Assembly: GCA_012034595.1 (NCBI GenBank) | Contig: JAAUPE010000050.1 | Coordinates: forward strand, 1-44,397 | Length of the DNA stretch: 44,397 nucleotides | Direction: 5' to 3' | From: Calothrix sp. CSU_2_0 | Lineage (GTDB): Bacteria > Cyanobacteriota > Cyanobacteriia > Cyanobacteriales > Nostocaceae | Part shown: piece by piece, positions 1 to 44,397 of the stretch | Position numbering within the stretch: the stretch's first letter is position 1 | Layout of the letters: each line of letters opens with the position of its first letter | Program-made: the position numbers and the translations under genes | The notes under the pieces: model-generated | What the model was told of the DNA's origin: nothing | What the model saw: only the letters and a program-made list of their open reading frames with translations | Databases searched by the model: none

Positions 1-92
1 GGTAGGAGGTAGAGGGTAGGAGGCAGAAGGCAGAAGATAGGAGGCAGAAGGCAGAAGGCAGGAGGCAGGAGGAGTTAGAAATCAGGAGTTTT
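1..92. repeat. Heptamer short tandem repeat (GGCAGAA/GGCAGGA type)
   Basis: About a dozen imperfect 7-base units (GGCAGAA, GGCAGGA, GGTAGGA) fill the first 92 bases. Heptamer short tandem repeats of this kind are typical of gene gaps in filamentous cyanobacteria. The element continues past the left edge of the window. Confidence 0.8.
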
Positions 93-240
93 TGCATAAC
101 TTTTCGAGCTTGACAATTAATAACTAAGTTTTGTAAAGTAAAAATAGCTGTATTAAGATATATTTCTTTGCCAGAATCCAGATCAACTTACAGCTTAATG
201 AAATAGTTGTTCGACTACGAAAATTAGTTACTTCTAGGGA

Positions 241-263
241 TTGACAATTGTAACAAATTGTTA
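241..263 (+). promoter_or_regulatory. Possible psbA promoter region with a 13-bp palindrome
   Basis: A perfect TTGACA is at 241-246, followed by the palindrome TAACAAATTGTTA at 251-263, a possible operator. No good -10 hexamer lies at the usual distance, so the start of transcription is not resolved. A second TTGACA is at 110-115. The rest of 93-461 holds no convincing gene. Confidence 0.35.
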
Positions 264-461
264 AATGATTAATTCAATATATGAAAAGAAACCGCCTAAT
301 CGCTTCAGGTGGTCAAATGACATAAGTAAAGCAAATTTAATATATTAGAAATACTAATAATGAGTATGTACTCTTATTGGTCTACTTGCAGTACAGTTAT
401 AACCACAGGTAGATATAACTTACCTGTAAAAAATTCACAAATTATTTGCACTCATAAGAAC

Positions 462-1571
462 ATGACAACAACCTTGCAGCGCGGCTCTGGCTCAAATGCA
501 TGGGGACGCTTTTGTGATTGGATTACCAGCACCGAAAACCGCATATATGTAGGTTGGTTCGGAACGCTGATGATTCCAACTTTGCTTGCAGCAACCACAT
601 GCTTTATCATCGCTTTCATTGCAGCACCTCCTGTTGACATCGATGGTATCCGCGAACCAGTAGCAGGTTCATTGCTCTATGGAAACAACATCATCTCCGG
701 TGCGGTTGTTCCTTCTTCCAATGCGATCGGTCTTCACTTCTACCCCATTTGGGAGGCTGCTTCTCTTGATGAGTGGTTATACAACGGTGGTCCTTACCAA
801 TTGGTAGTTTTCCACTTCCTCATCGGTTGCGCTTGCTACCTCGGTCGTCAGTGGGAATTGTCTTACCGTTTGGGTATGCGTCCTTGGATTTGCGTTGCTT
901 ACTCTGCACCTTTAGCATCAGCAGCCGCAGTATTCTTGGTTTACCCCATCGGTCAAGGTTCGTTCTCCGACGGTATGCCTTTGGGTATCTCTGGAACCTT
1001 TAACTTCATGATTGTGTTTCAAGCTGAACACAACATCTTGATGCATCCTTTCCACATGTTAGGTGTGGCTGGTGTATTTGGTGGTAGCTTGTTCTCCGCA
1101 ATGCATGGTTCGTTGGTGACATCTTCTTTGGTTCGTGAAACCTCCGAGAACGAAAGCCAAAACTACGGCTACAAATTCGGTCAAGAAGAAGAAACCTACA
1201 ACATCGTTGCTGCACACGGTTACTTCGGTCGCTTGATTTTCCAATACGCTTCCTTTAATAACAGTCGTTCTTTGCACTTCTTCTTAGGTGCTTGGCCTGT
1301 TGTTGGTATCTGGTTCACTGCGCTAGGTATCTCGACAATGGCATTCAACCTCAACGGTTTCAACTTTAACCAGTCGGTAATCGATTCACAAGGTCGGGTT
1401 ATCAATACTTGGGCTGATGTAATCAACCGTGCAAACTTGGGTATGGAAGTAATGCACGAGCGCAATGCTCACAACTTCCCTCTAGATTTGGCTGCTGGTA
1501 CAGAAACACCCGTAGCAATTTCTGCTCCTGCGTTGGCGACAGCCACTCCCGTAAGGAGTCTCGCAGCCTAA
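462..1571 (+). CDS. psbA: Photosystem II reaction centre protein D1
   Basis: D1 binds the P680 chlorophylls, pheophytin, the Mn4CaO5 cluster and QB in the thylakoid membrane. The start at 462 (MTTTLQ) is chosen by family alignment. The frame is open back to 360, which would add 34 residues unlike any D1, and neither start has a clear Shine-Dalgarno. The product is 369 residues. All key positions are seen: Tyr161, Asp170, Glu189, His190, His198, His215, Ser264, His272, His332, Glu333, His337, Asp342 and Ala344, the mature C-terminus. Residue 130 is Gln, the low-light D1:1 state. Gly80, Phe158 and Thr286 are standard, so this is not a classical micro-aerobic D1', although the helix around 121-130 ([10 protein letters not shown]) and the 320-332 region resemble that variant group. 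The cleaved tail after Ala344 is 25 residues, longer than the usual 15-16. Confidence 0.97.
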
Positions 1572-1580
1572 AAAGATTGT

Positions 1581-1602
1581 AGAGATGTGCTGTAACACAT
1601 CT
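1581..1602. repeat. GTAGAGATG-type small palindrome
   Basis: GAGATGTG and CACATCTC form an 8-bp stem around a 6-base loop just after psbA. Related GTAGAGACG palindromes occur near 7498-7526 and 13290-13352, so this is a dispersed cyanobacterial hairpin and not the terminator itself. Confidence 0.5.
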
Positions 1603-1624
1603 CCACAGTAAAACCAAACTACGG

Positions 1625-1651
1625 AGCGTCTTCTTCGGAAGGCGCTTTTTA
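1625..1651 (+). terminator. Rho-independent terminator of psbA
   Basis: AGCGTCTTC, loop TTCG, GAAGGCGCT (9-bp stem with one G-T pair), followed at once by a T run. It sits 54 bases after the psbA stop codon. Confidence 0.85.
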
Positions 1652-1758
1652 TTTCTTAGTTTGTATTGTAAAGTTTTTTTAAGTATTTTTCAACTAATTT
1701 TCAAGGTAATTCATTTTACCTTCGCTGTAGGCTATATGGGATTTTGTGAATTATTTTT

Positions 1759-3198
1759 ATGTTGTCAGAATTAACACAAGCTATTAATAATATAAAAGTT
1801 TCCGCAGATTGGGTGGGGATTCGAGCCGTCAAAGAAACATCTTCCCATCGAAACGTCCGCGATCGCATTCCTCAACGTAATGGCAAATCTACTACATTTG
1901 GGGCGATGGTTGAGGTTTTGGTTGATGGTTGTATTGGTTATGCAGCAACAAATTCGCTCCAACAACAAGATTTACAAACCGCAGCCGAAACTGCCTATCA
2001 ACAAGCTTTCTCCGCTAAAGAATGGTCTATATATAAGTTTGCTGCCGCAACTGCACGTCCGAAAGTTGTTGGTGAATACTATTCACCCCATATTAAATCT
2101 TTTGATTCCATCGGTCCGGGTGATATCAATAATGTTCTGATTCATGCTTGTAAAAGTCTTAAAGTTAACGATGCGATCGTGCAAACCGTGGCTGAAATTG
2201 TCACCACCGATCGAGAAACTTGGTTCGTCAGCAGCAACGGCTCGGAAGTGTATCAAAAGTTTATGTTTCTGAGTAGTTACTACAGTGCAACAGCACAAGA
2301 TGGTGGCATCGTCCAACAGCGTACTAGTAAAGGTTGGCACGCACATACATATCAAGGTGGATTGGAATTATTCAGCGATGGAGATTTGTGGCACAACGTA
2401 CAACAAACTGGCGAGCAAGCAGTAGAATTGCTGAGTGCGGAAGAATGCCCCAACACACGCACTAACTTAGTACTTGCCCCCGACCAAATGATGCTGCAAA
2501 TCCATGAAAGTGTCGGACATCCCCTAGAAATTGACAGAATTTTGGGTGATGAGCGTAATTATGCAGGTGGTAGCTTTGTCAAAGTGGGTGATTTTGGTAA
2601 CTTGGTTTACGGTTCAAAGTTAATGAATATCACCTTCGATCCAACCGTTCCCGGTGAAATTGCCAGCTATGGATTTGATGATACAGGGGCTGTGGCGACA
2701 AGGGAATATTTAATTAAAGAAGGTGTGTTAGAGCGCGGTGTGGGTAGCCTAGAAAGTCAAGCCAGGGCAGGTATACCTGGGGTTGCCTGTGCCCGTGCTT
2801 GTTCGTGGAATCGTCCAGCAATTGACCGCATGGCAAACTTAAATTTAGAGCCAGGAGAAGGGACATTTGAGGATGCGATCGCGAATATCGAGCATGGTGT
2901 TTACATGGAGTCTAACCGTTCGTGGTCGATTGATGACCGTCGCTACAAGTTCCAATTTGGTTGTGAATATGCCAAGCTAATCGAAAATGGCAAACTTACC
3001 AAAACTTTACGTAATCCTAATTATCGCGCCACAACACCCGAATTTTGGGGTAGTTTAGTCAAAGTGTGTAATTCTTCGACTTGGGAAATGTATGGTACTC
3101 CTTTCTGCGGGAAAGGTGAACCCAACCAAGCAATCTGGGTTGGACATGGTTCTCCTGTTTGTGTTTTTGCCAATGTTGAAGTATTTGGAGGAAGTTAG
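1759..3198 (+). CDS. tldD: TldD family metalloprotease
   Basis: TldD is the zinc-bearing subunit of the TldD/TldE (PmbA) heterodimer, which degrades unfolded peptides and in other bacteria trims modified peptides and CcdA. The product is 479 residues, normal for the family. The zinc motif HExxxH is seen at residues 249-254 (HESVGH), followed by a Gly-rich strand with the conserved EIASYGFDDTG segment. The start at 1759 follows an AT-rich leader without a strong ribosome site. The partner pmbA lies downstream on the same strand, about 140 bases on, so the two are probably co-transcribed. Substrate specificity cannot be read from sequence. Confidence 0.92.
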   Translation: MLSELTQAINNIKVSADWVGIRAVKETSSHRNVRDRIPQRNGKSTTFGAMVEVLVDGCIGYAATNSLQQQDLQTAAETAYQQAFSAKEWSIYKFAAATARPKVVGEYYSPHIKSFDSIGPGDINNVLIHACKSLKVNDAIVQTVAEIVTTDRETWFVSSNGSEVYQKFMFLSSYYSATAQDGGIVQQRTSKGWHAHTYQGGLELFSDGDLWHNVQQTGEQAVELLSAEECPNTRTNLVLAPDQMMLQIHESVGHPLEIDRILGDERNYAGGSFVKVGDFGNLVYGSKLMNITFDPTVPGEIASYGFDDTGAVATREYLIKEGVLERGVGSLESQARAGIPGVACARACSWNRPAIDRMANLNLEPGEGTFEDAIANIEHGVYMESNRSWSIDDRRYKFQFGCEYAKLIENGKLTKTLRNPNYRATTPEFWGSLVKVCNSSTWEMYGTPFCGKGEPNQAIWVGHGSPVCVFANVEVFGGS

Positions 3199-3330
3199 GA
3201 GTAAGGAGTTAGAAGTTAGGAGTTATAAATATTGATGATTTATGAATCTAATTCCTCAGTTTCTTCTCATTCCTAATTTTAAACTCTCCATTGCCCATTG
3301 CTCAATGCCCATTGCCCATTGCCCAATTTC
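3199..3330. repeat. Two short tandem repeat clusters in the tldD-pmbA gap
   Basis: GTTAGGA-like heptamers occupy about 3199-3226. CCCATTG/CCCAATG heptamers occupy about 3292-3328 and end just before the pmbA start. The second cluster keeps the reading frame open, so an upstream start at 3242 would translate repeat. This argues for the start at 3341. Confidence 0.7.
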
Positions 3331-3340
3331 GACTTTTACC

Positions 3341-4687
3341 ATGAGTACTGAAGAATTATTTAGATTAGAAACTAGCTTCAATAAATTAGTAGAAATGCTG
3401 TTAGTAAAAAAACTAGACAGCGAGCATTTTACTGTTAAATTAAATTGCGAGCGTAGCCAATTTACTCGCTTTAATCATGCCAAAGTTAGACAAACAGGTA
3501 GCGTTGCTGATGGTTCGATACAACTAAGTTTAATGGATAATCAACGCAGTTGCTACCAAGAATTTCCCTTCACCGGTGATGGTGAAATTGACTTTAGAAT
3601 TGCCTATAATGTATTGCAAGAATTACGCGAAGAATTGCCTTTATTGCCACAAGATATTTATTTAGTTTTACCATCAGGAAATAACACTAGTCGAGAAGTT
3701 AATACTGGTAAATTATTAGATATTGATTTAGTGACAAAAACAATTCTTTTACCAGTTGGTAAATTAGATTTTACAGGTATTTATGCTAGTGGAATCGTGA
3801 TTAAAGGATATGCCGATTCTTGCGGTCAAAAACACTGGTTTGTTACTGATACTTTTACGCTTGATTATTCGATTTTCTCACCTGAAGAACAAGCAGTGAA
3901 AGGATTTTTTGCGGGTAGTAAATGGAATAATGAAGCTTATCTAACTAAAATTGAAGATGCGAAAAAGCAATTAGAATTATTAGCTCGTCCAGCGAAAAAA
4001 TTAGAGAGAGGACAATATAAAACCTACTTTGCACCCGCCGCAGTTGCTGATTTATTATCAATGATGTCCTGGAGTGGTGTCAGCGAAGCTGATATCCAAC
4101 AAGGAAATAGTTCATTAGCTCCTTTATGGCGTAATGAAAAACAACTTTCACCCCATTTTAACCTCAAAGAAAACTTTCAACGGGGGTTAGTTCCTCGGTT
4201 TAATGAACTTGGAGAAATGGCAGCACCAGAATTACCTGTTATTGACAAAGGTATTTTAAAAAATACATTAATTAATTCCCGTACAGCCAAAGAATACGGA
4301 AAAATAGCTAATGGTGCAGATGGAAGTGAATCATTGCGATCGCCTGAAATTTGTCCGGGAAATCTCGCTTTTGAGGATATTTTATCTCGCTTGGGGACGG
4401 GGTTATATGTCTCGAATTTGCATTATCTTAACTGGAGTGATTTACCCAATGGTCGCATTACCGGAATGACTAGGTATGCTTGTTTCTGGGTTGAAGATGG
4501 CGAAATAGTTGCACCAATTGAGAATTTACGTTTTGATGAAACTCTTTATCAATTTTGGGGGGATAAATTGATTGATTTAACTAATTTTCAAGAATTTATT
4601 CCTGAAGTTGGAACTTACGAATCACGACATTTGGGAGGCTGTGTGGTTCCTGGTATCTTGGTTGATGATTTTACTTATACTTTGTAA
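3341..4687 (+). CDS. pmbA: TldE/PmbA family metalloprotease partner
   Basis: This is the non-zinc subunit that completes the TldD/E peptidase. The product is 448 residues from ATG 3341 (MSTEELF). Frame-open sequence back to 3242 encodes repeat-derived residues (AHCSMPIAHC) and is not counted. HExxxH is absent, as expected for TldE/PmbA. The family's C-terminal domain is visible in segments such as NTLINSRTAKEYG and SPEICPGN (residues about 325-350). It lies directly after tldD, the arrangement normal in cyanobacteria. Confidence 0.9.
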   Translation: MSTEELFRLETSFNKLVEMLLVKKLDSEHFTVKLNCERSQFTRFNHAKVRQTGSVADGSIQLSLMDNQRSCYQEFPFTGDGEIDFRIAYNVLQELREELPLLPQDIYLVLPSGNNTSREVNTGKLLDIDLVTKTILLPVGKLDFTGIYASGIVIKGYADSCGQKHWFVTDTFTLDYSIFSPEEQAVKGFFAGSKWNNEAYLTKIEDAKKQLELLARPAKKLERGQYKTYFAPAAVADLLSMMSWSGVSEADIQQGNSSLAPLWRNEKQLSPHFNLKENFQRGLVPRFNELGEMAAPELPVIDKGILKNTLINSRTAKEYGKIANGADGSESLRSPEICPGNLAFEDILSRLGTGLYVSNLHYLNWSDLPNGRITGMTRYACFWVEDGEIVAPIENLRFDETLYQFWGDKLIDLTNFQEFIPEVGTYESRHLGGCVVPGILVDDFTYTL

Positions 4688-4699
4688 TGTAAATAATAA

Positions 4700-4806
4700 A
4701 GGGAAAATAAAAAAGGGTAATAAATAAAAGAGGGTAATAAATAAAAGAGGGCAAACAGCCGTTTATTTTGTCATAAATACAAGAGGGCAAACAGCCGTTT
4801 GCCCCT
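4700..4806. repeat. AAATAAAAGAGGG direct repeats with GGGCAAACAGCCGTTTGCCC palindrome
   Basis: Direct repeats of AATAAATAAAAGAGGG are followed by two copies of GGGCAAACAGCCGTTT. The second ends as a perfect palindrome (8-bp arms, AGCC loop) followed by CCTAC. The same palindrome family recurs at 7671-7695 and 27480-27715. It lies between convergent pmbA and the nucleoside hydrolase and may act as a two-way terminator. Confidence 0.7.
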
Positions 4807-4828
4807 ACGTGTTCTGCGAAATCAAAAA

Positions 4829-5764
4829 TTAAAGAGGATTGCTGTGACTTTTCCATTGCTGCAATATGTACGAATAAAACCAATCTTTATCAACTTTATC
4901 CATTGCTAAAATTTTTCGTCCTCCAGGGATAACTTTTGTGCGTCCTTGACTTCTGCCTGTGGCAATAATTTCTGTTTCTATTTCGCGTAATTGAAACGCT
5001 TCGGGATTGCCTAAATAAGAAGTAGCTAAGACATCCCAAGCATAATAATCTTGGGGAATTACCAACGCATAACATTGTCCTGCTAAATCAGAGATGTCAT
5101 ATTGCCTTTGTTTGCCAATTTTCTGCACAAATTCTGGATTGACGGGAACATTATTCGTAATATCCAGCGAACACATAATAATTGCGATCGCACTTTTCCA
5201 AACCCTTGCCACAGAAATGGCATCCCAATAAGCATTCCATTCAGCTGTGCCATCTTGCCCAGGTTCCCAATTTTTCTCGACGTTACCAGGGACATTCAAT
5301 GCACCACCCATCCAAATCAAACGTTCAATTTTAGCTTCGATTTCTGGTGCTTTATCTAACGCATAAGCTAAATTTGTTAATGGTCCTGTCATTAATAATG
5401 TCACGGGTGCGGGTGCTTCTTTTAACACCCTAATCATAAAATCTTGCCCAGGTTCGGCAAGTAAAGGGGTAGAATATGTTTCCCGTTGGTTGAGAATGGG
5501 AAAATTATCGATAACGAAGGAATCCCGACGGTAAAGATTGGGAAATGGATTAATCCCCCGTAGAGTACTTTCAGCAACGGGTATATGAGATTTTCCCATC
5601 AAATCCAAGATTTTCCGGGTAGCGCTAACAGCAGGTTCGATGTAGCAATCCGCAGGGGTGACAATGATACCCAGGGGTTCCACATGTTCCATCGTCATTA
5701 GCAGCATGGTAGCGAGGAAATCATCGACAGCACCATCGTGATCCATTAATACTAGTTGTTTCAT
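4829..5764 (-). CDS. Inosine/uridine-preferring nucleoside hydrolase family protein
   Basis: This family cleaves the N-glycosidic bond of ribonucleosides to give base and ribose. The product is 311 residues. The N-terminal calcium-binding aspartate cluster is present as DHDGAVDD (residues 8-15; family consensus DTDxGxDD). The central TGPLTNLA and WMGGALNVPGN segments are typical, and a late Asp in YYAWDVLA matches the fourth calcium ligand region. His9 replaces the usual Thr. A ribokinase gene lies immediately upstream on the same strand, with only a repeat between, so the pair plausibly frees and phosphorylates ribose. Substrate preference is not resolved. Confidence 0.88.
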   Translation of the reverse strand: MKQLVLMDHDGAVDDFLATMLLMTMEHVEPLGIIVTPADCYIEPAVSATRKILDLMGKSHIPVAESTLRGINPFPNLYRRDSFVIDNFPILNQRETYSTPLLAEPGQDFMIRVLKEAPAPVTLLMTGPLTNLAYALDKAPEIEAKIERLIWMGGALNVPGNVEKNWEPGQDGTAEWNAYWDAISVARVWKSAIAIIMCSLDITNNVPVNPEFVQKIGKQRQYDISDLAGQCYALVIPQDYYAWDVLATSYLGNPEAFQLREIETEIIATGRSQGRTKVIPGGRKILAMDKVDKDWFYSYILQQWKSHSNPL

Positions 5765-5827
5765 AAATCCTAATTCCTAATTCCTAATTCCTAACTCCTA
5801 ATTCCTAATTCCTAATTCCTAATTCCC
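5765..5827. repeat. Heptamer repeat TCCTAAT overlapping the ribokinase 3' end
   Basis: Nine near-perfect copies of the 7-base unit TCCTAAT fill the gap between the two minus-strand genes and run into the ribokinase stop region. The last residues of ribokinase (Gly-Ile-Arg-Asn) are encoded by the repeat. Confidence 0.85.
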
Positions 5828-6741
5828 CTTTCCTTGAGGAACAGATCGAAGGTATATTTATCGGGTAATGAAGGTTGTGCCCCCGATTTTGTCGCTGCGA
5901 TCGCACCTGCTGCTGCTCCCCAAGTGACGCATTCGTGTAAAGGCAAATCAAATGCGATCGCAGCAGCTAATCCACCGCTAAATGCATCCCCCGCAGCCGT
6001 TGTATCAATTGCTTGTACGGGGAATGCAGGTATGAAAAAGCATTCTGTTTCGCTGGCACAATATACCCCTCTGGCTCCAAGTTTAATAATGGCGCATTTC
6101 ACCCCACGCTCTAATAAAATTTCTGCCGCTTTGGCTGCGGATTTCTTATCTTCGACTGGAAAACCGACTAACTGTCTTGCCTCAACTTCATTGGGAGTAA
6201 TTATATCTACTAGGGAGTAAAGTTCATCAGGAACATCTTTTTGTACGGGTGCAGGGTCGAGAATTACTTTGACTCCAGCATGACGTGCAGCTTTTGCAGC
6301 AGCAACTACAGCAGCCATCGGCACTTCAAATTGCAACAGTAAAGCTTTTGCTCCTGGTAACAAACTTGACAATCTATCTACATCTTCCCTATCTATAAGT
6401 CCATTGGCTCCAGGTATGACTATAATTTGATTTTCCCCTGCATCATCTACCGTAATCACTGCGACACCAGAGCTTGCTGTTGCTTCAATTGAGACATTTT
6501 CAGTCCGCACACCCGACGCTTGCAGGCTATCAATCAGTTCGGCTCCAAAGCTATTAGCTCCAACACGTCCGACTATATACGAAGTAATACCTAAACGTGC
6601 GATCGCTACGGCTTGATTTGCACCTTTTCCACCTGGTGCTTTAAAAAAATCACGCCCCAGCAAGGTTTCGCCAGCAACAGGTAATCGCGGTGCTGTTGCA
6701 ACTAAGTCAATATTGATACTGCCGAAGACGATAACTTTCAT
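5812..6741 (-). CDS. rbsK: Ribokinase
   Basis: It phosphorylates D-ribose to ribose 5-phosphate in the cytoplasm (PfkB family). The product is 309 residues, the normal length. The first PfkB signature GGKGANQAVAIARLG is seen near residues 38-52, and the second, DTTAAGDAFSGGLAAA, near 251-266, with the catalytic Asp in AAGD. Conserved NGRV-like and NPAP-like positions appear as DPAPVQ. It lies upstream of the nucleoside hydrolase in the same direction. The C-terminal four residues come from an invading heptamer repeat, which has probably replaced the original end. Confidence 0.93.
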   Translation of the reverse strand: MKVIVFGSINIDLVATAPRLPVAGETLLGRDFFKAPGGKGANQAVAIARLGITSYIVGRVGANSFGAELIDSLQASGVRTENVSIEATASSGVAVITVDDAGENQIIVIPGANGLIDREDVDRLSSLLPGAKALLLQFEVPMAAVVAAAKAARHAGVKVILDPAPVQKDVPDELYSLVDIITPNEVEARQLVGFPVEDKKSAAKAAEILLERGVKCAIIKLGARGVYCASETECFFIPAFPVQAIDTTAAGDAFSGGLAAAIAFDLPLHECVTWGAAAGAIAATKSGAQPSLPDKYTFDLFLKERGIRN

Positions 6742-6809
6742 ATTTATTCGTTTTTGAATTTTAAGAACTGATTTTAAAGTGGTTCGGTGAATATACTACA
6801 GGAGGTTTT

Positions 6810-6887
6810 ATGTATGATTCAAATGAGTCTCAACCCTCATCTCGATCTAAAATGATTGCTGCAATCAGATTCGCGATCGCCACATAG
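6810..6887 (+). CDS. Possible 25-residue small protein with a perfect Shine-Dalgarno
   Basis: ATG at 6810 is preceded by AGGAGG at 6800-6805, the best ribosome site in the neighbourhood. It opens 25 codons (MYDSNESQPSSRSKMIAAIR, then FAIAT) before TAG at 6885. The last codons include a HIP1 octamer. It lies between divergent rbsK and ccbP. No family is recognised. It could instead be a leader peptide or chance. Confidence 0.35.
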   Translation: MYDSNESQPSSRSKMIAAIRFAIAT

Positions 6888-7044
6888 CACTTCCAATTTG
6901 AGAGATTTTATAACATGCCGGTCAATAAGCATAATCTCAACAAAACTAATATTCCAAAGAAATTCCGAATAATAGTTGAGCTTATGGTCTGAAATCGGTA
7001 AGATTTACCTTGATTAAGTCTGATACCGTGCGGGGGGTGTCGTT

Positions 7045-7422
7045 ATGTCGAATATGGAATTAGATGCAAATCGTGAAGAACGGATTAAAAGCGAGATTCT
7101 TGTTGATGCGGAAGACAAGGAAGACCGAGCGATGGGCTGGTACTATTATCTCGATGACTGTCTAAACTTTCCGTTCAATGCAAAATGGGCAAAAAAGGGA
7201 CGTAAAGGAACTGCTCCGGAAAAAGATGTTGAGGTTTTGGGAATGGCAACCGAGGAGGAGTGTTTGCGCGATATGCTTGTTGAGATTGTAGAGGTTGGTG
7301 GTAGCGATGATGATGTTGAGGTGGCAAAGTTAACCGATTTGAAGGTGCTTGATGCTGATAGCGAGACTCAGGAAGCGCTGGATGATTGGTATTACTGGCT
7401 CGCTAGAGGGTATAAGTTCTAG
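7045..7422 (+). CDS. ccbP: CcbP-type calcium-binding protein
   Basis: In Anabaena, CcbP binds calcium and its removal accompanies heterocyst differentiation. The product is 125 residues and acidic. The hallmark segment ERAMGWYYYLDDCLNFPFNA (the Anabaena form is very close) spans about residues 28-47, followed by EVLGMATEEEC and a C-terminal DDWYYWLARGYKF. A GGGGGG run lies about 10 bases before the start and could serve as a ribosome site. The central part is more divergent and more acidic than the Anabaena protein, so it could be a paralogue of CcbP. Calcium binding is inferred from the family only. Confidence 0.8.
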   Translation: MSNMELDANREERIKSEILVDAEDKEDRAMGWYYYLDDCLNFPFNAKWAKKGRKGTAPEKDVEVLGMATEEECLRDMLVEIVEVGGSDDDVEVAKLTDLKVLDADSETQEALDDWYYWLARGYKF

Positions 7423-7442
7423 TTACTTGTATAAAATTTTAT

Positions 7443-7697
7443 TGCAATACTAATTGGGGCAAACTGGTTTGGATGCAATAGACATCTCCGGAAAGATGTA
7501 GAGACGTAGCATTGCTACATCTCTACAAGGATTCTGAGCAATGCATGATTAATTTTCGGAGATATCTAATACAAATTAGGGCAAATTCGTTTGGATGCAA
7601 TACAAATTAGGGCAAATTCGTTTGGATGCAATACAAATTAGGGCAAACTGGTTTGGATGCAATACAAATTAGGGTAAACAGCCGTTTGCCCCTACAG
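7443..7697. repeat. 31-bp tandem repeat ending in a GGGTAAACAGCCGTTTGCCC palindrome
   Basis: Units starting AATACAAATTAGGGCAAA begin at 7568, 7599, 7630 and 7661, a strict 31-base period. A degenerate unit is at 7443-7480. Between them is a GTAGAGACGTAGC...GCTACATCTCTAC hairpin (7498-7526). The last unit runs into the dispersed palindrome at 7671-7695. The gap 7423-8032 contains no convincing ORF; the rest is AT-rich. Confidence 0.85.
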
Positions 7698-7826
7698 TAT
7701 TCTCACTTAATGCCTAAAACATATTCCAAAATGCATTTAACTCAACTGCGAATCGTGATAAATAACTTAAACAGTTTTGGGCAAATATAATTACCTGCAA
7801 TGTTTAAGGGTGCGTGTATATTTTTA

Positions 7827-7865
7827 ACGTGAGTACCGAGATGGATACTCACGTATTTTTATTTT
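7827..7865 (+). terminator. Strong hairpin with T-rich tail, no gene directly upstream
   Basis: ACGTGAGTA and TACTCACGT (perfect 9-bp stem, 10-base loop) are followed by ATTTTTATTTTG. The nearest upstream gene (ccbP) ends about 400 bases earlier, across repeats. The hairpin may end an unseen small RNA or be a relic. Confidence 0.6.
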
Positions 7866-8032
7866 GTTGATGTCACTGCATTTAATAATTGGAAAATGTA
7901 GCAGGAGGAGTTTGCAATTAACATTAAATGATAAATAATACTTGTAGACTAATAGATTACAGTTAGCATATTTTTTAGTAAAATATTGAATTCAAATTTT
8001 GAAAGTATTCAAAGCAGAGAAATCGGGAAGTT

Positions 8033-9214
8033 ATGCCATTTAGGATATTAAGTTTAGATGGAGGTGGGATACGGGGAATAGTCGCGGCAAAAATGCTAGC
8101 TGCGATTGAAAAAGAGATTAAACAACCTTTAAATGAGTATTTTGACTTGATTGCGGGAACCTCTACAGGCTCTATTTTAGCAGCCGCGATCGCACGAGGT
8201 TGTAGCAGTGAAGAAATTGTCGAATTATATCGGCAAAAAAGTTCGATTATTTTCCCTTACAGAAAAAGATTGACTTTAAAACGTCTCCCTTTACTTTTGA
8301 AACACGGAATTTCTGCACCAAAGTTTTCTGATAAAGGTTTGATAGAGGTAATGCAATCAGCTTTTGGAAATACAACGCTTTTTGATATTACTTCGCCAAT
8401 GTTATTAGTGATTTCCTTTGATACAATCGAGCGTGAACCAATCTTTTTTAAAAGTTGGCGACAAGATAAAGGATACGGGAATATTCCTTTGTGGGAAATA
8501 TGTGTTTGTTCCGCTTCTGCACCTACTTATTTCCCCGCACATCGACTAGATAAAAGAGTAAGTGGAAATGCCCAAGATGGATTAGTAAATGCCATCATTT
8601 TGGATGATGAAGCTGCCTCTGTGGATAATGTTTATAACAATACTCAAATTAGAATTATTGATGGTGTGGGTATTGGGCAAACTCGCACCATCACAAAGTA
8701 TATTGGTTCAATGCGACATGCAACTGTTTCCAAAAATTGGGATAAAATACCCAATGAAACATCAATTTACTCGATTAAATCTGCTTATTCAGCTATTGAT
8801 GGAGGAGTCGCAGCTAATAACCCATCGAGTTGTGCGATCGCGGAAGCATTAAAATTAGGACATCGGGTTGAGGATATTCGTGTTCTTTCGATTGGAACGG
8901 GGGAACGTACAAGGGTAATTCCTTACGAATATGCCGAACATTGGGGTTTAATTCAATGGGCACAACCACTAATTGGTGTATTATTTGATGGCTCGTCGGA
9001 AATTTACGAATACATCACCAAACAGATAGCCCATGAGCGAATTTTACGACTGCAATTTAAATTAGATCGCGATTTAACTGGTAAGCGTTTAAGTGATGAT
9101 ATTGATGATATTAGTCTAGGAAATATTGAGAATTTATTGGAAGCGGCACAAGTGTATATGAACCTACCGAAAGTACAAGCTTCTCTACAAAAGTTTTTGC
9201 AAAATGCGGAATAA
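8033..9214 (+). CDS. Patatin-like phospholipase with an internal insert
   Basis: Patatin-fold acyl hydrolases use a Ser-Asp dyad to cleave lipid esters. The product is 393 residues. The oxyanion motif DGGGIRG is at residues 9-15, the nucleophile is Ser44 in GTSTG, and the catalytic Asp is 256 in DGGVAANNP. Between the SAPTYFPAH segment (near 160-170) and the Asp lies an extra block of about 75 residues (about 176-250), containing GVGIGQTRTITKYIG. Its pattern recalls a beta-rich motif met in phage structural proteins. No signal peptide is visible, so a cytoplasmic or peripheral membrane site is likely. It stands alone, so there is no reason to assign it to a cyclic-nucleotide defence system. 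A terminator follows. Confidence 0.88.
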   Translation: MPFRILSLDGGGIRGIVAAKMLAAIEKEIKQPLNEYFDLIAGTSTGSILAAAIARGCSSEEIVELYRQKSSIIFPYRKRLTLKRLPLLLKHGISAPKFSDKGLIEVMQSAFGNTTLFDITSPMLLVISFDTIEREPIFFKSWRQDKGYGNIPLWEICVCSASAPTYFPAHRLDKRVSGNAQDGLVNAIILDDEAASVDNVYNNTQIRIIDGVGIGQTRTITKYIGSMRHATVSKNWDKIPNETSIYSIKSAYSAIDGGVAANNPSSCAIAEALKLGHRVEDIRVLSIGTGERTRVIPYEYAEHWGLIQWAQPLIGVLFDGSSEIYEYITKQIAHERILRLQFKLDRDLTGKRLSDDIDDISLGNIENLLEAAQVYMNLPKVQASLQKFLQNAE

Positions 9215-9275
9215 GCAAGCTGATTTTTTCTTTGTAAATTCTTAATTCAATTTTCATCAATTTTAAATATTCTAT

Positions 9276-9316
9276 CAGTAGAATCTACATACGCGAATCT
9301 ACTGGGTTTTTTTTGT
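9276..9316 (+). terminator. Terminator of the patatin-like gene
   Basis: CAGTAGA and TCTACTG form a 7-bp stem (9276-9304), followed by GGG and an eight-T run. Confidence 0.7.
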
Positions 9317-9362
9317 GTTTTTTTGTGTTAGTAACAAAATACATTAATTAAAGGTATATGGT

Positions 9363-11399
9363 ATGAGGATATTTATCAAAAGTGGGATTACAACTGTTCT
9401 TGGTTTGTTAGTCTGGACATCAGCAGCAAAAGCAGAAGATTTAAAATCAACTCAATTAAAAGTAGCAAATCAATCTCAGACGAGTTCGGTGAAACTTGCA
9501 AGTAAAACCCCAAGCGGAAATTACGGAGCTAATTTAGCAACAAAAAGTCCTCAAAACCCAGCTTTAAGCGACGCAATTGTGTTTCTAGATCGAAAACTCA
9601 CCCTCGTAGCAAATAACCCTAAAAATACATTACAGGATAGATTACGGCAATCAAACGAACAGCCAAGCAATTTAGCTCCTGTCGCTTCTGTAAAGGATAT
9701 TAGTAGTCTTTTTCCTGCGGATGCACCTTTAGTTGGATTCATCAGCATTAAACGCGAAAATTGGGAAAGTTTAACTCGCTTTCATCTATTTCACATGGCA
9801 AAAGAAACAATTGTAAAATTTATGCCTAAAGAGGCAAACTTCAATTATGCCAGAGACATACAATCCTGGTTAGGTGAAGAAGTTGGGGTTGTATTTATGC
9901 CTAAAGTTGGTAATACTCCCGTGACAATGGAATCTACTTTTGCGATGGTATTTCCAATTACTAATGATATGCGGGTACAGTCATTTTTAGATGTAGTCAA
10001 AAAAGATAAAGAAAGGGTGAAAATTCGAGAATATCAAGGTGTGACAATCTTTGAAGTTAAAACTAGCAAATCGGAAATACCAGCAACTAAACCACTTCCC
10101 GCACCAAAAGCAGCAAAACCAGCAACCCAACCATTTCCAGAAGCACTACAAAAACTCAAAAATAGAAGACAGAATAATTTAGCGATCGCAGTTTTTCCGG
10201 GTTATGTTGCTTTAGGATTGGATAGCAAACCTCTGGAACAATTAATCGATACCAAAAACGGTAGTAGAGCAAATATTAGTGCAAATCCAGAGCTACAAGC
10301 ATTAACCCAGCAACATCAAGCACCAGGTGTATTATTTTCCATGTATCAAAATCCAGTTGCTTACATGGCTTTAGCTAAAGATTTAATTAAAGATATAGCC
10401 AAAGATTTTCCTTCAGAAGCAAATGGAATTTTATCAGCATCATTATTGAGCTTGGAAAATATTAACTTAGAACAATTAAAAGCCTATAAAAGTATTAATA
10501 GCACTCTGCGATCGCAACCAGAAGGAATGCGCTTTCAAATTCAAAGTTATTTAGTGAAATTGACACCAGAAGAAAAGCTCAAATCAGCAAATAAGTCCGT
10601 CAAAAATCAGCGCGAACAAGCGATTATAGCTCGAATGCCTGCTGCTACATACTCCGCATTCACAGGTAGTAATATTAATTTGTATTGGCAAGCATTATCC
10701 CGTAGCTTGGAAACCATACCCGAAGTCAAAAAAGGGTTAGGAGGTTTTCGTGAGTTTGTCAAAAACACTACTAGTTTAGATTTTGATAAAGATTTTATTG
10801 GCTGGATGGATAAGGAATATGGGTTTTTCAGCTTTCCAACCAAGGGAGGATTATTTAAGTTTTTTAGTCCCAATGCAAATTTTGGGATTGGGATAATAGT
10901 TAAAACTGGTAATCGTACTGTTGCCGAAAATACTCTAAATAAATTAGAGCAATTATTTAAATCAAGTAGTAATGGTGAAACGATAGTAAATAATACTAAT
11001 ATTAAAGGTCAAAATGTTACCAGTTGGGATGTGAAAACAGGTGATTTTAGTCCCCTTGCTTATAGTTGGATCGAGCAAGATACCCTACTTCTAACCAGTG
11101 GATTTGGTGCAATATCTGATTTAGTTCCCAAACCCTACGTGCAGCTATCTGATACTTACAACTTCACCACAGCAACAAATTCGCTTCCCTATCCCAACAA
11201 AGGATATTTCTACATGAATATGGGTTCTTCCCTATCCTGGATGTATGGTTTTATTCCCCAGGAATATCAGCAAAACGAATTTGTAAAAGTTGCGAAACAA
11301 GCAATAGGTTCAATCTATAGTATTTCAGCCACCGCATCCCAAACCGAAGAGACACAGCAAGCAGATATGTTGATGGTTTTAGCACCAACCAGGAAATAA
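9363..11399 (+). CDS. DUF3352 family exported protein
   Basis: The product is 678 residues and of unknown function. It has an N-terminal signal peptide: basic MRIFIK, hydrophobic core, probable cleavage after AKA near residue 24. A low-complexity region follows to about 110. The DUF3352 domain then begins at LFPADAPLVGFISIKRENW and fills most of the rest. A Pro/Ala/Lys-rich linker lies at about 240-262. The family is common in cyanobacteria and probably acts in the periplasm or lumen. There is no operon partner on either side. Confidence 0.8.
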   Translation: MRIFIKSGITTVLGLLVWTSAAKAEDLKSTQLKVANQSQTSSVKLASKTPSGNYGANLATKSPQNPALSDAIVFLDRKLTLVANNPKNTLQDRLRQSNEQPSNLAPVASVKDISSLFPADAPLVGFISIKRENWESLTRFHLFHMAKETIVKFMPKEANFNYARDIQSWLGEEVGVVFMPKVGNTPVTMESTFAMVFPITNDMRVQSFLDVVKKDKERVKIREYQGVTIFEVKTSKSEIPATKPLPAPKAAKPATQPFPEALQKLKNRRQNNLAIAVFPGYVALGLDSKPLEQLIDTKNGSRANISANPELQALTQQHQAPGVLFSMYQNPVAYMALAKDLIKDIAKDFPSEANGILSASLLSLENINLEQLKAYKSINSTLRSQPEGMRFQIQSYLVKLTPEEKLKSANKSVKNQREQAIIARMPAATYSAFTGSNINLYWQALSRSLETIPEVKKGLGGFREFVKNTTSLDFDKDFIGWMDKEYGFFSFPTKGGLFKFFSPNANFGIGIIVKTGNRTVAENTLNKLEQLFKSSSNGETIVNNTNIKGQNVTSWDVKTGDFSPLAYSWIEQDTLLLTSGFGAISDLVPKPYVQLSDTYNFTTATNSLPYPNKGYFYMNMGSSLSWMYGFIPQEYQQNEFVKVAKQAIGSIYSISATASQTEETQQADMLMVLAPTRK

Positions 11400-11437
11400 A
11401 ATATCCTAACCATACATTCATCAATTGTATCATTTAT

Positions 11438-11463
11438 GAGGGCGGGAAAACCCCGCCCCTACA
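11438..11463. terminator. Palindrome GGGCGGG-AAAA-CCCCGCCC between convergent genes
   Basis: A GC-rich stem followed by CCTAC lies between the convergent DUF3352 gene and the GGDEF regulator. It is a dispersed palindrome that could terminate from both sides, although no T run follows on the plus strand. Confidence 0.45.
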
Positions 11464-11503
11464 ATTTGGGATAATTTTTTTGCTATTTCTTAACCATTAA
11501 CTA

Positions 11504-12787
11504 TTACACAAACACAGAAAAATTAGCTTTACCCTGCTGCTTGGCACGGTACATTGCTACATCAGCATCCCGTAGCATATTTCCGGGTTCATCGTGACGA
11601 CTCGAACTTAAAGTGACACCTATACTTGCAGTAGTAATAAGCTCTTGACCGTTCAGAGAAAGGGGTAATTTTAATGTATCTTGAATCCGCTTGGCTATAT
11701 TCGTTGCTTCCCTAACATCTTTAATATCTTCTAATAATACAGCAAACTCATCACCACCAAATCTTGCCACCGTATCGCCACTTCGCAAACAAGAACTTAA
11801 CCTTTGGGCGATCGCAACTAACAAATCATCCCCCATACCGTGACCAAAACGGTCATTTATACCTTTAAATCCATCTAAATCTAAAAACAAAACTGCAAAA
11901 TGAAAATTATTCCGACGTTTGGCACGTTCAAAAGCTTGCCTGAGTCGATCCAGGAATAAAACTCGATTTGGTAGTGATGTTAAAGCATCATAAAAGGCAT
12001 TACGTAACAATCTTGCTTCCCGCAGCTTACGCTCGGAAATATCCTGGAAAGTAAACACTACCCCAGTAATATCACCATTGCGATCGCAAATGGGTGCAGC
12101 ATTATCACCAATGGGAATTTCACCCCCGTCTTTAGTAATCAAAATGCAATTATCCGGTAAAGCCAAAACCTGACTTCTTTTAACCACCTGCTTAAGTATA
12201 TAATCAACCTCCTCCCCTGTCTCTTTATCGATTAAACATAATGTTTGCGTTATTTCTTTACCAACAATTTCTGACTGTTTCCAACCAGTTATTTCTTCGG
12301 CAATCGGGTTCATCATCTGTATACAACCCCCAATATCAGTGATAATAACTGCACTTCCAATGCTGTTAATAACTGTCAGTAAATGCTCCTTTTCTAAACT
12401 AAATTTTTTTTGAATGTGATTTTTATATAAAGCCATTTCCACAGCAATTTGTAAATCCTTTTCTGCAAATGGTTTGAGAATGTAACTAAATAGCTCATGA
12501 CTGGGATTTTGATGTGAATTATTCTGTGCTGCATACTCCATTAAATAAAGTACAGGCACATGAAAATTATTCTGGATAATATCACCTGCTTGCACAGCAT
12601 CAATAGTTCCTGTCAAGCAAATATCCATTAATACCAAATTAGGATGGGTTTCTGCTACCTTTTTAATTGCTGCTTCACCTGAGTCAGTAATTTCCGGAAC
12701 CGTATACCCTAACTTTTGTAAACTATTCCTAATATCAACAGCGAGGACTTTTTCATCCTCGACAACTAGGATTTTCGGGCAGTCCAT
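11504..12787 (-). CDS. Response regulator with REC, PAS and GGDEF domains (diguanylate cyclase)
   Basis: It is predicted to make cyclic di-GMP under control of a phosphorelay. The product is 427 residues. REC spans about 4-120, with acidic pocket Glu10/Asp11, phospho-acceptor Asp55 and Lys105. The conserved Thr/Ser after beta-4 is replaced by Met83 (VLYLMEY), which is unusual for a phosphorylation switch. A short coiled linker follows, then PAS (about 130-250, IITDIGGCIQMMNP) and GGDEF (about 262-425) with intact RFGGDEF. An RSGD inhibitory I-site sits five residues before GGDEF, so product inhibition is expected. No histidine kinase is adjacent. Confidence 0.92.
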   Translation of the reverse strand: MDCPKILVVEDEKVLAVDIRNSLQKLGYTVPEITDSGEAAIKKVAETHPNLVLMDICLTGTIDAVQAGDIIQNNFHVPVLYLMEYAAQNNSHQNPSHELFSYILKPFAEKDLQIAVEMALYKNHIQKKFSLEKEHLLTVINSIGSAVIITDIGGCIQMMNPIAEEITGWKQSEIVGKEITQTLCLIDKETGEEVDYILKQVVKRSQVLALPDNCILITKDGGEIPIGDNAAPICDRNGDITGVVFTFQDISERKLREARLLRNAFYDALTSLPNRVLFLDRLRQAFERAKRRNNFHFAVLFLDLDGFKGINDRFGHGMGDDLLVAIAQRLSSCLRSGDTVARFGGDEFAVLLEDIKDVREATNIAKRIQDTLKLPLSLNGQELITTASIGVTLSSSRHDEPGNMLRDADVAMYRAKQQGKANFSVFV

Positions 12788-13250
12788 GCTAAAGTCACCT
12801 ATTTATTAAGGTTCGGATGCTGCTATCTAAGATGAACCCAATCTCAAGGATAACAATTTTATCATAAATTCTTTAATTTTAAAGAGTTCAAATTGTGATG
12901 TCATTGATTGGCTAAATACTTTACTTTCTACTATTCTAATTGAACTTAATTGAATCTAACTGCGTATTTTGTCACCCTAAGTATCACTATATTTGCGTCT
13001 CATCTCATTCATTGTCAATAGTTAGCCAATATTTATTTCCTACCTTGGTATAAAAAACATCATTATCCACATAAACAAAAATAAATTAACAATGAAATAT
13101 CAAGTAAATAATAATTAAAAAAACATATAAAGCATGTTGGTGGAGTCCCAAACCCTACTTAAAAACATGAGTATCAAATATTAATAAAACTCCAGTAAGC
13201 TCGCGCTGTTGAAAATCAAGTATATTTATAAGGGCGAATGATTATTCGCC
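12788..13250. other. Gap without a gene; AT-rich with one palindrome
   Basis: No credible ORF. AGGGCGAAT-GATT-ATTCGCCCT at 13231-13252 is a perfect 9-bp-arm palindrome of the dispersed kind. The promoter of the minus-strand regulator presumably lies in 12788-12900, but no clear hexamers were identified. Confidence 0.6.
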
Positions 13251-13403
13251 CTACTAGTCTGCCAAGAACTAATTGACGGTTGTAGAGACAGCGAAGTTGC
13301 CGGACAGAATCTTCTGTCCCGGCACATTCGCGTAGCAATGCTACGTCTCTATAGGATTGTGGATGTATACACAACCGTCAAAATAAAATTGACAGACTAC
13401 TAC
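13251..13403. mobile_element. MITE-like element with terminal inverted repeats
   Basis: The ends CTACTAGTCTGCCAA (13251-13265) and TTGACAGACTACTAC (13389-13403) are imperfect inverted repeats. Inside, TTGACGGTTGT and ACAACCGTCAA extend the pairing. The centre holds nested palindromes, including GTAGCAATGCTAC. The element is 153 bp and has no coding capacity. No target-site duplication is obvious. Confidence 0.5.
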
Positions 13404-13476
13404 TAAGGATTATTTAGCTATTGTAGACATCAAGATTGTCGCATTTTTATCTGCCCTTTTATACTTACAGACATAC

Positions 13477-13839
13477 TTACGATCGCGTGCGGATGACTTC
13501 AAGGCTAATTTTTCCGGTAAAATCGGGAATAGGAGCAGCAGGTTTAGTCAGAATCACCTGAACTTGAGTCAAGCGATCGCACTCAGCCAAAATCGAATCT
13601 GCGATCGTGGCAATTAGCTTTTCGATTAGGGCAAACTTAGATGTCGTCAATAAGTGTTTGACTAAGGTGATGATGCTACGGTAATCCAAAGTATCCTCAA
13701 TCGCATCTGTTTTGCCAGCAGTTGACACATCCAGCCACAATTTCACATCAACCTCAAACCATTGCCCTAAAACCTGTTCCTCCGGCAAATAGCCAGTATA
13801 ACCATAAGCGCGAATACCAGTTACATAAATGCAATCCAT
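13477..13839 (-). CDS. folB: Dihydroneopterin aldolase
   Basis: FolB converts 7,8-dihydroneopterin to 6-hydroxymethyl-7,8-dihydropterin in folate synthesis. The product is 120 residues, the usual size. Family features seen are the start MDCIYVTGIRAYGYTG, the TLDYRSI segment near residue 50, ALIEKLIATIAD with the conserved Glu near 73, and the end VQVILTKPAAPIPDFTGKI with the catalytic-region Lys near 99. The next gene on the other side encodes a DUF4346 protein, a family I associate, with limited certainty, with pterin-binding proteins. Confidence 0.93.
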   Translation of the reverse strand: MDCIYVTGIRAYGYTGYLPEEQVLGQWFEVDVKLWLDVSTAGKTDAIEDTLDYRSIITLVKHLLTTSKFALIEKLIATIADSILAECDRLTQVQVILTKPAAPIPDFTGKISLEVIRTRS

Positions 13840-14138
13840 AACTTAAAAAAAGAAAAAATTTGCATCTTGGATTGTATCGGGAATAGGGAAGAAAAGAAAA
13901 ACTACGGATAAATACGGCATTGCAACCTGTAGAGACGCAAATCTTGCCAGTGGAGCATTCCATGCTGCCAAAGTTTGCAGGATACATTGCGTCTTGTCTT
14001 TATTCAGATTGTAGAGTGATGACTTTAATTATTCGCAATAAACATTTGGCACAAATAACACTTATCAGTCATCCTTAAAAAAGGAATAAAAACTAAAATT
14101 TATATCCCAACCAATAATTTGTTCCTAAGGAGAGTTTA

Positions 14139-14522
14139 ATGGGATTTACTATCGAGAATCTGGCGGCTATTGATGATAAACTTTCACAACGTCATATCGA
14201 TCTTGACCCAGCAGGTTACTTTATCATTTATCTGGACAGGGAAGCGAAGTTAATTTGTGCCAAGCATTTTACAAACGCGATTGACGATCGCGGTTTAGCT
14301 GTCGATCCAGAAACTGGTGAAGTGATTCCCGCACGTGGAAAAGTCGAACGCACTTACACCAAAATTTACACTGGCAGAACTGCTAAAGAACTATGCGTGA
14401 AAATTTTTGAAGAGACAAAACCCTGTCCACTAACTATGTTTGACCATGCAGCATATCTTGGTAGAGAATTTGTACGTGCCGAAATTGCTTTGGTGACAGG
14501 GCAAGAGTATGTGCAAGATTAA
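14139..14522 (+). CDS. DUF4346 domain protein
   Basis: The product is 127 residues and soluble, starting at an ATG with a good AAGGAGAG ribosome site about 7 bases upstream. I recognise the cyanobacterial DUF4346 pattern (DLDPAGYFIIYLDRE, YTGRTAKELC, DHAAYLGREFVRAE), also found fused to or beside pterin-binding (dihydropteroate-synthase-like) domains in other organisms. Function is unknown. The divergent neighbour is folB, 300 bases away, which fits a pterin link, but that is inference. Confidence 0.7.
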   Translation: MGFTIENLAAIDDKLSQRHIDLDPAGYFIIYLDREAKLICAKHFTNAIDDRGLAVDPETGEVIPARGKVERTYTKIYTGRTAKELCVKIFEETKPCPLTMFDHAAYLGREFVRAEIALVTGQEYVQD

Positions 14523-14523
14523 A

Positions 14524-14600
14524 AGGAGTTATGAGTTATGGATAAAACTCCTAACTCCCAATTTTTAACTCCTAACTCCCAATTTTTAACTTCTAACTAT
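14524..14600. repeat. Heptamer repeat AACTCCT/AACTCCC
   Basis: GGAGTTATGAGTTATGG is followed by copies of CTAACTCCCAATTTTTAA. It lies between the convergent DUF4346 gene and psb32 and covers the psb32 stop region. Confidence 0.7.
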
Positions 14601-15321
14601 CAGGAGAAGAAGGTTGATTTACTTGGTATATGTAATATGTTGCCATTGGGATAACAGTGGCAGCAATTAATAAACCAACAACCCAAGCTGTAGCATTACC
14701 TCTTTGCTTTTCGGTATCCTCAGCTTTAGTAAAAGTACTTTCGGGTTCCTTCTCGATAATTATTGGTGGTCCTGGATCGGGTTGACCGGAGAGAACTGCT
14801 ATAATGCGATCGCTCGCATCAAGGAAAGCTTGATTGTATTTGTCACCATCTCGCAAGGGTGCTAAAAATGTTTCAAAGGCAACACTTTTAGCAACGTCAT
14901 CAGACATCACCGATTTAACCTTGTCTCCAGTGGCGATCGCAATGCCATTACTAACAGTATCAATCATTAAAATGGTTTGATTTGCCTGTGCTTCTTTGCT
15001 AGGAAACCATTTTTCTAGCAATTTTTGCGTAAATATTTCTGGAGTTTCACCATAGTCGAGACGGTGAACTGTGACAAATCGGACTTCATTACCAGTAGTT
15101 TGCGCCAATTCTGCCAAAGTGGTGTTAATTTTACTCTCAGCAGTGCGGCTAATAATATCACCTTCATCGACAACCCAGGTATCTGGTTTCAAATCAGGCA
15201 TCTCATAAACACTCGTTGCCAATGCGGGTATCGGAAAGAGTGAAACCGTCGTAAATGTAATAATGAGCAACAGAATAATTGCATGAAGCCAGCTTTTGAC
15301 TTCATTGAGGAGCTGTTTCAT
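14593..15321 (-). CDS. psb32: TPM-domain protein, Psb32-like
   Basis: Psb32 is a thylakoid protein that protects photosystem II and helps its repair. The product is 242 residues. An N-terminal signal/transmembrane segment spans residues about 13-36 and ends in ALA. The TPM domain follows (about 45-180): DTWVVDEGDIISRT, NEVRFVTVHRLDYG, ANQTILMIDTVSNGIAIATG. A Pro/Glu-rich spacer and a C-terminal membrane helix (AWVVGLLIAATVIPMATYYI) come next. This topology places the TPM domain in the lumen. The family name is secure; the exact role is by homology. Confidence 0.85.
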   Translation of the reverse strand: MKQLLNEVKSWLHAIILLLIITFTTVSLFPIPALATSVYEMPDLKPDTWVVDEGDIISRTAESKINTTLAELAQTTGNEVRFVTVHRLDYGETPEIFTQKLLEKWFPSKEAQANQTILMIDTVSNGIAIATGDKVKSVMSDDVAKSVAFETFLAPLRDGDKYNQAFLDASDRIIAVLSGQPDPGPPIIIEKEPESTFTKAEDTEKQRGNATAWVVGLLIAATVIPMATYYIYQVNQPSSPDS

Positions 15322-15864
15322 CTGATATCAACCAAAACGCAGACTCCCCAAAAATACTACACAATCAAGCCTAAAGTCTCGCTTTTTTGTCAAGTTTTCT
15401 CTGTAACTTTACTTGAATAGCCAATTTGGTCGCAACAAAATGAGTCAATATCCTGTATTCTAACTAATAGAAAAATCTTTTTAAGGTAATTCCTCTGAAG
15501 GCTTTTAACCCACCTAATCTTTCCGATTCCCAACCGATAACTCAACAATCTGCTGAGTAGTCCAATAAAAATCCTATTTGATGTTTGTTTAGTCTGCATT
15601 TGCACTTACAAAACTTTGAATATTCTTCCCCTTTGCGTTTATTTCATCCATATTTTTTCTGAAGTGAAACAGCCTAGCCATATACTGAATTCATAATTTA
15701 ATAAAAATAAAAAGATGATTGTTTACAATTTACTCATACCTCATATTTGTATTAAATTGAACCTGTTTTATATCACAATAAATTGTAATATTAGCATTGC
15801 TCCACAACATAAGTAATTAAAGCCAAGTAATTAAAGCCAAGTAATTAGAGTCGAAAAAACTACT
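15322..15864. other. Gap without a convincing gene; 14-bp tandem repeat before the glycosidase
   Basis: A 71-codon minus-strand frame (15390-15605) looks like chance. At about 15809-15848 a 14-base unit AAGTAATTAAAGCC is repeated about 2.6 times directly before the next start codon. The stretch is otherwise AT-rich. Confidence 0.6.
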
Positions 15865-17268
15865 ATGACAATTAAAACCCCACTCTCAACAAAAGGGTCA
15901 CAAATCGTCGATCTAAATGGCAATATCGTATTGCTACAAGGAGTCAACTGGTTTGGAATGGAAACGGAATTACATGTACCGCATGGACTATGGAAAAGAG
16001 ATTATAAAAATATGCTTGCCCAAATTAAACAATTGGGCTACAACTTTATTCGTTTACCCTACTCGGTAAATGCGTTGCGTTCCTCGAATATTAGTGGTGT
16101 TGATTTTAGTATTAGTAGCAACCGCGATTTACAAGGAAAAACACCCTTGGAAGTGATGGATATTATTATTCAAGAAGCGGCAAAAAACGAACTATTAATA
16201 ATGTTAGATAGTCACCGTCTCAATGATGCCGTTATTCCCGAACTCTGGTACGGTGATGGGTTTACGGAAGCTGATTGGATTGATACTTGGAAGTTGTTAG
16301 CTCAACGTTATAAAAATCAAAGTAACGTTGTCGCAGCAGATTTAAAAAGTGAACCTCATGGTAGTGCAAGTTGGGGAACAGGAGATTTAAGATTTGATTG
16401 GAGATTAGCAGCAGAACGTTGTGGAAATGCCATTTTAGCGATTAATCCTAACTGGTTAATTGTGGTTGAAGGTGTTGAAAAAAATGTTCCTAACCAACAG
16501 TTATCAGGGCATTGGTGGGGGGGAAATTTGGAAGGTGTGAGGAATTTTCCGGTACGTTTAAATGTGGCTAATAAAGTTGTTTATTCTCCCCATGAATATG
16601 GTCAAGGAGTTTTTGACCAAACTTGGTTTAATGAATCTAACTTTCCCCAAAATCTTTACGATCGCTGGGATAAAGGCTTTTTCTATATTGCTGCTAATGG
16701 AATTGCACCAGTTTTAATTGGAGAATTTGGTGGTCGAAAAATAGATAGTAGTTCTAAAGAGGGAATTTGGCAGCGTCAATTAATCGATTTTATTAAGCAT
16801 AAAAATTTATCATTTAATTATTGGAGTTGGAATCCAAATAGTAGCGATACTGGTGGTATTTTGTTAGATGATTGGGTGAATATTGACACACCTAAGCAAC
16901 AACTTCTGAGTACTTTGTTAACGGGAATAATAACTCCAACTCCAACTCCAACTCCCACACCACAAGCACAACTTGCGGTAGAAATCGTAGTTCAAGCTGA
17001 ATGGAATAATGGTTTTTGCATTAATTTTCGTATTACTAATAAAGGAACTGTTGCAACACAAAATTGGAAGTTAAACTTTGCTATCAATCAAGCGAAAATA
17101 TCACAAACTTGGAATGGAAATTATTCGCTGCAAGGTGGAATATACAATGTTATTCCTGTTGATTGGGCAAAGGTAATCCAACCAGGGAAAACTGTAGAGG
17201 TTGGTTATTGTGCCTCGAAATTAGGGACAAATTATAAACCTACGGATGTGAAAGTAATATTGATTTAA
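15865..17268 (+). CDS. Glycoside hydrolase family 5 protein with C-terminal CBM2-like module
   Basis: It is predicted to cut beta-1,4-glucan or a related polysaccharide. The product is 467 residues. The GH5 barrel spans about 1-350: GVNWFGMET, NFIRLPYS with Arg63, His117, acid/base Glu163, SPHEYG with His243/Tyr245, and nucleophile Glu287 in IGEFG. The Asn normally just before the acid/base Glu is Ser162 (KSEPHG), a change at an otherwise near-invariant position. A TPTPTPTPTP linker (358-366) leads to a CBM2-like beta domain (369-467) with Trp380, Trp401 and Trp416. No signal peptide is visible at the chosen start, so secretion would need another route. Confidence 0.88.
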   Translation: MTIKTPLSTKGSQIVDLNGNIVLLQGVNWFGMETELHVPHGLWKRDYKNMLAQIKQLGYNFIRLPYSVNALRSSNISGVDFSISSNRDLQGKTPLEVMDIIIQEAAKNELLIMLDSHRLNDAVIPELWYGDGFTEADWIDTWKLLAQRYKNQSNVVAADLKSEPHGSASWGTGDLRFDWRLAAERCGNAILAINPNWLIVVEGVEKNVPNQQLSGHWWGGNLEGVRNFPVRLNVANKVVYSPHEYGQGVFDQTWFNESNFPQNLYDRWDKGFFYIAANGIAPVLIGEFGGRKIDSSSKEGIWQRQLIDFIKHKNLSFNYWSWNPNSSDTGGILLDDWVNIDTPKQQLLSTLLTGIITPTPTPTPTPQAQLAVEIVVQAEWNNGFCINFRITNKGTVATQNWKLNFAINQAKISQTWNGNYSLQGGIYNVIPVDWAKVIQPGKTVEVGYCASKLGTNYKPTDVKVILI

Positions 17269-17703
17269 ATTGGGAATTGGGAATTGCTTATTATTTATTA
17301 TTTATTCCTTAGTAATCAAAGAATTTAATGGTTCCAAAAAATACAAATTGACATAGCAAAGCTAGATTTACGCAAGGTTTTATATACTCTGCACGTAAGT
17401 AAATCAAATGGTTCTTTAGCTAGCTTTCCAGAGGAATCTCTTCAATTATTAAGGTGTAACTTTTTACAAAAAATACTTCAGTAATGTCGTAATCATTATT
17501 CCCATTTTTTACCGCAAATTAACATTGTTACGGAAATATACTTACATATTTGTTTGGTCAAAACGTTCTGGTGGAATATCTATTCTTTCCATAACAAACA
17601 TTCGATATAAATTATCTTGACATCCCCAAGTCGGAAGGGTAAATTTATAAATAACACTTGTTCAATATAAAATGGAGATAGAAAAAGATTCTAAATACAG
17701 ACC
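17269..17703. promoter_or_regulatory. Gap with a likely promoter for the TetR regulator
   Basis: No gene seen. TTGACA at 17617-17622 and TAAATT at 17640-17645 (17-base spacing) make a plausible promoter ending about 60 bases before the TetR start. Heptamer-like GGGAATT and TTATTTA repeats lie at 17270-17306. Confidence 0.45.
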
Positions 17704-18273
17704 ATGCCAAAGATTGTTGACCATAATTTGTACCGTAAGGAGTTATTAGAGAAATGTTTCGATTTATTTGCCCAAAAAGGTTATGCATCAATTACAATGC
17801 GGCAAATTGCTCAAGGATTAGGAGTTTCAACAGGAACGTTATATCATTATTTTCCCAATAAAAAGATATTATTCGAGCATTTAGTCGAAAATATGGTGCA
17901 AAGGGACATATCAATAGCAACTGCGGATTGGGAGAAGTTGAAAACACGGCAAGAACGTGCAGAAGCTTTAGGGAAATATTTTAATAGTAATCTTGCCTAT
18001 CACATTAAAAATAGTTATTTGATGATTGATTTTTCCCAACATCAAGATGCTAAAGGTTATCAAAATAGTGAATTTTGGCAGCGTTTATGTGAGCGATATA
18101 AAAGCGTAATTTATGATTTTATAGGTATAGAAGACCCAGTTTTAGCAGATTTTATTATGTGCTTTGTAGATGGAGTAATTTTAGAAAGATTGCTAGGAAT
18201 TGATACAGTTGATGTTGTTGAACAATGTACATTATTAGGAAAAATGGTGACAGCTTACTTAGATAAAAATTAA
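17704..18273 (+). CDS. TetR/AcrR family transcriptional regulator
   Basis: A ligand-responsive repressor of 189 residues. The N-terminal helix-turn-helix is clear: MRQIAQGLGVSTGTLYHYF at about residues 32-50, then PNKKILFEHLV. The ligand domain is not diagnostic. It sits 141 bases upstream of the devBCA-type exporter genes and in the same direction, so the exporter is the obvious candidate target. No palindromic operator was identified with confidence. Confidence 0.92.
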   Translation: MPKIVDHNLYRKELLEKCFDLFAQKGYASITMRQIAQGLGVSTGTLYHYFPNKKILFEHLVENMVQRDISIATADWEKLKTRQERAEALGKYFNSNLAYHIKNSYLMIDFSQHQDAKGYQNSEFWQRLCERYKSVIYDFIGIEDPVLADFIMCFVDGVILERLLGIDTVDVVEQCTLLGKMVTAYLDKN

Positions 18274-18278
18274 TTAAA

Positions 18279-18320
18279 ACCTCCGCGAACCTCTGCGCTA
18301 AACTCCGCGAACCTCTGCGT
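18279..18320. repeat. CTCCGCGAACCTCTGCG dispersed repeat, two copies
   Basis: Two direct copies lie between the TetR gene and the exporter operon. The reverse-complement form (CGCAGAGGTTCGCGGAG) recurs at about 42153-42193, between cas4 and cas1. Confidence 0.75.
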
Positions 18321-18414
18321 TTAAAAACAAAAATATGGGAATAATAAATATTATATAACCGCCAAGTCGCAAAGTCGCCAAGGGAATAAAAAAAATACTA
18401 TAGAGGGGAAAATT

Positions 18415-19811
18415 ATGAGTTTAAAAATATCTCTCAAACCACCTAGTAATGGCTGGATAATTGGTTTGATAATTGCTGCGACTGCGGTAACTGGTGGAGT
18501 TTTATATTATGGAGCTTCCCAATTTGGACTTTTCAGTAAACCCCAAAAACAAGCAGTAGAAACATTCCCAGAAGTGCAAAAAGTAACAGCATTAGGACGT
18601 TTGGAACCAGAAGCAGAAATAATTAAGTTATCTGCACCAATACCCTTAGATGGTGATAGAATTTCAAAAATCTTAGTCAAAGAAGGTGAGACAGTCAAAT
18701 CTGGGCAAGTTATTGCAATTTTAGATTCCAGAGATAGATTACAGGATGCTGTATTAGTCGCACAAAAACAGGTTGCGATCGCAAATTCTAAACTCGCACA
18801 AATTCAAGCAGGGCAAAAACGGGACAAATTCAAGCACAAAAAGCAACCGTAGCCAGATTAGAAGCGCAAACTGTGGGAGACAAAATTGGACAGCAGGAAA
18901 CTATTGCTAGGTTAGAAGCACAATGGTTAGGTGATAAACAAGCACAGCAGGAAAACATTGCTAGATTGGAAGCACAATTGCAAGGTGATAGACAAGCACA
19001 GCAAGCAACAATTAAACGGTTGGAAGCTGAATTAAATAATGCGGAATCAGAATATCAACGCTATCAACAATTATCCCAAGAAGGAGCAATTTCTAATTCT
19101 TTATTCGATGGCAAACGTTTGAGTGTAGAAACCGCAAAACAGCAACTCAATGAATCGAAAGCTGTGTTAACTAGAATTAATACAACTAGCAATAAACAAA
19201 TTGGTGAAGCAAAAGCTGTACTGCGACGAATTGATGCAACTAATAGCAAACAAGTTAGCGAAGCCAAAATTGCTTTAACTCGAATTAATGCGACTGGGAA
19301 TAAACAAATTAGTGAAGCTTCCGCAACTTTAAATAGTATCGCCGAAATTCGTCCCGTCGATATCCAAGCAGCAAAAGCTGAAATTGATAATGCGATCGCA
19401 ACAGTAAAACGTACGCAAACCGAACTCGAACAAGCATATATTCGCGCTCCATTATCCGGACAAATCATCAAAATTCATACCCATTCTGGTGAAAAAATTG
19501 GTGATGATGGAATCGCAGATTTAGCACAAACCAGTCAAATGGTTGCTGTTGCTGAGATTTATCAAAGTGATATTAGTAAGGTCAAACTCGGACAAAAAGC
19601 AACAATTACTGGACAAGCGTTTATAGGGGAAGTCAGAGGAACAGTCTCGCAAGTTGGGTTACAAGTGAACCGTCAAAACACCTTTGCTAATCAACCTGGT
19701 GAAAACATGGATCGAAGAGTTATCGAGGTAAAAATTCGGATTAATCCTGAAGATGTCAACCGTGTATCTGGGTTAACTAATTTACAAGTACAAACTGCGA
19801 TCGCGTTATAG
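18415..19811 (+). pseudogene. devB: DevB/HlyD-type membrane fusion protein, split by a one-base frameshift
   Basis: This is the periplasmic adaptor of a DevBCA ABC exporter, the type that exports heterocyst glycolipids in Anabaena. Two frames make one protein: 18415-18852 (membrane anchor about 14-36, lipoyl-half LSAPIPLDGDRISKILVKEGE) and a second frame entered at about 18822 and ending at 19811. Joining after Gly-Gln-Lys-Arg needs one extra G in the GGG at 18821-18823. The coiled coil contains about 18-residue repeats (ARLEAQ, GDKQAQQE). The C-terminal half has RAPLSGQIIKI. GAGGGG lies before the start. A sequencing error is likely. The devB name is by operon and family; DevB paralogues are common. 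Confidence 0.85.
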
Positions 19812-19884
19812 CTTTTTAGGGGATTTTGTCTGAATTTATTTATAACGAATGTTTGTTTTAGAGAAATCAAAAGGAGACAATCAC

Positions 19885-21081
19885 ATGCTTCAAGTAAGCT
19901 ACATGCTATCAAAAAAACTCACTCAAACCTTCAAAAAAACACCGCTTGCATGGCGACAATTAATGAAGGAAAAAACACGTCTTGCCGTTGCAGTCGCAGG
20001 GATTGCCTTTGCGGATATATTAATACTAATTCAAATGGGGTTTGAAGGAGCCTTATACGACTCTTCAATTCAACCTCATCGAAATTTACAAACCGATTTA
20101 GTATTAATTGAACCACGAATGCAAACGCTATTTTCTGTTAAAAGTTTTCAGCGAGAAAGGCTATATCAAGCATTAGCTTATTCCGGAGTTGAATCGGTAA
20201 CTCCAGTCTATATTGCCACTGGGCAATGGCGCAATCCCAAAACTACATTAGAAAGAGCAATTTTAGTATGGGGAGTTGACCCAAGTAAAAAAACTTTTAA
20301 AATGCCGGAAGTCAATAAAAAACTTAGCAGTATTAAGCTATTAAATAACGTTTTATTTGATATTGGTGGTGTTCCTGCCTATGGAGTCGATGGGGAAAAA
20401 TTCAAAAAAACTAATGCTTTTGAAACTGAATTAAATAGTAAAACTGTAAACGTAACTGGCTTATTTGTTAACGGAGCTTCATTTGCCGCAGATGGTAATG
20501 TTATCACCAGCGATTCAACATTTATGCAGTTATTTCCATCTCGTAAACCCGAAGAAATCGAAGTGGGATTAATTAAATTAAAACCTGGTGCTGATGTCGA
20601 AAAAATCCAAAAACAACTTGCAGCAAACCTGCCTAAAGATGTGTCAGTACTAACTAGAGAAGGGTTTGCTCAAGTCGAAAAGAAATATTGGGCAGATGGT
20701 ACAGCAATTGGATTTATTTTCGGTTTAGGTGTAGGTGTAGGTTTTATCGTTGGGATTGTGATTGTTTACCAAATTCTCTATTCCGATGTTTCCGAACATT
20801 TGCCTGAATATGCAACATTAAAAGCAATGGGTTATAGCGATGGATATTTATTACGAGTTTTAATTCAAGAAGCTTTATTGTTAGCTATTTTAGGTTATAT
20901 TCCCAGCTTCTTCGCTGCGATCGCACTCTACAACTTGGCAGCAGGGGCAACAATGTTACCGATTGCCATGACCCTAGAACGGGCTGTAAACGTATTTATT
21001 TTGACTGTTGTGATGTGTAGCGTATCTGGTGCGATCGCAATGCGTAAGCTCCAATCTGCTGACCCTGCGGACATCTTTTAA
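19885..21081 (+). CDS. devC: DevC-type ABC exporter permease
   Basis: FtsX/MacB-like inner membrane permease, about 398 residues. ATG 19885 is preferred over 19849 because AAAGGAGA lies at a good distance. One membrane helix is near 35-52, then a large periplasmic domain (about 55-270). Three C-terminal helices follow (IGFIFGLGVGVGFIVGIVIV, LLLAILGYIPSFFAAIAL, AVNVFILTVVMCSVSGAIA). The end DPADIF is typical of DevC. The gene is intact, unlike its neighbours devB and devA. The order B-C-A matches the Anabaena devBCA operon. Confidence 0.9.
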   Translation: MLQVSYMLSKKLTQTFKKTPLAWRQLMKEKTRLAVAVAGIAFADILILIQMGFEGALYDSSIQPHRNLQTDLVLIEPRMQTLFSVKSFQRERLYQALAYSGVESVTPVYIATGQWRNPKTTLERAILVWGVDPSKKTFKMPEVNKKLSSIKLLNNVLFDIGGVPAYGVDGEKFKKTNAFETELNSKTVNVTGLFVNGASFAADGNVITSDSTFMQLFPSRKPEEIEVGLIKLKPGADVEKIQKQLAANLPKDVSVLTREGFAQVEKKYWADGTAIGFIFGLGVGVGFIVGIVIVYQILYSDVSEHLPEYATLKAMGYSDGYLLRVLIQEALLLAILGYIPSFFAAIALYNLAAGATMLPIAMTLERAVNVFILTVVMCSVSGAIAMRKLQSADPADIF

Positions 21082-21170
21082 TATAAGTTAGGAGTTAGGA
21101 ATTAGGAATTAGGAATTAGGAATTAGGAATTAAGAGTTAGGAGTTAGGAGTTAGGAATTAGGAATAAAAT
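21082..21170. repeat. Heptamer repeat GGAATTA/GGAGTTA inside the exporter operon
   Basis: About ten copies of the 7-base unit fill the devC-devA gap. Same family as at 3199, 5765 and 14524. Confidence 0.85.
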
Positions 21171-21203
21171 TTTATAACCATTAATAATTAATTATTAACC
21201 AAT

Positions 21204-21949
21204 ATGCAAATTACCAATTCTACTGAATTAAACCAACCCGAAAATAACCAAGCTGTAATTTCAATTAATAATCTCAATCACTACTTTGGTGAAGGTTCAC
21301 TGCAAAAACAAGCTTTGTTTGATATTAATTTACAAATCAATCAAGGTGAAATTATTATTATGACTGGACCATCTGGTTCAGGAAAAACAACTTTATTAAC
21401 ATTAATGGGTGGTTTGCGTTCTGCTCAAGAAGGAAGTTTGAAAATTTTAGGACAAGAAATTCGTGGTGCTAAAAAAAGCAATTAACAGAACTACGTCGGA
21501 ATATTGGTTATATTTTCCAAGCACATAACTTGATGACATTCCTCACAGTCAAAGAAAACGTGCGAATGTCTTTGGAACTACACGACGAACATTTAGCAGG
21601 AGATATAAACGCTAAAGCTGTAGAAATATTAGAAACAGTTGGTTTAGGAAATCGCGTCGATTATTACCCAGAAAACCTATCAGGAGGACAAAAACAACGA
21701 GTTGCGATCGCACGTGCATTAGTCAGTCATCCGAAAATAGTACTCGCTGATGAACCAACCGCAGCACTTGATAAAAAATCAGGTCGTGATGTGGTGGAAG
21801 TTATGCAAAAATTAGCAAAGGAACAGGGTTGTACAATTTTGCTGGTGACTCACGATAATCGAATTTTAGATATTGCTGACAGAATTGTTTATATGGAAGA
21901 TGGGAAGTTAATTAGTGATGGAATTGATACTGTTGCAAAGGTTAATTAA
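21204..21949 (+). pseudogene. devA: DevA-type ABC transporter ATPase, split by a one-base frameshift
   Basis: It powers the DevBCA exporter. The first frame (21204-21485) holds Walker A GPSGSGKTTLL. The second (from about 21478 to 21949) holds the Q-loop IGYIFQAHNLMTF, signature LSGGQKQRVAIARAL, Walker B IVLADEPTAALD and H-loop VTHDNR. Restoring one A in the seven-A run at 21471-21477 joins them as AKKKQLTELRRNIGY with no loss. All ATPase motifs are intact after correction, so a sequencing error or very recent mutation is likely. It is the last gene of the operon. Confidence 0.87.
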
Positions 21950-22028
21950 ACTTGATTTTATGAATTGTAGAGATTTCATATTGCGAAGTCTCTAACGATA
22001 ATATTAATTGTTAACTGAAAATCTATCT

Positions 22029-22904
22029 TTACTCGTTTGCAAGTTCCCTGACAACTTCCACATTCACATCTAATATATCTGCCACATCTTCTACATTCAT
22101 ACCTCGTCGCAATAGTTTTCTGACCATTTCTAATTTAATTTCTTCCTTGACTTCCTGTTTAATTTCTTCCTTGACTTCCTGTTTAACTTCTTCCTTAACT
22201 TCCTGTTTAACTTCTTCCTTAACTTCCTGTTTAACTTCTTCCTTGGCTTCGTCTTTCAACTCTTGATAAAACCTAGTACCTCTAATTAATTCCAGACTTA
22301 ACATTTCCTTTATTTCCTCCCTACTCATATTTGGAAACTTATTAACAAGTATTGCTTCGATCAATTCTAAAACTTTTCTTTGAATAGCTGCATCATTTAC
22401 TTCCTGCCTGGTTTTATTAACTAGTTGTTTAGCTGATTCTTTCGCTTTTGCTTTACCTTCTACAATTAGTTTAACAATTCCTAAACCCAACGAACTATAT
22501 GATGTCTCTTCCATCTCATCTAGATAAAAACAACGTAGATGAGTTTCTCTAAGTGAATTAAGACGCTGGGGAAAATCTACATCATTACTACGAGTATCAA
22601 ATATGACTATAGCATACCATTCAGAATTAGATGGTTGAAACTGATAGAAGTAAAGCAGAATACTGGTGAAGAATCTGTCATAAAAGACTTTATCTTTATA
22701 AAATTGAACTTCAACAAAATAGATCGGTTCATTGGGGGTAGTTTCTAAAGTTAGAAAGATACCATCTAACCGAAAGCTAGTTTCTTTGATTTCTTGGCTT
22801 TTAAACTCGTAAAGATTAAGGTTTGTTTCCGGTTTCCCAATTAGTTCAAAAAAAATCTCAGGAAATTCCTGAAATAGTTTGTAAAAAATATTATCTGTCT
22901 TCAT
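22029..22904 (-). CDS. Rpn/DUF2887 family PD-(D/E)XK nuclease-like protein
   Basis: Members of the recombination-promoting nuclease (Rpn, transposase_31/DUF2887) group are frequent and variable in cyanobacteria. The product is 291 residues. The N-terminal domain starts with IFYKLFQEFPEIFFELIG; nuclease-like residues are in RLDGIFLT and YFVEVQFYKD (Asp, then Glu-x-Gln in place of ExK). The C-terminal part contains about five direct repeats of KEEVKQEV (residues about 217-256; a 24-base DNA repeat at 22130-22255), then a short helical RGMNVEDVADIL domain. Copy number of the repeat probably varies. Function is not established. Confidence 0.85.
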   Translation of the reverse strand: MKTDNIFYKLFQEFPEIFFELIGKPETNLNLYEFKSQEIKETSFRLDGIFLTLETTPNEPIYFVEVQFYKDKVFYDRFFTSILLYFYQFQPSNSEWYAIVIFDTRSNDVDFPQRLNSLRETHLRCFYLDEMEETSYSSLGLGIVKLIVEGKAKAKESAKQLVNKTRQEVNDAAIQRKVLELIEAILVNKFPNMSREEIKEMLSLELIRGTRFYQELKDEAKEEVKQEVKEEVKQEVKEEVKQEVKEEIKQEVKEEIKLEMVRKLLRRGMNVEDVADILDVNVEVVRELANE

Positions 22905-22966
22905 GAGACGGGTAGATGCTTGACTTCAAAAAGTATAAGTCAAATTCAATCGAAACCAAAATCAAA

Positions 22967-24127
22967 CTAAATATTATGTAGTATTTCTATTAATTTCTCA
23001 ATATGAACTTGTTGATGTGTTGCCATTAAAGTAATGCGAATGCGGCTAGTCGGAACAGTTGGAGGACGAATTGCTGGGGCAAAAATTCCAGATTCTTTTA
23101 AATATTTCCCTACTTTCAATGCATCCAATGCACTTGCTAATTGAACACATAATATTGGTGATTCTGAAGCTAATATTTTCAGCTTTGGTAAATTATTACG
23201 GATTAATTCTTGCAAATATTCCACATTTTTCCATAGCTGCTTTCGACGCTGCGGTTCATTTTGAATTATCCCAATCGCTGTTAAAGCTGCTGCTGTATCT
23301 GCGGGAGAAAGAGCAGTGGTATAAATCCAACTTGGGGCACGATTACGGAGAAAATCAATTAAACTACTATTTCCCGCAACATATCCTCCCAAACTACCCA
23401 AAGCTTTACTTAGGGTTCCCATTTGAATTAATTCTCTACCCGTACAACCAAAATGCTCAACACAACCCGCACCATTTTTACCTAAAATACCCGTACCGTG
23501 CGCTTCATCAACTAACACCATGCTGTTAAACTCTTGAGCAATATCCAAAATTTCTGGTAAACGACACAAATCACCATCCATACTAAAAACGCTATCAGTA
23601 ACAATCAAACAGCGACGGTAATTTTGACGTTGTTGAATTAGTTGAATTTTTAAAGCTTCTATATCATTGTGTGGATAATCAATCACATATCCACCACTCA
23701 TAACTGCCCCATTTTTGAGACTCGAATGGTTGTATTGGTCAGATAAAATTAAATCTCGCTTACCAACCAAAGCGCTAATTGTGCCGATATTTGCCAGATA
23801 TCCAGAACTAAAAACGATCGCATCTTCGGTTTGTTTGAGAGATGCGATCGCACTTTCTAATTCTTGGTGTAATTGCCGATGTCCGGTGATTAATCTCGAA
23901 CCAGTACTTCCCGTCCCAAATTCTTCAATTGCATTGATTGCCGCAATTTTTAACCTTTCATCACCAGCCAAACCTAAATAATCATTACTCGCAAAATTAA
24001 TTACTTCTCTCCCTGCTAAATTAATTACAGCACCCGAACCACCGTGAATAGTTTGTACAGAACGATACCAATCAGCACGGTGGATAGTTTCGAGGGATTC
24101 TTCTAACCAAGAATAGGGATTATTCAC
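22967..24127 (-). CDS. bioF: 8-amino-7-oxononanoate synthase
   Basis: PLP-dependent condensation of pimeloyl-ACP (or -CoA) with L-alanine in biotin synthesis. The product is 386 residues, standard length. Features: NDYLGLAGD near 48-56, [12 protein letters not shown] (71-82), His134, [10 protein letters not shown] with Asp207 and His210, and the PLP lysine Lys241 in [12 protein letters not shown]. It stands alone rather than in a bio operon, as is usual in cyanobacteria. A glycine C-acetyltransferase paralogue is less likely because the RPPTVP region fits BioF. Confidence 0.9.
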
Positions 24128-24265
24128 ACAGAATCGCAGAGTTAGGAAAAATTAAATAATTGAAAGTAATTAAGTAGATGACCGAAGTCTATTGATAATT
24201 ACGATGATTGAAAATAGCTTAAAAATAATACTGATGCACTCTAGATATTAATCATCAATAATCTA

Positions 24266-24370
24266 AAATCCAAAATCTAAAGCTTGTACTGAGCGACAGC
24301 GAATGTATCCAAAATCCAAAGCTTGTACTGAGCGACAGCGAATGTATCCAAAATCCAAAATCCAAAATCC
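24266..24370. repeat. 39-bp dispersed repeat, two tandem copies, with AAAATCC units
   Basis: AGCTTGTACTGAGCGACAGC is followed by GAATGTATCCAAAATCCAAA; copies start at 24281 and 24320 (period 39). A third copy is at about 41474-41503 before cas4, again embedded in AAAATCC/AAAATCT units. Confidence 0.85.
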
Positions 24371-25000
24371 CTACACTTCCGTACTACTAAGATGAGCGAT
24401 AGACTGACGTATCCAATCCTCAACAAACGCATCTTTCGGAAGTCCAATATCCTCGCTAACGTAGTGTAGAGCATGACTAACTTCGCTAGCAGTATAACCA
24501 AGAGCAAGTAAAGTACTTTGTACCTCTTCCAGAATACTTGGTGCAGGTCCTTGAGTCGCAACGAAGAAACCTGCCGTTTTTCGCCATTCGATTAGTTTAC
24601 TCTTAAGCTCCAAACAAATACGTTCTGCGGTTTTCTTACCCACACCAGGAGCTTGAATAATCAATTGTACGTTAGTAGTCACGATCGCTTGAACCAACTC
24701 AGGTACTTCCAACGTATCGAGTAATGCGATCGCAAGAGCAGCACCAATACCACTAACACTCAACAAATGCTTAAACAAATCCCGTTCCGATGGAGAACCA
24801 AAACCATACAGCAATGGTATTTCCTCGCGAATTTGATAATGGGTGAAAATTTGTACTGTATCACCCATACTCGGTAATTGTTTCGCCAACCTCCCCGGAA
24901 TCAACAAATCGTAGCCCATCCCATTTACCTCTAGGGTAAGTGTATGACGACTACCGCTACTTTGAACACCAGCAACAATTCCTTTGAGATAACTTATCAT
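24371..25000 (-). CDS. ruvA: Holliday junction branch migration protein RuvA
   Basis: RuvA tetramers bind four-way junctions and load the RuvB motor. The product is 209 residues from the ATG at 25000 ([12 protein letters not shown]); the frame is open 16 codons further, but those overlap spp. Features: OB-fold start, two helix-hairpin-helix motifs ([16 protein letters not shown] and [20 protein letters not shown]), and the C-terminal RuvB-binding domain ([15 protein letters not shown]). Start and the spp stop overlap as ATGA, so the two are translationally coupled. Confidence 0.94.
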
Positions 25001-25758
25001 TCTAAGAAACCAAAATGTTTCAAACCTTCTAAAATTCCACCTGCACAAATATTCTTTGCCAGGTAGCGATTATCAGCAGGATTCTCGCTATGCCATTGAA
25101 TTAACTCTGGACGAGCATTCCCTACTATAATTCCTCTTTCCTCTCCTGCGGCAAATAAAGCAATATCATTGCCGGAATCCCCACAAGCAACGGTTTGTTC
25201 GGGTACAAATTTCCACTTTTGACGGAGAAATCGCATCGCTTGACCTTTATCACTGTTCTTGGGAACGATGTCAAGGTCAATTCCGCTACTGTAGATTAAC
25301 TTTATATTTAAACCACATTTTTGCGATTCTGTCTCAATTTTTTTCAAAATTATTTCAGAAGCTGATTCTTCAAGGAAAAAACTCACCTTAAATGGTCGCT
25401 GTTCAGTATCGGGTTGTGATTTTAGTTCATCAAACTTATCAGTAATTGATACTACCGTATTGCGGTTCCATCCTGCGGCAATTTGTGCTGACCAATCGCG
25501 ATCGCAATTATCACTACTATTTATATAAATTTCTGTGCCAACTGCGACAACTAATGCATCTGGTTCAATCAGCTTTTTCTCTGCTGCTAGTTGATGATAT
25601 AGTACGGATGAACGCCCAGTTGCATAAACAATTTTCGAGCCATACTCTTGTCGATGTTGGCTCAATCTATGATTAAGTTCTTGTAATGCTTTATCGTCTT
25701 CAGAGTCGTGATTAACAAGAGTATTATCCAAATCGGTTACGAACATAAACTGAGACAT
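24997..25758 (-). CDS. spp: Sucrose-phosphate phosphatase
   Basis: HAD-family hydrolase that releases sucrose from sucrose 6-phosphate, the last step of sucrose synthesis. The product is 253 residues. HAD motif I is DLDNTLV (Asp9, Asp11), motif II is in YATGRSS, motif III includes Lys in NSDKGQA, and motif IV is [11 protein letters not shown]. The cap region fits the S6PP family. The stop overlaps the ruvA start (ATGA). Confidence 0.88.
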
Positions 25759-25820
25759 AGCAACCTCGTATGATAGTTTTCACCATCACAAAGTTTATGT
25801 TGTTTCGTGGCTATTTTATA

Positions 25821-25866
25821 TATTCATATCCCCATATCCCCGACTTCAGAAGTCGGGGATATGAAT
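25821..25866. repeat. Perfect 31-bp palindrome (CCCCGACTTC-A-GAAGTCGGGG)
   Basis: Bases 25833-25863 form a perfect 15-bp-arm palindrome centred on 25848. ATTCATATCCCC at 25821-25832 duplicates part of the left arm. Such CCCCGACTTC hairpins are dispersed in cyanobacterial genomes, often as mobile-element ends. It lies upstream of spp and beyond the 3' end of xseB, which also reads on the minus strand. Confidence 0.7.
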
Positions 25867-25964
25867 AAAATATTGGTCTTCACGAATGATTTAAGACTGC
25901 TATATATGTTTTATACTAAGTACTTTACATTAAACAAAAATCAGTTAATTGCCAATTATTTAAA

Positions 25965-26188
25965 TCATTCATCTTGGAGAGTTTCAATCAACAAATCCAC
26001 CTGCTGTTGACGTTCCTGCAAAAAGCGATCGCACTGCTTCAAACCCTCCACAGCAGTTGCAAACTGGGTAAACACATCCACCAAATCCAAATCCCCACCC
26101 TCAATCTTGGCAATAATCTCCTCAATCTCCCTCACCTTCTCCTCATAACTCCAAGCTTCATCCTTTTTCCAGCCTTACCCTTAACCAT
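25965..26188 (-). pseudogene. xseB: Exodeoxyribonuclease VII small subunit, one-base frameshift near the start
   Basis: XseB joins XseA to form exonuclease VII. From ATG at 26188 (overlapping the xseA stop) the frame runs MVKGKAGK and then breaks. In the next frame it continues [40 protein letters not shown] and so on to a TGA at 25965-25967, about 73 residues, a clear XseB. Adding one base to the five-T run (plus strand 26164-26168) restores one frame. A sequencing error is likely. Confidence 0.82.
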
Positions 26189-27422
26189 CTGCCTCTCTGC
26201 ACTCAATTACCTTCACCTTCACGCTACCATCACCCAACAGCACAGACAACTCCTCCCCCACAGATACTTGAGAATGCGATCGCGCAATATCCCCATTCTC
26301 CTTTCTCACCACCGCATACCCCCGCAGCAAAACAGCTTGCGGATCGAGACTAGTTAACTTTTGCCGCAACATTTCCACATGCTGCTGAGACTGCTGCAAC
26401 CTCCCAGATGTCGCTTGCAATAACCTCTGACGCTTCCAAGCTAACTTTTGTCCCTCCTGGGAAACTTGCTTATTTAACCCCACCCTCTGCAAGCGATTTT
26501 TTAAACCCTGCAACCGATCCTCAGCATCCCCCAACAAAAACCGCACCGCATCAAATAAGCCATCAACCCGATTTAAATGCTGATTATACAAATCTGTCAA
26601 TGCCGGAATCACCCGCTCCGCAGCCGCAGTTGGAGTATGCACGCACACATCGGCAACCAAATCAGCTAAAGATTCATCCCGTTGATGACCGATACCCGTA
26701 ATTACCGGAATTTTACAATTCGCAACAGCACGTACCACCCGCTCATCGTTAAAACAAGCCAATTCTTCAACCGCACCACCACCACGAGACAAAATTAATA
26801 CCTCTGCGCGACCGTCTTTTTCCACCCTTTGAATCGCTTTCACTATCGAATTGGGCGCTTCCTCCCCCTGAACAACCGCAGGAGAAAATAACACATGTAA
26901 CCCCGGATACCGACCCCGCAGTGTCCTTTGAATATCTCCCCAAGCCGCAGCAGTCGGAGATGTCACCACCGCGATATGCTGGGGATGTAAAGGAATATTT
27001 CGCTTTCTCTCATCTTCAAATAGCCCTTCCACTTCCAAGCGATTTTTGAGTTGTTTGTAGCGCAATGCTTGCAAACCTTCCCCAGCAGGTAAAACTTGCC
27101 ACACCTGAAGTTGGTATTCTCCACGGGATGGATATAACCTGATGCTACCCAAAATAATCACCTGTTCGCCCTGGCTGGGCATCTGCATCAATTTGGGAAT
27201 CTGACTTTTCCAGGTGACACATTTTATGGATGCCGTTCCCCCTGGGTCTTGGAGTGTAAAAAATAACCCAACACGGTGATTATTAGCGCTGGAAACTTCG
27301 CCAATTACCCAGATGTGACGGAGAATTTCGTTTTCTTCGAGAATTAGCTGGATATATTCAGTTAAACCAGCAACGGAAATGGCTGTATCGGGGACAGATG
27401 TGCTAGAGAAGTCGAGAGTCAT
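26181..27422 (-). CDS. xseA: Exodeoxyribonuclease VII large subunit
   Basis: Catalytic subunit of the single-strand-specific exonuclease VII. The product is 413 residues. An N-terminal OB domain (ISVAGLTEYIQLILEENEIL, WVIGEVSSANNHRVGLFFTL) precedes the catalytic domain with IAVVTSPTAAAWGDIQRTL, VLILSRGGGAVEELACFND and ITGIGHQRDESLADLVADV, then a long coiled-coil region rich in Gln/Arg/Leu (about 290-370). xseB follows with an 8-base overlap. Confidence 0.95.
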   Translation of the reverse strand: MTLDFSSTSVPDTAISVAGLTEYIQLILEENEILRHIWVIGEVSSANNHRVGLFFTLQDPGGTASIKCVTWKSQIPKLMQMPSQGEQVIILGSIRLYPSRGEYQLQVWQVLPAGEGLQALRYKQLKNRLEVEGLFEDERKRNIPLHPQHIAVVTSPTAAAWGDIQRTLRGRYPGLHVLFSPAVVQGEEAPNSIVKAIQRVEKDGRAEVLILSRGGGAVEELACFNDERVVRAVANCKIPVITGIGHQRDESLADLVADVCVHTPTAAAERVIPALTDLYNQHLNRVDGLFDAVRFLLGDAEDRLQGLKNRLQRVGLNKQVSQEGQKLAWKRQRLLQATSGRLQQSQQHVEMLRQKLTSLDPQAVLLRGYAVVRKENGDIARSHSQVSVGEELSVLLGDGSVKVKVIECREADG

Positions 27423-27479
27423 GGGGTGGGTTAAACGTTGTATTCACATTATTATTGTTGCAATTATTGTTGTAAATTC

Positions 27480-27715
27480 AACGCTCTTGTCGGGGTAAAC
27501 GGTTGTTTACCCTTATTGATTATTTATTACGGTTTTCAGTTGGTTTAAATGCATCTGTAGGGGTAAACGGTTGTTTACCCTTATTGATTATTTATTATTT
27601 AACAGCCGTTCTCCCCTACGATGTCATTCTGTGGTGGGGTAAATAAAATAAATAAATAAATTAAATAAAATAAATAAAAAGGGCGAACAGCCGTTCTCCC
27701 CTACGATGTATTATT
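27480..27715. repeat. Cluster of GGGGTAAACGGTTGTTTACCC / GGCGAACAGCCGTTCTCCCC palindromes
   Basis: Two near-identical copies of GGGGTAAACGGTTGTTTACC plus CTTATTGATTATTTATTA (about 27492 and 27560). Two copies of ACAGCCGTTCTCCCCTACGATG follow (about 27602 and 27690) around AAATAAAT runs. Same family as 4750-4806 and 7671-7695. The gap 27423-27774 holds no gene. Confidence 0.8.
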
Positions 27716-27774
27716 ATGGTGTGATAATTTTGGTTATGAAAATTACCTGAATGTTTTCGGCGAATTATCTGTAA

Positions 27775-28101
27775 TTACATCCGTGACAAAGCAGCTATTT
27801 TCGCAAGTTTTTCCTGAGCTAAACCTTCCAATTCGGTGATATGCAGCCATTCCTCCTTCACCAAGCGAGCAAAAACAAAAATTAGAAACGAATATCTATA
27901 ATCATATTTCCCGTCAATGTCATGTCTTTTCGCGCTCAAAAAATCGTGCAGATTCCACATATCATCAAGCTGTGCGATCGCAACTGCTTTTTCCTGCACT
28001 AATGCCATCAATGCTGTGATTTCTCGCTCGTAAGCTTTATCGAAGGCTTCCTTAGCTACTTCTTGTTCTGTTTTAGACCACTCAGTATCAATCGCTTGCA
28101 T
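27775..28101 (-). CDS. frp: Fluorescence recovery protein
   Basis: FRP binds the C-terminal domain of activated orange carotenoid protein and speeds its return to the inactive orange form, ending phycobilisome quenching. The product is 108 residues. The functional patch is intact: DDMWNLHDFLSAKRHDIDGK, with Trp49, His52, Asp53 and Arg59 corresponding (one-residue offset) to the Synechocystis Trp50/His53/Asp54/Arg60 set. It lies downstream of ocp on the same strand, 189 bases apart with terminator-like hairpins between, so partly independent expression is possible. Confidence 0.92.
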   Translation of the reverse strand: MQAIDTEWSKTEQEVAKEAFDKAYEREITALMALVQEKAVAIAQLDDMWNLHDFLSAKRHDIDGKYDYRYSFLIFVFARLVKEEWLHITELEGLAQEKLAKIAALSRM

Positions 28102-28185
28102 ATCAAATCCGAATTTCTACTTAAAATATACGTATTTAACAGTGTTATCTATTCTACTAGATGACAATCGTCCTCAGAAAGCAAA

Positions 28186-28247
28186 GCGCTCTATATTCAG
28201 AGCGCAAACATGATATTGAAAGCCAAAATCCACAAAAGATTTTGGCT
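28186..28247 (-). terminator. Two hairpins after ocp
   Basis: GCGCTCT-ATATTC-AGAGCGC (28186-28205) and AGCCAAAATC-CACAAAA-GATTTTGGCT (28221-28247) are perfect stems. Read on the minus strand each is followed by T-rich sequence (TTTGCTTT, TTTC). They probably weaken read-through from ocp into frp. Confidence 0.6.
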
Positions 28248-28290
28248 GAGGAAAAGAATAAATTCAGATGCTAATGGGAGAATTTACCCT

Positions 28291-29250
28291 TTAGCGAGCT
28301 AAATTTAGGAGTTCTTTCGGAGATGCGAGTAAGTCAATCGCGACAAAGAAAATTTTGCCATCGGGATTGAGCAAAAATCTCCAAGCAATATTCATTCCCA
28401 CACCAGCACCAAACCAAGGTGTTTGAACTTTACCAGTGACTTTGATTTGGGTGAAACCATTCTCTGCTGGTTCAGAAACTCCTCGTTCGGGAATCAACTT
28501 GAGGTTCTGGCATTCATCCCTAAAGAATCGCATCACTGCCTCTTCTCCAACGATTGGTCTTTGGAAAGGAGGTTGCAGCGCACCGTCGGGTACAAATAAC
28601 TTAATTAATGCCTCAAAGTCGTTGGCATTCATATTATCTATGTAGCTCAACACAGTGGCATTGTCCACACCTTCGATAGTCACTGCTGTTCGTTGTGCCA
28701 TCTCTTTCGGGGGTGTAACTGGTTCCGAAATTCTCGTGTAGCTACCCATCTTATTTACGTCATATCCCATGTCAACAACGGCATTTCGTAATACCGTAAT
28801 TTGCTGACCAGGGTCTAAATTTTGAATAGCTAGCAGAACTGCCGAAGCATTTGCAGAAAGTTTATAACCTTCTGGAATTGGAGCAACAATTCCCTGCTCC
28901 ATCCACTCTCCGAGTTGATACCAAAAACCCAGCTTAATGTTTGGAGACCAAACCGCATAAGCTCGACAGATAGGAGCGTCAGTACGATTGGTCAAATCGC
29001 ACATTGCCTGGGTTTGCTCGAGAAACGACATCTTTTTGATTTGATTGAGCGTTCCTTCAGCCAAAACCATACTCGCGGCACCAGGAGCGGCAACTGTAAT
29101 GGTCTTACCCATTTCTAGATAAGCAAACCAGACTAAGGCAAGTTGGTCTTCAGCACTAAGTTGAGCGAATCTGGCGATTGTTGCTGGAACCACGTCCGCA
29201 GCCAAAGTTCCAGGGAAAATATTACGAGCGGAGTCAATCGAAAATGGCAT
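28291..29250 (-). CDS. ocp: Orange carotenoid protein (OCP1 type)
   Basis: Blue-light sensor that binds a keto-carotenoid and quenches phycobilisomes. The product is 319 residues, full length. The N-terminal all-helical domain carries Tyr44, Trp41, Trp110 and Arg155 (salt bridge and phycobilisome contact). The linker is near 165-190. The C-terminal NTF2-like domain has Tyr203 and Trp290, which hydrogen-bond the carotenoid carbonyl. All residues match the Arthrospira numbering. The presence of frp next door supports an OCP1 rather than OCP2/X type. Confidence 0.97.
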   Translation of the reverse strand: MPFSIDSARNIFPGTLAADVVPATIARFAQLSAEDQLALVWFAYLEMGKTITVAAPGAASMVLAEGTLNQIKKMSFLEQTQAMCDLTNRTDAPICRAYAVWSPNIKLGFWYQLGEWMEQGIVAPIPEGYKLSANASAVLLAIQNLDPGQQITVLRNAVVDMGYDVNKMGSYTRISEPVTPPKEMAQRTAVTIEGVDNATVLSYIDNMNANDFEALIKLFVPDGALQPPFQRPIVGEEAVMRFFRDECQNLKLIPERGVSEPAENGFTQIKVTGKVQTPWFGAGVGMNIAWRFLLNPDGKIFFVAIDLLASPKELLNLAR

Positions 29251-29491
29251 AGTATAGACTGCCTCATTAAGTTTGCAATCAGCAACAAGATTAAGCTAGA
29301 AGCCTTCCAGGAAACATTTACCCTTTGGGTTCAGCAGTTTGCTTGGAAGAATCAATCCTCGAACAACTGCTTCACTTCCCAATCTTAAAATATCATGGAC
29401 TTTTGTAACATAACCAACAAAATAACATTAGTTAGTGGTAGGAAATCCGAACCGAAAAAGAATTGACAAAAGCGTTGTTGTTTGTATTTAT

Positions 29492-30355
29492 TTACCTGGT
29501 TTCGATATCATATAAATCGCAAAGGGTAAGAATTTTTTGTTTGACAAGCGATCGCACGTTTTCTGGAGACACCACCACACAATCTGGTGCATACTGCATC
29601 ACTTCCCGAATAAACCAAAATGTAAACGAAACCCTTCTCAGCACATGCTTGACACGTTGTTGTTCTGGCATCCATTCATTCAATTTATCTTCGGGTTTTG
29701 CTCGGTAAGCAAAAGCCAAGCCATTAAATAAATGCATGGAAACCTCTATTTCCGCTAAATGCGATCGCCATTCCCCATCAATAGTTGTGACGGCAGCATC
29801 TTGAATCCGATCTAAACGCAAACACCAGTTATGCTTTAATTCCTCAATATCGAGATTTCCCTCAGTCTCTTCGCACCAGCAATCGAGGTATTGACGCTTT
29901 TCATGGTTAGTAACTACAGCATGGCGAACTGTAAAATTAAATACGCGATTTGCAGCATCTTCATAGGAAATCTGAAAGGGTTGCTGGCGTAGAATATATT
30001 TATCAACTTGCAAACGCCAAGCTGAGGGTTGTTTTCCTAAAAAATCTCCAATCTCAGTTCGCATTGGTACTGATAGTTCGCCACGTTCTAAAAGTAACTT
30101 GGCTATTTCCCTTGCCTGCTCATTCTGCCCAATATCTATTAACGCACCCATTGCCCGATTTAAAGCACGAATACGACTTTCCGACCAATCATTATTGTTA
30201 CCTATTAGCAACTGACGACGTGCGATCGCTTCTACCAATCTAGATATATTCGGCTTTTCTCCCCATTTCATCCCAAACTCTAACGCTAGAGTTTCCAATT
30301 CGACTTTATCTCTTTCTGAAATTGATAGTGTTATCGACTGACCTTTGCGACTCAT
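29492..30355 (-). CDS. WYL-domain transcriptional regulator of the CRISPR-Cas locus
   Basis: The product is 287 residues. The N-terminus looks like a ribbon-helix-helix DNA-binding segment (QSITLSISERDKVELETLAL, then NISRLVEAIARRQL, about residues 6-52). A WYL-type sensor domain follows (about 118-210: QPFQISYEDAANRVFNFTVR, QYLDCWCEE, LDRIQDAAV) and a conserved WCX-like C-terminus. A WYL regulator (Sll7009) lies divergent to the type I-D genes of Synechocystis and represses the array there; this gene has the same position and orientation. The shared intergenic region contains repeated CGGA(T/C)A sites. Confidence 0.85.
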   Translation of the reverse strand: MSRKGQSITLSISERDKVELETLALEFGMKWGEKPNISRLVEAIARRQLLIGNNNDWSESRIRALNRAMGALIDIGQNEQAREIAKLLLERGELSVPMRTEIGDFLGKQPSAWRLQVDKYILRQQPFQISYEDAANRVFNFTVRHAVVTNHEKRQYLDCWCEETEGNLDIEELKHNWCLRLDRIQDAAVTTIDGEWRSHLAEIEVSMHLFNGLAFAYRAKPEDKLNEWMPEQQRVKHVLRRVSFTFWFIREVMQYAPDCVVVSPENVRSLVKQKILTLCDLYDIETR

Positions 30356-30360
30356 ACAAG

Positions 30361-30462
30361 TATACGGACACTTTTATACGGATATATCTTGCCAACTTCT
30401 ATTTTGAATGGCAATATAAGGATTAACAACAGTTTACGGACACAAACTTAAGCATATATCCG
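30361..30462. promoter_or_regulatory. Candidate operators: repeated ACGGA(C/T)A boxes between regulator and cas operon
   Basis: TATACGGACA at 30361, TATACGGATATAT at 30375-30387 (14 bases on), TTTACGGACA at 30433, and ATATATCCG at 30454-30462, the exact inverse of CGGATATAT. Four copies of one box in about 100 bases, in both directions, sit just upstream of the WYL gene start and the cas operon. Binding by the WYL protein is inference. Confidence 0.55.
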
Positions 30463-30571
30463 ATTAGAGTATTTCTAGTTATTCCAACATCAAAAAGCTG
30501 AAAATATAGATTTGTTAGAACATTAAATAAGTAGGCAAAATAAATATAATCCCTCAAATTATGCAGGAATT

Positions 30572-30730
30572 GTGATTATTCGTTTACCTTCTCGATATAC
30601 TTTTGCCGATTGGCAACAAGCAATAGAGATATTAAAGCAAGGATTAGAGTCAGCAGAAGTTACAGGGAAGCTGTGGATTATTCAAAGTGGCAGTATTCAG
30701 GAATATCGACCAATTGAGCCAGATTTATGA
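30572..30730 (+). CDS. Small protein of unknown function, translationally coupled to cas3'
   Basis: GTG start at 30572 with CAGGA five bases upstream; 52 residues (begins MIIRLPSRYTFADWQQAIEI, contains GKLWIIQSGS and EYRPIEPDL). The stop TGA overlaps the cas3' ATG as ATGA, which is strong evidence for translation. No family is recognised. It is the first gene of the cas operon, so it could be an accessory Cas subunit, a regulator, or a leader peptide that opens cas3' translation. Confidence 0.65.
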   Translation: MIIRLPSRYTFADWQQAIEILKQGLESAEVTGKLWIIQSGSIQEYRPIEPDL

Positions 30731-32914
30731 TTGATGAAAGTATCTACCAAGTTAATTTAAAATCAGTATATTCATCACCAGCAGAGGAGAGATTGCAAGA
30801 TGTCAAATTACCCAATAATTGGTCACTTTCCTGGCATCAAGTAGAAACTCTGAAAGCATTACGCGACCCAAATATCGACGTTATTGTCAACACTGCAATG
30901 ACGGGTGATGGTAAAAGTTTAGCAGCATATTTAGAAGTACTTCAAGGAGAATGTTCTGCGATCGCACTTTATCCTACTAACGAGCTTGCTCGCGACCAAG
31001 AAATACAAATCAAGGGGTATATTGATACTTTTAAACCTGCGAATAATCCCCGTGTAGCGAGATTAAGCAGCGCAGAGTTAGAAGTTTATGCCGAGAATGA
31101 AGGATTGAGAAAAAGTGCAGCAATTTCAACTTTGACCAATCAAAGAGAAGTTATACTTACTAATCCTGATATTTTACATTACTTGCATCGTGGAGCATAT
31201 TTAGTACCTGGTGATAGCCCGGATAAATTATGGGGCAGAATCGATAAGGATTTTTAATTTATTTATTTTTGATGAGTTCCACATTTTCTCTGCACCACAA
31301 ATTGCTGGGGTAATTAACACGATGTTGTTAATTAATTGTACTAATCATCATAAAAAGTTTCTTTTCCTTTCCGCAACACCCGATATAGAATTTATCGATA
31401 AGTTAAAAATAGCAGGTTTTCGCTGTCAAGAAATTAATCCATTAGATAAACATAAATACCATTTTCCCAATAATCAACAGCAAGAACAAGAGTTGCAAAA
31501 TCAAAATTGGCGACAGGTATCACGCAGGGTAAGGCTAAATTTAATTTCTTTAGAACCATCATTTAAAGCGTCGGAAACTTGGATAAAAGAAAACAGCAAT
31601 TTAATTTTGGAATATTTTCAAAGAAACCCAGGTAGTAAAGGTGCAATTATTCTTAATTCCATTGCCGCAGTTAAGCGACTTGTACCATTTTTCCAGAAAA
31701 TTTTTGAAGCACATGGTTTAACTGTTGGCGAAAATACTGGTTTATCAGGAAAATTAACAAAAGAAAAATCACTTTTAGCTGACTTAGTTTTTGGTACGAG
31801 TACAATTGATGTCGGTGTGGATTTTAAAATAAATTTATTAATATTTGAATCTTCCGACGCAGGTAACTTTATTCAGCGTTTAGGACGATTGGGAAGACAT
31901 GACGGTTACGAAAAAGATGGGGAAAAAATTAAGTTTGAGGAATATACAACTTACGCGCTAGTACCAAACTTCTTAGTCGAGCGGTTATTTTTAGGAGATA
32001 ATCCACCTTTAGAAAATACGGGAAATTACGATCGCGCGTTTTTAAATACCACAATTAAAGAGAAGTATCGCCAAATCAACGACTTTCGCGGTTATTATCA
32101 ACGCTGGGGTGCAGTACAATCATTTTACTTATTTCATAAATTGAGCGATCGCACTATTCAACAACAATACGCTCAAAGCCGTGAGAAGTTCCAAAAAGCC
32201 TGCGAAAACGTATTTGGAACAAGTCTCAAATCGATAGCTGGACGTGTATCTGGTTGGGCAAAAGATTGGAAAACTACTTCTGGTAAATCTGGTAATCCTA
32301 TCGCTGAGGATGCTTCTAGTTTCCGTGGTGCGAGTTCCTTGCAATGCGGTTTGTATGATTTGACGGAGGAGAATGAAGCTGACAGATTTAAAACCTACGA
32401 TTTACCTGGAATCCTAGGGAATTTGGAGATAGAAATGTGGACGGAAGCGGGATTTATGCGGACACTTAAAGAAACCGCACAACGTACCGGACAACCCATT
32501 CCCAAGGGTAAATATGAGCATTGTCTGGGATTTATGAAGTTGCGTAGCTATCGTGAGGAGCGGTTGAATTGGAAATTTGTATATCCAGGAGACTTACAAG
32601 GAATTGCAGATGTATGGAAAATCCAAGTTCTGACGGGGATTGAAGTTTGGCAACCCGATAATAATTATGTCAGGGAAATTAACAAACGCTTGAAAAAACA
32701 GGGGTTAGTTTGTTACGTGTTGCGTCATCCAATTGCAGAGGTGAGAAATAGATTACGCTTACCAATGCACTTTCAGCTTTATCCAATATCCGATGAACTT
32801 AGTTTACATGATAATTCCGCACCGTATGCGATCGCGTTTGGTCAGTCTGCGTTGTTGCTGGATACTTTAGCTTACAGGTTTAAGAGTAAGGGGGATGAAA
32901 TATGGATCGCTTAG
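30727..32914 (+). pseudogene. cas3: Cas3' helicase of type I-D, split by a one-base frameshift
   Basis: Type I-D Cas3' is an SF2 helicase without the HD nuclease. Frame one (30727-31257) carries motif I (TAMTGDGKSLAA, residues about 56-67) and motif Ia-like ALYPTNELARDQE. Frame two, used from about 31251, carries motif II (IFDEFHIFS), motif III (FLSATP), GTSTIDVGVDF (motif V) and FIQRLGRLGRHDG (motif VI). Removing one T from the five-T run at 31251-31255 gives DKDFNLFIFDEFH with nothing lost, about 729 residues. If the shift is real, interference would be abolished; I think it is an error. The degenerate mini-array starts 2 bases after the stop. Confidence 0.87.
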
Positions 32915-32915
32915 G

Positions 32916-33016
32916 GTTTCAATCCCTGATAGGGATTATTTTGAGAAAAAAGCTTACGGTTTTAAGCACAGACTTATTCGTTTCAATCCCTAATAGGGAT
33001 TAGTTTAAGTTTTGAT
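32916..33016 (-). CRISPR. Degenerate two-repeat mini-array (CreA-like crRNA gene candidate)
   Basis: On the minus strand, a first repeat (33016-32980) matches the array repeat at 31 of 37 positions with an intact ATTGAAAC handle. It is followed by a spacer-like segment beginning GAATAAGTCTGTGCTTAAAA (from 32979). A second repeat (32942-32916) is identical to the last 27 bases of the consensus but degenerate in its first 10. Both keep the AATCCCT/AGGGATT stem. Orientation is opposite to the main array and the cas genes. A possible minus-strand promoter uses TATATG at 33040-33035. Such a degenerate pair inside a cas operon fits crRNA-like regulatory RNAs. Confidence 0.75.
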
Positions 33017-33058
33017 GTGCGCGTAAAGCCATCTCATATAAAAGAGTTCCATATTAGG

Positions 33059-33111
33059 GTTGAATATGTCAAGGCTTATATGAGGTTGAATAAGTCTAAG
33101 CTTATTATAAT
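33059..33111 (+). promoter_or_regulatory. Promoter with two GTT-flanked sites matching the mini-array spacer
   Basis: TATAAT at 33106-33111 is a perfect -10 box. GTT at 33085-33087 is followed by GAATAAGTCTAAGCTTA, which matches the spacer-like segment at positions 1-10 and 13-17. GTT at 33059-33061 is followed by GAATATGTCAAGGCTTA, matching 1-5, 7-9 and 13-17. The two sites are a 26-base tandem duplication. GTT fits the type I-D PAM (GTH). The protospacer overlaps the -10 box, so Cascade binding would block it. Confidence 0.65.
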
Positions 33112-33236
33112 AGCTAGAAATCGCTTGACATCAGCTTTCGTTTTTTGTAGCGTCAACTTATACAAATTGCTGAAGGTCAGATATAACAAGCATCTGGACT
33201 GATGTGTCTGTATGTCAAAACTTGTAAATTAGGAAA
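33112..33236 (+). other. Possible short transcript or tiny toxin-like ORF under the targeted promoter
   Basis: Transcription from the TATAAT at 33106 would start near 33118. A 25-residue frame from TTG 33125 to 33202 (start LTSAFVFCSVNLYKLLKVRY) is hydrophobic then basic. It is also the tail of a longer frame from 33017. Ribosome sites are weak. It is a candidate for the repressed partner of the mini-array, or simply the 5' leader of the next gene. Confidence 0.25.
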
Positions 33237-33245
33237 ATGCTATCT

Positions 33246-33443
33246 ATGCTTGTCAAGCGAACCAAGCTTGAGAAATTGCTTACAATCCTCAAAGACGGTA
33301 ATTGGCATTCAAGCGATGAACTAGCAGCAAGTGTTAGTTTTCGATTTGGAGACACTGTGTTTAAAGCTCGCAAGAAAGGCTACTTTGTTGAGAAAAGGCA
33401 AGTCGCTTATAACCAGTTTGAATATCGATTATCAGTACAGTAA
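33246..33443 (+). CDS. Small winged-helix-like DNA-binding protein
   Basis: 65 residues from ATG 33246 (AGGA about 11 bases upstream; ATG 33237 is an alternative). The sequence LEKLLTILKDGNWHSSDELA, RFGDTVFKARKKGYFVEKR and NQFEYRLS has the helix-turn-helix plus wing pattern of small cyanobacterial winged-helix proteins. It may be expressed from the promoter at 33106. It is in the same direction as the cas genes. Its role in the locus is unknown; a local regulator is plausible. Confidence 0.6.
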   Translation: MLVKRTKLEKLLTILKDGNWHSSDELAASVSFRFGDTVFKARKKGYFVEKRQVAYNQFEYRLSVQ

Positions 33444-33502
33444 AAAATGCGATCGCTTATGGGGGATTTCTTTAACTAATTTTTCTAACTAAATTTGATA
33501 GA

Positions 33503-33655
33503 TTTCCCCTTTGAAGAGGGAAGTACCAGCTTGCGGTATTAAGCGCAGGTATAAGCAGTCTTAATCCCCAACAGCTTTGCTGATGGTTGAGAAAGTCACT
33601 TAAAAAGCCAAATCTTAAAGCAGTAAGTTTTAGTCAAGCTTCCCTCTTTTCTTAA
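33503..33655 (+). ncRNA. Structured RNA candidate or attenuator upstream of the YhcG gene
   Basis: AAGAGGGAAG (33514-33523) pairs perfectly with CTTCCCTCTT (33639-33648), extended by CTTG/CAAG (33530-33533 with 33635-33638). Inside, CAGC-TTT-GCTG (33572-33582) is a further hairpin. AGAGGGAA can alternatively pair with upstream TTCCCC (33504-33509), a mutually exclusive fold. T-rich sequence follows. No known RNA family was recognised. Confidence 0.4.
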
Positions 33656-33667
33656 AAAACAACATCT

Positions 33668-34696
33668 ATGTCTCCTATGAATAAACCTACTCCAGAAGAT
33701 TATCGAAATCTATTAGTAGAAGTAAAGCAGCGTATTCGTTTAGCGCAATACGCTGCACTAAAAGCAGTTAATCAAGAACTAATTGCACTGTATTGGGATA
33801 TCGGCAAAATGATTGTTACCCGTCAACAAGGTGCAACTTGGGGAAAATCAGTTGTCGAGCAACTAGCAAAAGACTTACAAAATGAGTTTCCAGGTATTAG
33901 TGGATTTTCATCTGCTAATCTATGGCGAATGAGACTTTTTTATGATAACTATGCTGCTGATGAAAAACTCGCACCATTGGTGCGAGAAATTGGTTGGACT
34001 CATAATTTAGTCATTTTAGAAAAGTGTAAAGATGACTTAGAACGCGAGTTTTATATTAGAATGACTCGTAAATTTGGCTGGACGAAAAATGTGTTAATCC
34101 ACCAAATAGAAAATCAAACCTACGAGAAAACTTTGCTCAATCAAACCAATTTTGAGCAAACAGTTTCAGAAGAGATTCGTCACCAAGCAAAGCTAGCAGT
34201 CAAAGACGAATACACATTTGATTTTTTAGAATTAGCAAACGAACATAGCGAACGACAATTAGAGCAAGCAATTTTGACAAGAGTTGAACCATTCCTGCAA
34301 GAAATGGGTGGAATGTTTGCCTTTATCGGTAGTCAATATCGACTCGAAATAGACGATGAGGAATATTTCATAGATATTTTGCTATATCACCGTATTCTCA
34401 AATGCTTGGTTGCAGTCGAACTAAAAATTGGAAAGTTTTTACCTGAATATGTTGGCAAAATGCAATTTTATTTGGCAGCATTAGATGAGAACGTAAAGCA
34501 AGCAGATGAAAATCCATCGATTGGAATTATTATTTGCAAGTCAAAAAATAAAACTATTGTTGAGTACGCATTGCGAGAATCAAATAAACCAATTGGTGTG
34601 GCAAGTTATCAAATAGTTTCCACAGTTCCACAAGAACTTAAAAATCAGCTTCCTGCACCAGAACAGGTATCAAAGCTATTACAGGGAATAGAGTAA
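33668..34696 (+). CDS. YhcG/DUF1016 family PD-(D/E)XK nuclease
   Basis: The product is 342 residues. The N-terminal DUF1016 domain (about 5-160) includes ELIALYWDIGKMIVTRQQGA and the ISGFSSANLWRMRLFYD segment. The C-terminal nuclease domain (about 190-340) has YRLEIDDEEYFIDILLYH followed by VAVELKIGKF, i.e. Asp and Glu-x-Lys of the PD-(D/E)XK core. The start may be 33668 or 33677. It lies 18 bases before cas10d and in the same direction, so it is probably co-transcribed with the interference genes. The family is widespread near restriction, toxin-antitoxin and mobile loci; it is not a standard I-D component. Confidence 0.9.
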   Translation: MSPMNKPTPEDYRNLLVEVKQRIRLAQYAALKAVNQELIALYWDIGKMIVTRQQGATWGKSVVEQLAKDLQNEFPGISGFSSANLWRMRLFYDNYAADEKLAPLVREIGWTHNLVILEKCKDDLEREFYIRMTRKFGWTKNVLIHQIENQTYEKTLLNQTNFEQTVSEEIRHQAKLAVKDEYTFDFLELANEHSERQLEQAILTRVEPFLQEMGGMFAFIGSQYRLEIDDEEYFIDILLYHRILKCLVAVELKIGKFLPEYVGKMQFYLAALDENVKQADENPSIGIIICKSKNKTIVEYALRESNKPIGVASYQIVSTVPQELKNQLPAPEQVSKLLQGIE

Positions 34697-34714
34697 TTTA
34701 TTTCGAGGGAAGAA

Positions 34715-37700
34715 ATGGCTAGAAAAACTAAAGATTCTGACGAATCCAAGCAGCTTTCATTATTTGACAATATATCTAACAATATATCTGACAGTGGATT
34801 GGATGAAAATTCTGAATTAGAAACTTCTGACGTAGAAAATTCTGAAATTACGGACGAATCTGATGATAGCTGGTTAGACGGTGATTTTGGTTTTGATGGT
34901 GATTCTGACAGAACGATCGCAACCAAAAGTGAGTTACTAACTCTTAAGTTATTACGGGAAGCAATAGAAGCACAAAACCCTAATGACCAAGTGATGTCAG
35001 ATTTTGGCAAATATGTATTACCAAATTTGCTGAGTATTGCTATTGGAGTTACAGCAAAAGGTGGTAAATTCTTTGATGAAATTGACGAAAAGCGAGAAGC
35101 AGAAGGGAAAGCAAAAGTTCGACGCGATAATGCTGCTGACCAATCTTTAAATACTCATTTACTCAATGGATTATTTCCGGCAAATTTAATTGAGAGACGT
35201 TTGCATAAACTCGATACCACAGTGCAACGAGTGGTAAGAGAAAAAGAAAGGAGATTAGTAATTGCTGGGTTTATTCTTCACGATTTTGAAAAATTCCCCG
35301 ATGTTCCGAATGATTGTCGCAAGTTACCACTAGCAGAACATCGCCAAATTATCGATGAAAAAGTCAGACAATTAGGACTAGATAAGTTTATCAATCTAGA
35401 AAATCCAGAAGCTTATAAAGAATATATTGATGATTTGTTGTGTATGGCTTACAATGCACAACGACGTTGGGATACTAATTGGAATTTTTCCGAATTTGGC
35501 TTAAATCCTGTTCTCAAAGATAGAACACTTCGCAGTTTATCAGATTTAACTTGTCTTGCCGATTCTCTCGCTTCAATTATTAAACATCCTCAAGATGCTG
35601 AAAATCCTAGACTTAATGAAATTATTCATAGTTTGAGTGATGGAAAATTAAAATTTACCTATCACCGCATTTCTGAAAACCGAGGTGTGTTAACAAATGT
35701 GGTAAATAATGCGTTAATGGAAGCACATACCAGTTTAAATACTGAGGAAAATATCTACTATGAACCTCTGTTATATCTACCAACAGGAGTGATTTACCTG
35801 GCTCAAAGAAATGCTCCAGCTATTTCATTAGATGATGTACCTAATCAAGTTATTGAAAATATAAAATCACTTTGTTCTGGGCAATTAAAACTCAGACAAA
35901 CAGGATTTGGTCGTGATGGCAAAGGGATGAAATATGCCGAATATTACAATTTATTTTTTGAGGAAATTGGCTTGATGAAAGTAGCTTTAGATGCTACATT
36001 AAGGATACTAAATCCTCAGAAAGATTCGGTTGCTAAAAGCCGTAGTGATAACTTAGTTAAGTTTCAACAGCAAAATGTATTATCTGCTGATTATGACTTC
36101 AAATTTGCCGATGATATTCGGATTGACCAAATAGCAGAATTTGGAGATTTAATCTGTCGTAAAATTTGGGGTGAAAGTGTCAATAGAATTGAAGCTGCTT
36201 GTAAAAAAGATAAAAATTTACCTAAATTAACACAGTTCGATTTAACTCACAAAGTTGCTGAATATTGGAACTTAACAGAATATCTACCCCAAATTAGGGA
36301 AATTCAACGCATTAATCAAAGTCTCAAGGAAAATAAATTAAAAGGTAATACTGGGGGAGTTCCCTATGAGTGGTATTACCTCGCAGCTAAATATCTAGAA
36401 AAAAATCCTGGAATTGAGAATGTTAGAGAAAGTTGTCAGCAAGCGATCGCACATATTAATAATTTAATTTCTCCGATTCTTTCCCAATATGAATTACCTG
36501 ATGGTTGGAATGATTTACGACTCTGGGTAAAACAAGTTGTCATGTTACCAGGAAATCAAGAAACACAATCATCTGATAACTTCTTGAACGAACTTGCTAA
36601 CTATAATGCTGCGAAAAAATCGGGACGGGGAAGACAATTAATTTGTTCTATTTCCCATTCTGCTTACACTGTCACCGAACAGATGGAATCTGCGGTTTTG
36701 TTTACTCCCCAGGTTTATACAAATAAACAAATGTTGAATGGTTCTAATGCCAAACGTAATATTTCTAGTATTGCGGGATTAGAAATGATGTTGCGGCAAA
36801 TATTGATGAATCAGACTCAGGCTGTTGGGAAAAGATTTGAAGATGGAAAATATCGTTATCTGTACTTTTATCCCACTTATTACTTCACTCCAGAAACTAA
36901 TAAGTTTTTGCAAAAAGCTTACACTGGAATTTCTCAAACTCGATTCGATACCAGCATTCGCAATCACTTTATCAGTAAAGATTTGCAAGCTGATTTTAAT
37001 AAGGAAAGATATCAAAATGTTGATGCTTTTTTAATTGATGAAAACTTAGAGTCAGAAAAAGATAGAACCTTTAAACTTTCCTATCCAGATGACCAACCTT
37101 TGACATTTTACTTCATGGCAATGCCACCAGGAAGGGACAGCAGTGACACCGAATCTTGGGTAATGCCAAGTTGGTTAGCGTTTGCTTTTCCGATGATTTT
37201 AGACGTGAAAACAGTAGTTTCCGAATCACCTATTCCCCCCTTTAATGATGGTGCTGAGTTTGAAGAAAGCGTATTTCTTGATAGCGCACCTCATGCTTTC
37301 CGAACCTTAGTAGGAAGGGATAGATTTCGACTTGATTATATCCTCGAAGGATGGAAGGAAAATAATAAATCCTATCCTGCACCACTCAACGTACTGACAG
37401 CAGCTTATGCAATTCATATAGACGTTAATGCCAAAAGCGGAAAGTCTGGTTATGATGCAAACTGGGGTAGATTTACAGAGTTAGCCAAGGATTTTGAAAC
37501 TACTCCTCTTCATGTATTTGCTTATCTGAATCGCTGGGTAAGGAATCAAGCAATAGAAACAGCAAGAATTGAAAAAATAAAGCTTTATGCTTATAACTTT
37601 TACCCTTGTTTTGACCCTTGTGCAGAATATGATTTTGAATCAAAGGAATGGAAATTAATGCCAGAATCGCAATTGAATCATCCAAAAAAATTAACCGATT

Positions 37701-38125
37701 TGTATCGTAAGTTTTATCGCGCTAACAAACGCTATAACCCCAAATCTAATGCAGTATTAAAACCAATTGATATTGCAGCAGAGACAATTCTCAAAGCTGA
37801 AACTAGTGTATTTAATGGAGATACTTTAGTCGCAGCAGTCGCAGCAGAAGTATTCAAACTCATGGATAGAGTTCATGCAAATACTGCGGATGGACGCTGG
37901 GTAATGAGCAAACGGGAAGAAGAAAGACAAGCAGTTTTAGATTTTGCGAGGTATTTTGTGATGGAGGTTTTTGAAAACTCATTTGCAGGCGATCGCGCTC
38001 GTTTAGCAGGTAGACAATTGAACTTAATTAAAGACACTTGTGAATTTTTATATCGCTTGGAGGATGATAAGGAAAATGCCAATAAAGAGATTAAAGAAAA
38101 CGAAAATGAAACAAATAAAGATTAA
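34715..38125 (+). CDS. cas10d: Type I-D large subunit Cas10d (Csc3) with HD nuclease
   Basis: Large subunit of the I-D Cascade; its HD domain supplies the nuclease missing from Cas3'. The product is 1136 residues. Residues about 25-66 are acidic and low complexity. The HD region has THLLNG (His148) and FILHDFEKFPD (His189-Asp190). The middle shows the diverged Palm typical of Cas10d, without a classical GGDD. The C-terminus (after 1040) is charged and helical. A GAGGGAAG ribosome site precedes the ATG. It follows the YhcG gene by 18 bases. The gene is intact. Confidence 0.95.
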   Translation: MARKTKDSDESKQLSLFDNISNNISDSGLDENSELETSDVENSEITDESDDSWLDGDFGFDGDSDRTIATKSELLTLKLLREAIEAQNPNDQVMSDFGKYVLPNLLSIAIGVTAKGGKFFDEIDEKREAEGKAKVRRDNAADQSLNTHLLNGLFPANLIERRLHKLDTTVQRVVREKERRLVIAGFILHDFEKFPDVPNDCRKLPLAEHRQIIDEKVRQLGLDKFINLENPEAYKEYIDDLLCMAYNAQRRWDTNWNFSEFGLNPVLKDRTLRSLSDLTCLADSLASIIKHPQDAENPRLNEIIHSLSDGKLKFTYHRISENRGVLTNVVNNALMEAHTSLNTEENIYYEPLLYLPTGVIYLAQRNAPAISLDDVPNQVIENIKSLCSGQLKLRQTGFGRDGKGMKYAEYYNLFFEEIGLMKVALDATLRILNPQKDSVAKSRSDNLVKFQQQNVLSADYDFKFADDIRIDQIAEFGDLICRKIWGESVNRIEAACKKDKNLPKLTQFDLTHKVAEYWNLTEYLPQIREIQRINQSLKENKLKGNTGGVPYEWYYLAAKYLEKNPGIENVRESCQQAIAHINNLISPILSQYELPDGWNDLRLWVKQVVMLPGNQETQSSDNFLNELANYNAAKKSGRGRQLICSISHSAYTVTEQMESAVLFTPQVYTNKQMLNGSNAKRNISSIAGLEMMLRQILMNQTQAVGKRFEDGKYRYLYFYPTYYFTPETNKFLQKAYTGISQTRFDTSIRNHFISKDLQADFNKERYQNVDAFLIDENLESEKDRTFKLSYPDDQPLTFYFMAMPPGRDSSDTESWVMPSWLAFAFPMILDVKTVVSESPIPPFNDGAEFEESVFLDSAPHAFRTLVGRDRFRLDYILEGWKENNKSYPAPLNVLTAAYAIHIDVNAKSGKSGYDANWGRFTELAKDFETTPLHVFAYLNRWVRNQAIETARIEKIKLYAYNFYPCFDPCAEYDFESKEWKLMPESQLNHPKKLTDLYRKFYRANKRYNPKSNAVLKPIDIAAETILKAETSVFNGDTLVAAVAAEVFKLMDRVHANTADGRWVMSKREEERQAVLDFARYFVMEVFENSFAGDRARLAGRQLNLIKDTCEFLYRLEDDKENANKEIKENENETNKD

Positions 38126-38242
38126 AATTTTTGCTGGCTAACGTTATCTAATTTTAATCTGATAAAATGTTTGGTTCCGCTTTGATAGAGCCAACCTACA
38201 GTAGCTACATTAAATATTTTTTACTTAACTAGGAGACAAATT

Positions 38243-39280
38243 ATGTCATTTATCAAAACCGTTGATGCTAAATTTTTCCATGCTGAAATTCCCTATAAAC
38301 CAATGGGTAAGTATGTACATTTTCTTACCGTTCGGGTTACGGAATCCTATCCCTTATTTCAAACAGATAGTGAACTAAATAAAGCAAGAGTAAGAGCGGG
38401 AATCGTCGATAAAACTACAATTAGTAGACTTTCCATGTTCAAACGCAAACAATCTACACCAGAACGTTTAGTCGGGAGAGAATTATTACGTAACTATGGA
38501 TTAATGACAGCTAAAGAATGCGAATATAACGTCAACTTTGCGATGAATAATCCCGATTGTATTATTTACGGATTTGCGATCGGTGATTCGGGTTCAGAAA
38601 AATCAAAAGTAGTTGTGGATACCGCATTTTCGATTAAATCCTTCGATGAATCCCACGAAACTTTTACTCTGAATGCACCTTTTGAAAATGGTACGATGGC
38701 ATCTAAGGGTGAAAATGGTTCTAGAGTTGGTGAGGTGACAAGTAGAATTAACCAACAAGACCACATTAAACCTCAAGTCTTTTTTCCCAGTATTATTACA
38801 CTAAAAGACCCTACAGAAGCGAGTTTTTTGTATGTATTGAATAACATTCTACGAACTCGTCATTATGGAGCGCAAACTACCCGCACGGGAAGGGTAAGAA
38901 ATGAATTGATTGGGGTAATATTTGCTGATGGGGAAATAGTTAGTAACTTGCGTTGGACTCAGGCAATTTACGACTATATGAAAACTAATAATACCTTACA
39001 TTCACCCGATCCATTAAATGAAGATGAGGTGTTTGATGCTGCAAAAGTTTCGATATCAGCATTGATGGAAGAAGAATTTATTGTGCATGAAGATATTCTA
39101 GGTGAAAAATTTGCAGCTTTACTTAAAGAAGTAAAAGCGATTACTGCAAATGAAGAAGAACTTAAAAAAATGCTGAAAAAAGCCGATGATGAAGCCAAAG
39201 CTTATGCGAAATTACACATCAAAGGTAAAGACAAAGAAAAGGAAAAGGATAAAGATAAAGAAAAAACAGCCGCGAAATAA
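38243..39280 (+). CDS. csc2: Type I-D backbone subunit Csc2 (Cas7d)
   Basis: Csc2 forms the helical backbone over the crRNA. The product is 345 residues. Family segments seen include KYVHFLTVRVTESYPLFQTD, GRELLRNYGLMTAKECEYN and TRHYGAQTTRTGRVRNE with its basic residues. The last about 20 residues are a Lys/Asp/Glu run. A TAGGAGA ribosome site lies 9 bases before ATG. csc1 begins 5 bases after the stop. Confidence 0.94.
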   Translation: MSFIKTVDAKFFHAEIPYKPMGKYVHFLTVRVTESYPLFQTDSELNKARVRAGIVDKTTISRLSMFKRKQSTPERLVGRELLRNYGLMTAKECEYNVNFAMNNPDCIIYGFAIGDSGSEKSKVVVDTAFSIKSFDESHETFTLNAPFENGTMASKGENGSRVGEVTSRINQQDHIKPQVFFPSIITLKDPTEASFLYVLNNILRTRHYGAQTTRTGRVRNELIGVIFADGEIVSNLRWTQAIYDYMKTNNTLHSPDPLNEDEVFDAAKVSISALMEEEFIVHEDILGEKFAALLKEVKAITANEEELKKMLKKADDEAKAYAKLHIKGKDKEKEKDKDKEKTAAK

Positions 39281-39285
39281 TAACT

Positions 39286-39992
39286 ATGACTATAATTTAC
39301 CGTTGTCAAATTGAATTACATGATAGTGTTTATTACGCAACCCGCGAAATTGGTAGACTCTACGAAACTGAACCAGTAATTCATAACTACGCGCTCTGCT
39401 ACGCACTCGGATTAGTAGATAGCGATAAATATGCAACTACTGTCTCTGAAGAACATTCCTACCGCTATTTTTGCCCCGAACAAGTACCAAAATATGAGGA
39501 ACATTTAACCCCGCTAAATCAACAGGAAATTTATGTAACTCCAGCATGTTCCATCAGTCATACTTCCATACTCAATACATGGAAATATGCGAATAATAAT
39601 TACCATGTAGAGATGGAGAAAACTCAAAAGAATATTCCTAGCTTTGGGAGAGCAAAGGAAATTGCACCAGAAAGCCAATTTGAGTTTTTGTAATTTCTCA
39701 AAAAGAAATTAAGTTACCAAAATGGATTCGCTTGGGAAAATGGATGAGTAAAGCAGAGGTTACTGTTGAACCATTATCCCAACCAAAAATCAAAACAGAT
39801 TTATTTATCTGTACCCATCCTTTAAATCCATTGGATGTGATGTTCACTAATCAAGTAATTAGTTACGATGTGGTAAATATGCCACCAGTTAGTTTGATTC
39901 AAAATGTGCAGATGCGCGGACGATATTACTATTTTGAAAATGCCAAAAATGTGAGATTACCCGTTAATATGGCATACCGTTTTCGGAATTAA
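39286..39992 (+). pseudogene. csc1: Type I-D Csc1 (Cas5d), split by a one-base frameshift
   Basis: Csc1 caps the 5' handle of crRNA. Frame one (39286-39693) runs from IIYRCQIELHDSVYYATREI to SQFEF. Frame two continues VISQKEIKLPKWIRLGKWMS and on to NMAYRFRN at 39992. Adding one T to the five-T run at 39685-39689 joins them as EFFVISQKEIK, about 235 residues, the normal Csc1 size. Nothing else is damaged, so a sequencing error is likely. Confidence 0.87.
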
Positions 39993-40022
39993 GTTTTGGA
40001 CGCAATGTAATAGATTGCGTCC

Positions 40023-40427
40023 TTACTTTCCAAAACCAGAACTACGCTTTTTAGGTTTCACAGATTTATTCGCTAACAATTCTTTCGCAAAACCTCCTTT
40101 ATCTTGTAAAAATAATTTGCGAGTACGCTGACTTTGATATTCTTTTAATTCTGCTGCTAGGGGATGACTAGAATCTACTTCTAGGTGAGTTATGGAAACA
40201 ACATAAGCTGTTTTATCTGTTGTTTCGGATGCTAAAGCACAGGAAATCCCACCTTCATCACCACTATAAAGAACAGAGGTAACTTCATATTCTCGATCGG
40301 GATTAGCAATTTCTCCTTTTTCTTTTAACATTCGCAAAAATTGCTTTCCAGGACGTACTTTCATTGGTAAGCTGGCTTTTAATTTCTCGGTTAGTGCCAT
40401 AGCTTGACTGCGATCGTCAATTTTCAT
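40023..40427 (-). CDS. Hypothetical protein antisense within the cas operon
   Basis: 134 residues, no membrane segment. The start ATG 40427 has a good AGGAGAAAA ribosome site 5 bases upstream. Segments: MKVRPGKQFLRMLKEKGEIA, YSGDEGGISCALASE, KTAYVVSITHLEVDSSHPL, and a basic Lys/Arg/Ser-rich end. I have the impression of a conserved cyanobacterial family without known function. It converges on csc1 (31-base gap) and diverges from cas6, so it interrupts the cas transcription unit. A role as regulator or inhibitor cannot be excluded but has no direct support. Confidence 0.75.
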   Translation of the reverse strand: MKIDDRSQAMALTEKLKASLPMKVRPGKQFLRMLKEKGEIANPDREYEVTSVLYSGDEGGISCALASETTDKTAYVVSITHLEVDSSHPLAAELKEYQSQRTRKLFLQDKGGFAKELLANKSVKPKKRSSGFGK

Positions 40428-40484
40428 TGTTTTTTCTCCTAAGTTTTATCTGTTTCAAGATTATTATCTAATTTGCTCAAATCT

Positions 40485-41324
40485 ATGCCCAACAGCTTAA
40501 TTCTCAACCTCGTTCCCCAGTCAACTATCTATCCACAATTCTTAACGGGGAGACACTACCATGCACTATTCCTTAACCTTGTCAGTTCCGTCGATCGCAC
40601 TTTAGGTGATGTTCTCCACGACTCTAACGCAGATAAGGCTTTTACCCTGTCTCCTTTGCAAGTAATAATGGATGCGGGAATGCCAAGACGCAGGGAAGAA
40701 CGAAAAAGTAGCTTACTGCAATATCAGCATCAGCAAGCTATTTCTCCTGGGAGTTCTTGTTGGTGGAGGATATCGTTACTCGATGACACGCTATTTAGCA
40801 AATTAACGCAACTATGGCTAAATATTAATCCCGAACAGCCTTGGCATCTGGGTTCTGCCGATTTATTTATTACTAGGATTCAAGGTACACCACAGTCTAC
40901 GCAACCTTGGGCAAATGCTTGTAGTTACTCTCAATTATACGATCGCGCCAGTAATGTTGAGAAAACAATCGATTTTGTTTTTGCGACACCAACTGCTTTC
41001 CGTCAAGGAAGTTATGATACTGGGTTGCCTACTAGGGATTTAGTTTTTAAAAGCTTGTTGCAACGTTGGAATAAGTATAGTGGGATGGAGTTTGGTTCTG
41101 ATTTTATTGAGTCACTTTTCCCTAGTTTTTTTAATATCAGAACTGAAGTTGCTAGCGATTCCCGTAGTAAGTTTATTGGTTGTGTTGGTGAGATTAGCTA
41201 TCGGATTATGGGTGATGTGGAAGTTGAAACAATTAAGATAATTAATGCTCTTGCTGATTTTGCTTTATATGCAGGAATTGGACGCAAAACGACAATGGGA
41301 ATGGGGATGGTGAGGAGAATTTAA
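40485..41324 (+). CDS. cas6: CRISPR repeat endoribonuclease Cas6
   Basis: Cas6 cuts pre-crRNA in the repeat, leaving the ATTGAAAC handle. The product is 279 residues from ATG 40485 (MPNSLILNLVP); a TTG four codons earlier is possible. The Cas6 ferredoxin-like fold ends in the Gly-rich motif (LYAGIGRKTTMGMGMVRR). His24/His26 in TGRHYHALF lie where catalytic residues are expected. No strong ribosome site is seen. Because the antisense gene lies upstream, cas6 probably needs its own promoter in 40428-40484 or read-through. Confidence 0.9.
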   Translation: MPNSLILNLVPQSTIYPQFLTGRHYHALFLNLVSSVDRTLGDVLHDSNADKAFTLSPLQVIMDAGMPRRREERKSSLLQYQHQQAISPGSSCWWRISLLDDTLFSKLTQLWLNINPEQPWHLGSADLFITRIQGTPQSTQPWANACSYSQLYDRASNVEKTIDFVFATPTAFRQGSYDTGLPTRDLVFKSLLQRWNKYSGMEFGSDFIESLFPSFFNIRTEVASDSRSKFIGCVGEISYRIMGDVEVETIKIINALADFALYAGIGRKTTMGMGMVRRI

Positions 41325-41545
41325 AAAGTTAAAAGTTAAAAGTTAAAGGGTAAAATTAATAAGAAAATATTCATCAATGAATTAAAGAAAATGGGAATAT
41401 ACATCTCTACAAACTATTTATTATTCCCAATCTCCATCTTTCAAAATCTAAAATCCAAAATCTAAAATCCAAAGCTTGTACTGAGCGACAGCGAATGTAT
41501 CTAAAATCCAAAATCTAAAATCCAAAATCTAAAATCCAAAATCAA
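41325..41545. repeat. Repeat-filled cas6-cas4 gap
   Basis: AAAGTTAAAAGTT heptamer-like units (41325-41350), then AAAATCTAAAATCC units around one copy of the 39-bp dispersed element (AGCTTGTACTGAGCGACAGC at about 41474). Repeats reach the cas4 start, so no ribosome site is obvious there. Confidence 0.8.
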
Positions 41546-42133
41546 ATGACTGAATATATTCCGATTGCAGCATTAAATCAATATGCTTATTGTTCGCATC
41601 GCTGTTGGAGGATGCATTGTATTGGCGATTTTATCGATAATCAATACACAATTGAAGGGACTAGTTTACATGAAAGAGTACATATGACAGGTGAAGGAAA
41701 TCGAGAGGAAACTTGGCAAGTTAGAGCAATTTGGTTGAAGTCTGAAGAATATAAGTTAATTGGGAAGTCTGATTTAATTGAATTAGAAAATGGTGAATTT
41801 TATCCAGTTGAATATAAACGCGGAAAAAAAGGTGAGTGGGATAATGATGAATTACAAGTTTGCGCTCAAGCTTTGTGTTTGGAGGAAATGACGGGGAAAG
41901 TTATCAATATTGGGTATGTTTATTATGCTCAAACTCATCAACGGCAATTAGTAGAAATTAATGCCGAATTACGTCAACAAACTATTGCCACAATTGAAGA
42001 TGTTACGAGGTTATTGGAAACTGGAGCAATGCCCAAAGCGGTTTATAGTCCACGCTGTAAAGGTTGTAGTTTGTATGAGCAATGTTTACCAAAAGTTGTG
42101 GAGAAGGTTGGGAAATATTTTGAGGTTGATTGA
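41546..42133 (+). CDS. cas4: CRISPR adaptation nuclease Cas4
   Basis: RecB-like nuclease that trims prespacers and selects the PAM. The product is 195 residues. Iron-sulphur cysteines are Cys16 (or Cys20) at the N-terminus and Cys171, Cys174, Cys180 (CKGCSLYEQC). Nuclease residues are Asp76 in IGKSDLIE, Glu89 and Lys91 in VEYKRG, and Gln104. It is followed by cas1 and cas2. Confidence 0.95.
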   Translation: MTEYIPIAALNQYAYCSHRCWRMHCIGDFIDNQYTIEGTSLHERVHMTGEGNREETWQVRAIWLKSEEYKLIGKSDLIELENGEFYPVEYKRGKKGEWDNDELQVCAQALCLEEMTGKVINIGYVYYAQTHQRQLVEINAELRQQTIATIEDVTRLLETGAMPKAVYSPRCKGCSLYEQCLPKVVEKVGKYFEVD

Positions 42134-42152
42134 GATAATTTTTTAAGATTTT

Positions 42153-42194
42153 AACGCAGAGGTTCGCGGAGTTAGCGCGGAGTTTCGCAGAGGG
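42153..42194. repeat. CGCAGAGGTTCGCGGAG dispersed repeat between cas4 and cas1
   Basis: ACGCAGAGGTTCGCGGAGTT is followed by a degenerate copy GCGCGGAGTTTCGCAGAGG. Reverse complement of the element at 18279-18320. Confidence 0.75.
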
Positions 42195-42221
42195 TTTTAT
42201 TAGTTTTTTTGGAGGAAGAAT

Positions 42222-43226
42222 ATGGGTACTGTTTACGTTACACAGGAAGATAGTTTTATTGCGAAGGTTGATGAAAGATTAAATGTGAGGTTTGAGAAGA
42301 AAACGATTTTAGATGTGCCATTACTCAAAGTTGATGGTGTAGTTATTATGGGACGTGCGAGTATTTCCCCTGCCGCGATCGCAGAACTTATTCAAAACAA
42401 AATTCCTCTCACTTTTCTCACAGTTAATGGTAAGTATATAGCCCGTTTGGAGCCAGAAATGAGTAAGAATATCTTTTTACGAAATGCTCAATGGAAAGCT
42501 GCTGGTGAGTCAATTCAAGCTATTCATGTTGCTAAAGGTTTTGTTAGGGGTAAGCTGAAAAATTACCGAAATTCATTGTTACAAACTCAGCGCAATTATC
42601 CTGATATTGATACGAGTAAGGGGATTAGTCAAATCGAAACTTGTTTAGTTTCTTTGGAAAAGGCACTTACAATTGATTCAATTCGAGGTTGTGAGGGTGC
42701 TGGAAGTGCGGCATATTTTGGCTGTTTTAATGACTTTATTCGTGTCGATAATTTTAGCTTTAATCATCGCAATCGTCGTCCACCTATTGACCCTGTAAAT
42801 GCACTTTTAAGTTTTGGATATTCATTGCTACGTCACGATATTCAAGGTGCTTTAAATATTGTTGGGTTTGACCCATATTTGGGTTATTTACATACCGAGC
42901 GTTATGGTAGACCGTCTTTAGCACTAGATTTAATGGAAGAATTTCGTCCTTTAATTGTTGATTCTTTGGTTCTTGGTGCAATTAATCGAAAAATTTTCAA
43001 ACCATCTGATTTTGTTTCTGAACCTGTTAGTAATGCGGTTTCTTTAACTAAAGAAAAATTGCATGAATTTCTGAGGCTATATCAGGAGAGAAAGCTAAAG
43101 AAAATCACTCATCCTGTTTTGGGAATTAAAAAAAGCTATCAAGAAATTTTTGAAATTCAAGCGCGTTTATTGGGTAAATATCTTATGGGGGAAACTGATA
43201 AATATCCACCTTTGGTTATGAAGTAA
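42222..43226 (+). CDS. cas1: CRISPR integrase Cas1
   Basis: Cas1 with Cas2 inserts new spacers at the leader end. The product is 334 residues. Catalytic residues Glu158 (IRGCEGAGSAAYF), His224 (LHTERYG) and Asp236/Glu239 (ALDLMEEFRP) are present. A TTGGAGGAAG ribosome site is about 8 bases upstream of ATG. The gene is intact, so adaptation should be functional. Confidence 0.96.
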   Translation: MGTVYVTQEDSFIAKVDERLNVRFEKKTILDVPLLKVDGVVIMGRASISPAAIAELIQNKIPLTFLTVNGKYIARLEPEMSKNIFLRNAQWKAAGESIQAIHVAKGFVRGKLKNYRNSLLQTQRNYPDIDTSKGISQIETCLVSLEKALTIDSIRGCEGAGSAAYFGCFNDFIRVDNFSFNHRNRRPPIDPVNALLSFGYSLLRHDIQGALNIVGFDPYLGYLHTERYGRPSLALDLMEEFRPLIVDSLVLGAINRKIFKPSDFVSEPVSNAVSLTKEKLHEFLRLYQERKLKKITHPVLGIKKSYQEIFEIQARLLGKYLMGETDKYPPLVMK

Positions 43227-43282
43227 TAATTAGTTGCTCTAATTAAGTTTTATTCCCTTTTACCCCTCATTATTCTCAACTT

Positions 43283-43558
43283 ATGATGTTTGTTGTTGTT
43301 TCCTATGATGTTTCTGAAGATAAGCGTCGTACTAAAATTCATAAGATTCTTAAGTCTTATGGACAATGGATGCAGTATTCTGTTTTTGAGTGTGATTTGA
43401 CTGATACTCAGTATGCTAAACTGCGATCGCGCCTTTCTAAAGTGATTAAACCGAAGGAAGATAATATCCGTTTTTATACGCTTTGTGCTTGCTGTCAACC
43501 AAAGGTTGAGCGTATTGGTGGTGAAATGCCACGGGATAATACGATATTTTTTGCTTGA
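43283..43558 (+). CDS. cas2: CRISPR adaptation protein Cas2
   Basis: Structural partner of Cas1, 91 residues from ATG 43283 (an ATG directly follows at 43286). Seen: FVVVSYDVSEDKRRTKIHKI with Asp9, QYSVFECDLT, and RFYTLCACCQ. The leader and array follow directly. Confidence 0.95.
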   Translation: MMFVVVSYDVSEDKRRTKIHKILKSYGQWMQYSVFECDLTDTQYAKLRSRLSKVIKPKEDNIRFYTLCACCQPKVERIGGEMPRDNTIFFA

Positions 43559-43820
43559 TTTTTGCTGGCTGGTTGCGCTAACCTGTGGGTGTTGGAAAAA
43601 GTTTGTTGGTTTTAGTGGCTGGATTGTCTATTCTGTCTTGATTTCAGCGATTTTTTCTGGATATGAGGTTGGCGCAATCTCTGAAAGTGTCTTTGTGTAT
43701 GGGTTTTGGCTTTTTCGCTCTGGCTACTGTTGACAAGCGATCGCTTGAAACAGTATTTTAGATTTGGTTAGCGTAAATGTACCTTGAAAACTAAATACAG
43801 CAAGCGTTCTAATCGAAGCT
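43559..43820 (+). promoter_or_regulatory. CRISPR leader with array promoter
   Basis: 262 bases without a credible gene, T- and G-rich. TTGACA at 43730-43735 and TATTTT at 43754-43759 (18-base spacing) make a good promoter about 60 bases before the first repeat. A TACCTTGAAAACTAAATA motif at 43780-43797 resembles the leader-proximal motif of many cyanobacterial arrays. Confidence 0.7.
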
Positions 43821-44397
43821 ATTGCAATTTAAAATAATCCCTATCAGGGATTGAAACGAGATGGTATGACAGACATACCTGATCCTTATGATTGCAATTT
43901 AAAATAATCCCTATCAGGGATTGAAACATATACCGCTAGAGGACAAGCTGAAATCAAGGGTATTGCAATTTAAAATAATCCCTATCAGGGATTGAAACGG
44001 GTAGCGTGGAGATATTTGCCGAAAGCAGCATAACTTCCATTGCAATTTAAAATAATCCCTATCAGGGATTGAAACATTTTTTCTGCCTCTTTATTAAAAA
44101 GAATTTTTGAATTGCAATTTAAAATAATCCCTATCAGGGATTGAAACAAGAAAGCGGCTGAAAGCTATGTACACATCCATGTATTGCAATTTAAAATAAT
44201 CCCTATCAGGGATTGAAACTTTTTTTTGGGATAATCTTATTATAAGCTCATCATTGCAATTTAAAATAATCCCTATCAGGGATTGAAACATAAATATTCG
44301 GCGAAAAAACTTCATTGAATTGATTGCAATTTAAAATAATCCCTATCAGGGATTGAAACAAAAATTGATTCACTCTCTGCCGAGAAAGAGAAAAATT
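43821..44397 (+). CRISPR. Type I-D CRISPR array, eight visible repeats, continues beyond the window
   Basis: 37-base identical repeats (ATTGCAAT...ATTGAAAC, with AATCCCT-ATC-AGGGATT stem) start at 43821, 43891, 43962, 44039, 44111, 44183, 44253 and 44323. Spacers are 33, 34, 40, 35, 35, 33 and 33 bases. The final ATT (44395-44397) may open a ninth repeat, giving a 35-base eighth spacer. The handle orientation and the leader at the left show plus-strand transcription and new spacers next to 43857. All repeats are perfect, as expected of the active leader end. Confidence 0.98.

What the first reader, a model, noticed from the sequence alone, without database searches (positions are those of the whole stretch)
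32916..33122. A CreA-like degenerate crRNA gene inside the type I-D operon, with its own target next door
Seen: two degenerate copies of the array repeat in reverse orientation just after cas3', 31/37 and 27 perfect bases. The spacer-like segment, read in crRNA sense, begins GAATAAGTCTGTGCTTA. Only about 70 bases away the plus strand carries GTT followed by GAATAAGTCTAAGCTTA: 15 of 17 identical, positions 1-10 perfect, then little match. Known: CreA/CreR RNAs of archaeal and bacterial type I systems have degenerate repeats, a spacer with seed-only match to a nearby promoter, and guide Cascade to repress rather than cut; type I-D accepts GTH PAMs. Inference: this is a I-D member of that class, addicting the cell to its Cascade or autoregulating the locus.
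Basis: partly seen in the sequence, partly recalled or inferred. Interest (0 to 1): 0.93.

Follow-up and report, generated by a model that had tools for sequence, protein, structure and literature searches.

The report
CRISPR guide with two target sites
Next to a cyanobacterial CRISPR immune system sits a tiny guide-RNA gene whose sequence fits both the switch of the neighbouring gene and a stretch of that gene's own message, so the cell probably uses its virus-cutting machine as an RNA-guided regulator of itself.

Summary
A degenerate two-repeat mini-array lies on the minus strand just after cas3' of a type I-D locus; its spacer seed matches a GTT-flanked site about 70 nt away. Of 106 non-duplicate cyanobacterial I-D loci, 78 gave a first repeat plus spacer; in 68 of 78 the spacer matches its own locus (at least 11 of 15 positions) against 40 of 5142 foreign pairings. 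All 68 flanks are GTT or GTC; mismatches concentrate at positions 6 and 12, where Cascade flips bases out. Guide, target and small downstream gene swap between loci as one cassette.

New: in 47 loci the same guide fits, antisense and without a PAM, a 30-nt element in the cassette's own transcript (window 33527-33556). Mismatches peak at 6, 12, 18, 24 and 30 in five sequence families. This points to pairing inside Cascade, most likely with RNA; I-D Cascade is known to bind single-stranded RNA, role open. One viral contig carries a mini-array whose guide fits both sites. Best reading: a CreA/CreR-class guide with a DNA arm (promoter) and an RNA arm. RNA, binding, repression and toxicity are untested.

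The parts
32980..33016 (-). first degenerate repeat (psiR1)
   Evidence: 31 of 37 to the array repeat; Rfam CRISPR-DR5 43.6 bits, gathering 40
32953..32979 (-). guide (spacer), 27 nt between 37-nt repeats; the matched 30 nt runs into the degenerate start of psiR2 (to 32950)
32916..32952 (-). second degenerate repeat (psiR2), one base after the cas3' stop
   Evidence: 30 of 37, last 27 perfect; Rfam CRISPR-DR5 41 bits
33085..33104 (+). DNA target B: PAM GTT (33085-33087) and protospacer 33088-33104
   Evidence: 14 of 15 scored positions
33059..33078 (+). DNA target A: PAM GTT (33059-33061) and protospacer 33062-33078; its complement holds TTGACA on the minus strand
   Evidence: 13 of 15; two sites scoring at least 10 in 27 of 78 loci, three in 2
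33125..33153 (+). likely promoter TTGACA-17-TAGCGT of the small-gene unit
   Evidence: similar pattern at the same place in related wHTH loci, read by eye; not reported by the scan
33246..33443 (+). 65-aa winged-helix protein (cassette family F1), first gene downstream of the target
   Evidence: PADLOC HTH PDLC01152 E 2e-25; no Pfam or NCBIfam match; AlphaFold pLDDT 83.8, Foldseek hits are winged-helix regulators, best E 0.04; 19-row alignment
33527..33556 (+). antisense element: plus-strand transcript complementary to the guide over 30 nt, no PAM
   Evidence: 21 of 30 identical in guide sense, 25 of 30 with G.U; mismatches at 2,3,6,7,8,12,19,24,30
33668..34696 (+). YhcG/DUF1016 nuclease, cargo between cassette and cas10d
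   Evidence: Pfam PF06250, PF17761; PADLOC PDC-S02
34715..38125 (+). cas10d (csc3)
   Evidence: TIGR03174, 1166 bits
30727..32914 (+). cas3', lying in two reading frames here
   Evidence: TIGR03158; one frame in L039 and L101
43821..44359 (+). canonical CRISPR array, 8 repeats

Best explanation
The mini-array is a host gene for a crRNA-like guide of the CreA/CreR class, used by type I-D Cascade. The guide has two arms. DNA arm: positions 1-17, with a GTT or GTC PAM, place Cascade on one or two sites at the promoter of the small gene at the head of the cas10d unit. The match ends near position 17, too short for destruction, so the result is transcriptional repression. RNA arm: about positions 4-29 pair, without a PAM, with a conserved element in the transcript of the same cassette, again in Cascade's 6-nt register. 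That element is either a second layer of repression (Cascade binds or cuts the message) or a sponge that draws guide-Cascade away once the unit is transcribed. Shown by sequence: repeats, sites, PAM, register, co-variation, linkage to the small gene. Inferred: transcription and processing of the guide, loading, binding, repression, the promoter, and that the second site is met as RNA.
For: DNA arm: own score at least 11 of 15 in 68 of 78 loci against 40 of 5142 foreign (0.78%) and 31 of 3900 shuffled. With no PAM asked for, 58 of 62 best sites (at least 13 of 17) are flanked by GTT or GTC; with sites chosen on all 17 positions the match is 0.41 at position 6 and 0.36 at 12, 0.51 at 17 and 0.74-1.00 elsewhere (61 unique pairs). 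RNA arm: antisense match of at least 20 of 30 in 44 of 75 loci, 7 of 900 foreign, 3 of 225 shuffled; 42 of the 44 accepted as elements. Sixth positions match 0.26, 0.15, 0.10, 0.15 and 0.13 in families F1-F5 (19, 15, 2, 4 and 3 unique pairs) against 0.92, 0.91, 0.89, 0.86 and 0.85 at other positions 9-29; no such dip at periods 5 or 7. Foreign hits of at least 18 of 30 (99 of 750) show no such dips. None of 47 elements has GTN at the PAM place; within-family permutation p = 2e-4 for F1 and F2, also for positions 18-30 alone. Hold-out: DNA site in 13 of 19, element in 9 of 19 with match 0.22, 0.56, 0.22, 0.33 and 0.11 at the sixth positions. Literature: I-D Cascade binds ssRNA specifically, independent of flank, about 11 nM (PMC9123187, passages); every sixth base is flipped out (PMC10212523, passage) and seed position 6 need not match in type I (same paper, passage).
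Against: No transcript, binding or expression data. 10 of 78 loci lack a DNA site at the threshold: three F5 loci (only the element), L045 and L106, L097 and L118 (score 10), and L070, L071 and L113, where psiR2 was taken for psiR1. 28 of 106 loci gave no recognised first repeat plus spacer. The element is absent in 18 of 20 scanned F3 loci, 5 of 5 F6, 2 of 24 F1 and 1 of 17 F2; the four F4 elements score only 16-19 of 30 and were accepted by place and flanks; within-family permutation is not significant for F4 and F5 (few pairs). Promoter evidence is weak: -10-like hexamers are frequent 20-34 nt after the PAM (17, 15 and 18 of 62 loci per 5-nt bin) but equally so at 5-9 nt (17), inside the protospacer (no shuffled control). 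The review counts the flipped bases from position one, my register from six; I did not resolve the numbering. A minus-strand promoter for the guide was not convincingly found. In this genome csc1 and cas3' lie in two frames each, so Cascade may not work here. Synechocystis 6803 has cas3' and cas10d 13 nt apart and no mini-array was found.
Confidence: 0.8

Rival explanations
1. Pure CreR: the guide only autorepresses the cas10d unit; the small genes are passengers and the antisense element has no function of its own.
For: The cassette heads the effector genes: in L060, L063 and L064 the small gene ends 41-72 nt before cas10d. In two loci with other I-D operon layouts (G006, G157; Cas3', Csc2 or Csc1 models over cut-off) it again precedes them.
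Against: The element keeps the 6-nt register in five families and, in F1 and F2, co-varies with the guide beyond position 17; drift would not do this. Small-gene family and guide family go together closely.
Confidence: 0.2
2. CreTA/CrePA-like addiction module: Cascade holds down a harmful small protein or RNA, released when Cascade is lost or inhibited.
For: Unrelated small genes (F1-F6) occupy one slot, each with its own guides; family labels need 26 changes on a 52-row Cas10d tree, shuffled mean 26.1. F2 was found only near cas10d (3 of 3 genomes with a hit, 60 searched). 16 of 17 F2 proteins end in AA, 15 of them LAA, recalled as a degradation-tag-like end. A viral contig carries a guide mimic.
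Against: No toxin family matched nine representatives in Pfam or eight in PADLOC; F1, and perhaps F4, look like DNA-binding proteins. Toxicity untested. Synechocystis lacks the cassette; csc1 seems broken in the window's genome.
Confidence: 0.35
3. The antisense element is a second, diverged guide gene on the minus strand, matching the first guide because both aim at a shared target.
For: In F1 its guide-sense 5' flank (ggggttgagact) resembles the repeat end.
Against: The match is strongest at positions 9-29, beyond the promoter match, and weak at 1-3, 6 and 8. By eye the flank is not repeat-like in F2, F4 and F5.
Confidence: 0.1
4. Relic of an old spacer acquisition or local duplication, without present function.
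For: Repeats are degenerate and 28 of 106 loci gave no such unit.
Against: Own-against-foreign matching, PAM emergence, 6-nt register, within-family co-variation and the hold-out loci.
Confidence: 0.02

Closest known systems
CreR (cas-regulating RNAs)
   Same: Host mini-array with partial complementarity to the promoter of cas genes; repression by the effector. Reported for I-B, I-E and V-A (PMC13131331, passage); described as wide in type I and V-A (PMC12737573, passages).
   Different: Type I-D; a small gene of exchangeable family lies first behind the promoter; often two DNA sites; the guide also fits a PAM-less site in the transcript.
CreTA / CrePA
   Same: Degenerate repeats and a seed-type match to a promoter; CreTA repeats degenerate with psiR1 and psiR2 (PMC9458426, passages). 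CrePA represses a protein toxin (PMC12737573, passages).
   Different: Toxicity untested; six small-gene families; antisense element.
Racr (phage RNA anti-CRISPRs)
   Same: The viral copy in L208 is phage-borne and crRNA-like.
   Different: Two repeats plus a spacer that fits host sites, not a solitary repeat (PMC10651486, start of abstract in the listing).
Standalone-repeat regulatory elements (Shmakov et al. 2023, NAR)
   Same: Recalled, not seen: mini-arrays partly complementary to promoters of cas or cargo genes, mostly type I; may include I-D.
   Different: Paper not held, so overlap could not be checked; I recall no RNA-side target there.

Membership tests
CreA/CreR-class guide | degenerate repeats outside the array, next to cas genes | tested here: met
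CreA/CreR-class guide | PAM-flanked, seed-type match nearby, too short for cleavage | tested here: met
CreA/CreR-class guide | the matched site lies in a promoter | tested here: inconclusive
   weak -10 enrichment without a shuffled control; conserved TTGACA-17-TAGCGT by eye
CreA/CreR-class guide | guide RNA made, processed and loaded into the effector | not testable with these tools
   no RNA data
CreA/CreR-class guide | effector-dependent repression of the target | not testable with these tools
   no expression data
CreR (cas autorepression) | target promoter drives cas genes | tested here: inconclusive
   target heads the small gene and lies upstream of cas10d; read-through not shown
CreTA / CrePA | repressed product is toxic | not testable with these tools
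   no match to a known toxin family
Racr | solitary repeat on a phage, acting as decoy | tested here: not met
   host locus; two repeats with a matching spacer
Type I-D CRISPR-Cas | cas10d, csc2, separate cas3', cas6, cas4, cas1, cas2 | tested here: met
RNA target of I-D Cascade | guide complementarity in 6-nt register, no PAM | tested here: met
RNA target of I-D Cascade | binding or cleavage of that RNA by Cascade | not testable with these tools
   in vitro ssRNA binding known for Synechocystis Cascade (PMC9123187, passages)

The most novel reading that the evidence does not exclude
A bipartite CRISPR guide. One degenerate crRNA directs type I-D Cascade to a promoter through its seed half and to an RNA element of the repressed transcript through its distal half, a natural RNA target for a type I effector. 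This makes a DNA-plus-RNA switch that controls interchangeable small effector genes ahead of the cas10d genes, and phages carry copies of the guide to hold the switch shut.
Probability: 0.5. Interest if true: 0.94.

Novelty: new variant of a known kind. Interest (0 to 1): 0.88.

Why it matters
Type I-D Cascade binds single-stranded RNA in vitro, but in vivo interference has been shown only for dsDNA (PMC10212523, passages), and how it chooses among ssRNA, ssDNA and dsDNA is named an open question (PMC9123187, passage). The element gives a conserved, testable natural RNA site. If true, a CRISPR effector regulates its own locus on DNA and RNA with one guide, and the cassette swapping and the viral copy put this switch into the phage-host conflict.

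Tried and rejected
Chance match: rejected. Seed 10-mer as genome-wide evidence: rejected, no excess. Spacer hairpin: spacers fold somewhat more than canonical ones (25 representatives, z -0.93 against -0.22, p 1.5e-4); the antisense match explains the distal half better. tRNA-like reading of the element: no tRNA found, no Rfam family besides the repeats and one match far below its cut-off. Conserved structure of the element: weak consensus for F1 (-2.85 kcal/mol) and the F2 leader (-6.37), not used. Guide copies in viral contigs: six patterns gave 15 matches in 14 contigs; 1 (L208) is a real mini-array, 13 lack repeat context. Stretches of 1.4-1.9 kb of Nostoc phages N1 and YongM and Microcystis phages LMM01 and MaMV-CH01 carry repeats but no such guide. 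PAM-free dsDNA binding of the element: disfavoured, since seed positions mismatch and there is no PAM.

Bias notes. ignore sixth positions in scoring, so dips there are partly built in; (elements) and 122 choose sites without such weights. Of the 47 accepted elements 42 reach 20 of 30; five (four F4, one F5) score 16-19 and were accepted by place and flanks; two loci at 20 or more (L089, L138) were not accepted, L138 because it is the PAM-flanked DNA site. Three loci with a wrong repeat (L070, L071, L113) count as misses among the 78; drop them (75 left). Likewise L193 counts as a miss in the hold-out. Hold-out loci come from the same taxonomic family as the window, so they are not fully independent. 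Repeats were sought with one core motif, so loci with other repeats are missed.

Full report
1. Observation. The minus strand between cas3' and the cas10d genes of a cyanobacterial I-D locus carries two degenerate array repeats around a spacer (32916-33016), and the plus strand carries GTT followed by a 15-of-17 match at 33085-33104. Rfam finds both repeats independently. The genes are type I-D.

2. Comparison set. 78 gave a first repeat plus spacer: 64 of 81 named (window included) and 14 of 25 unnamed. Two more appeared with a relaxed handle (L079, L081). Some of the rest have little upstream sequence (L114 none).

3. DNA arm. Scoring positions 1-17 without 6 and 12, with a GTN PAM, within 300 nt, the own guide reaches at least 11 of 15 in 68 of 78 loci; foreign guides do so in 40 of 5142 comparisons and shuffled guides in 31 of 3900. 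PAMs among the 68: GTT 34, GTC 34. Less biased repeat: with no PAM required, 58 of 62 best sites (at least 13 of 17) have GTT or GTC in front; positions 6 and 12 dip to 0.41 and 0.36 when all 17 positions choose the site. 27 of 78 loci have two sites scoring at least 10 and 2 have three, the window among them (33059-33078 and 33085-33104). Site A of the window overlaps a TTGACA on the minus strand, so the guide may also restrain its own promoter (inference). Promoter evidence is weak: -10-like hexamers occur in 17, 15 and 18 of 62 loci in the three 5-nt bins 20-34 nt after the PAM start, but also in 17 at 5-9 nt, within the protospacer; no shuffled control was run.

4. Cassette. Behind the target lies a small gene: F1 winged helix (24 loci), F2 with QLxLFD and QLELxLF motifs (17), F3 coiled coil by eye (22), F4 perhaps helix-turn-helix (4), F5 (3), F6 (5), none found in 3. 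Most guide families go with one gene family; an exception is the related pair of guides in L055 (F1) and L138 (F2). On a tree of 52 Cas10d proteins the four families present need 26 changes, shuffled mean 26.1, as low in 113 of 200 shuffles: cassettes move between I-D loci freely yet stay matched inside. The window's nearest relatives by Cas10d (L119 93%, L101 92%, L039 about 90%) carry F3, F2 and F3, with their own guides. F1 sits near this kind of cas10d in 8 of 12 genomes that have it (60 searched); of the other four loci, two (G006, G157) again show a mini-array and a matching site (14 and 13 of 15) ahead of I-D genes in other orders (the large subunit of G157 is below the Cas10d cut-off, its Csc2 and Csc1 are over theirs).

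5. RNA arm. A conserved noncoding stretch in F1 loci turned out to be antisense to the guide. Unweighted best antisense match over 30 nt is at least 20 in 44 of 75 loci, 7 of 900 foreign and 3 of 225 shuffled. I accept an element in 47 loci: F1 22, F2 16, F4 4, F5 3, F3 2; 41 of these also have a DNA site, the other six being the three F5 loci, L045, L106 and L118. Over 43 unique pairs the match falls to 0.35, 0.26, 0.19, 0.12 and 0.07 at positions 6, 12, 18, 24 and 30, with 0.79-1.00 at the other positions from 9 to 29 except 21 (0.67), and is weak at 1-3 and 8. Each family shows it alone, F3 with only two pairs. Foreign hits show no such dip. None of the 47 has GTN at the PAM place; own pairs beat within-family permutations in F1 and F2 (p = 2e-4), also at 18-30 alone; F4 (p 0.25) and F5 (p 0.32) are too few. 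Differences compatible with G.U outnumber A.C ones overall, 75 to 41, but not in F4 (3 to 10) or F5 (3 to 4). The element lies 3' of the gene in F1 and F4 and before it in F2 and F5. No PAM, weak seed, but Cascade register: the simplest reading is a single-stranded target, and the strand complementary to the guide is the cassette's transcript.

6. Hold-out. Of 40 further stretches, 20 were new and 19 had a first repeat: DNA site in 13 of 19, element in 9 of 19 by unweighted choice, with match 0.22, 0.56, 0.22, 0.33 and 0.11 at the sixth positions, but also 0.11 at 8 and 0.67 at 19 and 21. A plasmid locus outside the set, Picosynechococcus PCC 7117, gives DNA 14 of 15 and an element at 18 of 22; that single pair mismatches at 2,3,8,13,18,21,22,30 and does not by itself show the register.

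7. Virus copy. IMG/VR contig 3300044673_000327 (85 kb) holds repeat-guide-repeat at about 2052-2159 of L208 in a stretch with baseplate- and tail-like proteins. No Cas10d match in the record, and no terminase match for two families tried, so its viral nature rests on IMG/VR and the tail genes. Its guide scores 14 of 15 on the window's DNA site and up to 20 of 22 on F1 elements. It could keep the host cassette shut during infection (inference).

8. What is known. From passages: CreR is reported for I-B, I-E and V-A and described as wide in type I; CreTA repeats degenerate; the I-D review speaks of PAM GTN/GTH and a WYL regulator, and holds neither 'CreTA' nor a word beginning 'mini'. Searches listed no paper that, from titles and abstract starts, describes an I-D guide of this kind or a natural RNA target of I-D Cascade; subscription papers and preprints are largely missing, and Shmakov et al. 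2023 is not held.

9. Verdict. Observation confirmed; interpretation supported in class; addiction against autoregulation open. The RNA arm is the new element. Against: no experiment, weak promoter evidence, no guide promoter, families without the element, a locus whose csc1 and cas3' lie in two frames.

Noticed in passing
window 30727-32914 and 39286-39992: cas3' and csc1 each lie in two reading frames, while L039 and L101 have one: assembly error or decay of this Cascade.
   Followed up: partly
window 34715-34800 and loci L039-L118: Cas10d often begins with a charged tail holding QLSLF or QLSLL; Q[LM]xLF within the first 60 residues in 28 of 81, starts chosen by a simple rule. Recalled as a sliding-clamp-binding motif; F2 proteins carry two similar motifs.
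   Followed up: partly
F2 loci, e.g. L101, L076, L078: 15 of 17 F2 proteins end in LAA and one in QAA, recalled as a degradation-tag-like end; leader with conserved sequence.
   Followed up: partly
L208 about 2052-2159 (IMG/VR 3300044673_000327): Phage-like contig with a mini-array whose guide fits the F1 DNA site and RNA element.
   Followed up: partly
L222, L223, L224: Nostoc phage YongM and Microcystis phages MaMV-CH01 and LMM01 carry short arrays of I-D-like repeats in or near small genes; spacers match nothing tested here.
   Followed up: partly
window 33668-34696; L161; L139: Other cargo lies between cassette and cas10d: YhcG/DUF1016 nuclease, a nucleotidyltransferase and DUF86 pair, DUF433-like proteins.
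   Followed up: no
L139-L153: Loci with a Cas10d about 50% identical, several with in-frame stop codons; five of them have a single recognised repeat, with minus-strand sites.
   Followed up: no
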